Shown: positions 1 through 64,000 of the stretch, in pieces
Layout of the letters: every line of letters starts with the position of its first letter
How positions within the stretch are numbered: position 1 is the stretch's first letter
Assembly: GCA_951799425.1 (NCBI GenBank)
Contig: OX637397.1
Coordinates: 8,113,001 to 8,177,000, forward strand
Origin: Ilex aquifolium
Taxonomy: Eukaryota > Streptophyta > Magnoliopsida > Aquifoliales > Aquifoliaceae
DNA: 64,000 nucleotides
Direction of reading: 5' to 3'
Program-made: the position numbers and the translations under genes
Notes under the pieces: generated by a model
Databases searched by the model: none
The model's input: only the letters and a program-made list of their open reading frames with translations
Told to the model about the DNA's origin: nothing

Positions 1-604
1 TGCCCCATGCCAAAAGCCCCAACACCCAAATAATTGCTAATAACAAAAAGAAAGATACTGAACTACACACCCTAGACTTGTTAAGTTATATATCACTTCA
101 AAGACATTGCACTAATCTTTAATAATTAAACCATCATTGGCCTTTGCATTACCCTTAATCATTACTCGTTACACTTGATCTTAGTCAAAAGGCCAAGAAA
201 GGGATTAATTTTTCATTACACTTACTTGTGCAAAAATAATTAATCCGGGCGGAGGATCTTTCCCAAAAACGCCAAGTCACAATCGAGCAATGCCCACTAC
301 AATTAAACGCACAAGCTAGCTCTCTCCAAGAGGCAAAGGCTTCGGGTGGCCTCCGAGAGACTAACTCTCTTCCCATTGTGGGATCCAATCCCCAAGACCA
401 AATAAAACATGTAAAGATAAATTTCCCACATGCAATTATTGATCCTCAGATAGCACAAATAGTTTCCTTATAGGAAATTCGAATTACCCGAAAATCAGCT
501 CAGAATTCCTCGAAAACCCATCAAATTTTGCATTCTCCGACTAATACAATCAACTGGAAATGCAAAACCAACAAATATTGAGGTAGTAAGAGTTGATTTT
601 GGAC
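1..604. other. Unassigned sequence at left edge
   Basis: AT-rich with a more GC-balanced patch at about 240-400. A 67-codon minus frame lies at 185-388, but it matches no family I know and shows no clear splice sites. If the exon at 605-714 is real, this would be its first intron and possibly a second exon. No repeat structure was seen. Confidence 0.2.
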
Positions 605-714
605 CTGTGTTTGGAATTGCGGAGATTTGGAACAGCCTGAGGAAGACGCGGCCGTGGCTGAGAACTTGACGTTGTTGGATCATTCAAATTGTCCGGCAAG
701 AACGACGACCTCAT
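605..714 (-). CDS. Possible first coding exon of an unidentified leftward gene
   Basis: On the minus strand an ATG at 714-712 opens a frame beginning MRSSFLPDNLNDP, rich in Ser, Pro and Gln. It reaches a possible donor (AG|GTCC) after 36 codons plus two bases. Without splicing the frame runs on to a stop about 17 codons later. The sequence upstream (about 720-1080 read leftward) is a CT/GA-rich leader of the kind seen before plant start codons. I recognise no family and see no convincing second exon in 1-600. The donor is a weak match to consensus. It could equally be chance or a decayed exon. Confidence 0.25.
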
Positions 715-1130
715 AATTTTCCCGAGAAAATCTCATGCTCCAATAATTTCCGGCATTCTCTTCGATAATCGGCGAGAAAAACGAAAATTCTCCGATAAAA
801 TTTCAGATTCGAAGATCGGAGACCATATTTATAATCAATTCGATTATTGAAACGTCTTCGAATTGTGAAATAACTTACGACAGAGAGAGAAAGGATATCG
901 ATAGGCCTTTGTGCATAGAATTGAGAGAGAAAGAGAGACTGTTGCGAAGGGCAAAATCGGAATAAGAAAAGACGAAAAAAGAGAGGAAGAAGAATAAGCG
1001 ATAACAATGGTTTTGTCGAGCGTAGGGTGGGCGTGGGGAGGGGAGTGACTTTGGTTTGGGCGGTGCCTCGGCTTTATTTTGCAGGTAAGGCTCTTTCATT
1101 TATCCACTCACCCAAAAAAAAAAAAAATTT

Positions 1131-1676
1131 GGTTAATTGTATTGGAGGTCCTCAAAGTATGAAATTTGTCTTATTTTGGTTCTCAATATTTTAATTGTAT
1201 CATTTTGATCACTGAATTATTGAATATGTTTTTATATGGTCTCTCAACCAGACAACTTCCAGATTGTTAATATTTTTTTATCATAAACTTGTCACGTAAT
1301 ATTTAAATATGGATAAAAAATAATTTTGATAGATCTTAAACAAAATATGGGGAGCTCTTAACAAAAAATGTGTAATATGAGTAGCTTTTGACCAAAATTT
1401 GAATAGCTCATGATCAAAACTGTGTAATTTGGGTAGCTATTTAACCAAAATTTAAGTAAAAATTTGATCAAGAGTTATTCAAATTATTTTTTTGTCTATA
1501 TTTAAGTTTCACGTGACAAGTTTATGATAAAAAATATTAGCATCCGGGACGTTGTCTACTTGAGGGACCATATAAAAATATATTCAATACTTTAGGGACC
1601 AAAATGATGCAATTGAAATATTGGAGACCAAAATGAGACAAACATCATACTTTGGAGACCTCCAATACAATTAACC
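1131..1676. repeat. Fold-back MITE with long terminal inverted repeats
   Basis: The first ~200 bases (GGTTAATTGTATTGGAGGTC...) reappear as reverse complement at the right end (...GACCTCCAATACAATTAACC). The pairing includes shared inner blocks such as the TATCATAAACTTGTCACGT segment at about 1278-1296 and 1511-1530. The centre is a run of related GTAGCT/GAGCTC phrases. The arms pair imperfectly, so the copy is not fresh. It has no coding capacity. The flanks (CCCAAAAAA on both sides) may be a target duplication but are low complexity. The superfamily is probably Mutator-like or an unclassified fold-back element. Confidence 0.75.
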
Positions 1677-2615
1677 CAAAAAAGATTACTAAACTTTACA
1701 TACACACCTCTAATATTTTTCACTTAATCATATAGACCTCATCACATTTGAGATATTATACTCTGATCCCAGTCAAGAACATTGAGATATTATACTCTGA
1801 TCAACTAACACTACCATTGTCCTCTATTGTGGGAACGAAAATCTCAAGAATCAATGACACCTTGTATGTATCGAATACCAAATTTTTTTTCTTAAAACCC
1901 TATAAAGCGGAATTAGGGTTTACCTTTAAGATCGCTCGGGATTGATCTCGTCTCAGCACGAACGCAGAACCTAACAACGAACGCGGAAGAAAGTTCGACA
2001 AACCTCGCGGCCTTCTATCATATTCCCAAACGTCAGAATTCGAATGCAGTGTGGGCTGCCAAAACCTCCGAACACCTGTTCTCCCTTTCAGCCTCTCTCA
2101 AAAAACGTGAGTAAAAAATAGATACTGAATTAGAGAGCCTAGACGTCTATATATAGGTTACGACAGAAACCCTAAGGAGAAATAAGAATCGGGCTTCCAA
2201 TAGGCTTAGGATTCCTATGTTCAAACCATAACAAACATCCTACAGCCCATTAATAATAAGTCAGTCCACTAAAAAATTATTATTGATCTCCTGAGTCTTA
2301 TCTCAAAATTATATTCGAGCTTCTTATTATTATATGCTTAATAATCTTCCTACGTTTAACATTACAAATGTCAATCAATTAAATAAATTACTGACAATTA
2401 TATTTAATTGACTTCTTTTATTTCTTGAGACCTTACCACTCAACTTATTTGTCATGTCGGATAATTAAATCCACCTGCAGCGTTTGACATGGACAAAACT
2501 TATGAGCTTCTTCAAGAGGACATCATCAACTCATTTAAATACTATGACGTAGTTTTCTTTAATAATTAATTTTCACCATACAAATAACATCGTCTCCCAA
2601 TTCACCGAGCTTATT
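1677..2615. other. Older repeat-like flank on the left of the gypsy element
   Basis: No gene is recognisable. A 19-base phrase (GAGATATTATACTCTGATC) occurs twice at about 1751-1801. At about 2138-2155 the minus strand reads CCTATATATAGACGTC, a TATA-like motif, and a GC-richer block lies to its left (about 1930-2110). This layout resembles a minus-strand LTR promoter region. Together with 11714-12200 it may be one older repeat split by the gypsy insertion. That is inference. Confidence 0.3.
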
Positions 2616-2620
2616 GACTT
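2616..2620. repeat. Target-site duplication GACTT (left)
   Basis: GACTT directly precedes the TGTGACACCC terminus and is repeated exactly after the other terminus at 11709-11713. Five bases is the usual duplication for Ty3/gypsy integrase. Confidence 0.9.
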
Positions 2621-5600
2621 TGTGACACCCCAATTTCCGGGGGTCCTTTATTAACCGTTGACCATCCGTCAACCCGCGGAAATACTCGTGATAGTCGTAT
2701 AACCCGACACCACGTCATTCACATGCTTTTAACCGAATTTACCATCCACAAGATCAATTATACCTCAAATTTTGTCCATTTATGTCATAGGAACCAAAGA
2801 AAACCAAGCCCAAAAGCATGGCTAAGCATTTTGAAAATTTCAAATTTTTGGAAAACCTTCCGGAAGGTTTTGACTCAACCTTCCGGAAGGTTTGCTCACT
2901 GGAAAAGTTCTTCCGGAAGGTTTTTATTAACCTTCCGGAAGGTTTTGCCTTCTGGAAATAGATTGAAAAAAATGAAACGTGTCGGCCTTCCGGAAGGTGT
3001 ACTCAAACCTTCCGGAAGGTTTTGCTCACTGGAAAGGTTCTTCCGGAAGGTTTTTCTTCACCTTCCGGAAGGTTTTGCCTTCTGAAAAATAGATTGAAAA
3101 TGAGACGTGTCGACCCTCCGGAAGGTGTACTCAACCTTCCGGAAGGTTTTACCTTCTGGACCACAATTCTGCTTTAACCTTCCGGAAGGTTTTAGTGACC
3201 TTCCGGAAGGTTTTGCCCAGAATTTCTTCACTCCTTAGTTTTTCAATCCCAATTCAACCAAAACCATTCCATTTCCATCCCAAACATGGATAACTATATT
3301 TTCCACATTATACATGTTCTATACAAGTTCCATAGCATAAAATTCCACATTTTTACACATCAAAAGTGAAATTTTATAAAAGTTTTACAAAACTCAACCC
3401 AAGGCCACAAGCCGGCCCCCTTCATGCTTGATGCTCTCCAAGTGAGCCATCCGCCGGTGCAAAACTCACACCTGAAAATGTTGTCCCACGAAGGGTGAGC
3501 CACGCTCAATAGGATATCCTCCTACAGAGATTACTCCCCAACCTAAGTGCATATGAAATGCGCACACGCAACAAATCAACAAGCATCAACCAATCTAACA
3601 AGAATATATACCTCCATGTTAGAAAGCTACCATGCTATGCTATGTCATGCCATGATTTGAGATGGAACTCACTCATGCACCTTGTCCCGAGTCTTCCCCG
3701 ACTCACACCACACAATGCAAAAGCCAATGTGTATGAACCCGTCTATTGACGGAAAAACCCTCACAATGATCGTTTGAATTAAAAGTTATGTCTTTATAAA
3801 AACCCAATCATTGTTGGAGGCTACCCATTGAATGGGTGTTTTTTATACAACAAAATCTTGTGTCTTCCTGGGCAACGGATTTTGGAATCGCACCGCCGGC
3901 TCCGTGGGCCTATCTACACTTTTTGGACTTGCACCGTCGGAGTGTATGAACCAGTGGTTCCGGGTTTTTCACCCGAGGGAGTGTCTAGCCCTACTTGCTT
4001 TACCCGACACAAGTTTTCCTTATGCAATGCAACCGTGCAACTCAGTCGGATCTTCGATCCCGACTTTCCCGAGTTCACATACCAACCACCAAGATTTGGT
4101 GTTTGATCCACAACACATGCACACACCCACACTCATGCCTATGACCCATGAATGCGATGTCAACTCACCCACACACACTCATGTCTTATAACCATGAATG
4201 TGATGTACCCATGAGAATGCAATGTAATATACCCTTGCATCTTCTCCACATGTTCAATATGTATGAATGCCATATGAACAACTCAACAATAAATCCACAT
4301 ATCCATGGTACTTCATATCATAAGCATATGCATATAAATACCATAATTCAACACTTTGTCAACACCTCGTAAGCATGTGTATATCAACATTTTCCTTAAT
4401 CACAATATCCAAGCATGTTATACATATTTCATGCAAAACATACTTCACATTTTCATCAAAGCATTTACTCAACACCTTCAAAGCATCCAAGATCATGTAA
4501 TCACATAATATACTCAAATTCATCATAAAGCTCCAGAAATCATATTAATTGATTTCTACACAATTATACCAAGATATAATTCATTCTACCCATAACATAA
4601 CCTCATATGTCATAATTTCTCAAGAAATTATCAACAACCATTCCTAAATGTCCTTTTCATTTAGGAATTCACTTTACCCAATTTCCCATATCAATTTTCT
4701 ACACTTCAAGTTTCTTTACGAAATTTACCCATCAAGTAAATTTATTTACCCATTTCATACCAACCTTGCTTAGCACATTTGGTACTCATTTCCCACACAT
4801 GAAATGCATTAGTGGTACATTAAACTAGAGAATGTGATTTAAATCTTGCTACCCATTCTCAATACCCATTTCACCCAAATAACCACAATAGGCAAGTGAT
4901 ACATATATATATACACCTACCCATTCCATATAACCTTCCTAGGTTGGAAATAAACCTAAGTAGGAAGAAAACCCTACCTCTTGTAGCGTGTAGAATCGCC
5001 GTGGGAAGCTCCTAGAACTCAAAGCAAGCTTGAATCCTTCACTTCCAAATTTTCGGCCCTCCAACGTTCGGTGAAAACCGTCGTTTTTGGCACCCACGCG
5101 TAGCCCTCGACGCGTAGAGCAACTCTTGTTCTTGGCCCGAGTCGATTTGAGCGCTAGAACGGAGTAGATCGTAGAGAGAAGGTGGAGTTTTCTCTCATTT
5201 TCCCTCTCTTCTTTTCTCTCGGCTGAAACCGGCTGAATGGTGAAGGAGAAGTCTGATTTTTCAGACTTTAGGCTCCTATTTATATTTTTAGAATACTTGG
5301 CCCACAATTGGCCACACGTCCCTTTTAATTCCGGGTCCGTTTTAATCCCGAAACGATTAAATTTCGCTCCGGTTCGAGTTCAAAATATTTTTATTTTAAC
5401 TTGCCTCTAATATTTCCCCAAACTTTAAAATTTTATAAAAATTTCGTGTACGGGGTCACCCGAGGCCCGTTCGTCTCGTAAAACGCGAAAAATCCGACTA
5501 TCTCGGAATTCAACGAAATTTGACGTGGTAACTAGATTTCGCGAGACGAATCCAACGGTGAAATCCGTTTCGTCATTCGAGATCTAGAAAAATTCAGTTT

Positions 5601-5673
5601 TTCAACTAGTCCCGAAGTGGCAATTCATCTATTGCCCTTGTTCGTCAAAGTTTAAATTTTCCGGGGTTTCACA
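2621..5673 (-). repeat. 3' LTR of the gypsy element
   Basis: On the plus strand it begins TGTGACACCCCAATTTCC and ends CCGGGGTTTCACA. It matches 8626-11708 almost base for base. The differences I see are A/G at 2735, C/A near 5415 and T/C near 5628, plus the absence of one 30-bp unit in the palindrome array. The short open frames inside it recur identically in the other LTR and are not genes. Confidence 0.95.
2862..3215. repeat. Array of TTCCGGAA-centred palindromes (3' LTR copy)
   Basis: There are twelve copies of a palindrome whose best form is AAACCTTCCGGAAGGTTT, separated by roughly 10-45 bp of non-identical spacer. Some copies have one arm altered (for example TTCTTCCGGAAGG or CCCTCCGGAAGG), but the central TCCGGA is always kept. 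A larger block containing GCTCACTGGAAA and CCTTCTG is also repeated. The array lies near the 3' end of the LTR in the transcription sense. Confidence 0.9.
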
Positions 5674-5686
5674 TTCTTTCCCCCTT
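5674..5686 (-). other. Polypurine tract
   Basis: On the minus strand AAGGGGGAAAGAA directly abuts the TGTGAAACC start of the 3' LTR. This is the expected position and composition of the plus-strand DNA primer of an LTR retrotransposon. Confidence 0.85.
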
Positions 5687-5730
5687 AAAAGAATTTCGTC
5701 CCCGAAATTCACACCCTCATGCCCATTCGA

Positions 5731-6426
5731 CTATATGCATAAGTTACAACAATACTGTCTAAATTGTCCCACATGTATACGTCTCACTCCCAGACTAGGT
5801 TCTAGACGCCACCAAGTCCGTCCGTAAAGGCACCACATATCCTGTGCATACAACCTGCAGAATTCCTCCTGTGTGAGGGTCATCCGCCCTGTCAAAAGGC
5901 GTGCCGACTTAGTAAGCCGGTCCACTCTCACTCACACCGCATCATGTCCCCGCGATGTCCGTGGCAAGTGGGTCACAAAACCCATTGTGACATGCTCCCA
6001 CTTCCACTCAGCCACCTCCAAGGGCTAGAGCAGCTCTGTTAGTTTCTAGTGCCCAGCCTTCACCTGTCTACTGACAAGGTTTTCAACGTGTCTCTTTATT
6101 CTACTCCAATAACACTGGTGATGAAGATTATGGTACATCTTCGTGCCACCTAGACGTACCCGGTCCCTGATAGATAACAAATCTGGGTCCTGTTCGTGGG
6201 GATCGATCACTCTGCTCAGTAGGGAAGGCATAGTCACCAAGCTCCCTAAAATACCCTGAGTCTGACCCCGATAATACAGCCCGTACTGTCCCACACTCTC
6301 AAGCATCCGCCACTCTCGGTGAGCCACACTAGCCACAAGTTCCTGTAACTTCCGGCTAAGTGCATTTGTTACCACATTTGCCTTACCAGGATGATAATGC
6401 AAAGTGAAGTCGTAACCCTCCAATTA
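5731..6426 (-). pseudogene. Decayed RNase H / integrase region of the gypsy element
   Basis: The minus frame at 6423-6046 starts with the RNase H end motif YDFTLHYHPGKANVV and NALSRK. It then enters the integrase zinc-binding region (YWSRIKRHVENLVSRQ...), which has lost the residues that should hold its Cys pair. A stop codon at 6426-6424 interrupts RNase H just upstream of LEGYDF. The integrase core start (VDRLTKSARLLTGRMT) appears separately at 5931-5731 and soon runs into unrelated residues, so most of the catalytic core is deleted. The product cannot be functional as read. Confidence 0.8.
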
Positions 6427-7488
6427 TTTCATCCACCTGCGTTGCCTCATGTTAAGGTCCCGTTGTGTAGAGATATATCTCAGACTTTTGTGGTCTGATA
6501 AAGCCTCAAACTTCTCACCATATACGTAGTGGCGCCAAGCTTTCAAGGCAAGATAATGGCCGCCAACTCCATGTCACGTATAAGATAATTTTGCTTGTGG
6601 TTCTTTAGTTGTCCAGAACCATAAGCCACCGTTCTCGCGAACTACATTAATACCGATCCATGTCCGTCCTTAGAAGCATCACAGTTCACTGTGTACTTCT
6701 GTCCCCTCTCCGGAACTACTAGAATAAGAGGTGAAGTAAGCTTCCTCCATAATTTTGGTCATTAGCACCAAAGCGCCCCAAAGTGAAGTATTTGGTCTAA
6801 CGAAGTCCTTGTTTAATAATTCTTGTATTCGGACCTAGAGTTTTCACAACTCTACTGGTTCCATTCTATGCAGAGTCATAGAAATGGGCGATGTACCGGG
6901 ATGCAACTCAATGGTAATTTCTACATTCCTATGTGTAGGTAATCCCGGTAGTTCATCCGAAAAATATCCCCATACTCACAGACAACCCGAGGTAGACCCA
7001 ACTCTTGTCTCACCTCGTCCTCCAAGATAAGGCTCGCAAGCCAACCCATCTACCGTCCGTGCTAACGGAAACCATACACGATTTGGGATAAAGAGTCGTG
7101 CTTTTCCCCCTGGAATTTGAAACAAACACCATTCGGTGTGTAAGCAGTGATCCTCTTACGATCACAATCAACGACGACGCGGTGTGCCGTCAATCAACCC
7201 ATTCTCAGGATGACATCAACTCGACATGTCCACGACCCTAAGGTCCATAGTGAGTAGAGTCCCCGAGATCTCTAACTCACAACCGTCATATCTGATCAAT
7301 GCAGGCCCTAGTCCCTAAGGTGGAATTCACCCCTGAGGACTCTTCTAGGGTTATAATATTTAAAACTGTACCATGCACAAAATATGAAAAATAACGGTAT
7401 TTGACACGATCAAGTCAAATAACACGTGTCCCCATAAATAAGGAATAAGTGATGTACCGTGGGTCGCTGCCTGATCCCCCGACTCACT
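6427..7488 (-). pseudogene. Remnants of protease and the reverse transcriptase/RNase H junction
   Basis: Translated on the minus strand, about 6427-6540 reads like RNase H ([17 protein letters not shown]). About 7050-7290 resembles a gypsy protease (LRVVDMS..., then GVCFKF-like text) but changes frame and carries stops. I find no YMDD-type reverse transcriptase core, so most of RT appears deleted. This is decayed coding sequence between gag and RNase H. Confidence 0.6.
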
Positions 7489-8259
7489 CTATGGTGCAAC
7501 GTCAAAGACCGTCTCCTGGGTCTCCAATGTTGTCGCTTCAGAGTCTTGTTCCTGGCCTTGGCCCATACCTTGGCTCATCCGGTCTGATTGCGGAGTCTCC
7601 GCACGCGGCGTACTAGGGACTTGTACAACGCCCTGTAGTTGGGACTGATTTCTCTGGTCCATAGTGGAATAGGGAAGAACAACACGTGCCTGTGTGAGTC
7701 CCACCGACGACTGGGATTGAGAAGTCTCGGAACTCTGTGAGGTTTGCCTCAGGGGGCAATCCTTCCTCCTATGGCCCGGTTGTCGACAATAGAAACATGT
7801 CTTCTGGCCTCCTTGAAACGTTCCCTTGAATTTCTTCCCTCCTTGGGACAAAAGATTTTGGGCTTGATCCCCCTCCTGTGATCCCTGCCTCTGAGGACAA
7901 TCCCTCCTCTTATGCCCCACTTGGCGACAATGATAACATGGCCCCTGCCCCGCTTGGCTGGGAACCCTGAAGTGCCCACTACTTTGGGAGGTTTGCCCTT
8001 GGCCTTGGCCTTGATAGCCGCGGCCCTGCCCCGATGATTCTTGTGGGCTCGATGTCTTTTGCTTTTTCCATGGCCGTTGATGGCCCATGGAACTTAAACT
8101 CCTTTGGATGGCTTGAGCCCCTTGGCTCAAATTGGCGCTTGCCTGTGCTAGGTTAGCAGCCATCGTACTCATAGCCTCCATATAGGCTTGTTGGTCCAAA
8201 GTTGGTAGTGGTTGGTTGTTCCGTCCACCGCCTAGACGTCCCCTCCCTCTATATGCCAT
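7489..8259 (-). CDS. Truncated gag with two CCHC zinc knuckles
   Basis: Open frame of 256 codons starting at an ATG on 8259-8257. The N-terminus (MAYRGRGRLGGG) is Arg/Gly-rich. Residues 20-60 are Ala/Ser/Gln-rich. Two CX2CX4HX4C zinc knuckles lie at about 108-121 (CYHCRQVGHKRRDC) and 155-168 (CFYCRQPGHRRKDC) in a Gln/Ser/Gly-rich context. The usual gag capsid core between the N-terminus and the knuckles is missing, so this looks like an internal-deletion derivative that kept the RNA-binding part. It is the only long intact frame in the element and lies directly downstream of the primer site. In intact relatives Gag packages element RNA; whether this short form is made or active is unknown. 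Confidence 0.8.
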   Translation of the reverse strand: MAYRGRGRLGGGRNNQPLPTLDQQAYMEAMSTMAANLAQASANLSQGAQAIQRSLSSMGHQRPWKKQKTSSPQESSGQGRGYQGQGQGQTSQSSGHFRVPSQAGQGPCYHCRQVGHKRRDCPQRQGSQEGDQAQNLLSQGGKKFKGTFQGGQKTCFYCRQPGHRRKDCPLRQTSQSSETSQSQSSVGLTQARVVLPYSTMDQRNQSQLQGVVQVPSTPRAETPQSDRMSQGMGQGQEQDSEATTLETQETVFDVAP

Positions 8260-8609
8260 CTACACACATGTCAAATAGCAATGGAGTACTAACTTAATAT
8301 CCCAAGGTAGGGATCAAGTTCAAAACATTGAGAATTCTCTCATCGTGTCCCTAGTAGAGCGAGTGTCTCACACTAGTAGACATTTAACCCATGAACTATC
8401 CCGTTCATCCTTTTTCGAACCCCCAAGGTTATGTTTTCTAAACCTAGTGTTCCTCTTTTCCATAAACATTTTACCATGTATATAATTTAAACATAACACA
8501 TAATCATGTAGCACATAATCATGTAACAAATAAAACACATAACATGAATGTACATGGAATGCAATGGTGTAAACCCATTCCCCTCAAGCCCTAGGTAATC
8601 GTATACCTA

Positions 8610-8622
8610 GGCTCTGATACCA
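8610..8622 (-). other. Primer binding site for initiator-Met tRNA
   Basis: On the minus strand TGGTATCAGAGCC lies three bases after the 5' LTR. TGGTATCAGAGC is the standard plant tRNA-iMet primer site. Confidence 0.9.
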
Positions 8623-8859
8623 AGCTGTGACACCCCAATTTCCGGGGGTCCTTTATTAACCGTTGACCATCCGTCAACCCGCGGAAATACTCGTGATAGT
8701 CGTATAACCCGACACCACGTCATTCACATGCTTTTAACCGGATTTACCATCCACAAGATCAATTATACCTCAAATTTTGTCCATTTATGTCATAGGAACC
8801 AAAGAAAACCAAGCCCAAAAGCATGGCTAAGCATTTTGAAAATTTCAAATTTTTGGAAA

Positions 8860-9250
8860 ACCTTCCGGAAGGTTTTGACTCAACCTTCCGGAAGGTTTGC
8901 TCACTGGAAAAGTTCTTCCGGAAGGTTTGCTCACTGGAAAAGTTCTTCCGGAAGGTTTTTATTAACCTTCCGGAAGGTTTTGCCTTCTGGAAATAGATTG
9001 AAAAAAATGAAACGTGTCGGCCTTCCGGAAGGTGTACTCAAACCTTCCGGAAGGTTTTGCTCACTGGAAAGGTTCTTCCGGAAGGTTTTTCTTCACCTTC
9101 CGGAAGGTTTTGCCTTCTGAAAAATAGATTGAAAATGAGACGTGTCGACCCTCCGGAAGGTGTACTCAACCTTCCGGAAGGTTTTACCTTCTGGACCACA
9201 ATTCTGCTTTAACCTTCCGGAAGGTTTTAGTGACCTTCCGGAAGGTTTTG
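8860..9250. repeat. Array of TTCCGGAA-centred palindromes (5' LTR copy)
   Basis: Thirteen copies, one more than in the other LTR. The extra unit is a direct 30-bp duplication containing GCTCACTGGAAAAGTTCTTC and one TTCCGGAA palindrome at about 8898-8957. In the transcription sense the array lies in U5, 250-640 bp upstream of the primer binding site, so it would be in the 5' leader of the element RNA. Confidence 0.9.
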
Positions 9251-11310
9251 CCCAGAATTTCTTCACTCCTTAGTTTTTCAATCCCAATTCAACCAAAACC
9301 ATTCCATTTCCATCCCAAACATGGATAACTATATTTTCCACATTATACATGTTCTATACAAGTTCCATAGCATAAAATTCCACATTTTTACACATCAAAA
9401 GTGAAATTTTATAAAAGTTTTACAAAACTCAACCCAAGGCCACAAGCCGGCCCCCTTCATGCTTGATGCTCTCCAAGTGAGCCATCCGCCGGTGCAAAAC
9501 TCACACCTGAAAATGTTGTCCCACGAAGGGTGAGCCACGCTCAATAGGATATCCTCCTACAGAGATTACTCCCCAACCTAAGTGCATATGAAATGCGCAC
9601 ACGCAACAAATCAACAAGCATCAACCAATCTAACAAGAATATATACCTCCATGTTAGAAAGCTACCATGCTATGCTATGTCATGCCATGATTTGAGATGG
9701 AACTCACTCATGCACCTTGTCCCGAGTCTTCCCCGACTCACACCACACAATGCAAAAGCCAATGTGTATGAACCCGTCTATTGACGGAAAAACCCTCACA
9801 ATGATCGTTTGAATTAAAAGTTATGTCTTTATAAAAACCCAATCATTGTTGGAGGCTACCCATTGAATGGGTGTTTTTTATACAACAAAATCTTGTGTCT
9901 TCCTGGGCAACGGATTTTGGAATCGCACCGCCGGCTCCGTGGGCCTATCTACACTTTTTGGACTTGCACCGTCGGAGTGTATGAACCAGTGGTTCCGGGT
10001 TTTTCACCCGAGGGAGTGTCTAGCCCTACTTGCTTTACCCGACACAAGTTTTCCTTATGCAATGCAACCGTGCAACTCAGTCGGATCTTCGATCCCGACT
10101 TTCCCGAGTTCACATACCAACCACCAAGATTTGGTGTTTGATCCACAACACATGCACACACCCACACTCATGCCTATGACCCATGAATGCGATGTCAACT
10201 CACCCACACACACTCATGTCTTATAACCATGAATGTGATGTACCCATGAGAATGCAATGTAATATACCCTTGCATCTTCTCCACATGTTCAATATGTATG
10301 AATGCCATATGAACAACTCAACAATAAATCCACATATCCATGGTACTTCATATCATAAGCATATGCATATAAATACCATAATTCAACACTTTGTCAACAC
10401 CTCGTAAGCATGTGTATATCAACATTTTCCTTAATCACAATATCCAAGCATGTTATACATATTTCATGCAAAACATACTTCACATTTTCATCAAAGCATT
10501 TACTCAACACCTTCAAAGCATCCAAGATCATGTAATCACATAATATACTCAAATTCATCATAAAGCTCCAGAAATCATATTAATTGATTTCTACACAATT
10601 ATACCAAGATATAATTCATTCTACCCATAACATAACCTCATATGTCATAATTTCTCAAGAAATTATCAACAACCATTCCTAAATGTCCTTTTCATTTAGG
10701 AATTCACTTTACCCAATTTCCCATATCAATTTTCTACACTTCAAGTTTCTTTACGAAATTTACCCATCAAGTAAATTTATTTACCCATTTCATACCAACC
10801 TTGCTTAGCACATTTGGTACTCATTTCCCACACATGAAATGCATTAGTGGTACATTAAACTAGAGAATGTGATTTAAATCTTGCTACCCATTCTCAATAC
10901 CCATTTCACCCAAATAACCACAATAGGCAAGTGATACATATATATATACACCTACCCATTCCATATAACCTTCCTAGGTTGGAAATAAACCTAAGTAGGA
11001 AGAAAACCCTACCTCTTGTAGCGTGTAGAATCGCCGTGGGAAGCTCCTAGAACTCAAAGCAAGCTTGAATCCTTCACTTCCAAATTTTCGGCCCTCCAAC
11101 GTTCGGTGAAAACCGTCGTTTTTGGCACCCACGCGTAGCCCTCGACGCGTAGAGCAACTCTTGTTCTTGGCCCGAGTCGATTTGAGCGCTAGAACGGAGT
11201 AGATCGTAGAGAGAAGGTGGAGTTTTCTCTCATTTTCCCTCTCTTCTTTTCTCTCGGCTGAAACCGGCTGAATGGTGAAGGAGAAGTCTGATTTTTCAGA
11301 CTTTAGGCTC

Positions 11311-11320
11311 CTATTTATAT
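11311..11320 (-). promoter_or_regulatory. TATA box of the gypsy 5' LTR
   Basis: ATATAAATAG on the minus strand, about 390 bp from the LTR's 5' terminus and followed by a GC-richer stretch. The same sequence occurs at the matching place in the 3' LTR (near 5276-5285). The start site would be near 11285. Confidence 0.6.
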
Positions 11321-11708
11321 TTTTAGAATACTTGGCCCACAATTGGCCACACGTCCCTTTTAATTCCGGGTCCGTTTTAATCCCGAAACGATTAAATTTC
11401 GCTCCGGTTCGAGTTCAAAATATTTTTATTTTAACTTGCCTCTAATATTTCCCAAAACTTTAAAATTTTATAAAAATTTCGTGTACGGGGTCACCCGAGG
11501 CCCGTTCGTCTCGTAAAACGCGAAAAATCCGACTATCTCGGAATTCAACGAAATTTGACGTGGTAACTAGATTTCGCGAGACGAATCCAACGGTGAAATC
11601 CGTTTCGTCATTCGAGATCTAGAAAAATTCAGTTTTTCAACTAGTCCCGAAGTGGCAATTCACCTATTGCCCTTGTTCGTCAAAGTTTAAATTTTCCGGG
11701 GTTTCACA

Positions 11709-11713
11709 GACTT
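11709..11713. repeat. Target-site duplication GACTT (right)
   Basis: Exact repeat of 2616-2620 directly after the CACA terminus of the LTR. Confidence 0.9.
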
Positions 11714-14167
11714 AATATGAATTTCACCATTTGATGAATTACAGTCACAAAATATTATATATACGTGATAATTAAATATTTTGGAATTAAGAGCATAAAC
11801 AATCATAATAATCATGAGGTATTTATTAACTTATTGAACCAGTAAAAGATAATAACGTCAACATAAGTCTGTTCAATACACAAAGTGTACTAGTGCAATA
11901 ATCCGAGACATCAAACTGTCTCTTACAGTCAAGACAGACTATGTCAGAATATTATACTACAATTATACTGATGGTATGTCCAATTTTATCTAGGATTATG
12001 AACCTATACTCATATTATATAAGGGTCCGATAATCTGGTCTTCTGTGCATAAGCCGAACTCTACACACCAGATTACCTACAATATAAAATATAAGAAACA
12101 CATGCATACCATATATTAAATATAATGCAAACATTTTGCCCATATAGATTCTCAACAAAATGGAAAGAATAAATTTCTATTAATTAATAAAACAAGTTTC
12201 ACTACAAAAAACAAGCTTTTAGTATACTACTCTATCATCTGTACTCCATCTTCTCTCCTCTTCCATCCATAGTTCCACCCCCTTTCACTGCCTCTTTGTT
12301 CCTTCATGTCTCTACCACTATTACCTTCCATTAATCCTTATTTTCTCTTTCTTCCTCCATGGCTCCACCAATACTACTACCTCCAGAGCCATATTCCAAC
12401 CAGTTTCTCAAATTAGAGAGAGGTATTTTCTCTTTCATTTCTTGTTTTACCTAAAATTTGACTTCTTTAGGGTCTTCGGATTTTAATATCACAAAAATTG
12501 AGAACTTTGGGGTTCAAAATATCCTTGTGTATAATTAGACCATTTAATATGGATGCGTGGCATGAGACACGCGACAAAAAAAAAAAAAAAAAAAAAAAGA
12601 TAATTTGGCGAAGACAGTGCCTTTGATCGAGCCAAAAATGGTTCAACCAAACAAGCATCAGTATTAGTTGATTAGAATTGGAATCACCCTCAAGAAACAA
12701 TTCGGTTAGATAAGGTCTCAAGAAATTTGTGTAGATCGAGCAAATGTGTGGAAGACACTTTGAACAAACCAACACCTGAGTGAGACGTTGGTTTCTCAAT
12801 TCAGGGGATAAAGAATAGGTTCACTTGAGCAAATGATAGCTATGTTGTCGCTAATGATCAAAGGCAATTGTGGGCAGTTGATAGGGAAACTAGCTATTCA
12901 AAGGTGCACAGTATAAACGTACCTAAAAATCGATGAATGAGGAAAAAAAACCTAAAAAGGTTCAATCAAGAATTTAGAAAGACCTGCCTGGAATATAGGT
13001 GTGCTACTTTGTTCTAACTGGTATTCTAAACCCTAAAGTTGAGGTACACTCCTATAAATACTGGATAACCTTAAGTCTAAAGTTACGATTTATTTTCCCT
13101 GCTAATTGCTTGCTTAACCTCAGAGTCTTTACTGACTTAAGCATCGAAGTATCTCCGACTTGTTAAACCCTGGTTTGTGGTAGTTTGTTCATCTTGCATA
13201 TGAAAGGTGTGTCCAATTCGCTTGATCATAGTTATTCGATTCCCGAAAATAATCATCATTGATTCCATCGTTATTAAGGTACAAATTTGTTCTCGTACAG
13301 ATTTGATATCCTTTTTGACTTGGTTATTGTAATTAACTAAAGAAATGGAGGTTATAGTTGTGCTCTTTTCAGCATTATCTCGGGTGTGCTAAGCTGAATT
13401 TTCTTGATTGGCCCAATGTTGAAACAAAGAGGTTAGAATATGTTTATTCTCAACGATGGTGTCTGGGTGGTTATGCTAGTGAAGTATTTCTCTCTCACGG
13501 TGGGTTTGCAACGGGTGGGGTATAGGTGGAGGTAGTGGGTTATGATTTTTGGGAGTTGATGGTGGTTGTGGTAGTAGCACGACAGCGATGGTGATTATGA
13601 GTTGGTGCTTCAATAAGAATGTGTGCATTATGGCTTAGCGATGGCAGGGCATTTTTGTGAAGATGTGTGTATGATTTTGTGCTTCAAAGGGTTGTCGGAG
13701 GGTAAGGGGTAGTGTGCGGGCAAAAATTCGCACGATCACTGAAATGTGTTGAGGTGCGCCCTTGGCCTTCGAGTATCACCTAGTCCATAAGCAGCAAAAT
13801 CATAGAGATGTTAGAGGGACTCTCGACGTTGTGCCAGGGGAAATCCCTCCAATGCCTAAATCAATATTGTGATCAATACATGAATAAACTAGTGTATAAA
13901 GTTAGAAAAATGATAAAAGGTGTGTGTGTGGAGTATGGAGCTGAGGTGCTCATACTTGAGGCCCTCATACCTTTAAGTCTTCACCCATCTTTATAAAGAA
14001 AGTGGAGAGTTACTTACCGTTGAGAGGCCATGCTCATTGGGTTGATATATTCTTGATATATATGTCTTACATTACAAGTATCAAAAATTGTGCTGGACCC
14101 CAATTGGTAATCAACAAGGCTGACAGCTTTGTGTTGTCTGAAGAAGATAAATCAAGGATCTTATTAT
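11714..14167. other. Unassigned AT-rich sequence; one weak exon-like start
   Basis: 11714-12200 is the right half of the repeat-like DNA split by the gypsy insertion. At 12240-12360 a CT-rich leader precedes ATGGCTCCACCA (12359), giving MAPPILLPPEPYSNQFLKLER and then a possible donor AG|GTATTT. This could be a first exon, but no partner exon is visible. A 23-base A-run lies at about 12576-12598. 13.3-13.8 kb is G/T-rich with no convincing frame. No other structure was seen. Confidence 0.25.
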
Positions 14168-14175
14168 GATACACC

Positions 14176-16261
14176 TAGGGGTGTCCATGGGCCGAGTTAC
14201 CCACGGGTCCTGTTACCCGGCTTGAAAAAAATAGGCCCGATAGTTGGCCTGCCCAAGCCCAATATCCTTAAAAAGAGGATTTGGGTTTGCCTCCTGATTA
14301 ACCATCAAAAGTGTTATTTTATTATATTTAATGATTGGTTAATTGCATATTATTTGTGATTAAATGTGTTAAATTCCTTGATTTTCTAGTTTGATATTTT
14401 TCTAGCTGTTTGGTTTATTTTGCAGGTAAATTGATTGATTTAAAGTAATAATGGATAATGCAAGTGAATCAATCACTAGAGGAAGAATCATAACTGATAA
14501 GGATTGAAGAGTCAAGATTGAGATAGGAAGACTTGAAGATAAATCAGCATTTTAATCCTTATAAGAGTCCAAGTTAGAAGAAAACTCATTTAAAGTTGGA
14601 TTAGGAAAGTTTCCTAGAAGATAAGGATTTGACACGTCTTCAGTATTTCGGTTATAACTTTTGACTCTGATATCGGATTTACCCGATTTTTGTGGGGTTG
14701 GAAAGAAGACTCAAGGGCTACAGAAGTGTATTTCACGAAAATTTCGTGATTCAACCTCTAAATATGCGAAATCTAAGCTCGAAGTCTTGACAGATTATGT
14801 ACCCGCGGACTCCAAGATTTATGCACGGGATTTAACCTTACAAGACATCTTTTTGGGAAAGGAATTCCTTTCAACCTGTACTTATGATTTATTTTATTAT
14901 AAACAGAGGCTCTCATCTATTGAGAGAGAAGAATTAGATTAGGATTTATTTTATTTATTCTTTTCTCCATCTTTTTACCATGTCTGGCTAGAAGGCTAAG
15001 CTAGGGCTAGGGGAAAACCTCTCAACGGAGTACGGTATTTTTATTGACTCTTGTACTTAAGGACTTATGTTATTGTGTTAATTTAATCCTTAATATTTTA
15101 GCAAAGTGTTTATGCTGTATAAACTCTTGAGTTGTTGTGCCACGTACATCAATTGCTTGATTTTCCCTGCGTGTAAATCACTGGTTATTCCATGCTGGAA
15201 GGATTAACATTATTTCATAAATTAATATGATTGAATGATTATTCAGGTTCCTGGTAGTCTTTTGATTATAATCATTGGATTTATCACTTGATTTGTTAAT
15301 TGGTTTAACTGACATTTAATTCCTCTTTCAAGTCAAGCTTTGAGTCTTTAACTATTATTGTATGAAGTTGAGAGGGAGTACCTAATGCTCTAGTATTTTA
15401 TTTATTACTGTTTTAATTACCAAAAATCACTTTTCTCCAATCAACAACTTTCCAAACAAATCATTTTCCGTTCAAATTACTTTTGTTGTTTGTGTGATTG
15501 TTCCTTGTTACAATTCTTCGTGGGATCGACCTCGGACTTCTGAGAATATATTACTTTGCTCAACCTGCGCTTGGGTTTACACTTTTAAAGTTGAAGCACC
15601 CCCAAACCCATTACCCGGCCCGAAACCTGACCCCAATAGCCTGCCCGAAAAACCTATTAAAACTCGGCCCAAGAGCCCGCCCATCAAGCCCACCCACACA
15701 ACCCGCCCACTATTCTTTTGAAAAAAAGTTATACTTTTATACCATTAAATTTAAAACTTTAAAATAAATCTCTTAATGTCAGAATTTAAAATTTTAAAAA
15801 TTTAGATACTATAAATAATATATTATTTTCTTTTTCATGTATTAAGCATACAAGTTTTAAAGGGTAGAGTAATGCAAATGATAGATAAGTGAGTAGGTGT
15901 CAACCTAGTTGGTATGTATTCATTCTATTGGATGTAGTTCATCCCCTAATTAAAAATAAAATTATACATTATTTTATTTTTATTCATTTTTACTCACTTT
16001 TGATTCAAAAATATAATTTATATGAATATTAAATTACAAAAATATTCATTATTTTTAAATAAAGTTGTATATAAAAAAACCTGCGAGTAGGCCCGTCCAG
16101 CAAGCCCGCCTAGAAGGCCCGTGGGTTGGGCTACGGATAGCCTACCCCTACCTGAAGCCCGGCACAGCTCGCCTGATAATTCACTTACGTAAGGACTTAA
16201 GCCTACATTATCCAAACTTGACCCGAAAAATATTTCACGGGTCTGCCCATGAACACCCCTA
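14176..16261. mobile_element. hAT-like composite element with conserved terminal inverted repeats
   Basis: The left end TAGGGGTGTCCATGGGC and the right end (reverse complement TAGGGGTGTTCATGGGC) match with one difference. Both inner flanks carry the GGCCCG/CCCGCCC phrases typical of non-autonomous plant hAT elements (14195-14265; 15600-15715; 16085-16240). The expected 8-bp duplication is not found (GATACACC against GCCCATTA). The ends may therefore come from two copies or the flanks have been rearranged. The AT-rich middle is occupied by another insertion (14295-15598). No transposase frame was seen. Confidence 0.55.
14295..15598. mobile_element. Putative solo LTR or retroelement fragment nested in the hAT-like element
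   Basis: The segment starts TGATTAACC and ends GTTGAAGCA, with near-matching 5-bp flanks CCTCC (14290-14294) and CCCCC (15599-15603). It splits the GC-rich hAT-like sequence. The right part contains TTCTTCGTGGGATCGACC, a phrase common near the 5' LTR/leader of plant Athila-type gypsy elements. The 93-codon frame at 14661-14942 has no recognisable domain. Boundaries are tentative because one flank base differs. Confidence 0.4.
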
Positions 16262-16547
16262 GCCCATTAATGCAAAATATGGTTCATCAGGTAGTTATTA
16301 TGACGATTATGTTAGTTGGTGTGAGTGTAAGAACGTGGCACAAGGCAACGTGGTTTGGAGATTATGTTTAGGGACATGAAATAAAAAGTAGTTTGGGGAT
16401 TTTGTTTCTATATTATGATTGCTTTATGTAATTTTAACGATTATATTAACGGATCCCGACAAAAAAAGGTTTTTGTGTTATACATACAAATTTTAAGGAG
16501 TTTAAATATAATATTTCAAAAGAATCTATTTAGTAAGTAACAATAAC

Positions 16548-17181
16548 TGATGATGCAAAAATTGGTTTGCACACCACAGTTAAGTAAATAGTATAAAATG
16601 CAGTAAAATAAGTAGAGAAAGAGAAGACAAGGTTTATAGTGGTTCGGTCAATATGACCTACGTTCACTTTGAATGGCAAAGGTCGCCGGTATTTTATTAA
16701 CTCCGGAGTGTTGGGAGCAGAAGGTTACAAGCTTTGAGAGAGGGAGATGAGAGATTTGCCTGAATGAGTGTCTTGCCCTTCAAGTGTTGGTGGGGCTTAC
16801 ATTTTATAATAGTCCCCTCATAATGGGTATTAATCAAATAGCTGCTCCAGTGGTCGTACCGGATTCCAGAGCGACTTTAATAATAGTTTAAATGGCTTGA
16901 CGACCTCTCCTCTCCTTAAAGACCTCTCCCCTCCTTGGCGACCTCTCATCTCCTCAACCGGCAAGGGAGTTATGGTGCTCTCCAAAGGTCATGATCAAAT
17001 GATGAAGGAATGTTTGACTTTCTCCAAACGGCGGGGGTGAGGCTCCCGGATGCTCCCTTAGTGGAGTAGCTCCCTGATGGGCTTGACTGGTCTGGACCAC
17101 CTAGGGCCTGCTTGGTCTTCTATGAGCTTGGGCTCTTTTGGGCTTTATACCTGAATTGGATTATTTGGGCCTGACCCATCA
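16548..17181 (-). mobile_element. Solo LTR of the same family as the element at the right edge
   Basis: Starts TGATGATGCA and ends CCCATCA, flanked by the exact 5-bp duplication ATAAC (16543-16547 and 17182-17186). No internal sequence follows, so it is a solo LTR formed by LTR-LTR recombination. The body matches 61728-62314, for example the phrases ACAAGGTTTATAGTGGTTCG and AAAGGTCGCCGGTATTT, with many indels. In the minus sense a TATAAAATGTAAGCCCCACC motif marks the promoter. GC content is well above the surroundings. Confidence 0.88.
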
Positions 17182-17186
17182 ATAAC

Positions 17187-18215
17187 TTTCATTGACAATG
17201 CAATGATATCAATGTGCCATATCATTAAATATCTAAAAAGGGTAAATTTTTTGTTACAACAGTATTTTTTATATTTAGAAAATTTATTGGCACTATTGCG
17301 AAAAGTGTGATTCCGATGGATTTTATTATGATGTAAATTGAGTTGTGTCGTGTTATATATTACATAATTATTATCTAATTTGCTTGATTAACTATATCAT
17401 ATATTTTGACATTAATATTAACACCTATAACCATAGATTACAAACTCAATACCAATTTTTTTTTTCTCGTAATCAAATTCACCACATATAAAAAGGTGAA
17501 ATCTAAAATTTCTTCGTTCCCTCCACCCCCTTCAACAATTAGTTAGGACTCGGCATGGAGCGAGCTAGGTCGAGTCAACCTAAAACAATAGCACATGGGC
17601 TAGATTATTGTGGTCTAGTCAACCCTTGAGCCATTCCCATGTCTTGAGCCTACCCCATATGACTATTTTTATTTTTTCTAGGTTTTTTAATTGCATTGTA
17701 TATTCTTACATTTTTCATATTTTAAAAAAAAAATTATATTAAAAAATGATAATATAATATATTATACAAACCATTGGGTGGTGTTAACCCTGCCTAATAA
17801 AAGCTAAACTAGTTACATTAGTCTTGAGTGCTTGTAAGACTTGGTACGATGGAACCAGTAACTCCACAAGACTTCCCTGTTGTTGGTTTCCAAAGGTTAG
17901 CAAGGATACAATACAACACATTGATTCCTTTCACGCAACAAAAATATCTCTAATGTCTTATTATTATTTTTCTTCCAATGACAGTGACTATGATTGGAAA
18001 AATTATATTGCATTGTATTTTTTACTCTAAGAATAATATTATAGGGACTTAATTTAATACAATTATTAGATTAGTTATGAATTCTAATGTTAGGTACTTA
18101 GGTGGAACTCACTTCCAATCCAATAATTACATTGAATTAGGTCTCCAAATCAGGTCAAAATAACATTTTTCTTTTCTAAGGAATCTAAGGACCAGTCACT
18201 CTTATTTTTCAGGGG
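17187..18215. other. No recognisable feature
   Basis: AT-rich DNA. A 68-codon frame at 17824-18030 has no family resemblance and no gene context. Nothing else is supported. Confidence 0.3.
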
Positions 18216-18295
18216 CATGCTCTAACTTAACTCAAGATATGATGGCAGTCGCTGAGCTCGAAGAAGTAGTCGGTGCAAGTTTAAACACCCCGTAA
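18216..18295 (-). repeat. Au-like SINE fragment (deleted form)
   Basis: In reverse complement it reads GGGTGTTTAAACTTGCACCG then ACTACTTCTTCGAGCTCAG, followed by a CTTGAGTTAAG tail. The head parallels the Au-type SINE head seen at 27196 and 56703. The middle is missing, as in the copy at 21700-21785. Confidence 0.45.
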
Positions 18296-18299
18296 CCAA

Positions 18300-18960
18300 A
18301 AAAATTAAAAAAAAAAACTATGAGTTAAAACTGATAAGGGTCAGTTTAAGTCTGGGCACAAGACCCTCTGAGCCCACAAATAACGGCTCAAGAAGCCCAT
18401 CCAGAGAATATCTCTCTGGGCTTGAAATGGGCTACGGTGCGGAGCCAGGACGTGATTAAGGGAAGTTCGAGATTAATGAGCTTGAGACATGGAAGCCCGG
18501 AGCAAGGTCAACCTAAAAAACTACAAAGGGACACACAACCAGGGGACAAGGGAACACTGTCTGGCGACCCTGATGAACAATAACTCATAGGTAGTGGAAA
18601 CGGATCAAGAACAACAGTCTTAAGATAGTGAAATCAGAAATGTCCGAGACCACCGTACCAGAGTGAAAATGGAAATAGATAGGACCACTGGACCAGCCAA
18701 GAAAGACGAATGTGAAACCCTAGCTATCAATAATATAAATAGCTGGGAGTGCTACAATCAGATAGGAAAATACAAGTAAGCAAGGGAGAGAGAATTGAGT
18801 GATATCTTGTAACGGTTTCAAGTCTCACTCTCTGTTACACCGCCGTCTTCCTCAAGTAATACAATCCTTCAAATAGTAAAAACCTCTCTTACAATAAATG
18901 TAACATTAATCCTTCAACTAAGACAAACCACTTAAATCCTATCTTCTTTTCGTTGTCCAT
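18300..18960 (+). mobile_element. LTR-like fragment
   Basis: A GC-balanced island in AT-rich DNA. From about 18331 (TGATAAGGGTCAG) it runs through a TATA box (TATAAATAG, 18734-18742) and a U5-like stretch ending near 18870. Exact ends and a target duplication could not be set and no coding domain is present. It is probably a degraded LTR read rightward. Confidence 0.35.
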
Positions 18961-20370
18961 TTGGAGGACCATCAAAAACCATAAATAAAAAATATACACA
19001 CTAGCATAGTAATATCCATGTGGCACAAAAACTTTGACATTTACACTTTGTTAAATGGTAGGCCCTACTTTACTACCACTTTTAAGTGGCGGTGTAGTAG
19101 TGATCCTGTGTGTGTTGTGTTGTGTGTTTATTGTCAAAAAAAAAAAAAAAAATGGTAGGTGTATTTGGATCATGTACTGCTCCTGGAAATGAACATAAAT
19201 GCAACCACCGTTTGACACTAGGCAAATTGACAGAAAAGTCTACGGCCCATTGGGCCATCAGTTGACTAGACCAGCCGTGTGGAGGTCCATAAATGACCCA
19301 TTCTATGGACAGGTAATGTTCACGTTGTTTACTTGTTGAATTATCGTTTAATAGTTTTACCACGTAATAATAATAATGTGATGTAACCGTTACAATGAAT
19401 ATTTTCATGGACAGGCTATTATACCCCTTGGACCGGGTTGTTGCTAGACCCATCGGCCCGTCAAACAAACTGTTAAAGTGAAAAAATTAAATTTTAATGT
19501 ATTAGTTTAAATAATAAAAATAAAAAACCTAATTATGATCTGTAGTGTAGTACAAAAATTAGGGTATGACTCGAGTGGACCTCTAATAATGTTTGCGATT
19601 TGTTGTTGTCTTGACCTTCTTGACACATCTATATGGAGGTATGGACCATAGACGTTGTCCTATTTACACTTGCTACCTCTACAACTTCACAATCTTTCTT
19701 TTTTTTTTATATTTTTTTTTCTTTATAACAAAAAAAATTCACCACCTCAGAGAAAAAAAAGATTTAGCCATCAAAGATTTATCCCTCGTAAATTTTTTAG
19801 TTTTAACGTGGATGATTTACTTTTGATTAAACTGAAGAAGAGATTAGTCGAGGTGTACGTAAATTGATCTTAACACCCCTGATCGTATTAATAAAAAATA
19901 AAATAAAATAAGTTCAGATATTTAGCCGTAGATACATTTTTTTAAGAACTTATTTGACTTTAAGTACTATTGTTAGACTTATACTCCATTAAGTCATTTT
20001 TTTCATATAATTATTGCCATTGGATACACATTTCAATTTTTTTTTATTTTTTAATTATCTCTACCACATAAATATTGTCTATCATTGTTAATTTCAATGT
20101 TTTCAAATATAACAACTCATAACTTGAAAAATTGTGCTAGAATTAAAATTATTTTTCTATTATATATAGAAATATCAAATAGTAACATACTCAATAAAAA
20201 ATTTAATCATTACAATATAGTGACAGCATATGTAAATACTTAAAACTTTTGTCTTGCTCACAACAAAATAAGTACACACTATATGGCGTCATTTTATTAC
20301 AATGATTAAATTTTTAATTAAGTTTTTTTATTGAACATGTTACTGTTTGATGTTATTATTATTTTTATTG
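18961..20370. other. AT-rich intergenic DNA
   Basis: Contains homopolymer runs (A-run at 19137-19152, T-runs at about 19690-19720 and 20039-20050) and short frames that match no family. Nothing else is supported. Confidence 0.3.
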
Positions 20371-20379
20371 AACATGTTA

Positions 20380-20885
20380 CTGTTATATATATATATATAT
20401 ACTAGTTATTGCCTGTGCCTGAAGGCACAAAATAATAAAAAATAATAAACAATAAACATATTTATATCCATATCCAAAATTAAATCACAAACATAGAGGA
20501 GAGATAAATGAATTTAAGTATCGGTTGTAGTGGGGGTGAGATGTGGTGGTGATAAGAGACGGTAAGGGTTGTGGTGGATGGCAATGACCGTGGTGGTGGT
20601 GGCGGCGGCGGCAGCGGTGGTGGTGGTGGTGGGGCGGTTTCAAACACTCTTTTTTTTTAAAATACTTATGAGAAATTATTTCTAGAAGTACTTTTAAAAA
20701 GTCACTCCAAAGTCCAAATACACCCTTAGGGGCCTATTTTTCCTATTAAATTTAGGGTGTTAATATTAGCCGTTAGATTAATTTTAAAATAAAATTTAAA
20801 GCGATCTGAACCGCGAAAAGTAAAAGTCATTTTGTTTATCTTTTGAGATTTGAATTGTAAACTACTTTATTATATAGATATAAGA
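20380..20885 (+). mobile_element. Possible non-autonomous Helitron-like repeat
   Basis: After a (TA)n stretch the sequence CTAGTTATTGCCTGTGCCTGAAGGCAC resembles the start of a common plant repeat usually classed as Helitron (CTAGTTATTGCCCGTGC...). The right end near 20880 is TTATATAGATATAAG. No hairpin plus CTRR end could be confirmed. A (GGT/GGC)n block at 20589-20637 is internal. A diverged opposite-orientation start is at about 51193-51236. Confidence 0.35.
20589..20637. repeat. GGT/GGC trinucleotide microsatellite
   Basis: Uninterrupted mix of GGT and GGC triplets ending GGGGCGG, inside the Helitron-like repeat. Confidence 0.85.
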
Positions 20886-21248
20886 AAAATAATTTTAATA
20901 CTATCACAATTCCTAAGTTAGGAGTTTTTAATACTAATACAATTCCCAATTTAGGAGTTGTTAGTTTTTTCAAACAAGTTTTGATTAAATATAACTATTG
21001 AGGGTATTTTGGACAATAAAGATTAAAATGAACTTATTTTCAAACAAATTTTTTTAGTGGACTTAAGTCCGAATAAATTTACAAAAAAAGACCGGCCTTG
21101 TACAAAAAAGTTAGCCCATTTCAATAACCAGAGGCCCACCAAACAATCCTGCACAAGCCCAATCAAACAATCCCCAAGATCCAGGAAAAAGCCTCCCCAA
21201 AGAAAAATCAAACCTTTCCGTGCCGTCAACATGCCACTCCACGTCTGC

Positions 21249-21254
21249 CACGTG
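21249..21254. promoter_or_regulatory. G-box / ABRE-like CACGTG, distal BAM1 upstream region
   Basis: CCACGTGTCC about 1.1 kb upstream of the BAM1 start codon. CACGTGTC is a strong ABRE form. See also 21500-21505. Confidence 0.45.
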
Positions 21255-21499
21255 TCCCCATCCTTTTTTCACCACTATGTAACTGTACAATACAAAACGA
21301 CAAAGTTTCTACACAAACACCGTTGTCTTAACTCTTAAGCCTAATCCTAAAGGGCAGGACACGCGACAACGTCACTTTCCCCCACGTCTCGCCTACCCAT
21401 TCGCCATCTTCACGCGCAATGCCCATCTCACCGTCCATGACTCCATCCTCACATGCTTCCAAATCGTAGCCGTATCCCACGCTCTCGTCCACATCTCGC

Positions 21500-21505
21500 C
21501 ACGTG
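21500..21505. promoter_or_regulatory. G-box / ABRE-like CACGTG, BAM1 upstream region
   Basis: CCACGTGTTA about 0.86 kb upstream of the BAM1 start. With 21249 it makes a pair of CCACGTGT motifs in one relatively GC-rich stretch (21170-21540). The pair is separated from the gene by a SINE remnant and AT-rich DNA. BAM1 of Arabidopsis is an ABA/ABF target, so function is plausible but unproven here. Confidence 0.45.
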
Positions 21506-21699
21506 TTAAACTTCCACCTGGCTTAAAAGTAGCGGTTACTTTAAGATTAGTCTTAAAAAATTTAAGATGAATAAGATGTCTGTACCCTTTAAATCTTTCA
21601 AATTTCAATTGATACCCTAAAAGAAAACAAATTATGATTGTCCCCACGATGGTATAAATGATAGCATTAATGTGTGTTCTAATTATATCATTATGCTCC

Positions 21700-21785
21700 C
21701 TTATCCCTTTAACTCAGCTCAAGTCACGATAGCTAGTTACTGAACTCGAGAGAATAGTCAACGTAAGTCTGAACAACCTATAACA
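21700..21785 (-). repeat. Au-like SINE fragment (deleted form)
   Basis: Reverse complement: GTTCAGACTTACGTTGACTA, then TTCTCTCGAGTTCAG, then directly the tail-like ATCGTGACTTGAGCTGAG. It is aligned by eye with 18216-18295 over about 75 bases and with the head and tail of the longer copies at 27196 and 56703. Confidence 0.5.
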
Positions 21786-22173
21786 AAAACAAAAGTGTGT
21801 TATAATGGGATTGAGAATAAAAATTTATTGTGAATGTACAATGCAGTGAACAATCAAGAATGAAAATAATTAAGAAATCAAGAGAACCAAATTTATGTAG
21901 TTCAGTAAAAATTTTATATAAAATACTTAAAATTAAAAAATAATTATATATAAGAAATAAAAAAATACAACAAAAAGATCACCGAACAAAGCAACAAAAG
22001 TTTGAAAAATTATGGGAAAAGCAATAGAAGTTGGATTTAGAACCACATTTCTATATTTTTCTATGATTGTGGGCGTAATGTGATAATTTTGATTCTTAGA
22101 GCACAAATAAAAAATTTGAAGACTTTCGGGGTACAAAATATCATTACCCAAAAGTTTATCTCAAATCTCAGCC

Positions 22174-22183
22174 TATATATATA
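22174..22183 (+). promoter_or_regulatory. TATA box of BAM1
   Basis: TATATATATA about 180 bp upstream of the start codon, followed by CT-rich sequence (22190-22215) typical of plant start sites. It implies a leader of roughly 150 nt. Confidence 0.65.
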
Positions 22184-22363
22184 GCCAATCTCCTCTCCCC
22201 TTCTTTCTCTCATCTTTGTTAACAACTCAGACGAGCTATCTACTCAGCTTTCTATCTTTCGATTCAGCAAAAAACGTAATCCCCAATTGTTTGATCTGTT
22301 AAAGGGTGTTCGATTTGCGAATAGTTTCATCTATTTGAAGTTTTCATCCAATTATTCACGGAC

Positions 22364-25785
<3,422 letters not shown>

Positions 25786-27195
25786 CAACTTAGGCTAATG
25801 ATGCTTTCTTAGTCATATAGACCACAAGGTTTATGTCATGGTGCTAATAGTGGTTGGTTCACTGCAGCTTTGTTGTAATTTTCATGTTGTAAGATGTACT
25901 ATAACGATGGAGAATGCTTTAATAGTCATAGCTTGTCATTTTTATTCCAAACATTCTGGCATTTCCAAATTCTAGGTTAGCACATGAGATTCAATGTGGG
26001 GCTGCATTTCCTTTTGGCTGCAACCTTTCATAAGATCCAAGATATCAAGCAAGGTTGTGTGGTTTTCTCTTTTGTTTAGATTCAGACAGTAAAATATTTC
26101 TAAGGGAGCTGGCTAAGCTTAGCTTATATGTATTATTCTTATGGTTCTATTTCAGTAACAATAGTCTTTCAATTTTTATGAAAAATAATTGTGATCTCTT
26201 AAATGTAAAATTTCAATATTTAATTAATCTTTAACATAGAATATTCATAACAGTGACAATTGTTCAGCCTATCTGATAGATACGAAAACCCCCTATTCTA
26301 GATGAATTAACCAAATAATTAGGCATTTGATGTAATACTGCAATAAAATTGAGGGGCACAAAGAAAGCTTGCTTTCTTGGACACATAAGAAAATTGAGGT
26401 CTCTTGTGTATGATACGACATAAAATTCTTGGTTAGAATTCACCAAGATCTACCTAATGATGTGGTGGAGAATAATTATTTAGGTCTAGAATAGGTCTAC
26501 TGTAGGTTGACAATTTTTAAAACGACTCGTTAACCTGAGATGAAATAAGTACGAAAATATTGGATATGAGTTTATATTAACGAGTTCAAGTCATATTCAA
26601 ATTTACTCGTGACGTCTGCTCAAATACTAAATCATATATTGGTTGGGTCATTTTAACTTAGCATGAATTAAACACCCAACACGACATGACACGATCTATT
26701 ATCAATCCGACTTGAGATAGCATTAGCCACAAAATCTATAGGCTTTCCAAAATCAAACGATTGATATCGATCATTCTAGGTTCTTCATGTTGTAGAGTCC
26801 AAATCTAATCAGAAATTCAAAATTATCTAGTGGTTTATTTTTGTGGCATGGGATGAACGATCCTCAATTGTACTCACAAGTCACAAGCCAAAGATTCAAA
26901 ATCTCAAAAACATCCATGCGTTGATGGTGATGCTTTTCAGCTCCAGAAAGCTCCATTTTCAATGGGGTGATAGTGATAGTTACCAGCTCCAGAAGGCTCC
27001 ATTTGATTCTTGTGACCTGTCTCTCCTTTTTTGATGTCTGTCTAAATGAACCGTCCACAGATGGCTGGTTGGACAATGCAAGTTGATTTCCCCAACTGTG
27101 TTCCAATTGAAGAAGACAAAAAGTTCCCACCAAAATCATATCACTTGAAAAAAAAGGGCAATTTACAAGTTTTATATATATATATTGGTTTATAA
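25786..27195. other. BAM1 3' flank and intergenic DNA
   Basis: The BAM1 3' UTR probably ends within ~180 bp (TTGTAATTTTCATGTTGTAAG, 25871-25891). The rest is AT-rich with no supported gene. About 26470-26700 has ACTCGTTAACC / GGTTGGGTCATTTTAAC phrases of the kind found in hAT-type MITE interiors, but no ends were found. Confidence 0.35.
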
Positions 27196-27402
27196 GTGAG
27201 GGAGTGTTCGGACTAACTTACGCACATCTTGATTAATTCTCTCTCCGGTCCGGTTAAAAACATGTCATCCACGTCAGGACTAGAGTATTCATGAGGATAA
27301 ATTTCTCATTACATGGCGGCTTCAAGGGGTTCTCAAAATTCGAATTCAGAACGTCTGAATGTATAACTCATCCCTGTTATCACTTGAGTTACCCCTTTAG
27401 CG
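27196..27402 (+). repeat. Au-like SINE copy
   Basis: Begins GGGAGTGTTCGGACTAACTT and ACGCACATCTTGATTAATTC, and ends TATCACTTGAGTTACCCCTTT. Head and tail match the plant Au SINE pattern (GTTCGGxCxAxCTTxCGC...CACTTGAGCTA). The same pattern, diverged, recurs at 53148 and 56703. Confidence 0.65.
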
Positions 27403-27773
27403 TCAAGTTATATATTTGAAATATGGGTCAAGTCTCAATTTAGTTTTAATCGGAACAATTAAGTCCTTAAAGTTTTAATTCAATAGTTTCATCCAATTAT
27501 GTTGACCTGGCACATGAAAATACGTGACCAACACGTGACTTACTCATAGAGGTATGTTTATACAATGAAGGAAAATAAAAACCTATAGAGTAGTTATTAT
27601 TGATAAGTCTCGGTTCTTTTTCTAGTCTAAGCTTTTGTTCAGATTAGATCATTAACAGTGAATGTAAGGATTAAAAACCATTGACAATGGTCATAATTTT
27701 TCTCAAGAGCCTTTGGCAAGGTATGACATTCAGGGTCTGAACCCGGGAAAAAATCTTTTTTCATAGATACAAG

Positions 27774-28693
27774 TAGGGATGTCAGTGAACCGAAGCGGGG
27801 GCGGGGAGTGTAGTCTCCATTCCCGTACCCGCTTAAAAAAATTTCGTCCATCCCCGGTCCACCCCCGTTAACAGGTATAGTTTTCATCCCCATCCCCGTC
27901 CGCGGGTAAATTTCTAATCTCCACCCCCGTCCCCGCTTCCCCCGTACCCGCCCAAGCCCAAGTCTAAGTCCAAGCCAACATAATGATCATAACTCATGCT
28001 CAGATTATGTACAGGTTCATCATAACTCATGCTCAGAACCAGTATTACACCAAGCAAGCATACATACACAGACACGCACATACACACATACAGTTATTTA
28101 AAGTTATATCATCTATATGACAAGGTTACGCAGGACGATTGATCAGGAAATTAAGTGACTGTTATCCACTTTAAGCAATCCTATTGATAAAAAATAGTAT
28201 ACTGTAATCCATAGGCATTTTTAGCTTGCGATTTTGTTGAACCTTTTTTTTGTAGCAAATTTGATGTTATTTCATAGTATTTCCTTGCATTACACTAATA
28301 TTGACGTTATGAGCATGCACGGACAAGACCATTGTATGGACATAACTACCATTAGGAGAAAAAATCAAGATTTGCATCACAAACAGTTCAAGAGCTACAA
28401 ATAAAACAATAGTGATACTTCACAACAGTAGAAAATTTTTTGCCACTAAACCCCATTCTACAAATGTTGAACATGAATTAACTATTAAAATTTGGGAGTA
28501 TATATATATATATATAACGGGTAGCGGGGGCGGGGCGGGGGTAAGGGTAAGTCCATCCCCGCCTTCATCCCCGCACGGGTTTATACGGGTATTCCCGTAT
28601 ACGTCCACCGTCCAATTCGTATAGTCCATCCCCGGTCCAAACGGGGTGGGTTTGGACGAATACCCGTTTTTCCCCGGTCCACTGCCATCCCTA
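27774..28693. mobile_element. Non-autonomous hAT element (920 bp)
   Basis: Exact 8-bp target duplication GATACAAG at 27766-27773 and 28694-28701. Terminal inverted repeats are TAGGGATGTCAGTG (left) and TAGGGATGGCAGTG (right, complement). Both subterminal regions are packed with CCCCG/CCATCCCCGGTCC phrases, and the interior is AT-rich without a transposase. Ends, duplication size and layout are diagnostic of hAT. Confidence 0.93.
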
Positions 28694-28701
28694 GATACAA
28701 G

Positions 28702-29240
28702 ACATTCGTTACTGATCTAAAAAAGATCTTATACCGTGAGTGTTAGTGGACATTTTTCATTCACCTCTCTAAACATGTCATTTCACTCCATTCCATCGTA
28801 TCAATTCCACAAATTTAAATAGAATGAGATGAATTGAAACTCAATTAACATTTTAAAGACATTATTGCCCCTGGTTGAAATGTGTAATTTACAAATTAGC
28901 CAAAGAAAAAGACTTGGTTTGTATACTTTTCAGTAGGGCTGGCAATAGATTTTGTTTTGTTGGATCGTATTACGTTAGAATTTGTTTAACCCATACGCAA
29001 CTCACTTATATTTGTGCTTAGTCGGGTTGGTGTTGTGTCGAGATTCTCAACCGTCTCCTATTTACAAGTTACACAAAAATTACAAACTCAGATTGCTGAA
29101 GTATTATAATGCATGGAGATGCGTAGTTTACGTAGAGAGGACCAAACCACTGCTGACTGTTTCCACATGCACGTTGATTCACCACCCTATGCCCTGGTCA
29201 AGAGCAGCATTACCCTCTCTCTCTCTCTCTCTCCCCCCCA
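28702..29240. other. Upstream region of the LEA-like gene
   Basis: AT-rich, with short frames of no recognisable family. A (TC)n run sits at 29214-29232 just before the TATA box. No clear ACGTG-type ABRE was seen. Confidence 0.3.
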
Positions 29241-29247
29241 TATAAAT
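29241..29247 (+). promoter_or_regulatory. TATA box of the LEA-like gene
   Basis: TATAAAT, 96 bp upstream of the start codon, right after a CT microsatellite and a short C-run. Confidence 0.7.
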
Positions 29248-29336
29248 CACCCTCTGCTACACCAGAGATTTCAATACGATATCAGAACTTTGCTTTAATC
29301 TCTGAATTTTGTAACTTCTCAAAGGAAAAAGGAAAG

Positions 29337-31515
29337 ATGTCGAATGCTCAGTTCAATGCAGGCCAAACCCATAGCCAGGCACAGGTAGTAAGGAACCTTC
29401 AACTTTGTGTGTTAGGAGAGACGAATAAGCTAATGTGTTATATATATATATATATTTTTTTTAACCCCCTCTCGTATTCTTCTAGATTTTCAATATCTGC
29501 AGTTATCTCTATTTAGGAATGGTAAATGATCTCAAGTCGACTCGATTAAGTCTCATTTCGGTTCGTTTGAATTGAAATGAATTGAGAATTTGATCACAAT
29601 GTCATAGCTTATTTTGTGAACGACACAATTTGAATAACATGTAGCTCGGCTCGAGTAGGCTGAACTCAATTTGAATTAATTTTTGTCTATAATTTTTTTT
29701 TATCTCATTGTCAAAAAATCTGTATTCAAAAGATGAATAACCTCAAATTTACACCTAAACAAATCTCCAAATAGCTCAAGATCCTCTCTCTCTCTCTTAC
29801 TTATTTTTGAAATATAATTAGCAGAATTTTTTTTAAGGTTAACAGTACTTTTAGTTCCTAAAATATACATTTTGTGTCAGTTTAGAGTATCTTTAACCAA
29901 TATGCCACATGCCAGGTAGAGGCTCCAACGGTTTTTTTGGCATGCAAGACTTCTCTAACCGGGATGTCAATTAATTTGGCATATCTCAATAGATATGTCA
30001 AATTTGACATATCTCAATATTTTATGGAGTTGTTGGGTGTTTAATGCAAATTATTTTAGGTAGTAACATATAATTTGGTTAGCTAAGTTTAATGAAAGTT
30101 TTAGTTTTAATAAAATATATACTACTTTTCATATAAAATTTATAATATTTTTAATAATATTTATTTTAATTGATCCCAAAATTTATTTTAGATACATATA
30201 TTAAATTAATATAACGAAAGAGATTCAAATATAAATTTTGCATATAGCATTTAACATTTCCATTGGAGATGTTCTTGGTCCTTATTGTATCAATTTTATT
30301 AATTTTGTCCCTAATCAGACAATTCGTCAAGTTTTTTTGACGGAAGTGATCATGTGTCATTTTTTAGACGGTATCACATGTCCAACACGTGATCATTCAT
30401 TTTGTTAAAAACTTAACAGTCCGTCTATATGGGAACCAAAACGACACGAATTTTTATTTTTTTTAACCTCTGGTGTTTGTAAAAAGAAAAAAGAAAGAGA
30501 AATCACTGTCTCTCTGTGGTGGGTAGGCCAAGACAGAAGAGTGGGTCCAATCAGCTAAAGATACAGCAAACGCAGCATCTGATAGGACCTCCAATGCAAC
30601 CCAAAATACCCAGGAGTCAGCCCAGCGCGGGGTGGACCAGAGCGCCAGTTTTCTCCAACAGGTACGATTACGAATTGTCAGAGTTCATATTATCAATGGA
30701 CCATGTCGTATGGAAATTTTGAATTGTGTGTGTCTTATTAGAATTTATCCAACTCATATTGGACTCGTTTATAATTATATAGTTGGGTTTATGTCTTTTT
30801 AAGTTCGTATCGATCTATTTATTAGATATGTCTAAGGAATTAACGGGTTTATAACTCAAACCAGTTAAAACTAAACTTGTATTCACTAATTTAATGTCAG
30901 CTCCTAGTCAAAATTAGCCAGAAAGCATCCAAGTTGATACAAGGTACCACAAGCCATTGTGGCTCAGTGGCATAAGGGGATGAACTCTTAGTTATGGGTT
31001 GGGTTAGGAAAGATGTATAAAAAAAAATAAACAAACAAGTTGATGGAGGTTGAGAATGCAAATAATTAGTGTGACATCACTTTAAATATAGATTATTTGG
31101 TTAGAAAAGAGTGAAATTTGAAAAGGAATCTTGAATGTGTAAGCTATAATTATTTTCACAATTATTATGAATATCGACGTCAGACCTTAGCACTTAGCAC
31201 AATGCTCAAGTTGTTTAATTGTGACCTGGATGTAAAGGGTTCGGGTCACAAAAACAATGATATTTTTACAAACGAGAATAAGATTGTATAAATCTGACAA
31301 TTTCTAGACCCGACAATAACGGGAAATTCATGTATTGGGCTTTTGTTTGTTTATGTTGCTAATAAATGGAGTCTATATTGTGCTTATTCTGATTTAATTA
31401 GGGACTTACTATGCAATTTTTGTATTTGCAACAGACAGGAGAGCAAGTGAAGAGCATGGCTCAAGGTGCCATAGATGGTGTGAAGAACACACTTGGAGTG
31501 GGTGACAAGAAGTGA
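29337..31515 (+). CDS. Small hydrophilic LEA/KIN-type stress protein (3 exons, 87 aa)
   Basis: Exons 29337-29384, 30527-30661 and 31435-31515, all with phase-0 GT-AG junctions. The protein starts MSNAQFNAGQTHSQAQAK, continues with Ala/Gln/Ser/Thr/Asp-rich helix-prone sequence, and ends GAIDGVKNTLGVGDKK. It has no Cys, no signal peptide and no membrane segment. The start (MSNA.x.AGQ), the TGEQVKSMAQGA segment and the C-terminal VKNTLG match the small plant LEA family that includes KIN1/KIN2-like and At5g53820-like proteins. Such proteins are unstructured in water, cytosolic or nuclear, and induced by ABA, cold or drought (family knowledge). At 87 aa it is somewhat longer than most members because of the Gln/Asn-rich exon 2. 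A TATA box lies at the expected distance. Confidence 0.85.
30955..31030 (+). repeat. Possible tRNA-derived SINE head in LEA gene intron 2
   Basis: GCCATTGTGGCTCAGTGGCA followed by TAAGGGGATGAAC resembles a tRNA box-A-type head, and an A-rich run follows at 31018-31030. Short and degraded. Confidence 0.25.
31180..31320 (+). repeat. Degraded tRNA-derived SINE in LEA gene intron 2
   Basis: AATGCTCAAGTTGTTTAATT, then GTGACCTGGATGTAAAGGGT and TCGGGTCAC form a tRNA-like head with a box-B-like GGTTCGGGTC. The order of phrases parallels the better copy on the minus strand at 57743-57891. Confidence 0.5.
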
Positions 31516-32563
31516 AAGAAGAAAAAAAAAGCCATCTCCCTCTCATAGAGTTGTGATATGCTATTGTATTGGTCTATTTTTGTTTATTAGGATTTTCCTA
31601 TACCTTATTGGGCATAAGTGAAATTGTCTAGTGATTTTGAGAACTCTTTTAGGAGGATTCTCACAAGAGTTAATAAGAGCTTTAGCAATTCAATGCTAGG
31701 GGGAGGGGGTTAGGGTTTGCTTGTTCCTACTTTGGGTATTAGTGAAATGTTCCATTAGTTTGGGATTGCTATAAATTGAGCTCTCATTGGTGTAATAAAT
31801 GCATATTAATTTGCAAGTTTGAACCAAAGAGGAGAGCTTCTATTTTCTTTGCATGTCTAATATTTGACTTGATTTTAGTTTAATTTGCATCCCTATGTGT
31901 ATGTATTAATCTTCATGCCATAAAGGATAAGACCAACATAATCAATGCGTGGAGCAAAATAATCCATATAAAAGCATATATTATACACGCGATCACGTTA
32001 TTAGACAATGAAATTAAAGTTTAGTCACAATTATTAAGCTCTGGTTGCCTAAGCCAATGTGTGAAACCTCATGCGACAAAAACGAAATATGAGAAAAAGA
32101 GGACCTTGTTTTTAATTATATACTCCATATGATTCCTATGTGATCCTTTTCCATTAACAATGCAACCGAAGAATCACATTGAACAATCAGTAATATTATT
32201 TGAATTTAATTTATTGACCTAATTTATTATAATTATTAAACTAATAACAAATTTTAATCAATATTAAGACTTATTGTCAATTCAATGATAATGATTGATT
32301 AGGTTAGCAACCTAAGTCAGTAAATTAAGTCCAGGTGTCATTGCTCTTGAACAATGGTTAAAACTTAGGGGCTAGGCTACAATTAAGTGAAACTAGGGTG
32401 GTAGTAATAAACTAACCCAAAAGATAATAATATCCGTTACATGACCGTTAACTGCTTGGCGCCACAACTCTCTCGGACCTTCTTTCCGCCAATTACGTGG
32501 ACAAACATTCTCCCAAAAAATCTCGTCATCTCCTCCACAAAATTACCCAAACTGCCACTCCAC

Positions 32564-32566
<3 letters not shown>
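31516..32566. other. LEA gene 3' flank and lipase gene upstream region
   Basis: The LEA-like gene 3' UTR probably ends near 31800 (GTGTAATAAATGCATATT). The remainder is AT-rich with no TATA box clearly placed for the lipase gene. A short block near 32275-32325 reappears in reverse at about 55470-55510. Confidence 0.4.

Positions 32567-32628
<62 letters not shown>
32567..32628. repeat. (CT)n(CA)n compound microsatellite in the lipase leader
   Basis: About 30 bp of TC repeats directly followed by about 34 bp of AC repeats, ending 16 bp before the chosen start codon. Confidence 0.97.
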
Positions 32629-32633
<5 letters not shown>

Positions 32634-32643
32634 ACACATCTCG

Positions 32644-35600
32644 ATGGCCACGCTTCGAACTCACCATGCGCACCTCCTTCAACTCGGCTCTCATTCACCT
32701 AGATTCCTCCACTTTCGAAACCCTAATTCCATTTCATTTTCCAAGAAACCGCATTTTCCCGGGAAAATCGGGGTTTTGAGTTCTGGTTTTGGAAACACAA
32801 GTCGAGGGAACTCGTTTAATTGTTGCTTTTTAAGCAATGGAAATACTGAAGTTGAGACTGTTACGGCTAAGGAAGAGAGAGAAAAGCCTTCGTTTGACAT
32901 CAATCTGGCTGTCATTCTTGCTGGTTTTGCATTTGAAGCCTACACAACCCCACCTGTAACGTATCTTCATCAGTATCAATATTTTTTTCCCTGATTCTGT
33001 CAAAAATTTTCACTATATGTTTGGTTGTTGAGAAGATGGAGGGAAAGTAAAGAAAAGAAAAGAAAATTTGAGGAACCTAGTAATATAAGATTTTGTTATT
33101 CAGTGCTGTAAATTGGAATCGGACCCAACCCTTAGGATTAGTTTACATAGTATGGCTATCATCGAACCCACAACTTCATTAGTTTAGCCAACAAGTTTAC
33201 TAGCGATGGCCTCAAAACTGACATGGTTTAAAATGTTCTTATATAGAGATGAATAATTGAGGGAGAAAGGTATATGTGTCATCTAATCTTTTTAAACTAC
33301 CAACTGGTGAATAAAGTCAACTGTGCTAATACAATTTTCTTTCTTATTTTTTTTTTAATTTGATAACAATTCTGATTTGTATTGAATACATTTGATTTCA
33401 TTGGGATCAGGAGAATTTAGGAAAGCAAGAGGTGGATGCAGCCAATTGTAAGACAGTGTTTCTATCAGAGTACGCAATTGTGTTCCATTTAGTGCAATTT
33501 TTAAAAGCCACTAGAAAAGGCATTTGGTTATGCATCACTAGCACGCCGTCTAATTGTAGGACACAATTAGTAATTGATTACTGTATATTTGAGTTTATAC
33601 TGTTTTGGTATATTAATTGTGATTGCTGCCACCAATATCTGAAACTCCTTGTCTAAATGAATTAAACCCGTGAAATTTGATACCAAATCTTCTTCCTGGA
33701 ATTGATATTATTGTACCAACTGCTGATGTTATGAAGATAAGGAGGTGCCATTGTAGGTCTCATTTCACTTGATTGAGTTGCTCTTGGTTCGTTCTTCTAG
33801 AGGGTACACTCTTTAGATTGTTAATCATAGCACTAGCACAGGGTGCTTGTTGCCATCCTGCCACACAACATGGATGTCAAAAGTGTGCAAGATAATAATT
33901 GTGTGCGCTGCCTTAATTATAAATGGAATTCAAAAAATTCAGCCATGCCAGATATTTGAAAGAGCAATGAAGAGGATGTTAAAGTGTTGTAGTGGATGAA
34001 CCTTCATCTGAAATTGAACTTATGAGCAGTCCCTTTTAAGTATTCAAAATTAAGTTTACTCTGTTGATATCTTTTCAAATAATTCAAAACTAAGATCTGA
34101 ATTGCATTGTCTTGGTTTAATTCATCGTTCTGGAAAAATGGAAATTTTATGCAATGGTGGATAAAACAACAATTTCCCACTCAAAAGAATATTCCACTTC
34201 CAAAGTATGGGAATTTTGGTTGACCTCTGATGTATTAAAAGTGAATAAAAGATAGCCATAATCAGTTTTTGTTGAAGAAAATGCAACTATTCTTCCATCC
34301 ATAAATTTGAAGAATTTAATACATCTCTAGAATAAGGATATTTATGAATATTTCCGTTCCAAAATTGTTTTGATTATATACTTGTTGCAATGGCATTGCT
34401 TTGCTAATCTTATAACCTAGTTTTTCTGACTGAAACTTGCTGGGAAACTCTAGAGCTCAGTTCATTTAATTGTTAGTATTAGGGACACAAATCACCTAGT
34501 AATCTGTCACAGAAAAAGTTTTATGATACAAGTAGGATTTAGAATATATAAACATTGTGACTTCTAAGTTCAAGGATGATTTCTTATTTGTAGGTCTTTT
34601 GTGCGTGAGATTTATGATGGTCAGTTGTTCATAAAGCTAAAGAGAGGTTTTAATTTTCCTGCCATGGATCCATGGGTAGGTATCTTTCCTCTCGTTTTCG
34701 TTTCTACATTTATAAGTAGTAGAACTTCATTTTAAGTTCCACCAGTAGTCTGCTTCCTTGTATTACCTAGATAACTTTACACCTTTTGTTCTTAAGGTTA
34801 TTATTAATTTACTGAGACTCAAAGCAGTCAATCTTTTTTAGTTCAATGCTTTTCTTTTTTATCCTTCAGCCTTCTTTACTTCCAGGGAACAAGTGATCCA
34901 TATGTGGTCATGCAATTGGATAGTCAGGTCTTCAAAAGCAAAGTTAAATGGGGGTAAGTTGCTGGTGTTCTCATAGAAGTCGCCAAAACTAGCAATTCTT
35001 TTGTAAAGGGAGTGAAAAAAATGTTTGTGGTCCACATCATATTATGATTGAGAACTTTAGTGCTGTCATGAGCTTGTTTCTAGTTTGAACCAGACCCCTG
35101 CACTAGGAGTTGCACAACTTGTTAAGACTTGTTCTTTATATTAATGACAGTCTACAGAAACCACAATTTAAGAAAATTCAAATTGAGAGAATCTAATACT
35201 AATGACCAAGTATCAAGTAAAAGGATGTTAAAGTTGGATTTTCTGTTTATTAAATGTTGCCTCTTGATCTCCGGCATAGGTATGAACTAAGTAGGAGCTA
35301 TTGGTTTAGGTTCTCATTTTAAATTTCTTCTTTTCAACTGGTTATCAATTCTAATCTTATCCAACAGCTCATTAGAGGATTTTCTGCAAGCTATAATTGT
35401 TGTGACTTGTTATATTTATATTGTTGAAGGAACACATAAAAAAATTGATCATTTCTCTTGGTTATCGCTATTCTTGGTTTAGTTTATGTGAGGACCCATA
35501 AATCAACCCTTCCTGAATTTTCCTCCATTTATTTTGGGAAAACATTATCTTCTATGCGAGCTGCTATTTTCTCTAAAATCAGCATGTTCTTTACTAAGGT

Positions 35601-38600
35601 TTATCATCTTATTTGATGTAGATTGCATTCATGAACATTGAATGTTCTTTTTGTAGCTGCTGTTCATTTATCTAATTTCTTTGCTATCCGGAAGGATCAT
35701 TTCAGATACCTTAGACACATGAAGTTTGATAACTGAATGATGGCAGGACAAGAGAACCAACATGGAATGAGGAGTTCACTCTAAATGTCAAGCAGCCCCC
35801 AACGAAGGATCTTCAGGTCGTATTCTTTTAGGCTTTGTTTTCTTTTCAGTCTTGTTCCAAGAAGGACCTGACCTTACTCTGAATCTAACTTTTTTCTTTC
35901 CTCTCTCTCTCTCTCTATGTGTGTGGCTTGTTGTCACGAACCATACTCATGAGCTGTAAATGATGGCTGCTTCTGTTAGGTTAACATAGTTGATTAATTA
36001 CAGAAGAAAGTGTCTGGGCTCATCCAAATCAGGATATTAAGGGCTGGAGAGATGGGGATTATTTTGGGTCAAAGAGCAGGAAAGTTGAGGGAGAAGAAAG
36101 AAATAACTCTAGGCAATCAAACCAAGAGCTTTAGTCATCACACCCAAGAAGAGAGATGCATCACACCTCAATAGAGATTGCTAAATTTGTTTCTTCATTG
36201 CATACTTAAAACATCATATATAAACATATAGAAATAGGGGTGCAACTTGGACAGATCAACCCCACCCAACCCGAAATATTTAGTATGTGGACAGAAATTT
36301 CTAGTACTCGGGTTAGGCTTGAATTAAAAATCCCAATCCGATTGAAATTCAAGCAATATTCGGGGTTAGAAGTCCGGGTTCTACCCAAGTTGTATTACTC
36401 TAGAATCAAACATGATTTCAATCTGGATCTTCAACTGGACAATTGAACCCAAATTTCAGCTTGAGGTGTGTAACCCAAATTCAACCGAAGCTAAAAAATT
36501 TGAGTAGGGGAAGTACTCTGGTTGAAGGATTAGGCTTGAAGTAAGGTTTGGGCTGAACTAGGATTGAAGGTTTTATTACTTGGGTGGAGCCCAGTTTCAC
36601 CTCTCAACCTTCCCAATCCACCCGAGTTGCACCCCTATATATAAAATGGATAAGACCATAGAACAATAGAACCTTGTAAATATTAGATTGCATATGAGCT
36701 TTGTTCATCTCTCAAATCAACTCTGACATTCACAATAAAAAAATATTTTAATTATATTAAATCATATTTTTAGCAATAAAAAATAAATAAACTATTAATT
36801 GGAAAAGAATTTAATACTTTAATAATCTATGATAGACTATGGTACCAAAAATTATTATTTGATATCATACCAAAAAATAGTTTTTGATCATTGATTTTCC
36901 ATTGTTTGAATGGTAGTCATTGATTATAAAAATAATAAAATAAAAAATTTATGTATTGCATTTGTATTGGATAAAATAAATATATAATACCGATACATTA
37001 CAAAATTCAATTCTTACAATCTAATATCAACTCCCCACAAAAAGAAAAAATCTGTGTACTTGTGTGTGGGAAGCGGGGAGGGGGAGAGAGAGAAGCGGTG
37101 AGATTTCTTTTAGTTGTGGAGGTATGATATTCTTTATATATGTAGAATTTTTGATTGCCATTAATGGGGAGAGAGAGAGAGATAGAGTTGTAGGGTAGGG
37201 TTATCAATGGTGAAGGTGATTTTTTTATTTGATTGATGATTTGGCAAACGGATTGTTATAATGAATAGGAATGTAACATTTACGGGGAGAGAGAGGGGGG
37301 GGGGGTGTTGTATTGGAGGCCCTTTTAAGAATTTATCGTTGTTTGGGCTTTGAATTCTAAATGTGTTCAGGCTGAATTCAATCCATATATAAGGACCATA
37401 ACTATAATTTGGGCCCCCTCCCTTTTTTTTTTTTTTTCTGGGGGCCATGGCAACTATGTAATTTGCTTATATATTGGGACCTGGTGTCAACATGATAGAT
37501 AACACTATAGGGCATTGATTTCTCTTCTTCCAAAACAAGGTTGTCACGTAATAATCTGGAACGGAATGACATATAATCAATGATCAAAATATCGTTTCGA
37601 AATACCGTTTCGGTCAGCTCAAAAACAGAAACGTTTCGGAAACGCAATGGAAACGCAGAAAAAATATAAAAACACGTGGAAACATGTCAAAATACAAATA
37701 CAATCCATTTATTTATAAAGATAAGCTAAATAATTGATTAATTTAACATATTTATTCGGTTAACATCCATTTATATAAGAATAAATTTAAATTGGAGAAA
37801 AAAAAATGTTTGACATGAGACAGAAATCATTTAAATTAGAATATTATCCAATTAATAATACAATTTTATTATAATACTAATTTACTAATTAATAATACTA
37901 AGTGCAACATATTATTATAATACTAATTTGTGCAACATATTATTATAATACTAATTTATTAATTTAAATTGTGTCTTCAAATTAATAAATAATATTATTT
38001 CATTAATATTAAAATCATTGTGTACACAATGATTAAAACACATAAATACTTAATTCTAGATATTTAACAAATAATTTATAATTAATAAAATGGTCTGCAG
38101 TTATTTAATATGTCAATTTAACAAATAATAATAACATAAAAGAATAATTATAAAAAAAATAAAAATAATGAAGAGTATCAAATTAAATTAATGGTAGTTA
38201 TGTATAGTTAAAAGTAAAAAAATATAATGCAGTGGGGTATTAAATGTAATTATTCATACTTATAACAAAAAAAAAAATATAAAAGGCAGCACAGTCTGTT
38301 TCGACCGAAATAGTACTGTTTCGACCGAAACGGTCCGACACAGTGACGTTTAGATCGAAACTTTGGAATTCAACCCATGTTTCGTGTCGGTGTGTTGAAA
38401 TTCCGAAACGTTTCGGACGTTTCAACGCGACATTTTGATCCTTGCATATAATTAGTTGAAAGTTGAATAATTGTATGTTAGGGTTAAAGAAAAGAAAGAG
38501 AAGAAGATAGGAAGAAAAAGAGTATGAAATAATATTGTGTATGGTGTGTATTGCGAACACCCTATCACCTATTTATATGAGATTGATATTGAAGACAATT

Positions 38601-41600
38601 AGAATATTAGGAAAGTAGAACATAATAGGAAAACCACATAATAGGAATGTAGAAAAGTGGTAAAGTAACATAATAGGAGAGTAAAAGAATAAGAAAGTAA
38701 CACTCTAACATAATTCAATGATTTGTTGTTTAACATGTTTTACTAGAATGAACATAAGAAGACTTATAAGACTGGAGAAGGATAGAACTTCCTCATCCTA
38801 TATTCTTTAAACCTGGGAATATACAGGGAATCTTTTTCACATATTTCATTTTAAGTTGTATTCATCAGCATTAAATGTCAAGTAGTATGGCTTTTCTTTC
38901 ACCTTTCTGGACTATCAAAAAGCCTTACTACATGATCATAATTTTCATTAATTTTTTCTTCTTTTGGATTACTTTCACCTGCGAATGATCTGTATGTTGA
39001 ATAATGTGATTCTCATATATATTTTCTGCTGGAAGTATGCAACGCATAAATATTTTTGTTGCAAGTATTTCTCATTTATTTTCTTCACAGCTTTGCATCT
39101 TATTTTATTTTGTGAACTTCAGGTTGCAGCTTGGGATGCAAATCTTGTAACTCCACATAAGCGCATGGGGAATGCTGGCGTTAATTTAGAATGCCTCTGT
39201 GATGGTGAGAGTTTAGTGGATCACATGCATGATCTAGATTTTTGAATTATAGGTTATGAGAATGGTTTTTTCTATCATCAGATACATCTACAGCATTATT
39301 TGGGTTGCAAGTGGAACTTATTTCACAATAGCCTCCCCTCCCATAAAAAGTAAAGATAGAGGAGGGGTTGCAGGACATAAACTGCCTTATTCCCGCTTTA
39401 ATTAAGTGTTACATTTGCTGTAAGGGTTGCGGTACATAATCCATGTTATTCTGGGTTCAGTGAAGTGGTACATTTGCTAACATTGGGATAATAGATATGG
39501 AAGCTGTTAAGTTCCGTGAAGGATGATCAAATAACTGATGTATGTTTTGCTAGGAAATTCGCATGAGGTGCTGGTTGATCTGGAAGGGATGGGAGGTGGT
39601 GGAAAGATACAGCTAGAGGTATGTTTTTCGATGGAAAAAAACATTATAGATTAGAATAACGTTGACAATGAGAAATTTCAGAAGCCAAACGGGTAGTCCA
39701 ATTCCTTTTCTTTTATAAATGGTGTAATCATGGATTGTTAAAGGTTCTAAATTTTCTTCACATGGAGTACACAAAGAGTTTTCCAAAGTTCTCTCTTCAA
39801 AAGTCATATCTTCTGCTTGATCTGGTCACATGAGTTGAGAGGGCCCCACTGATGCAAAATGAGCTGGTCCTGTGATTGGTTGCAGTTCTACCATGGTATA
39901 TCAGTCATTGGTTCTATGGGTTATTGCAGTAGTTACTTACAGATTGATGGTTGTTCAGCTTTTGTGGCTGAAACTTTTTCGTCAATGAGCAGAACATTCT
40001 TGCTAAAGAGCATTTGAATTTGTATCTAAAAACTCATCAATTAAGGTATCCTTAGACTCCTGTAAAACGACCTGACATATTACATCACTGTTAGTTGTCA
40101 CTCTTTTAAAAGAAGGGTTGGAAAAAAATTTGCTAGTCTAGTTGAAAGGTCAATATTAACGGTGTTGGCAGAGCTGACTTTCAATGATCTTTGGACTAGA
40201 TAGGTACAAAACTGAAGTGACATCTGCGACAATAAGGTTATTAACTTATCATGCATACACTTCTCTCTCTCTCTCTCTCTCTCTCACTGGTTGCTTATCG
40301 ACCAACTAATAAGTTATCAACAAGGTGAATTAGTGAAGTAGGGTACACCTAACACCTCTTTTCACTTGATTAATGCTTCTGTTCCTCTTCCTTGTGTTGT
40401 CTCCCATTCTATAATCCTACTTTTCAAAGAATGCTCCTTTAAGGATAAAATTGTTAGACTTAATGTTTTTGATTGTTGGCGAAAGACTAGCACGAAAAGT
40501 CAGATACCAATCCAAACCAAACCAAGCCTTATGTCCCAATCATTTGGGGCGTGCTATGAGTCCGTCTTCACCATTCATTTCGATCATGCGCTATACGCTC
40601 ATTTAAGTTTAAATATTTTTATATTTTTTCTTATTATTTCGTTCAATGTTAATTTAAGTCAGATACTTTTGATAATAATGAAAGTATAGGAATTATTCCT
40701 ATTGATAAAGTCATCCAATTATTTAGGTCTATGATTCCCTGCCCCTGCCTCTAGATGAGAGGATTCTTTTCCGCTGACAACTAATCCCCTTGGCTTCCCT
40801 AAATTGTAAATCTCATTTTTGTTACAATATGGCTACAATTTTTTGGATTGGCAATAAAGTTTTCTACTCTGTTACTTTGGTTGATTTGTGGAATCGCTTT
40901 GTTTAACCCTTTGAAATTAGAATTCTTAAATGGGACTTTTTTCCTAACATAGTGTCTTCCTTTTGTTTCAAATGATGTGATTTCAGGTTAAGTTCAAGAG
41001 TTTTGAGGAAATTGAGGAAGATAAGAAGTGGTGGAGGATCCCCATTGTTACAGAATTTCTTCGGAAAAATGGTTTTGAGTCTGCTCTGAAGATGGTTGTT
41101 GGCTCAGACTCCTCAGAGACAGTGCAAACTAGCCAGTTCGTTCAGTATGCTTTTGGACAGTTAAAGTCACTCAATGATGCATACTTTCAGAAGAACTGGT
41201 CTTCAAACGTTGAAAAATATGATGCAGAAGAAGCTGAGCAATCTAACAAACCTGTTGTTGAGTCGGAGGTGCTTCGACAACCGGAGAATAGTCCAGAGCG
41301 CTCTTTAAATAACATCAGCTACAAGGAAGGCTACAATCTGCCTGAGTTTGACCCAGGTACTGATGGTATGGATAGTGGATACATCTCTCCACCGGTGACT
41401 CAAGTTGGTGAGACCTCGCAGTCAGATAAACATTTTTGGAAGAACTTTGCAGATATTATCAATCAAAATGTTGTTCAGAAATTTGGCCTCCCTGCTCCTG
41501 AGAAAATTAAATGGGAAGGAATTGACTTGTTAGGTCAAATTGGGTTACAATCACAAAGGATTGCAGAAGCTGGTTATATTGAATCTGGGCTTGCAACACC

Positions 41601-44600
41601 AGGTGGTCAGGATGTTGTTAAGGATAATACAGCAACTGGCCCACTGGACATCAAAACTAAACAGTCATCACTTCCAGATATTAAGAAGGTGACACAAGAT
41701 CTGTTACAGCAAACCGATTCCATTTTGGGAGCTTTAATGGTTATGAATGCCACAGTTTCTCAACTAAGCAAGGAAGCACGTCTTTCAGTTAAAAGAAATA
41801 CCAAAGAGAATGCTTCCATTAAAGTCGAAGATGACGTCTCTGGACATTCTAGGAATGAGAAGTTAGCAAGCCCACTGGATGGATCAGCACTGGATGAAAA
41901 GAAAGCCGAGGAGATGAGGGCACTCTTTTCAACTGCAGAGAGTGCCATGGAGGCTTGGGCAATGCTAGCTACTTCTTTGGGCCATCCAAGTTTTATCAAA
42001 TCTGAATTTGAGAAAATATGTTTCTTGGATAATCCATCCACAGATACACAGGTATGCATCTCTGAACTTGATGGAAGTAAAAATACAATCTTAAAGGTTT
42101 TATGTGGTTATAATCCATAATTTGATCAATAGGATCACATTTGGTGGATCACTTACTTATCAAGAGTTGTAGGTGGCAATATGGCGCGATTCAGCACGAA
42201 AAAGATTAGTTGTTGCTTTCAGGGGAACAGAACAAGTAGGTGATTTTGTTGTGCGCATTGGAGGAGTCAGTTGTGTAAGATTTTAATTTGAAATGCTGAT
42301 TCATTGATCTATCCAGGCTAGATGGAAGGACTTGCTTACAGATTTAATGCTTGTCCCTGCAGGGTAATGTTCTAGTTCTAAGATATGGCTTGCTTAGTGA
42401 TTTTGTTCTTTGTTCTCGTCCTCAGGTGCTCTCAACCATGACTCTATTGTGAAATTGGATTGCCGTGCAAAGCTTTATGCATGTATAATTTGGATTGTAT
42501 ATCATTATAAGAAATATCATAGAATTTAACAAAGAAGCACAATCACTTTGAATTATGAGCTTCCACACACACCGAAAAAGCAAGAATTGATGGACAATAC
42601 CTTCCTGTAAATAACATATGGGAATTTTTATTTTGTAACTTCACAGTACATTAAACCTATCTATAAATTATGTCTTTTGGTTTTTCATTCTTCCATGCAT
42701 GTCTGATATATCTTGGTCGTGTTACGTTTAGAGAAGGGTTTTCATTGTCTAATAAGGTTATCCTAGCTTACTCATATTTGAAATCAGTCTTATATTTGAT
42801 TCCAGTTATTAATTGATTTCTGTTGGTGTAATTTTATATTTATGAGATAGCATTTTATAAGTTATATACTATAGTTCCCTATAGCTTCTTACTTTTCTGC
42901 TTCTATAGGTTAAACCCTGAAAGGATAGGTGGTGATTTCAAGCAAGAAGTTCAAGTACGACCAACCTTTTATGGTTTTGATTGATTTTAAGTCGAATATT
43001 TTGTTTGCTTCATTCTCATCATTTACTAAATGATGTATAATTGCTGCAGGTTCATGGTGGTTTTTTGAGTGCATATGATTCAGTCAGGACAAGGATCATC
43101 TCTCTCATTAAACTGACAGTTGGGAATATGTAAGATTTCTGTTGCATGAATCTATTCAACTTTTGTTTAACCACAAAGCTAATGAATTGATGTCCCATGA
43201 GAGGAAATATTTGAATAATAACTAGCATCATGCTCTCCCTTATGTGTCATATCTCAAATTTCCTATTTTTGTTACTTGAAAACCTTGAAGTGCTTAGTGG
43301 TGAGAATTCAAATCACACAATTGTAAATTCTTAAATTGATACTGGTGGTTTTTAAATGTTTTTGATCTCAAACTAATAATTTCTTTATTGATTTTCTTTT
43401 CAGTTTTGACCTCCTCCTTACTTTCTTTTTTTCATTCAATATGTGAGCTGTTCTGGATTTTGTCCAGAAGTTTGAATCTGTACACAAGTTTAATTCTTCT
43501 CTACATATGTCATCACATTGGAAAGTGTGAAACATAACTAATTGTTGACAATTTCACTACCTTCAGTAATTTAGGCTTGATTGGACTATACTATGTTTAA
43601 GTGCTCTCCAACAAGCAAGTTGATGGGGACAAATGGCAACAACCTTATAAAGTTTATAAAAGGCGAGGAAGATGCTTCCAAGGTTCAAGTTTTAATTTGG
43701 CACATGTTGGATGATGCAAAGCCTACTTGGGAGCTTGCATAAGCATAAATAGAGTCTTATTTTTAGTTGCTTTGAGTTAGTTTGGTAGTATTAGCGTTTT
43801 ATGTGGTTTTTTATATTTTTTAGAGTCGGGTGACTTTTGAATCCTAAACTTTTGGGATAAGGAGTACTTAGAACTCTATATATAGTTAGTATTACTTTTA
43901 ATAAAAGATAGGAAGAGATATTCAGAAATTCAGCAATTACGTGCTTCTTGAGTTGTGTGATGCAATTCTAACCCTAGCCTAATGAATCTAGGAGTGATTC
44001 CTAGTCAAAGTTATTGTTAATGTTACTGTTTACGTTACTGTTCATAGCTATATTACTGTTCACGGGTATTGTTCACAGCCCCTATTTTTATTTTACAAAG
44101 TTGTCCTACATCACAAGTATTTAGAATTTTCAAACTTACCTCTAACTTTTTAAACGTATATGACTAATTACAACCTTTGCTTTCATTGTACGGAAGTAAT
44201 CGCCTATTTGTTTAACCACTAGTGATGATTAGACTATTTGATAGCCTTCATTATATTTTGTGAACTTTTTTGAACTGCAGATATTCACATGCTTTCCTGG
44301 GTAACCCAAGCATTGGAAATAAAAAAAAAAAGTTTTTATGTTGCTACAAAATCCTGCAAATTTCTCAGTCATGTAGAGCATTATATAAATTGTATTTTAC
44401 AAAGGAAAAGCTAAATATGTTTTATGACAGGGATGATTGTCCTGAACTGGCGTCCAAATGGCATGTTTATGTGACTGGCCATAGTTTAGGGGGTGCATTA
44501 GCTACCCTTCTTGCTCTTGACCTGTCATCAAGTCAATTAGCAAAGTGAGTTTTTTCTCCTATCGCTCAACATAGTTGTTGCCTTTCATGATGATAGCCTG

Positions 44601-47600
44601 CCTGTCGGCCCATGTGTCAGCAAACTTATGGTGGGAACATTTTGATTCTTCTCTTTTTGTTCTTCAGTATTTCAACAATAGCCTTTGTATTTATTTAACC
44701 TGAGTAGTGTCTAGTTGAGTTTGAGTAACTTTAAATTTTCTGAAGATTTGTCATAGTGTCTTGTTGATTTGAGGTGTGTATCCTATTGTCCACACATATA
44801 TACAGTGGACCCTTGTTACATGATCAGGCCTTATGTAATTTTGGTCTCAGAGTTTACTGTTTGTGGCGGAACTCAATTCCAAAGACTGAACTTTGGGGCT
44901 CATTTCTTACTTCTTTTACAAATAATTGGATGCATATAGTATCTGATCTGAAGCTTCAAACATTTGATTTTATGAAAAGCCAATTATGTCTTAACTCAGT
45001 GTTGGTTATTTCACAATAAATTGTATTTAAGTTAGTTTGGATGTATCCTTATTTACCTTCTTTTTGTGTGTTAGATGTGGAGCTATAAATGTTACTATGT
45101 ATAACTTCGGGTCTCCAAGAGTTGGAAATAGAAGATTTGCTGATGTCTATAATGAGGTAATTGTAGTTTGCATTTCATCAATCATAGGTTTGTTTATTGA
45201 TGAAGTTTTGGCCAAGTGTCCTCCCTTTTCTCCTGTACTTTCATCTCACAACATTCTTTTTCCATTTTCTTCTCCTTGCCCTTAGCAAACAATTCTAGTT
45301 TTAGTTTACCAATTAATGGCTCAACTCTTTAGCTCAAATATTAATTCCAGGCTTCTAGAGGACCTACAACCTAGTATTCATTGGTCATTTAATCGACGCC
45401 TTCCTTTGTGAGATCTGAGTTTAATGTAACATCATTTTCAACCTTTGTTCTAGTCAATTTTTTTCATTATGAATGTTTTGTGTTTTAGGTGATTGCGATA
45501 AGATATCATTCTGTTGTGTTAGTGCCAAGGTTTTATAGCAATGATTGGTTCAATTGGTTATGTTTTCATGGTTTATTGCAATTATACAAATGACTATGAA
45601 GTGTTGACTACGTGACTGCTGAGAAGCATGAAGGAAATTTTTAATTTCTCTTGACATCAACTTAATGTGCAATATGAATTTCATCACCAATGGTAACGTT
45701 TGTTGGTTAATTCCTTAACAATCATCAAGACTCAAGAGTACAGTAGTTGGTAGGAATTTCGGTCAAGGAACATGTATCAGCAAGTTTTAAATCCGTGAAG
45801 ACATTGTTGACATTCCATTTTGTTCTTTGTAAGTGTATTGTGATCCCTAGAATCCATATCTGGCAAGACAAGGCCCCTGAAGTGATCCTCTGCTAAAAAA
45901 ATTACAATGGAGTTTCATTTTTATGGCACTCACCAGTGGCCTATTTTGTCTTCCTCAGCTTTAGCTAGAAAAAGTTTAGGAAGAGGCGAATTTTCGCTTG
46001 GGTACTTTGATTCTGGGGAGTAAAACCTTAATGCAGTATGGTTAAGGAAATCTCCTGAGAGCGGAATCACTGTACAAAGTGATCCTAAGTATGATAAACA
46101 AGACAACAAGTGATGCCAAATGTCTTACTTTTGACTTTTCCTTGTTTAGACGTCATTTCACTTTACAGCATGGCTCTGCACATGATATATTAAGCAAACT
46201 AGTCACAAGTTAAAAACCCGGTTATTGATATTCCCGTTGAGTAAACTAGCCACCAAAAAGGCTGCTATTGACATTCCTTTTGAGAATGCTTATTTATTTT
46301 GTTTGGATCAAGTGAAATTGCTTCATCTACTATTATTGAACTTTATTATCAGATATATTTCTTTTTAATCCCCTTCTCATGTCTTGGACATCAAAAGCAT
46401 TTATGGTGAAATCTAAACTTCACCTGCTGTTGATTACTTTGCAGAAAGTCAAAGACAGCTGGAGAGTTGTAAACCACAGAGACATTATACCAACAGTCCC
46501 ACGCTTGATGGGGTATTGCCACGTAGCTGAACCTGTCTATCTAGGTGCTGGAGATCTTAAAAATGCCTTGGTGGGCAATCAACTCTCAAGTTCCTATCAT
46601 GGTCAATTTATTATTCGTAGTAAAAGGAAAATAAACCTACTTCCATGTTGTTTAACTTGTCTCTCTGAAGAAATTTATGTTGCATGGCGTCCATATTAAC
46701 CTTTCATGAAACACAGAATAACTAGCAATCCATGTCCCATAGCATTAAATTAATTAGGTCACTAACTTAATGGATAAAGTGTTAGCATGTCTAATTGAAT
46801 TAGATCTTAAGGAAATTCGGGAAAGGCTTTATAAAGTTATTTCATTGTGAAAGTGACTCAAGGTATAGGTTAGAGTTTGTCCCAGCCTGCCAAACTCATA
46901 TATAAACACTGTGGGTTTTTCCACGCATTTCCATTTGTTGTTGATTGGATGCTTTGACATGGTGTATAAACTGGTTTCCAAGAGCCTCATGGTTTGAATC
47001 TCAATCTTTTGGTCCCCATCCAGTTGTTCAGTTAAATATGTTGTGTTTGTGTTACAGTCAAGTCCACAACTCCACGTGCAGAGGGGAGTTGGACATGAGG
47101 GGGAGTGTGAGAGCTTATCCTACATCCTTTTTGAAAGTCTCACATTACTAGCATACGAACCATGTGGGTTTCTTTGCTCATTGCGAATTGGTTTCTAGTT
47201 AGATGCTTCGACGTTTTACCTGCTTCACAACTGCCCCTTGTATCCTTTTGAAACTGCCCCATGTTTGTGCTGCTCATAACATTTCATTCTTTAATTAACC
47301 ATTTAGGATCGAAGTTCAAAGTTGAGAATTCTCGGAGCGAGATATTACTTTTGCAAATTTCAATTTCATTCACTCACACCCATTAGTCCTTTTCCCATGT
47401 GCTACCACTTATTGGTGGTTATGTTATCCACCTATGATTAACTAATCAACTCAGACAAACAACTGCATAACCCTACAATTAGGCCTTGGCAGTCGGAATC
47501 CTTTTGATATTATCAACTTCTGTTTCCATTACATCAATACTTGACAAGACCCTAAAAAAATCAGTACATGAGGACCTCTTCCCTAAAATCCAGTCCTTCA

Positions 47601-50600
47601 TCATGAAAAAGACAAATGAGAAATAGTGATGAAATTGTAAACTTTACCTAAGAAAAGGAAGAAAATAGCAGTAATATTTTCTACAGTTTTCTATACATGA
47701 TCATTTAGATTTTGCTAGCCAACAGCTTCTTATGAGGTTAAAACATTCTTTTTTAGGAAAATATGGAGCTTCTGGGAGATGGATACCAAGGCGACTTTAT
47801 TGGAGAATACACACCTGATGTTCTTGTTGGTGAATTTGTATGTTTCTTGCCTTCATCCTCTCTTTAGTTTTGTTGATTTTTCATCTTTGTAAATGTCTAG
47901 CAATATATCCAATGTCTACGGATAAGAATATATTTTAGGTGTTGTTCTCTTTATGTAAGTATCTGATGGTAACCACAATCGTCAATATCATTGATACTTT
48001 GATGTCCCTATAAATCACTTTAAGTGGTTGAAACATGGAGATATAAACTTCGAACTAAAATATATAATGTCTGTCACATTGGTTGATTAAGCCAATACAA
48101 ATGGTGAGGATAGGCAGGTTAACATGAATAGATGCAATGATTTACTTTGTTAAAAGGTTTGTCCGTTAATCAGTGACAATTTTTACTCCTTTCTCCATTT
48201 TGTTTTCAACAATCCGCCACCCATTATCTCCCCCAACCCATTTTGCCACCTGCCACCTTCCACCCAATCAATCTTCTGACACCCACCACCCTTATACCCC
48301 TCGAGCCGTGCAATCCATCTTCCGCACCCCCCATCTTTATACCCTCACTCCATCACACACCCTGCAACCCTCCCACCACCCAGCATAGGCCGCACCGATA
48401 TATCACATCCCACAACAAATTCTTCTCATGAGAGACACAACTACCCACCTGTTGGCTTACCCACTATAACCACCGGTTCACAGTCACCACCACATCATCT
48501 CCATTCTCCCAATCACCACCCACTGAGTCATGAAAGAACATAAACACACATCACATGCTTACAACACCAAAATCACACACATAACCACCAAACACCACAT
48601 GTAGAGAGACCAAGGAGCTTGGAATTTATGCCATGGGGGCAAAACCACTGTGCTTCACAGCTGGCTGCCGTCCACCTCCATTACCATTCTTTGCCGCTGG
48701 TGGCACAAGCGGAGCTACCCAAGGGCTGTGCCACTCTCAATTTTTTTTACAAAAATTGTATGTATGTCTATATTTGCATATTCTAAGAATTATACAATTT
48801 TTTTTTTACTTGTGCCCATTCAATAACTTTCTTACTTCAATTATTTGTCTTTTTTATCGTATTATGGCCTCATATTTATGAATTTTTAATTTTATTTTCT
48901 TAATTTAAAAGGGAAAGTTCTTACAATTGAGCTTTAGTTGACTTTTATTTTTTTGCGCCAGCTCGTCTTCATTTTTATTTGACTATTGATTGTAGCATTT
49001 ATTATGTGTCAATCAAGTTCCAAAATTTTTATTATGTTTAGTTCTTAAATTTTAGTTTAGTGACTTTACTATTCTAATATCGATAATGTCTGGAAAATAG
49101 TTTATCGAATAAATTTCATGGATGGTCAGTGGATTACTAATAACTTTTTAATCACAAAATTATAATTAGTCTCACTTTTTTATAATGGTGATAATTAGTC
49201 ATTTGTTTATGCATAAACAATATATATTATTTTTTGGCCTTTTTATGTTGAACGAACTTCATGTATCAAATATTATATGATAAATGTAACTGTATTATTT
49301 TATTGAGATTGGTTAGGAGGAAAAAAATTAGAATATATAATTAAAGTGATCACCCTAGATAAAATTCTTGGTTGGTGGGTTTGTGATTGTTGATTCTCCA
49401 TCACCATTGATTTGAGATTTTATTCCTAGTTTGAAATCAATTTTAGTTTTGGTTGTCAATTATCTGATCAGTTGAAATATTTGGAAGTCTACCAATTCAT
49501 TGTTTGTTGTGTTTGTTTTTCGAGTTTAGTAGGAATTGAAATGAAATTGAGGTTGTGTGGTCGGGTGTGTATTGATTGTGTGCAAACTTGTGAATGACAA
49601 TGGCAGTTTTGGTTGTCGATTATCTGATCTGTTGAAATATTTGGAAGTCTACCAATTCATTGTTTGTTGTGTTTGTTTTTCGAGTTTAGTAGGAATTGAA
49701 ATGAAATTGAGGTTGTGTGGTCTGGTGTGTATTGATTGTGTGCAAACGTGTGAATGACAATGGCATTGGTGGAAACCGGCGCCCGGGGGGGGGAGGGAAG
49801 GAGGCTGGTGGTGGAGCTGGGGATGTCATGACTCTTTCTGTGTGAGTATCTAAAGAAATAGTGGGAAGAGAAGAAGATGACTGTTTGGACGTGGGTAGAA
49901 GTTCACTCCGTTGAAAAATAAGAGATGTTTGGGCATAAGAATAACTTAAATTATGTTCATCCAAGGGTAGTTTGGGTATATAGGAAAGAATATTGGATGA
50001 TTTAATCACTTTACGAGGTTGTCAATGTCATTACTAATGGTAGGTGCATATAGCATGTTTGTTACTTGTTCTGTCTGATTGATGCTATGATTTCAACAGA
50101 TTCCTCGGTTGAAACAAAAGTTTTGCTAAACAAAAAATTGAAGTTCTCAAGCAATTGACAATGATGTGTAGCATTGTTGCTTTGTACTTTATATTCTATT
50201 TAAATGTAGTAGTTCTAAGAGAGCTCCAAGAACTCAATCCTAATTTTCTGCCTTTTTCATTTTTTAATTCTTAAAACTGTTGTGTGGCTTCCCATTTCAT
50301 TTAAAGAAAAAATCAGTTTGAAAAACAGGATACTTGTCACTTCTTATCTCTAGGAAATTTTTCCGTTTTATTTCTAAGTAACTTCTCACTTGCTCGGTAA
50401 CTTCCAATTTCTTTGTCACTTATCTCTCATCCTTTCTCTCTCTTCCCAAATATGTTTTATCCATCTCAAAAGCTCACGAACTGGTGTTTGCTCTCTCTCT
50501 CTCTCTCTGGGTCTAGCTCTATCTCTTCCTGATATCATGTTTTCCGGCGTTGACCTATTTTTATTATTGGAATTAGAATCCAGCAAGGAAAATGTTTGTT

Positions 50601-51966
50601 TTCCCCATCTTCTAATTGCTATCTGTGGTGGGTGTTGACCTATTTTTATTACTGGCATTAGAATCCAATGAAGAATAATATCATTTGGACTTAATCGCAA
50701 CATGTAAAGTTGTTGAGAGAATTCAAAAGCACCAATGTCTCTTGGTTCATTTGTTTTGGTTATTAGTACGAGTGATTCAACGAGGGGATTATCTGTCAGA
50801 TGACAAAAAGCTTTGCCATAATCAAGCATGGCTTCAAATTCGCTCATCTGCTGCAGCGTCCCGAGGAAATTTATATTTCGGTTTGTTTCTCTCATGTATG
50901 ATGTTGCCTATTTTGTACCACGTAACCTGTTGTTTACATGCTTTAGCCGTGGATAGGCATTAGGATATTCAGATGCCATATGATGCACCCTGTTACACTT
51001 TCCAAGATAAAAAATTAGTGTTGTGCCCACTCCTTCGGTCTTTCAATCCATAGGGTCTATACCTTTATCTCTCTAGAATATTTATTTTTGATATTTTTGT
51101 CTGCTTAAAGTATATCATTGAGTTTTTGTAACTATCAAATCAATTTTTAGCCTTCTGATATATGATTTTTGCTTCCATAATTTTTGACCGTGGGCATTCT
51201 TGCATTTTCCTGTGCATCGCACGGATCACTGCTAGTTTTCTTCCTAGTTAAATGAATTTAGCTTGTGACTTGTGAGCTTTAAAATACATATGCATGAAAT
51301 TTATACAAAATTGTGCATAAAGTGATAGTTGAAACTATGGATTTCCTTTTTTGTATCACACACATACATAATAGTTGTTACTATTCAATCAACAATTACT
51401 TGGCACATGTACAAGTGTTTCAAAATTGTAGGCATTACACTTGATAATCTAGGTAGAAACCTAAATCAATCTCAAGTGAGGCTGAAAAGGTCTCATTAGG
51501 GCTATCATGGTAAGAAGAATATAATCTCTACTGTTTAACTCTGGACTTATTCACTTAACTGGATGACGTTTCTTTCTTATGTAATGTCCACTTCAGTGAC
51601 ATTTGCTCTACATATAGGTAAGAAATACCATTCTGATTCCCAATCTTATTCTGATGGTGAACATTTATACAGATGAAAGGTGAGAAGGAACTTGTTGAAA
51701 AAATACTAAACACGGAGATAAATATTTTCCGCTCAATCAGAGATGGCAGTGCACTTATGCAGCATATGGAGGATTTCTATTACGTTACACTGCTGGAGGT
51801 ACTAGCTGTTTGTAATTTCTATACCTGAATGTCATATTTTCATTAGACATAACATGTCGTTTAATTCGGTTGCTTTGAAAATTTGTCTTTTCAGCATGTA
51901 AGATCAAATTACCAAACTGTTGCAAGTTCACAAAGCAATGGAGATAAGAGCTTACCAATCAGTTGA
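32644..51966 (+). CDS. HIL1: C2-domain class-3 lipase, HIL1-like (18 exons, 879 aa)
   Basis: Exons: 32644-32955, 33411-33469, 34594-34675, 34886-34953, 35747-35816, 39123-39204, 39554-39618, 40987-42051, 42173-42235, 42317-42363, 42909-42954, 43050-43129, 44431-44544, 45075-45156, 46445-46570, 47757-47837, 51673-51798, 51895-51966. Every junction is GT-AG and phases close to 2,640 nt. Order: Ser/Arg-rich transit-type N-terminus (1-70); C2 domain about 134-245 with DPWGTSDPYV (D149, D155) and WDAN (D202); long acidic linker in exon 8; class-3 lipase with FRGTEQ (617-622), nucleophile S698 in GHSLGG, D758 in NHRDIIP and probable catalytic H845. This matches Arabidopsis At4g13550 (HEAT INDUCIBLE LIPASE1), which releases linolenate from plastid MGDG in heat. 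The orthology is from remembered architecture and motifs, so the symbol is provisional. An upstream in-frame ATG exists at 32497. Confidence 0.9.
36235..36637. mobile_element. hAT-type MITE (403 bp) in lipase intron 5
   Basis: Terminal inverted repeats TAGGGGTGCAACTTGG (left) and TAGGGGTGCAACTCGG (right, complement). Flanking 8-bp duplication TATAGAAA / TATATAAA has one mismatch. Subterminal CCCAACCCGA/CCGGGTT phrases are typical of plant hAT MITEs. No coding capacity. Confidence 0.88.
37578..38444. mobile_element. Non-autonomous hAT element (867 bp) in lipase intron 5
   Basis: Exact 8-bp duplication CATATAAT at 37570-37577 and 38445-38452. Termini CAATGATCAAAATATCG and (complement) CAAGGATCAAAATGTCG fit the hAT end pattern. 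The subterminal zones hold many GTTTCGGxxxGAAAC-type repeats (37594-37650 and 38296-38430) that could be transposase binding sites. The interior is AT-rich and non-coding. Confidence 0.9.
40485..40610. repeat. Fragment of a common plant dispersed repeat in lipase intron 7
   Basis: AACCAAGCCTTATGTCCCAA then ATCATTTGGGGCGTGCTATG and AGTCCGTCTTCACCATTC parallel the widespread CCAAGCCTTA.TCCCA(A)CTA..TGGGGTCGGCTA...ATCC repeat, often found at RTE-type LINE/SINE 3' ends. Family assignment is from memory. Confidence 0.5.
43621..44113. mobile_element. Solo LTR (493 bp) in lipase intron 12
   Basis: Starts TGATG and ends CATCA (inverted termini), with the exact 5-bp duplication CAAGT at 43616-43620 and 44114-44118. 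Internal layout suits a plus-oriented LTR: TATATATAG near 43877, AATAAAAG near 43900, then a CA-rich end. No internal domain is present, so the element was reduced by LTR recombination or is a short TRIM-type relic. Confidence 0.88.
49451..49766. repeat. 160-bp tandem duplication in lipase intron 16
   Basis: Two adjacent copies (49451-49610 and 49611-49766), each starting GGTTGTC(A/G)ATTATCTGATC and ending AATGACAATGGCA. I see only about five differences, so the duplication is recent. Confidence 0.93.
51193..51236 (-). repeat. Helitron-like terminus (reverse orientation)
   Basis: In reverse complement: ACTAGCAGTGATCCGTGCGA then TGCACAGG, resembling the CTAGTnnTTGCCCGTGCGATGCACGGG start of a plant repeat usually called Helitron. 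A diverged relative is at 20390. Confidence 0.35.
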
Positions 51967-51973
51967 GGAAGCT

Positions 51974-52016
<43 letters not shown>
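51974..52016. repeat. 43-base poly-G tract just after the lipase stop codon
   Basis: An unbroken run of 43 G starting 8 bases after the TGA at 51964-51966, within the presumed 3' UTR. Perfect homopolymers of this length are uncommon in plant DNA. Length could be over- or under-called in the assembly. Confidence 0.9.
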
Positions 52017-52017
<1 letters not shown>

Positions 52018-53147
52018 ACTACATTTGCAGCCAAGCTTGAATTAGCACCTTCTTTGACCATTGTTGTATATAGCAACATACCCACAGTAGACAGTTGCTT
52101 CAGATAAGAGCTCCATTCTTTCAGGTGAAAGGATCCAGCGTTCATGTGTTTTCACTTAATTGCATTTCAAATATACGATTTTTAATGCGCGATGACGCCT
52201 TCTTGAATTGCAAAATTGTGTACAATATGTGATTGTAAAATATTATTAGCATTCATATTGACATGACTGTTTCAAGTTTTTATGGTCCTGATAAAGTCTT
52301 TGTCGTAGAGACCAAGGAACTGGAGGATCCTCCAATTCTTTTTGACTGGTCAAAATTTATACACGAGTAGTTTATTAATCACAATGTTTTCAGTTTTTAT
52401 TACAATGTGTGATTGTTTGTTTACTACAACGTGTGTTTATGGAGATTGCGGTTATGTGTGTTTTTTGTATATTGGTGTGTGTTTATTTTATATCAATGTG
52501 CCACAATTGGAGAATAAATTTGTGAAAAATGGGTTTAAAAAAGGTATATCACTGTCATTTAAAGAAATTTAAGGTATAATGAGACTTTTAATCTTTATTG
52601 GAACAAAGTAAAAATTTTAAAATCTATCAAGAGCAAAGTGTCGTAATATCATTCCTCTTAATGATTTAAAATTCAAATTTTAACCCTTACAAAAATTTTA
52701 AAAAAAGTCTCATATTATTATTTTTTCAAACATATTTGGGGACAAAAGGGATTTTTCGGATTTTAGGGGAACAATCACCCGTCTCTCATAGAGCCATCAA
52801 GCGCCTACACCTGAACTGTAAATAAGTACATTTTTTTCCAAATTATATCAAACATTAAATTCTGTAATTTGAAATCTTTAATTAAACTATTAAGACCCTC
52901 GAAATCTTAAATGGATTCTAAAAATCCACTATTCATCTATTGAATTTAATGTTATACCTTATAAAGATGCAAAAAAACAAAAGCTACTAATCTATTGCAT
53001 TTATTTTGTTGCTTTATAATCTAAAACCACCTTTAGCTCAGATTATGTGTAGGAGAAGTGCTATAAATTGAAGCACCATCAAAGTCTCTTGACATGATCA
53101 TACCTTGATAGGCTTTAAGTTCCTTAGTATTTTTTTCTTTTAGTTTA
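52017..53147. other. Lipase 3' UTR and intergenic DNA
   Basis: The 3' UTR probably ends within a few hundred bases. After that it is AT-rich with no supported gene; a 76-codon frame at 52342-52572 is low complexity and Cys/Phe-rich without family resemblance. Confidence 0.3.
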
Positions 53148-53225
53148 AGGGTCAAGGGTGCTCGGATCAACTTACGCACATCTCGGTTAATCTCCTCCCT
53201 AATTTGGAGTGTCCATGCCAGCTTG
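53148..53225 (+). repeat. Au-like SINE head, truncated
   Basis: GTCAAGGGTGCTCGGATCAA then CTTACGCACATCTCGGTTAA matches the head of the copies at 27196 and 56703; the tail is missing. Confidence 0.55.
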
Positions 53226-55840
53226 CTCCCAAAAATTTGTGCTGTTATTTATTCGATGCCGATCTAGGATATAATAATCCTACAGTCTTTACCTTGATGT
53301 TTTTGATATATTGCTGATGATTTCTATTAGCATTCCAAAGTTTATTTTTTCTTGTTATTCTTTTTCAGTCCAATTGAAATAATGGACTATACAAAGATGG
53401 TGGCCTTTCCTTATCCATAAAATCCTTCAAACAAGATTAAGGTAGGATTTAATCCTAACTCCAGAAGATTTTGCTAACTTTTTCACCTATGAAGCCAGAT
53501 TCCCTCGAATATATTTTTTTTCTCAATTTCTTTTAATCTTAAATCACCATCCCGAATTGATGGAGTTAAAGTAGAACATTGAATTCCTTTTGAATTCATA
53601 GCCGACTATCTATCATTGAGAAAAACTAAATCCAGGTATACTTTGGAACCCAAATATGGTGGTGGCTATCATATACTTTCAAGCTAAATTTATTTGTGAC
53701 TACAAAGTTTTCGATTTCTCTCCAGAAAATGAAAATTGACCAACTAAAAACGGCAGGAGAAACTATAACTAGGTCATACTATGACATTGAAACATTATAA
53801 ATCCTCCCCAACATTAGGGTTTGTGCATCTTGCTAGGTTCATTATCCTTAGATTGGCATCGAACAAGCAATAGCATGAAACTGTTTTCTTTGCAGCATTA
53901 TTCAATTGATGAGGTCCTCAGGTATTAATTTTTCCTTTTCTGTGTATCCTTTGTGTAATGGTTTTATTTTGCACTCCACATCTCTTAAAAGTGTTATTTT
54001 TTTCCGTTAACGTGGAATTGTTCCGATCACTTGCCTTTTAAACTCATAATTACGATGTAAACTTTGGATTTACGGTTCAACCAAGACTGAAGATGTACGA
54101 TTTATACTTGATCTCTTATTCAACCACCGATCCGACCTATGCAAGAGTCACATTTACTAAAAGTTCCATGGAAGTGAATTTCTGGCTTGGGCACGACCAA
54201 AAGGTGAGATCAGACACTGTCATAGGTTCATTACAGTGCTCTAAAGTACCATGCACACATTCACATTAGGTTTTGAATGTTTAGCCTTTTGAAGCCTACC
54301 CATTTTTTTTTTGAAAATCGATGATTTTATTGCTTGAAATATAAGACGAATCATCACTGAGAGTTAGTTCGGGTTTTCAAGACTCCTAAATCTCATGAAC
54401 AAATAAGAAGTTTGAGCTTTACTAACTAGAGATCAGACTTATGTGGTGGAAACAAGATTTCTGCTCAGCGGCTCTCATCTCCTTCTCTTAGGAGATTTCG
54501 CTTCTCTTTAAGAGTAAGGACGAATCCTTACAAAGGGTAGGGCGAACCCGAAAACTAACTTTCATTAAAGGAAGTTAATCCTTTTATTGTACACAACCTA
54601 AACCTTCTCTTATCAAGGTGACCACTGTCACTAACACTGCTCATCAATCAACTTTGTTATCCTTTATATACAACATTCAATCACTGTATATCGTCTTTCT
54701 TCCTGCAACTTCTAGGTATAATCAATAATGTCAAAGATTTTTGAGAGGATTGAGAAGTATTTTTTGTATTCGTTATTTCACTTTACTTTATTATTCTTTA
54801 TTTATTTCTCGTACCCTTATTTTTAAAGAGGTTGAATCCTATATTTGAACCCACAATGTATTCTTTTGTTGACGAGCAATATTTATTATTGCGGGTTCGA
54901 CGTTGTGAAAATAAGCAATCAAACTTGCCTAGATATAAAGTTTATCTTGAACAATTATTTTCCACATCTTTATTCCCCATATACAATTTTTTTTTTTTGG
55001 CTGATTCTGCAATGTAAATCAAAAGAGAAAGTTTAGGAGAAAATCACACACACACACATAGATGTTTTGTGCTTTCTTTAGTTCATGACTGGTACAATTA
55101 GAGGGATTTGCTCTCAAACACTGTGCAACATTATAGGAGCTGTACATGGAAAGAATTTAAACTCCAAACTACACGTGGTAATGAAAGGCTGATTGTGCTC
55201 CTCCTTGATTTTGGCCAATTCTCATTTCAGCTAATCATTGATTGAGTGGGCACCATGTAATTTGATTACATCAATAACTAATGTACGAGACTCTCGTCTA
55301 TAATGACGTCTTCGAGAAGTAAGAGGTAAAGTGCCTTGTTTCTATTTTTTTGAGGTTTTGATTTTATATTTAAACTTGCGCTATGTATCGTTCAAACATA
55401 TGAGCACTTGACATATTTCTCAAGTTCAAAAGACTTATTTTCATGCTACTTCAACCTAAGCCACTAACCTACTTTGTTAACCTAATCAATTACTATCATT
55501 GAATTGACATTGATTCTCACTTCTAATTGAAACCACTACCTATCAAAGGGGTGTAATATATTAGGTAGCAAATCAGGTCCAAATAGTATTATTTCAACAG
55601 AAATACGAGAAGAAATTAATACATTGTAGGTCAACAAAATATCCGATTATTCTTTTTTGCATGATTATTCTTCAGTAGAAACAATTATAATTTTTGTTTT
55701 TAATTTTTTTTTTCACTTTTGGCAAGTGCTTCCACCCCCACCCGCCTAAACAACAGTTCAAATGGTACCAAATTTCTAGATTCTTCACAATCAAAGGCCA
55801 TAAATTCCATTAACACTTTTCAAATTAGCATTAAATTGTC
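53226..55840. other. Intergenic DNA, nothing assigned
   Basis: AT-rich. Short frames near 54832-55036 have no recognisable domain. A block at about 55470-55510 is the reverse of 32275-32325. An unassigned segment with GC-rich patches at 54440-54560 could be part of a repeat. Confidence 0.3.
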
Positions 55841-55846
55841 ATACCA

Positions 55847-55853
55847 TATAAAA
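55847..55853 (+). promoter_or_regulatory. TATA box of the S-protein homologue
   Basis: TATAAAA, 51 bp upstream of the ATG at 55904, followed by CCCTCTTTTAG. Spacing fits a short leader. Confidence 0.65.
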
Positions 55854-55903
55854 ACCCTCTTTTAGTAGATTTTGCATATGAAAAAAAAAACCTTCTGAAC
55901 ACC

Positions 55904-56451
55904 ATGGATCACTTTCTTAGAATCCTTTTCACTGCACTTATCCTCATATTCTGTCTCACTATTAGCAGCACATATGCTGAAGAAAATAAACATTTCCCGG
56001 AAACAATCTCTTTACGTGGAAGGATAAAATCGCGTATATCTAACTCTCTGCAGACATCGCAACAAAAACAAGAACCTCGTGCACTAGACTCCAAGCCATA
56101 CGGGTATTTGGGTTGAAGTACCAGGTCAATATAATCAACGGGTTCGAGAACAGCTCCGAACCGTTGATCGTTCACTGTCGATCTAAAGACAATGATCTCG
56201 GAGTTCATCCACTTCAAGTTGGTGAGGATTTTCATTGGCATTTCAAAGTTAATGTTTGGGGGACTACTCAGTTCTACTGCAATGTGACATGGGACCAGAA
56301 AGTGAAGCACTTCGATGCCTTTCAAGCTGAAGTAGAGGGGTATTATTGTGGTGACAATGGTAATGGTAGGTGTTTTTGGTTGGTGGCAGAGGCTGGGTTT
56401 TATGTCAGCACAGATGACTTTACTTGGAAGAAAAGATTTGATTGGGAATGA
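55904..56451 (+). pseudogene. S-protein homologue (SPH, self-incompatibility S1 family), frameshifted
   Basis: Secreted small-protein family (Self-incomp_S1), related to the poppy stigma S determinant; most plant members have unknown roles. The first frame (55904-56116) gives a clear signal peptide (MDHFLRILFTALILIFCLTI, cut near SSTYA) and a polar linker, then stops at 56114-56116. The conserved domain is in another frame to 56451: YQVNIINGF, LIVHCRSKDNDLGVHPL, GEDFHWHFKVNVWGTTQFYC, EGYYCGDNGNGRCFW. It has all four expected Cys and the LGVH motif. Moving between the frames needs the equivalent of one lost base (or two gained) near 56080-56116. SPH genes are normally intronless and no good splice pair is visible, so it is either a recent pseudogene or a sequencing error. 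The domain is otherwise well preserved and the TATA box is intact. Confidence 0.82.
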
Positions 56452-56702
56452 TTTTCTTGTGATGAGAAAGAGAAGAAAGTCATTTTGGTCTTTGTTTAGG
56501 ATGAATAGTTTGTCACTACTCACTACTCACTAGTAGTACAAGGAGATTGATAATGAATGTTCCTTTTTTTTATCAAAAGATTTCTTTAAGTTGATTCTCT
56601 CAAAGTGAAAGGTGTTTTTTTTGTTTAATGGGCATGATTTACGAATAATTGTGCATACTTTTGAAGTTACAAAATAATTTTTGTTTTGGTCCAACGGTAA
56701 AA

Positions 56703-56895
56703 AATGTTTGGGTCAGTTTACGCGTATCTCGATTAATTCCCTCCCCAGTAAGTTCAAAAACAGGTCATCCATGTCGTGACAAGAGATATTCAAGAGGGAT
56801 AAATCCCTCATAGTTTAGCCCCAAAGAGTTGCTAAGATTTGAACTCTGGCCGTATGAGTTTACAGATCGTCCATGTTACCACTTGAACTATTCCT
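56703..56895 (+). repeat. Au-like SINE copy
   Basis: TGTTTGGGTCAGTTTACGCG then TATCTCGATTAATTCCCTCC, through AGATTTGAACTCTGGCC, to CCATGTTACCACTTGAACTA. It aligns over its full length with 27196-27402 and shows the Au-type internal GATTTGAACxCxGGxC phrase. Confidence 0.7.
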
Positions 56896-58556
56896 TAAAT
56901 TTTTACAAAATAATTACCATTAGTGAAAACTGTACAAAATTATGAAAGAAAAAAGTTCTTTGAATTCGTATTAGGTAAATATCAATGACATTCCTTCTAG
57001 ATTAATATACTTAAAACTACACCCATCCATTTTTCATAAGATATATCGACACTCTTCGCTAATTCTCATCTAATAATGGGCATGCATATTAAGATCGGGT
57101 CACTTGTACTTCACACATATGCGACTCATTTATTATTCGTGAAAGAAACTCATGTCATTTTAAATTCATTCTTACCTATTTAATCTCCTTTGTGAGATAT
57201 CTAGTTACATTGGTTAGGGGTCCACTACTTTGGCCAATCATGAAAGTTTATATTTGAACACAAGCTCGAATTTGGTCCGCTTAAACTGCTTCTTCATGGG
57301 ACATCTTACATGCAAAATTACGACATAATTTAGTGAAAAACACTTCAAGTCTTTCGTGGCCATGTCCACTAAGAACATTTACGAGATGTAACCTTCTCTA
57401 ATACATTTAGCCAATCCAATTCAACCACATAAAGATAAGGTTAACTACAAATCACTCCCTGTTACTTTGGTGGATTAACATTGAAACCCTCAACTTTTAT
57501 CCTGGTATTAAAATGGCTCTTATATAACATCTTACATAACATAAGGCTGCAGCTGGGTTGAATTAGGCTTCATCTATATATCTTATTGTCACGGTTGTTT
57601 CTCTCTTCCCGTATCTCCATTTCTTCGATCGAAACGAGAAGACCGCTGAATTACTATTTATCTTTTATTTGATTTATGTAGTGTTCAATAATCTAACTGA
57701 ATCTAATAGTAAAAGTAACCAAAAAATTTGATCACCAAATCCTTTTTTTTTTATATATACAAGCCTACATTCACTGAGAGGGTATAAAGAGATTAGATGT
57801 ATGCAACCTTGCTCAACTCTTAGAGAGACTGTTTCCTTGACTTAAACCCATGACATCTAGATCATTATCGAAAAACCTAACTGTTGCACCAATTTATTCA
57901 AAAGAAATTCAACATACATACAAACCATGAGCAATGAAGATCTACATTTTCTCTTGTTTTGCTTCCCACATGAACCCTTCGAGATGATACCTTCAACTTA
58001 GCAAGGCCACAATAAAAACACTAACAAATTGCTTTGGAGTGAGAATGACAATGTGTGTGTGGATATAGCGAGGACTGCTTCGCAGCCTCATTATCTGACA
58101 CATTTGTCAAAGTTTTTAACAAATCATTCACTCATAAGAAACATCTGACTGGTACAGTAGGTCTGCTTGTGCTTATTCATGAGCTCACAGCATAAATCAA
58201 TACAAAAGCTACCCTAGTATCTTACATGCACTTTCACTGTAAATTCAGGTGGCCCAAAGGGGAGATCTAGCATTTTCAAACCTTTCAAGTTTATGCCCAT
58301 GACAGGCATATAGGTTGCCATCCACGTATTGCAACTGAAGGTTTAACTCGCAGACTGAAAATTTGAGGAAAGTGCAAAAAAAGAGAGATCAAGATGGAAA
58401 AATCAAATATATGTAAAAGGATAGGTCAGATACACTTCTATTTTCCAATGATGAAGACAAACCCATGGAATGAGAGAGTTGCATTGAGGAGAAACAGACC
58501 TACTCTTGACAGTTAAACATGCACCACAAGAACAGTGGTAAGAAACCACTGGCATC
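56896..58556. other. Intergenic region and NDUFA13 3' flank
   Basis: AT-rich DNA with one SINE (57743-57891). The NDUFA13 3' UTR (leftward from 58556) probably reaches to about 58200-58300. No further gene is supported. Confidence 0.35.
57743..57891 (-). repeat. tRNA-derived SINE
   Basis: Reverse complement reads GGTGCAACAGTTAGGTTTTT, then TGATCTAGATGTCATGGGTT (box-B-like), then AAGGAAACAGTCTCTCTAAG and AAGGTTGCATACATCTAATC, ending in an A-run (T-run on plus, 57743-57752). The order head, GAAACAGxCTCT, GGxTGCxTACAxCT, poly-A is a standard plant SINE layout. An older copy is at 31180-31320. Confidence 0.75.
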
Positions 58557-61499
58557 TTACCAGACATCAGGACGGAGCTCACCAGTTGAAGGAGGCATCC
58601 ATCTCCCAGAGTGGTAGACACTTTCTCCGACTTTCCAACCAGGCACATCCTTCATTATTCGGGCTTCTTCCTCAAGATACTTCTTCCATTCTTTGACAAA
58701 CCTAATACAAGAGAACAGTAGGGATAAGACAGACTATCAAGTTGTATGGTAAGATGAAGGCAACTGCTGAAAAATAATATAATTACCTTTCATCCTCCTC
58801 AGCTTGAAGCATGGGCAAAATAGCCCTGCGAGCTGCATATTTTTCCTCCTTTATTGCCCTGAATAACAAAAATATTATTAGCATCATATGTCGATAAGTT
58901 TCCAATAGAGTTCTTTGTCGTCTAGGACGCATGGATACAGACACAGGTGTCGTATCGAATACGATACGGACACGGAAATACGACAAAATTCCAAAATATA
59001 GGACACATGTACGGCAAGGATATGACTAATTAAAATAATATTTTATATTTTATATATAAATAATATTAATAATAAGACCTAAAAATCATTGAGTAGTTAG
59101 TTAATATCTTACAACAATTGAGTAATGGGCTAATATGTTAGAATTAGACAGTGGGTTTAACACCAAAGTGAGTTATGGCATGTGTGCTAACACTAAAGTG
59201 GGTTGTGGTCTGTGGGTTAATTTATTTAACAACTAAAAGAAAAAGAAAACAACGCTTCTCAATTCAGTTGAGAGAGAGAAAGAGAAAAATAAAAGAAAAA
59301 TAAAAAAGAGTCCAACTAGGGCACCGACAAAGAAGTAGCCGGAGAGAGGAAAAAAAAGAAAGAAAGAAAGAAGAAGGAAAAAAACAGATCCGGCACCGAC
59401 AGAGAAGCAGACGGAGAGAGGAAGAAGAAGGAAAGAAGCAGATCCGGTATGTCTCTTCGCCTCTTCTTCTCTACTCTCTGTCGACAAACTTTGCTTCTTC
59501 TTTTTTTTTCAGCCCCTAATTCCCCATATCCCTCACGTATCCTAGCCGTATCCAACTTCAAAAAATTCTTGCTCGCTGTTCAAGACATCTGTAGAAGTGT
59601 CGAACACGTGTCCGACCGTGTCGAACCCGTATCCGTGTCCGACACCGCCACGTTGACCTCCCGGCGAGTGTCTGTGCTTCCTAGCTTATCATAAACCAAA
59701 TTAGATAGTCGTCATCCTCCATCATCACTACCTCATACTAAATTATTAATGATCATCTTTTCCACCCTAAACCCAAACATATAAACCACCTCCGTGGATT
59801 CAAAACTAGAATCATTATTGATATTATTGTTGATTTGAGTTGAGTAAAGAAGGGCAGCAATAACATAATAAAGGTGAAGTAATGGGGGCAGTCAGAGGAA
59901 ACAGTTCTGATACAAACAATCAAGGCAAGGCTTAGACACAATACATGTCAAATGATATCATTGTTCAATACATAACAACTGAGAGCATGAGGCATATTTA
60001 TCAGAATTTCCAACCGGTGAATCAATAGTATAATGTTTAGATGTATGATAAAAATTGTGTCGCACTTAGAGGAACTCTTTCTTAAAACTATTAAATTAAA
60101 ACCCTTAAATTATGTAGCATTTTTTTTAATCTAGGTTGTCATGAGCAGTCCCAGTGACATCTGCCCATAGTCGAACATAACTTCAAGGTGGTTATATAAA
60201 CCATGTTCCTTCATAATTCAAACTATTTCCCATTCTCCATCTCCATTACATATGGAGGAATTTCACATTGACAATAACCATGCTGATACGATGGTCACTC
60301 TAGTTCTATTTCATTACATCTCTACTTAACTTGACCAGACACCATGGATATATCTCAATCGTGGGCATAAATAATCTCATTTTTCACCAGCTTTTCTTGG
60401 CCTTCTATTTGTTCTCATAAGGTCATCAATGTAATACAAATCACTCATGTCCCCTCATAGTTCTTCAGTCCCCATGACTGAACCGTCTTCCACAGCATTG
60501 CCACATCAAGCCTCAATTGGCACCCCCTCAGCCTCCTCACAAACATATCCATTTTCTCTATATATTTTATAGTAGTGACATCCATCCCAACTTAACAAGT
60601 CCACAACATCCCCATAAACATACCCAACCTTAAGGATCACCATTCACCAATACATAATAATTAAACAGCGATCATCCATTGCATTATGCTTTATCTGGTT
60701 CAGGTGCTCTATAGCAGGCAGGTTTTTTAGTTGGTTGGAGAGGTAGACTGGTTTGGCCAGGATCAACTAGGTGAATTACCAGTTTTTCGATGGTTAGAAT
60801 AGCCAATTTGGAAAATTAGCTTTAATCTTTAGCCCCTCCTTTAATTTGTGTGGATTTGGCTCTGGTTATTGCAGCAGGTTGGTCCACAAACAAATCAATT
60901 TGAACACAGAGAGAAGAGAAACAGAAAACCCCATTCCAAGCAGCCAACCCCCGCAAATCTTCTCCACAGTTTTAAGTAAAACATCATGCCAATAGTCACT
61001 GACCGTCCCTACCACAAAATCAAGGCAACCTACATCAAAACCCACATGCCTACCCCATATATAATTCCATAGTACAAGTAGATAGAAAGAGAACCCAAAT
61101 CAAATCAGCCAAAACCCAGAAAAATTTCGCAATAATTGGTTCTTCTAACACGAACTGTCAATAATCCTCAGTTTCAAACGCCACCCATATCATGAATCGA
61201 AAATTCATTTAAATTTTAAGACATAACACACATAAATACAAAGAGAGGGGGGGGAATGAAACTTGAAAGCAATGAATAATTTACCTTCGGATCTTGTTGC
61301 CTTGGCCGACCTGGTACATCCCCCAAGAGAAAATGCCAAGAGCACCAAGAAAGATGGCAACAGCACTAGGTCCCTTGTTGGGGATCCGACGGGCGAACCG
61401 GACCGGTGCAAACCCACCCGGAGGCGGTCCGTCTTGCAGGACCGGCATGTCCTTCACGCTAGCCATTCCGGCTTTCTTCCTTATCACCGCCTCCGTCAT
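58557..61499 (-). CDS. NDUFA13: NADH dehydrogenase 1 alpha subcomplex subunit 13 (GRIM-19), 3 exons, 143 aa
   Basis: Accessory subunit of mitochondrial respiratory complex I, inner membrane. Exons on the minus strand: 61499-61285, 58858-58787 and 58701-58557; GT-AG introns, phases close to 432 nt. The start [19 protein letters not shown], then [19 protein letters not shown], one membrane helix (about 44-64), GNKIRR, then [20 protein letters not shown], and the end [14 protein letters not shown] match plant GRIM-19 homologues throughout. Plant members are 143-144 aa, so the protein is full length. The ATG is fixed by the conserved N-terminus. An LTR promoter pointing at this gene lies 229 bp upstream. 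Intron 1 (2.4 kb) carries a repeat at 58923-59683. Confidence 0.97.
58923..59683. mobile_element. TIR-type repeat in NDUFA13 intron 1
   Basis: Left end TAGGACGCATGGATACAGAC and right end (complement) TAGGAAGCACAGACACTCGC share the first bases. Both inner flanks carry dense GTGTCCGxxACGG / CCGTATCCGTGTCC phrases (58940-59015; 59590-59650). An internal tandem pair starts CACCGAC at about 59322 and 59394. The two 8-bp flanks differ (TTGTCGTC against GCTTATCA), so the superfamily is unproven; hAT-like is most likely. Confidence 0.55.
59684..61284 (-). other. Remainder of NDUFA13 intron 1
   Basis: AT-rich intron sequence with no recognised repeat ends or nested gene. Confidence 0.6.
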
Positions 61500-61727
61500 C
61501 TTCTTCCTTCTCTATCTGCTTCTTCTGGGTTTGATCGGTTACTGCATGTAAGTGCAAAGAGCTGGTGATGACTAAATATATGGTTGAAAATTGAAATTGT
61601 TTGAGAGAGAGAGAAATGTAATTTATTACAATCAAATTTTAAATATCACAACCTAATTTCTGATAAAATCAAAATTAAGAATTTAATTATAGAGAGAAAA
61701 AATTTAAAAGAATACATAAATGACAAT

Positions 61728-62314
61728 TGATGATGCACAAATTGATTTTGCACACCACCTATCAAGTATGAATAATAAATACAGTAATTAAAGTAGAGGG
61801 AGAGAGAAGACAAGGTTTATAGTGGTTCGGTCAACGTGATTTACGTCCACTTTGAATGGCAAAGGTCGCCGGTATTTCATTAACTCCGGTGAGTAGAGAT
61901 AACATAGAGTTACAGGCTTAGAGAGAGAGGAAATATGGTGCTCTGTTGAGTGTGATGCTCCCCAAGTGTTGGTGGGGCTTACATTTTATAGTCGTCTCCT
62001 AACAGATTGAGACGACTTAATAGCAACTATCTAACTATTCTGATGGGGCTTGCGACTTCTCCTCAACGGGTGAGACCGTTGAGGTGCTCTCCATGAGACT
62101 CGCTCAAAGGATGAGGAAGGTTGACCGCTTTCAAGGTGGTGGAGGTGAGGGTCTTGAGTGCTCCCTTGCGGTCTTGCATGCTCCCTTGATGTAGTTGCTG
62201 ATGTAGCTCCTCCTAATGAGCTTGACTGGACGTGGACCACTTTGGGCGCTGGATCTCTTGGAGTTGGGCCTTTGAGCTTGTAACATGAGTTGAGCTCTTG
62301 GGCTTGGCCTATCA
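61728..62314 (-). repeat. 3' LTR of a minus-strand LTR element running off the window
   Basis: Plus-strand ends TGATGATGCA and GGCCTATCA. It is similar to the solo LTR at 16548-17181 through its length. In the minus sense TATAAAATGTAAGCCCCACC (61969-61990) is the promoter. The polypurine tract at 62315-62327 shows that this is the 3' LTR and that the interior lies to the right. The outer flank ACAAT (61723-61727) should be one half of the target duplication; the other half is outside the window. Confidence 0.85.
61982..61990 (-). promoter_or_regulatory. LTR TATA box pointing toward NDUFA13
   Basis: TATAAAATG on the minus strand. Transcription would start near 61955 and run left through the LTR end at 61728 toward the NDUFA13 ATG at 61499. 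Confidence 0.5.
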
Positions 62315-62327
62315 TTTGCCCCTCAAA
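62315..62327 (-). other. Polypurine tract of the right-edge LTR element
   Basis: On the minus strand TTTGAGGGGCAAA directly precedes the TGATAGGCC start of the 3' LTR. Confidence 0.65.
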
Positions 62328-63487
62328 TGCCCTGTGTCCAATAGAACTTGGAGAGGAGGGCATTCGGTTGAATTTGAATTTTCGGCTAACCGGCATAACT
62401 GGAAAAACTTCGGGAGGCCAAAACCTGTGCTTTTAGGCATTTTTTGAGCTTTCAACAACATCAGTCACAGCCAAAGGATGTGAGTCTTGTAGAGCTCTCC
62501 AAGAGCTTCGATTTGATATATTATAAGCCTCATTTGGAGTTACGGAGCAAAATTTACGGTCAAAATAGCGAGCAGGGAGCCAGGCGCGTGATTTGGGCAA
62601 GCAGACAACCTCTGGGCGAGCTGGAAGTGTCCTGGGCGAGCTGGAAATGTCCTGGGCGAGCAGAATTTTTTTTTTTGAAAAAACATCGGGAGGCCAAAAC
62701 AGCTGTTTCTGAGTTTTTTTTGGACTTTTTACAGCATCAATCATAGCCAAAGGCTGTAAGTCTTATAGAGCTCGTCAAGAGTTTCGATTTGATATATTAT
62801 AAGTCCCGTTTGGAGCACCTTGGGCGAGCCTGAGCTGCCTTGGGCGAGCTTGGGGCTGTCTTGGCTCTCTTGGGCAAGCAGGAGGCTTTGGTTGAGCAGC
62901 TTGGGCGCTTTGTCCGAGCGATGGAGAAAATCGACGAGCAAAGGGATGACTTGGGCGCTAATTCACGCAGTCTAGGTGATTAGCCTGCTCGCATAAGGGG
63001 GGAGGTCCGGCATGGAAATGGGCGAGCAGCCCAACTGGCCTGGAGAGGAGATGGGCGAGCAGCCCAAAGGTGCGCAGCACTGGGCGGTTTGGGGGCTGCT
63101 GTCTGCGCGGGGCGCTGGGTGAGGCGCCCTTGGCACTGGGCAGGACGCGACCGGGCGCTGAGGACTTGCTGGGAGTCATTGGTCAAGCAACCCAGCTGTT
63201 GGGTGCCAATGGAGAGGCCCCGATTGTTGACATTCAATCTAATGTAGTCCCTCGGGGTTGTAGACGACCTGAGTTTCAAGATCTTGCCTAGAGATGACAA
63301 AAATAATATTATTCTAAACATTAAAATATTTAACATGATTACCTAGAGAGAGGTAGGCTGCTTGCGCGAGAGCAAAGACAAAGTTTGAGGTTACTCGTGA
63401 GAGAGTCGTGCCTCTTGAGACCGAGCTTTTGGCGACCCATGAGAGAGTCCTTAAGCTTGAGGTATAAGCGGCTTGTTTGAGAACAGT

Positions 63488-64000
63488 GCAGAGGCCAAGC
63501 TTTTGGCGACCCGCGAGATAGCCACTAAGCTGGATATATAGGCTGCCTGTTTGAGAACAGTGCAGAGGTAGGCCAAGCTTTTTTGGCGACCTGCGAGAGA
63601 GCCGCTAAGCTGGAGTTAGGCTGCCTGTTTGAAAAGAGTGCAGAGGCCAAACTTTTTTGGCGACCCGCAAGAAAGCTGTCAAGCTGGAGATAGATTGCCT
63701 GTTTGAGAACAGTGCAGAGGCCAAGCTTTTTTGGTGAACCGCGAGAGAGCCGCTAAGCTGGAGTTAGGCTGCCTGTTTGAGAAGAGTGCAGAGGCCAAAC
63801 TTTTTTGGCGACCCGCGAGAAAGCCGCCAAGCTGGAGATAGACTGCCTGTTTGAGAACAGTGCAGAGGCCAAGCTTTTTTGGTGAACCGCGAGAGAGCTG
63901 CTAAGCTGGAAATAGGCTGCCTGTTTGAGAACAGTGCAGAGGCCAAGCTTTTTTGGCGACCCGCAAGAGAGCCGCTAAGCTGGAGTTAGGCTGTCTGTTT
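63488..64000. repeat. 74-bp tandem repeat with 148-bp higher-order period
   Basis: Units begin GCAGAGGCCAA at 63488, 63562, 63640, 63714, 63788, 63862 and 63936: spacing 74, 78 (one 4-bp insertion, GAGGTAGGCC), then 74. From 63640 to 63936 alternate units share variants (AAACTTTTTTGGCGACCCGC...GGAGATAG against AAGCTTTTTTGGTGAACCGC...), giving a dimer period of 148 bp. The array continues past the window. A more diverged unit is visible at about 63400-63485. Confidence 0.95.

Follow-up and report, generated by a model that had tools for sequence, protein, structure and literature searches.

Why do both long terminal repeats (LTRs) of a young retrotransposon carry a dozen copies of the same short palindrome, and which constraint could keep these copies alike? 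The question was raised by a 64,000-nucleotide stretch of the Ilex aquifolium genome (the window), for which a preliminary description had counted 12-13 palindromes with a constant TCCGGA centre in each LTR. They were read there either as heat-shock elements (HSEs) or as pairing sites in RNA.

The element carrying the arrays

The element lies on the minus strand, hence the LTR at 8626-11708 is its 5' LTR. Its features are as follows.

2616..2620: target-site duplication GACTT, left copy
2621-11708, minus strand: LTR retrotransposon, Ty3-type, with GACTT at both flanks
2621..5673, minus strand: 3' LTR, 3053 bp, from self-alignment with 8626-11708
2854..3212: palindrome array of the 3' LTR, 12 units of (AACC)TTCCGGAA(GGTT)
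5674..8625, minus strand: internal region, 2.95 kb, without complete pol
6046..6423, minus strand: 125-aa frame, pol remnant, matching the stretch from RNase H to the integrase zinc finger of the gag-pol relative
7489..8259, minus strand: gag-like frame, 256 aa, with two CCHC zinc knuckles (PF00098, E 2.9e-10)
8610..8622, minus strand: primer binding site TGGTATCAGAGCC, adjoining the 5' LTR
8626..11708, minus strand: 5' LTR, 3083 bp
8859..9247: palindrome array of the 5' LTR, 13 units
8885..8914: 30-bp unit of the 5' LTR, missing from the 3' LTR
11709..11713: target-site duplication GACTT, right copy

The element has the LTR pair, the primer site, gag and pol sequences and a perfect 5-bp duplication, identical on the left and right, that are expected of a Ty3-type LTR retrotransposon, with most of pol missing. 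Its gag-like frame and pol remnant match a Ty3-type gag-pol relative (relative B), the former at 56% over 115 aa and the latter, which has no Pfam match of its own, at 49% over 176 columns with a gap. Relative B contains Retrotrans_gag, Ty3_capsid, RVP_2 (protease), RVT_1, RNase H and integrase domains, and among solved chains its integrase is best matched by Ty3-G. A Chromo match in relative B reached E 0.0009 and 19.6 bits against a cut-off of 25.1, and in the longer piece none was listed at E 0.001; the group may be chromovirus-like. The internal region retains the gag-like frame, with its zinc knuckles, but of pol no more than a remnant; the window element is therefore internally deleted, and presumably non-autonomous. 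In the self-alignment the two LTRs differ by three substitutions and one 30-bp gap; if the rate per site and year is assumed to lie between 4e-9 and 1.3e-8, the insertion dates back about 38,000 to 123,000 years.

Other repeats of the window are a tandem array with a 74-bp period and 7.7 copies that continues past the window's end (63427-64000), a 160-bp unit in two tandem copies with 97% matches (49445-49765), an imperfect inverted repeat to the left of the element (1128-1679; 75% over 574 columns) and a run of 43 G (51974-52016).

Number and turnover of the palindromes

The count given by the preliminary description was correct. The right (5') LTR contains 13 TCCGGA cores between 8864 and 9242, of which 12 are in TTCCGGAA and one is in CTCCGGAA (9151-9158), and the left (3') LTR contains 12 between 2859 and 3207, of which 11 and one are of these two kinds. 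The 13th palindrome of the right LTR corresponds to the single 30-bp unit at 8885-8914. The full 18-mer AAACCTTCCGGAAGGTTT is exact just twice in each LTR. The 23 copies of TTCCGGAA in the window compare with 0.89 expected and with a maximum of 4 in 100 shuffles. Genome-wide (800 Mb), the 12-mer CCTTCCGGAAGG occurs 17,078 times against 175 for its reversed control, and the 16-mer AACCTTCCGGAAGGTT 7,077 times against 0. Chance origin of the array is ruled out by the window shuffles together with these reversed controls. With Y allowed at the CpG, CCTTCCGGAAGG is found 18,418 times forward and 18,398 times in reverse (controls 382 and 370), which puts the number of copies with a single CpG transition at about 2,660.

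Family members were collected with the LTR without its array as query; from 5,831 first-look candidates 40 were scored, and the best-scoring 30 were fetched, including the window's own LTRs (L005, L006). All 30 loci contain TCCGGA, in 4 to 14 copies. Higher-order repeats with an offset of about 130 bp occur within the array. The replication-driven amplification suggested earlier agrees with a rapid change in array size, as seen both among the 30 loci and in the 30-bp unit by which the window's LTRs differ. Array copies would be gained and lost through slippage or unequal recombination. At one place in the genome (G000 C18:6351138-6363128; L025-L027) three family LTRs lie exactly 5,675 bp apart, like a tandem element with common LTRs.

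Quick turnover of this kind, the higher-order repeats and the mosaic LTRs described below would also be expected if the array were a functionless tandem repeat that slippage and LTR recombination had multiplied, its core being kept uniform by short gene-conversion tracts. Such tracts could indeed be an alternative cause of the uniform core. However, at non-CpG sites the spacers change about five times more than the palindromes of the same arrays, and the dyad is retained in arrays whose spacers belong to many unlike classes. We therefore consider absence of function unlikely.

Conservation of palindromes and spacers

The comparison of family copies that the preliminary description had proposed, and its claim that the dyad is kept while spacers change, both gave a positive outcome. 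In 28 W-family copies aligned with the window's 3' LTR, non-CpG changes amount to 23/2933 (0.8%) in palindromes, 210/4904 (4.3%) in spacers and 663/29812 (2.2%) in flanks. Between copies the palindrome rate is below the spacer rate in 12 of 14 comparisons, in which detection of units by palindrome similarity biases toward conserved cores. Examples are the window LTR against L038 (palindromes 3/144, spacers 20/208) and L039 against L050 (2/144 and 20/247); for these two, picked from the 14, a Fisher test gives P 5e-5, which, as with the other P values, is too small since copies have common ancestry. Rates are nearly equal for L041 against L054 (7/144 and 15/247) and for L050 against L054 (2/144 and 4/250), and palindromes changed as much as spacers or more for the window against L053 (5/144 and 5/211) and L038 against L053 (12/144 and 17/208).

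A low mutation rate at the palindromes was considered as a cause and rejected, as it receives no support from LTR pairs or from CpG loss. In 11 LTR pairs, with just 6, 2 and 57 changes, no protection of palindromes after insertion was found (palindromes 6/1401, spacers 2/2079, flanks 57/26191), and the palindrome rate is not significantly above that of the remaining sites (P 0.13). Because of these changes the palindromes do not appear to be shielded from mutation. CpG loss in the 28 copies is 22/294 in palindromes, 2/94 in spacers and 33/1026 in flanks, placing palindromes above flanks; in the distant copies L038, L044 and L053 it is 0/36 in palindromes against 32/108 in flanks.

The distribution of changes with distance from the dyad, over 30 copies, bears on the proposal that the TTCnnGAA cores recruit trimers of heat-shock factors (HSFs), which would place the element under heat control like ONSEN. 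Position 1, the CpG, changes at 3.6%. Positions 2, 3 and 4, which an HSE specifies, change at 0.6, 0 and 3.2%, and positions 5 and 6, which it leaves free, at 0.8 and 0.2%. The 3.2% at position 4 probably reflects the window's single CTCCGGAA unit. Positions 7-12 change at 2.7, 4.7, 0.9, 0.8, 8.4 and 6.2%. Each TTCCGGAA has the form nTTCnnGAAn, which is the heat-responsive element (HRE) as given for ONSEN in the available part of its description (PMC3907296), and this part of the heat-shock reading stands. HSEs of three units, 1 to 4 per array, are also present in 6 of 12 arrays checked, the window's arrays not being among the six. Nevertheless, a third perfect HSE subsite accompanies 0/11 and 0/12 of the TTCCGGAA copies in the window's two arrays, so that 0/23 belong to a series of three or more GAA/TTC units alternating at 5-bp intervals; the sole three-unit HSE of the window lies elsewhere than in the element, at 35510. 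Because the third subsite is missing and the HSE-free positions are as conserved as the specified ones, the case for HSFs is weak, and we regard heat-shock control as quite unlikely.

Spacing of the palindromes

The spacing had been described as irregular. Instead, distances between palindromes cluster at 21-24, 30-32, 43-44 and 51-56 bp, and 497 of 583 neighbouring spacings are no more than 1.5 bp off a multiple of 10.5. The resultant at 10.5 is 0.74 to 0.77 over 23 to 34 spacer classes, a value that 20,000 jittered sets never attained. Genome-wide, 4,220 exact palindrome pairs lie 14-44 bp apart, centre to centre, with counts inflated by copy number: 1,580 at 30-33 bp, 12 at 34-40 bp, 199 at 24-29 bp (45 of the 50 listed places being at 24) and, by subtraction, 2,429 at 14-23 or 41-44 bp. 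Most of the spacing can be traced to units of about 22 or about 31 bp, because many of the longer distances add up such lengths across a decayed unit. Independent helical phasing of long spacers in which no decayed palindrome is visible was not established (P 0.05 to 0.34). The quantisation of the spacing is clear; a relation to the DNA helix is no more than suggested by it.

Position of the array in the LTR

Three further features define the position of the array.

8652..8657, minus strand: AATAAA, starting 32 bp from the LTR 3' end
8761..8767, minus strand: TATA-like site 2 (GGTATAATTG), 93 bp past the last palindrome in element orientation
11311..11319, minus strand: TATA-like site 1 (TATAAATAG), at LTR position 390, about 2 kb upstream of the array

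All three are conserved in LTR types W, B, C and D, in which TATAAATAG is at LTR position 390-394, the last palindrome is 92-95 bp from GGTATAATTG and AATAAA starts 32-33 bp from the LTR end. Site 1 is as conserved as site 2 and nearer to a standard TATA box. In L058, a diverged relative, TATAAATAG is found near the place of site 2, and in neither the E nor the F LTRs was a TATA-like site detected over the 450 bp that follow the array. The preliminary description had placed the array downstream of the TATA box, in U5 and just before the primer site. The array is in fact about 233 to 622 bp from the LTR 3' end and does not adjoin the primer site. A location downstream of a TATA box holds for site 1 but not for site 2, which leaves U5 unproven. 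If site 1 is the promoter, the array is transcribed; if site 2 is used, as we consider plausible, the array would be in U3 and outside the 5' leader. L052 has, at about 2505-2670, one exact and one decayed palindrome that belong to no array and precede TATAAATAG by about 140 bp.

A transcribed array could act as RNA: its palindromes might fold into hairpins or make kissing contacts that promote dimerisation or packaging, or might give rise to small RNAs. The folding energy of the array RNA is -182 kcal/mol, compared with a mean of -111 for shuffled sequences (z -12), and small RNAs concentrate at the palindrome clusters of maize Sireviruses, according to the available part of PMC10760457. Stable folding is, however, expected of any set of palindromes. 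Among 51 unit classes, some of them decayed or chance matches, 21 two-sided changes were found; the 8 complementary ones fall at positions 7 and 8, beyond the 12-bp palindrome. No compensatory double change was found inside the 12-bp palindrome by a finder that tolerates up to 3 mismatches and misses heavily changed units. The quantised spacing is more easily explained at the DNA level, and use of site 2 would exclude the array from the leader. The RNA reading is thus weak, and we judge it very unlikely to account for the array.

Arrays in other elements

Twenty loci on C1 were picked for an exact 16-mer each. In seven of them (L040, L047, L048, L050, L051, L052, L054) no match to the window's LTR outside the array was found at E 1e-10, so arrays of this kind occur in LTRs with unrelated flanks. 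The primer site is TGGCGCCGTTGCCGGGGA, presumably of Asp type, in elements of types E (L047) and F (L051), as against TGGTATCAGAGCC in the window element; both types may be Athila-like. A frame of L050 without a Pfam match resembles the integrase of B (37.5% over 72 aa), and PF20167 was found in the same locus. This match and PF20167 are thin evidence that E and F are Ty3-type elements.

Arrays are also present in internal regions. L050 has a second, internal array (5015-5323), separated by about 290 bp that include a TC-rich stretch from the first ATG of the PF20167 frame, and L046, whose arrays sit in an E-type element, has one at 4866-5189. A further type of array, in L055 and L057, is separated by roughly 50 bp from TATAAATA, which lies on the opposite strand.

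The LTRs themselves are mosaic. F1 and F2 are 94-100% alike within positions 201-1000 but 52-88% outside this stretch; for B and C the figures are 94-100% at positions 1701-2600, 50-74% at 401-1600 and 79-95% over the first 400. An array block of 476 columns is common to B and F2 (93%), and one of 501 columns to C and F1 (88%). Both blocks contain the array together with about 70 bp that precede it, and the sequence beyond is unlike. At 58-194 kb of G000 C1 (L001-L004, L035-L037, L039), LTRs of types B and C follow one another at distances of 5.8 to 7.8 kb; some pairs are identical across the compared stretch, as in recent insertions or a segmental duplication.

A candidate site array for a host factor

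From the sequence comparisons above, we suggest that the array is probably a selected cis-acting DNA element, made of candidate sites for a dimeric host DNA-binding protein that would act on the LTR promoter. The dyad of about 14 bp (ACCTTCCGGAAGGT), present in many copies, would form the putative binding sites of such a protein, and neighbouring sites would be about two or three helical turns apart. Blocks with whole arrays have probably been exchanged between the LTRs of different elements. Such a DNA-level reading best explains why the footprint is symmetrical, how the sites are spaced and why blocks are shared. LBD/LOB factors are conceivable readers of TCCGGA; no title among the literature matches listed states so. 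Among the matches listed, none reports the TTCCGGAA / CCTTCCGGAAGG dyad for Ty3-type LTRs, by which absence from print is not proven, and judged by title no match for CCTTCCGGAAGG concerns transposons.

In an extension that we put forward tentatively, the more so as the second group is assigned to Ty3 on thin evidence, the array could be a mobile enhancer. A dyad array of ~500 bp, read by one host factor, may have been swapped as a block and in the same orientation between LTRs of two long-separated Ty3-type groups in one genome. Several families would then depend on one regulatory input, in a design convergent with that of Sireviruses, including the second array before an internal open frame. 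Such arrays in Ty3-type elements, with thousands of copies, a ~14-bp footprint and common blocks, would make the host factor directly searchable. They would also show regulatory input moving among retrotransposons independently of the coding parts.

Comparison with known systems

Palindrome arrays in LTRs are known from the Ty1/copia Sireviruses, where the available parts of the sources tie them to promoter regions and small RNAs. In the available part of PMC2829016, the palindromic repeated motifs (RM) are Sirevirus-specific among the elements compared, 12 of 13 motifs have the signature CGG-CCG, and several Sireviruses have further RM copies in the linker before the ENV-like gene. As far as that account goes, the likeness consists in at least 8 dyad-symmetric copies clustered within some hundreds of bp of the LTR, here 12 and 13 in less than 400 bp, and in the linker copies, to which the internal arrays of L046 and L050 can be compared. 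The differences are that the window group is Ty3-type and not Ty1/copia, that the core is TTCCGGAA and not CGG-CCG, and that the array is near the 3' end of a 3-kb LTR, in blocks common to unlike LTRs. Sirevirus motifs are described there as upstream of the TATA box; the array here is 92-95 bp upstream of site 2 and ~2 kb downstream of site 1. On this description, the window array resembles the Sirevirus motifs in design but is not a member of that group.

The ONSEN element of Arabidopsis, also Ty1/copia, shares the nTTCnnGAAn core in its LTR. In the available part of PMC3907296 its HRE is shown to bind HSFA2 and its LTR is described as lacking CG or CHG sites; the window's units, in contrast, have a central CpG and lack the third subsite. 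A further parallel is found in maize, where the available part of PMC10760457 describes one palindrome common to Copia elements and Helitrons. There, the same palindrome spans different kinds of transposon in one genome; in the present case, array blocks are common to different LTR elements.
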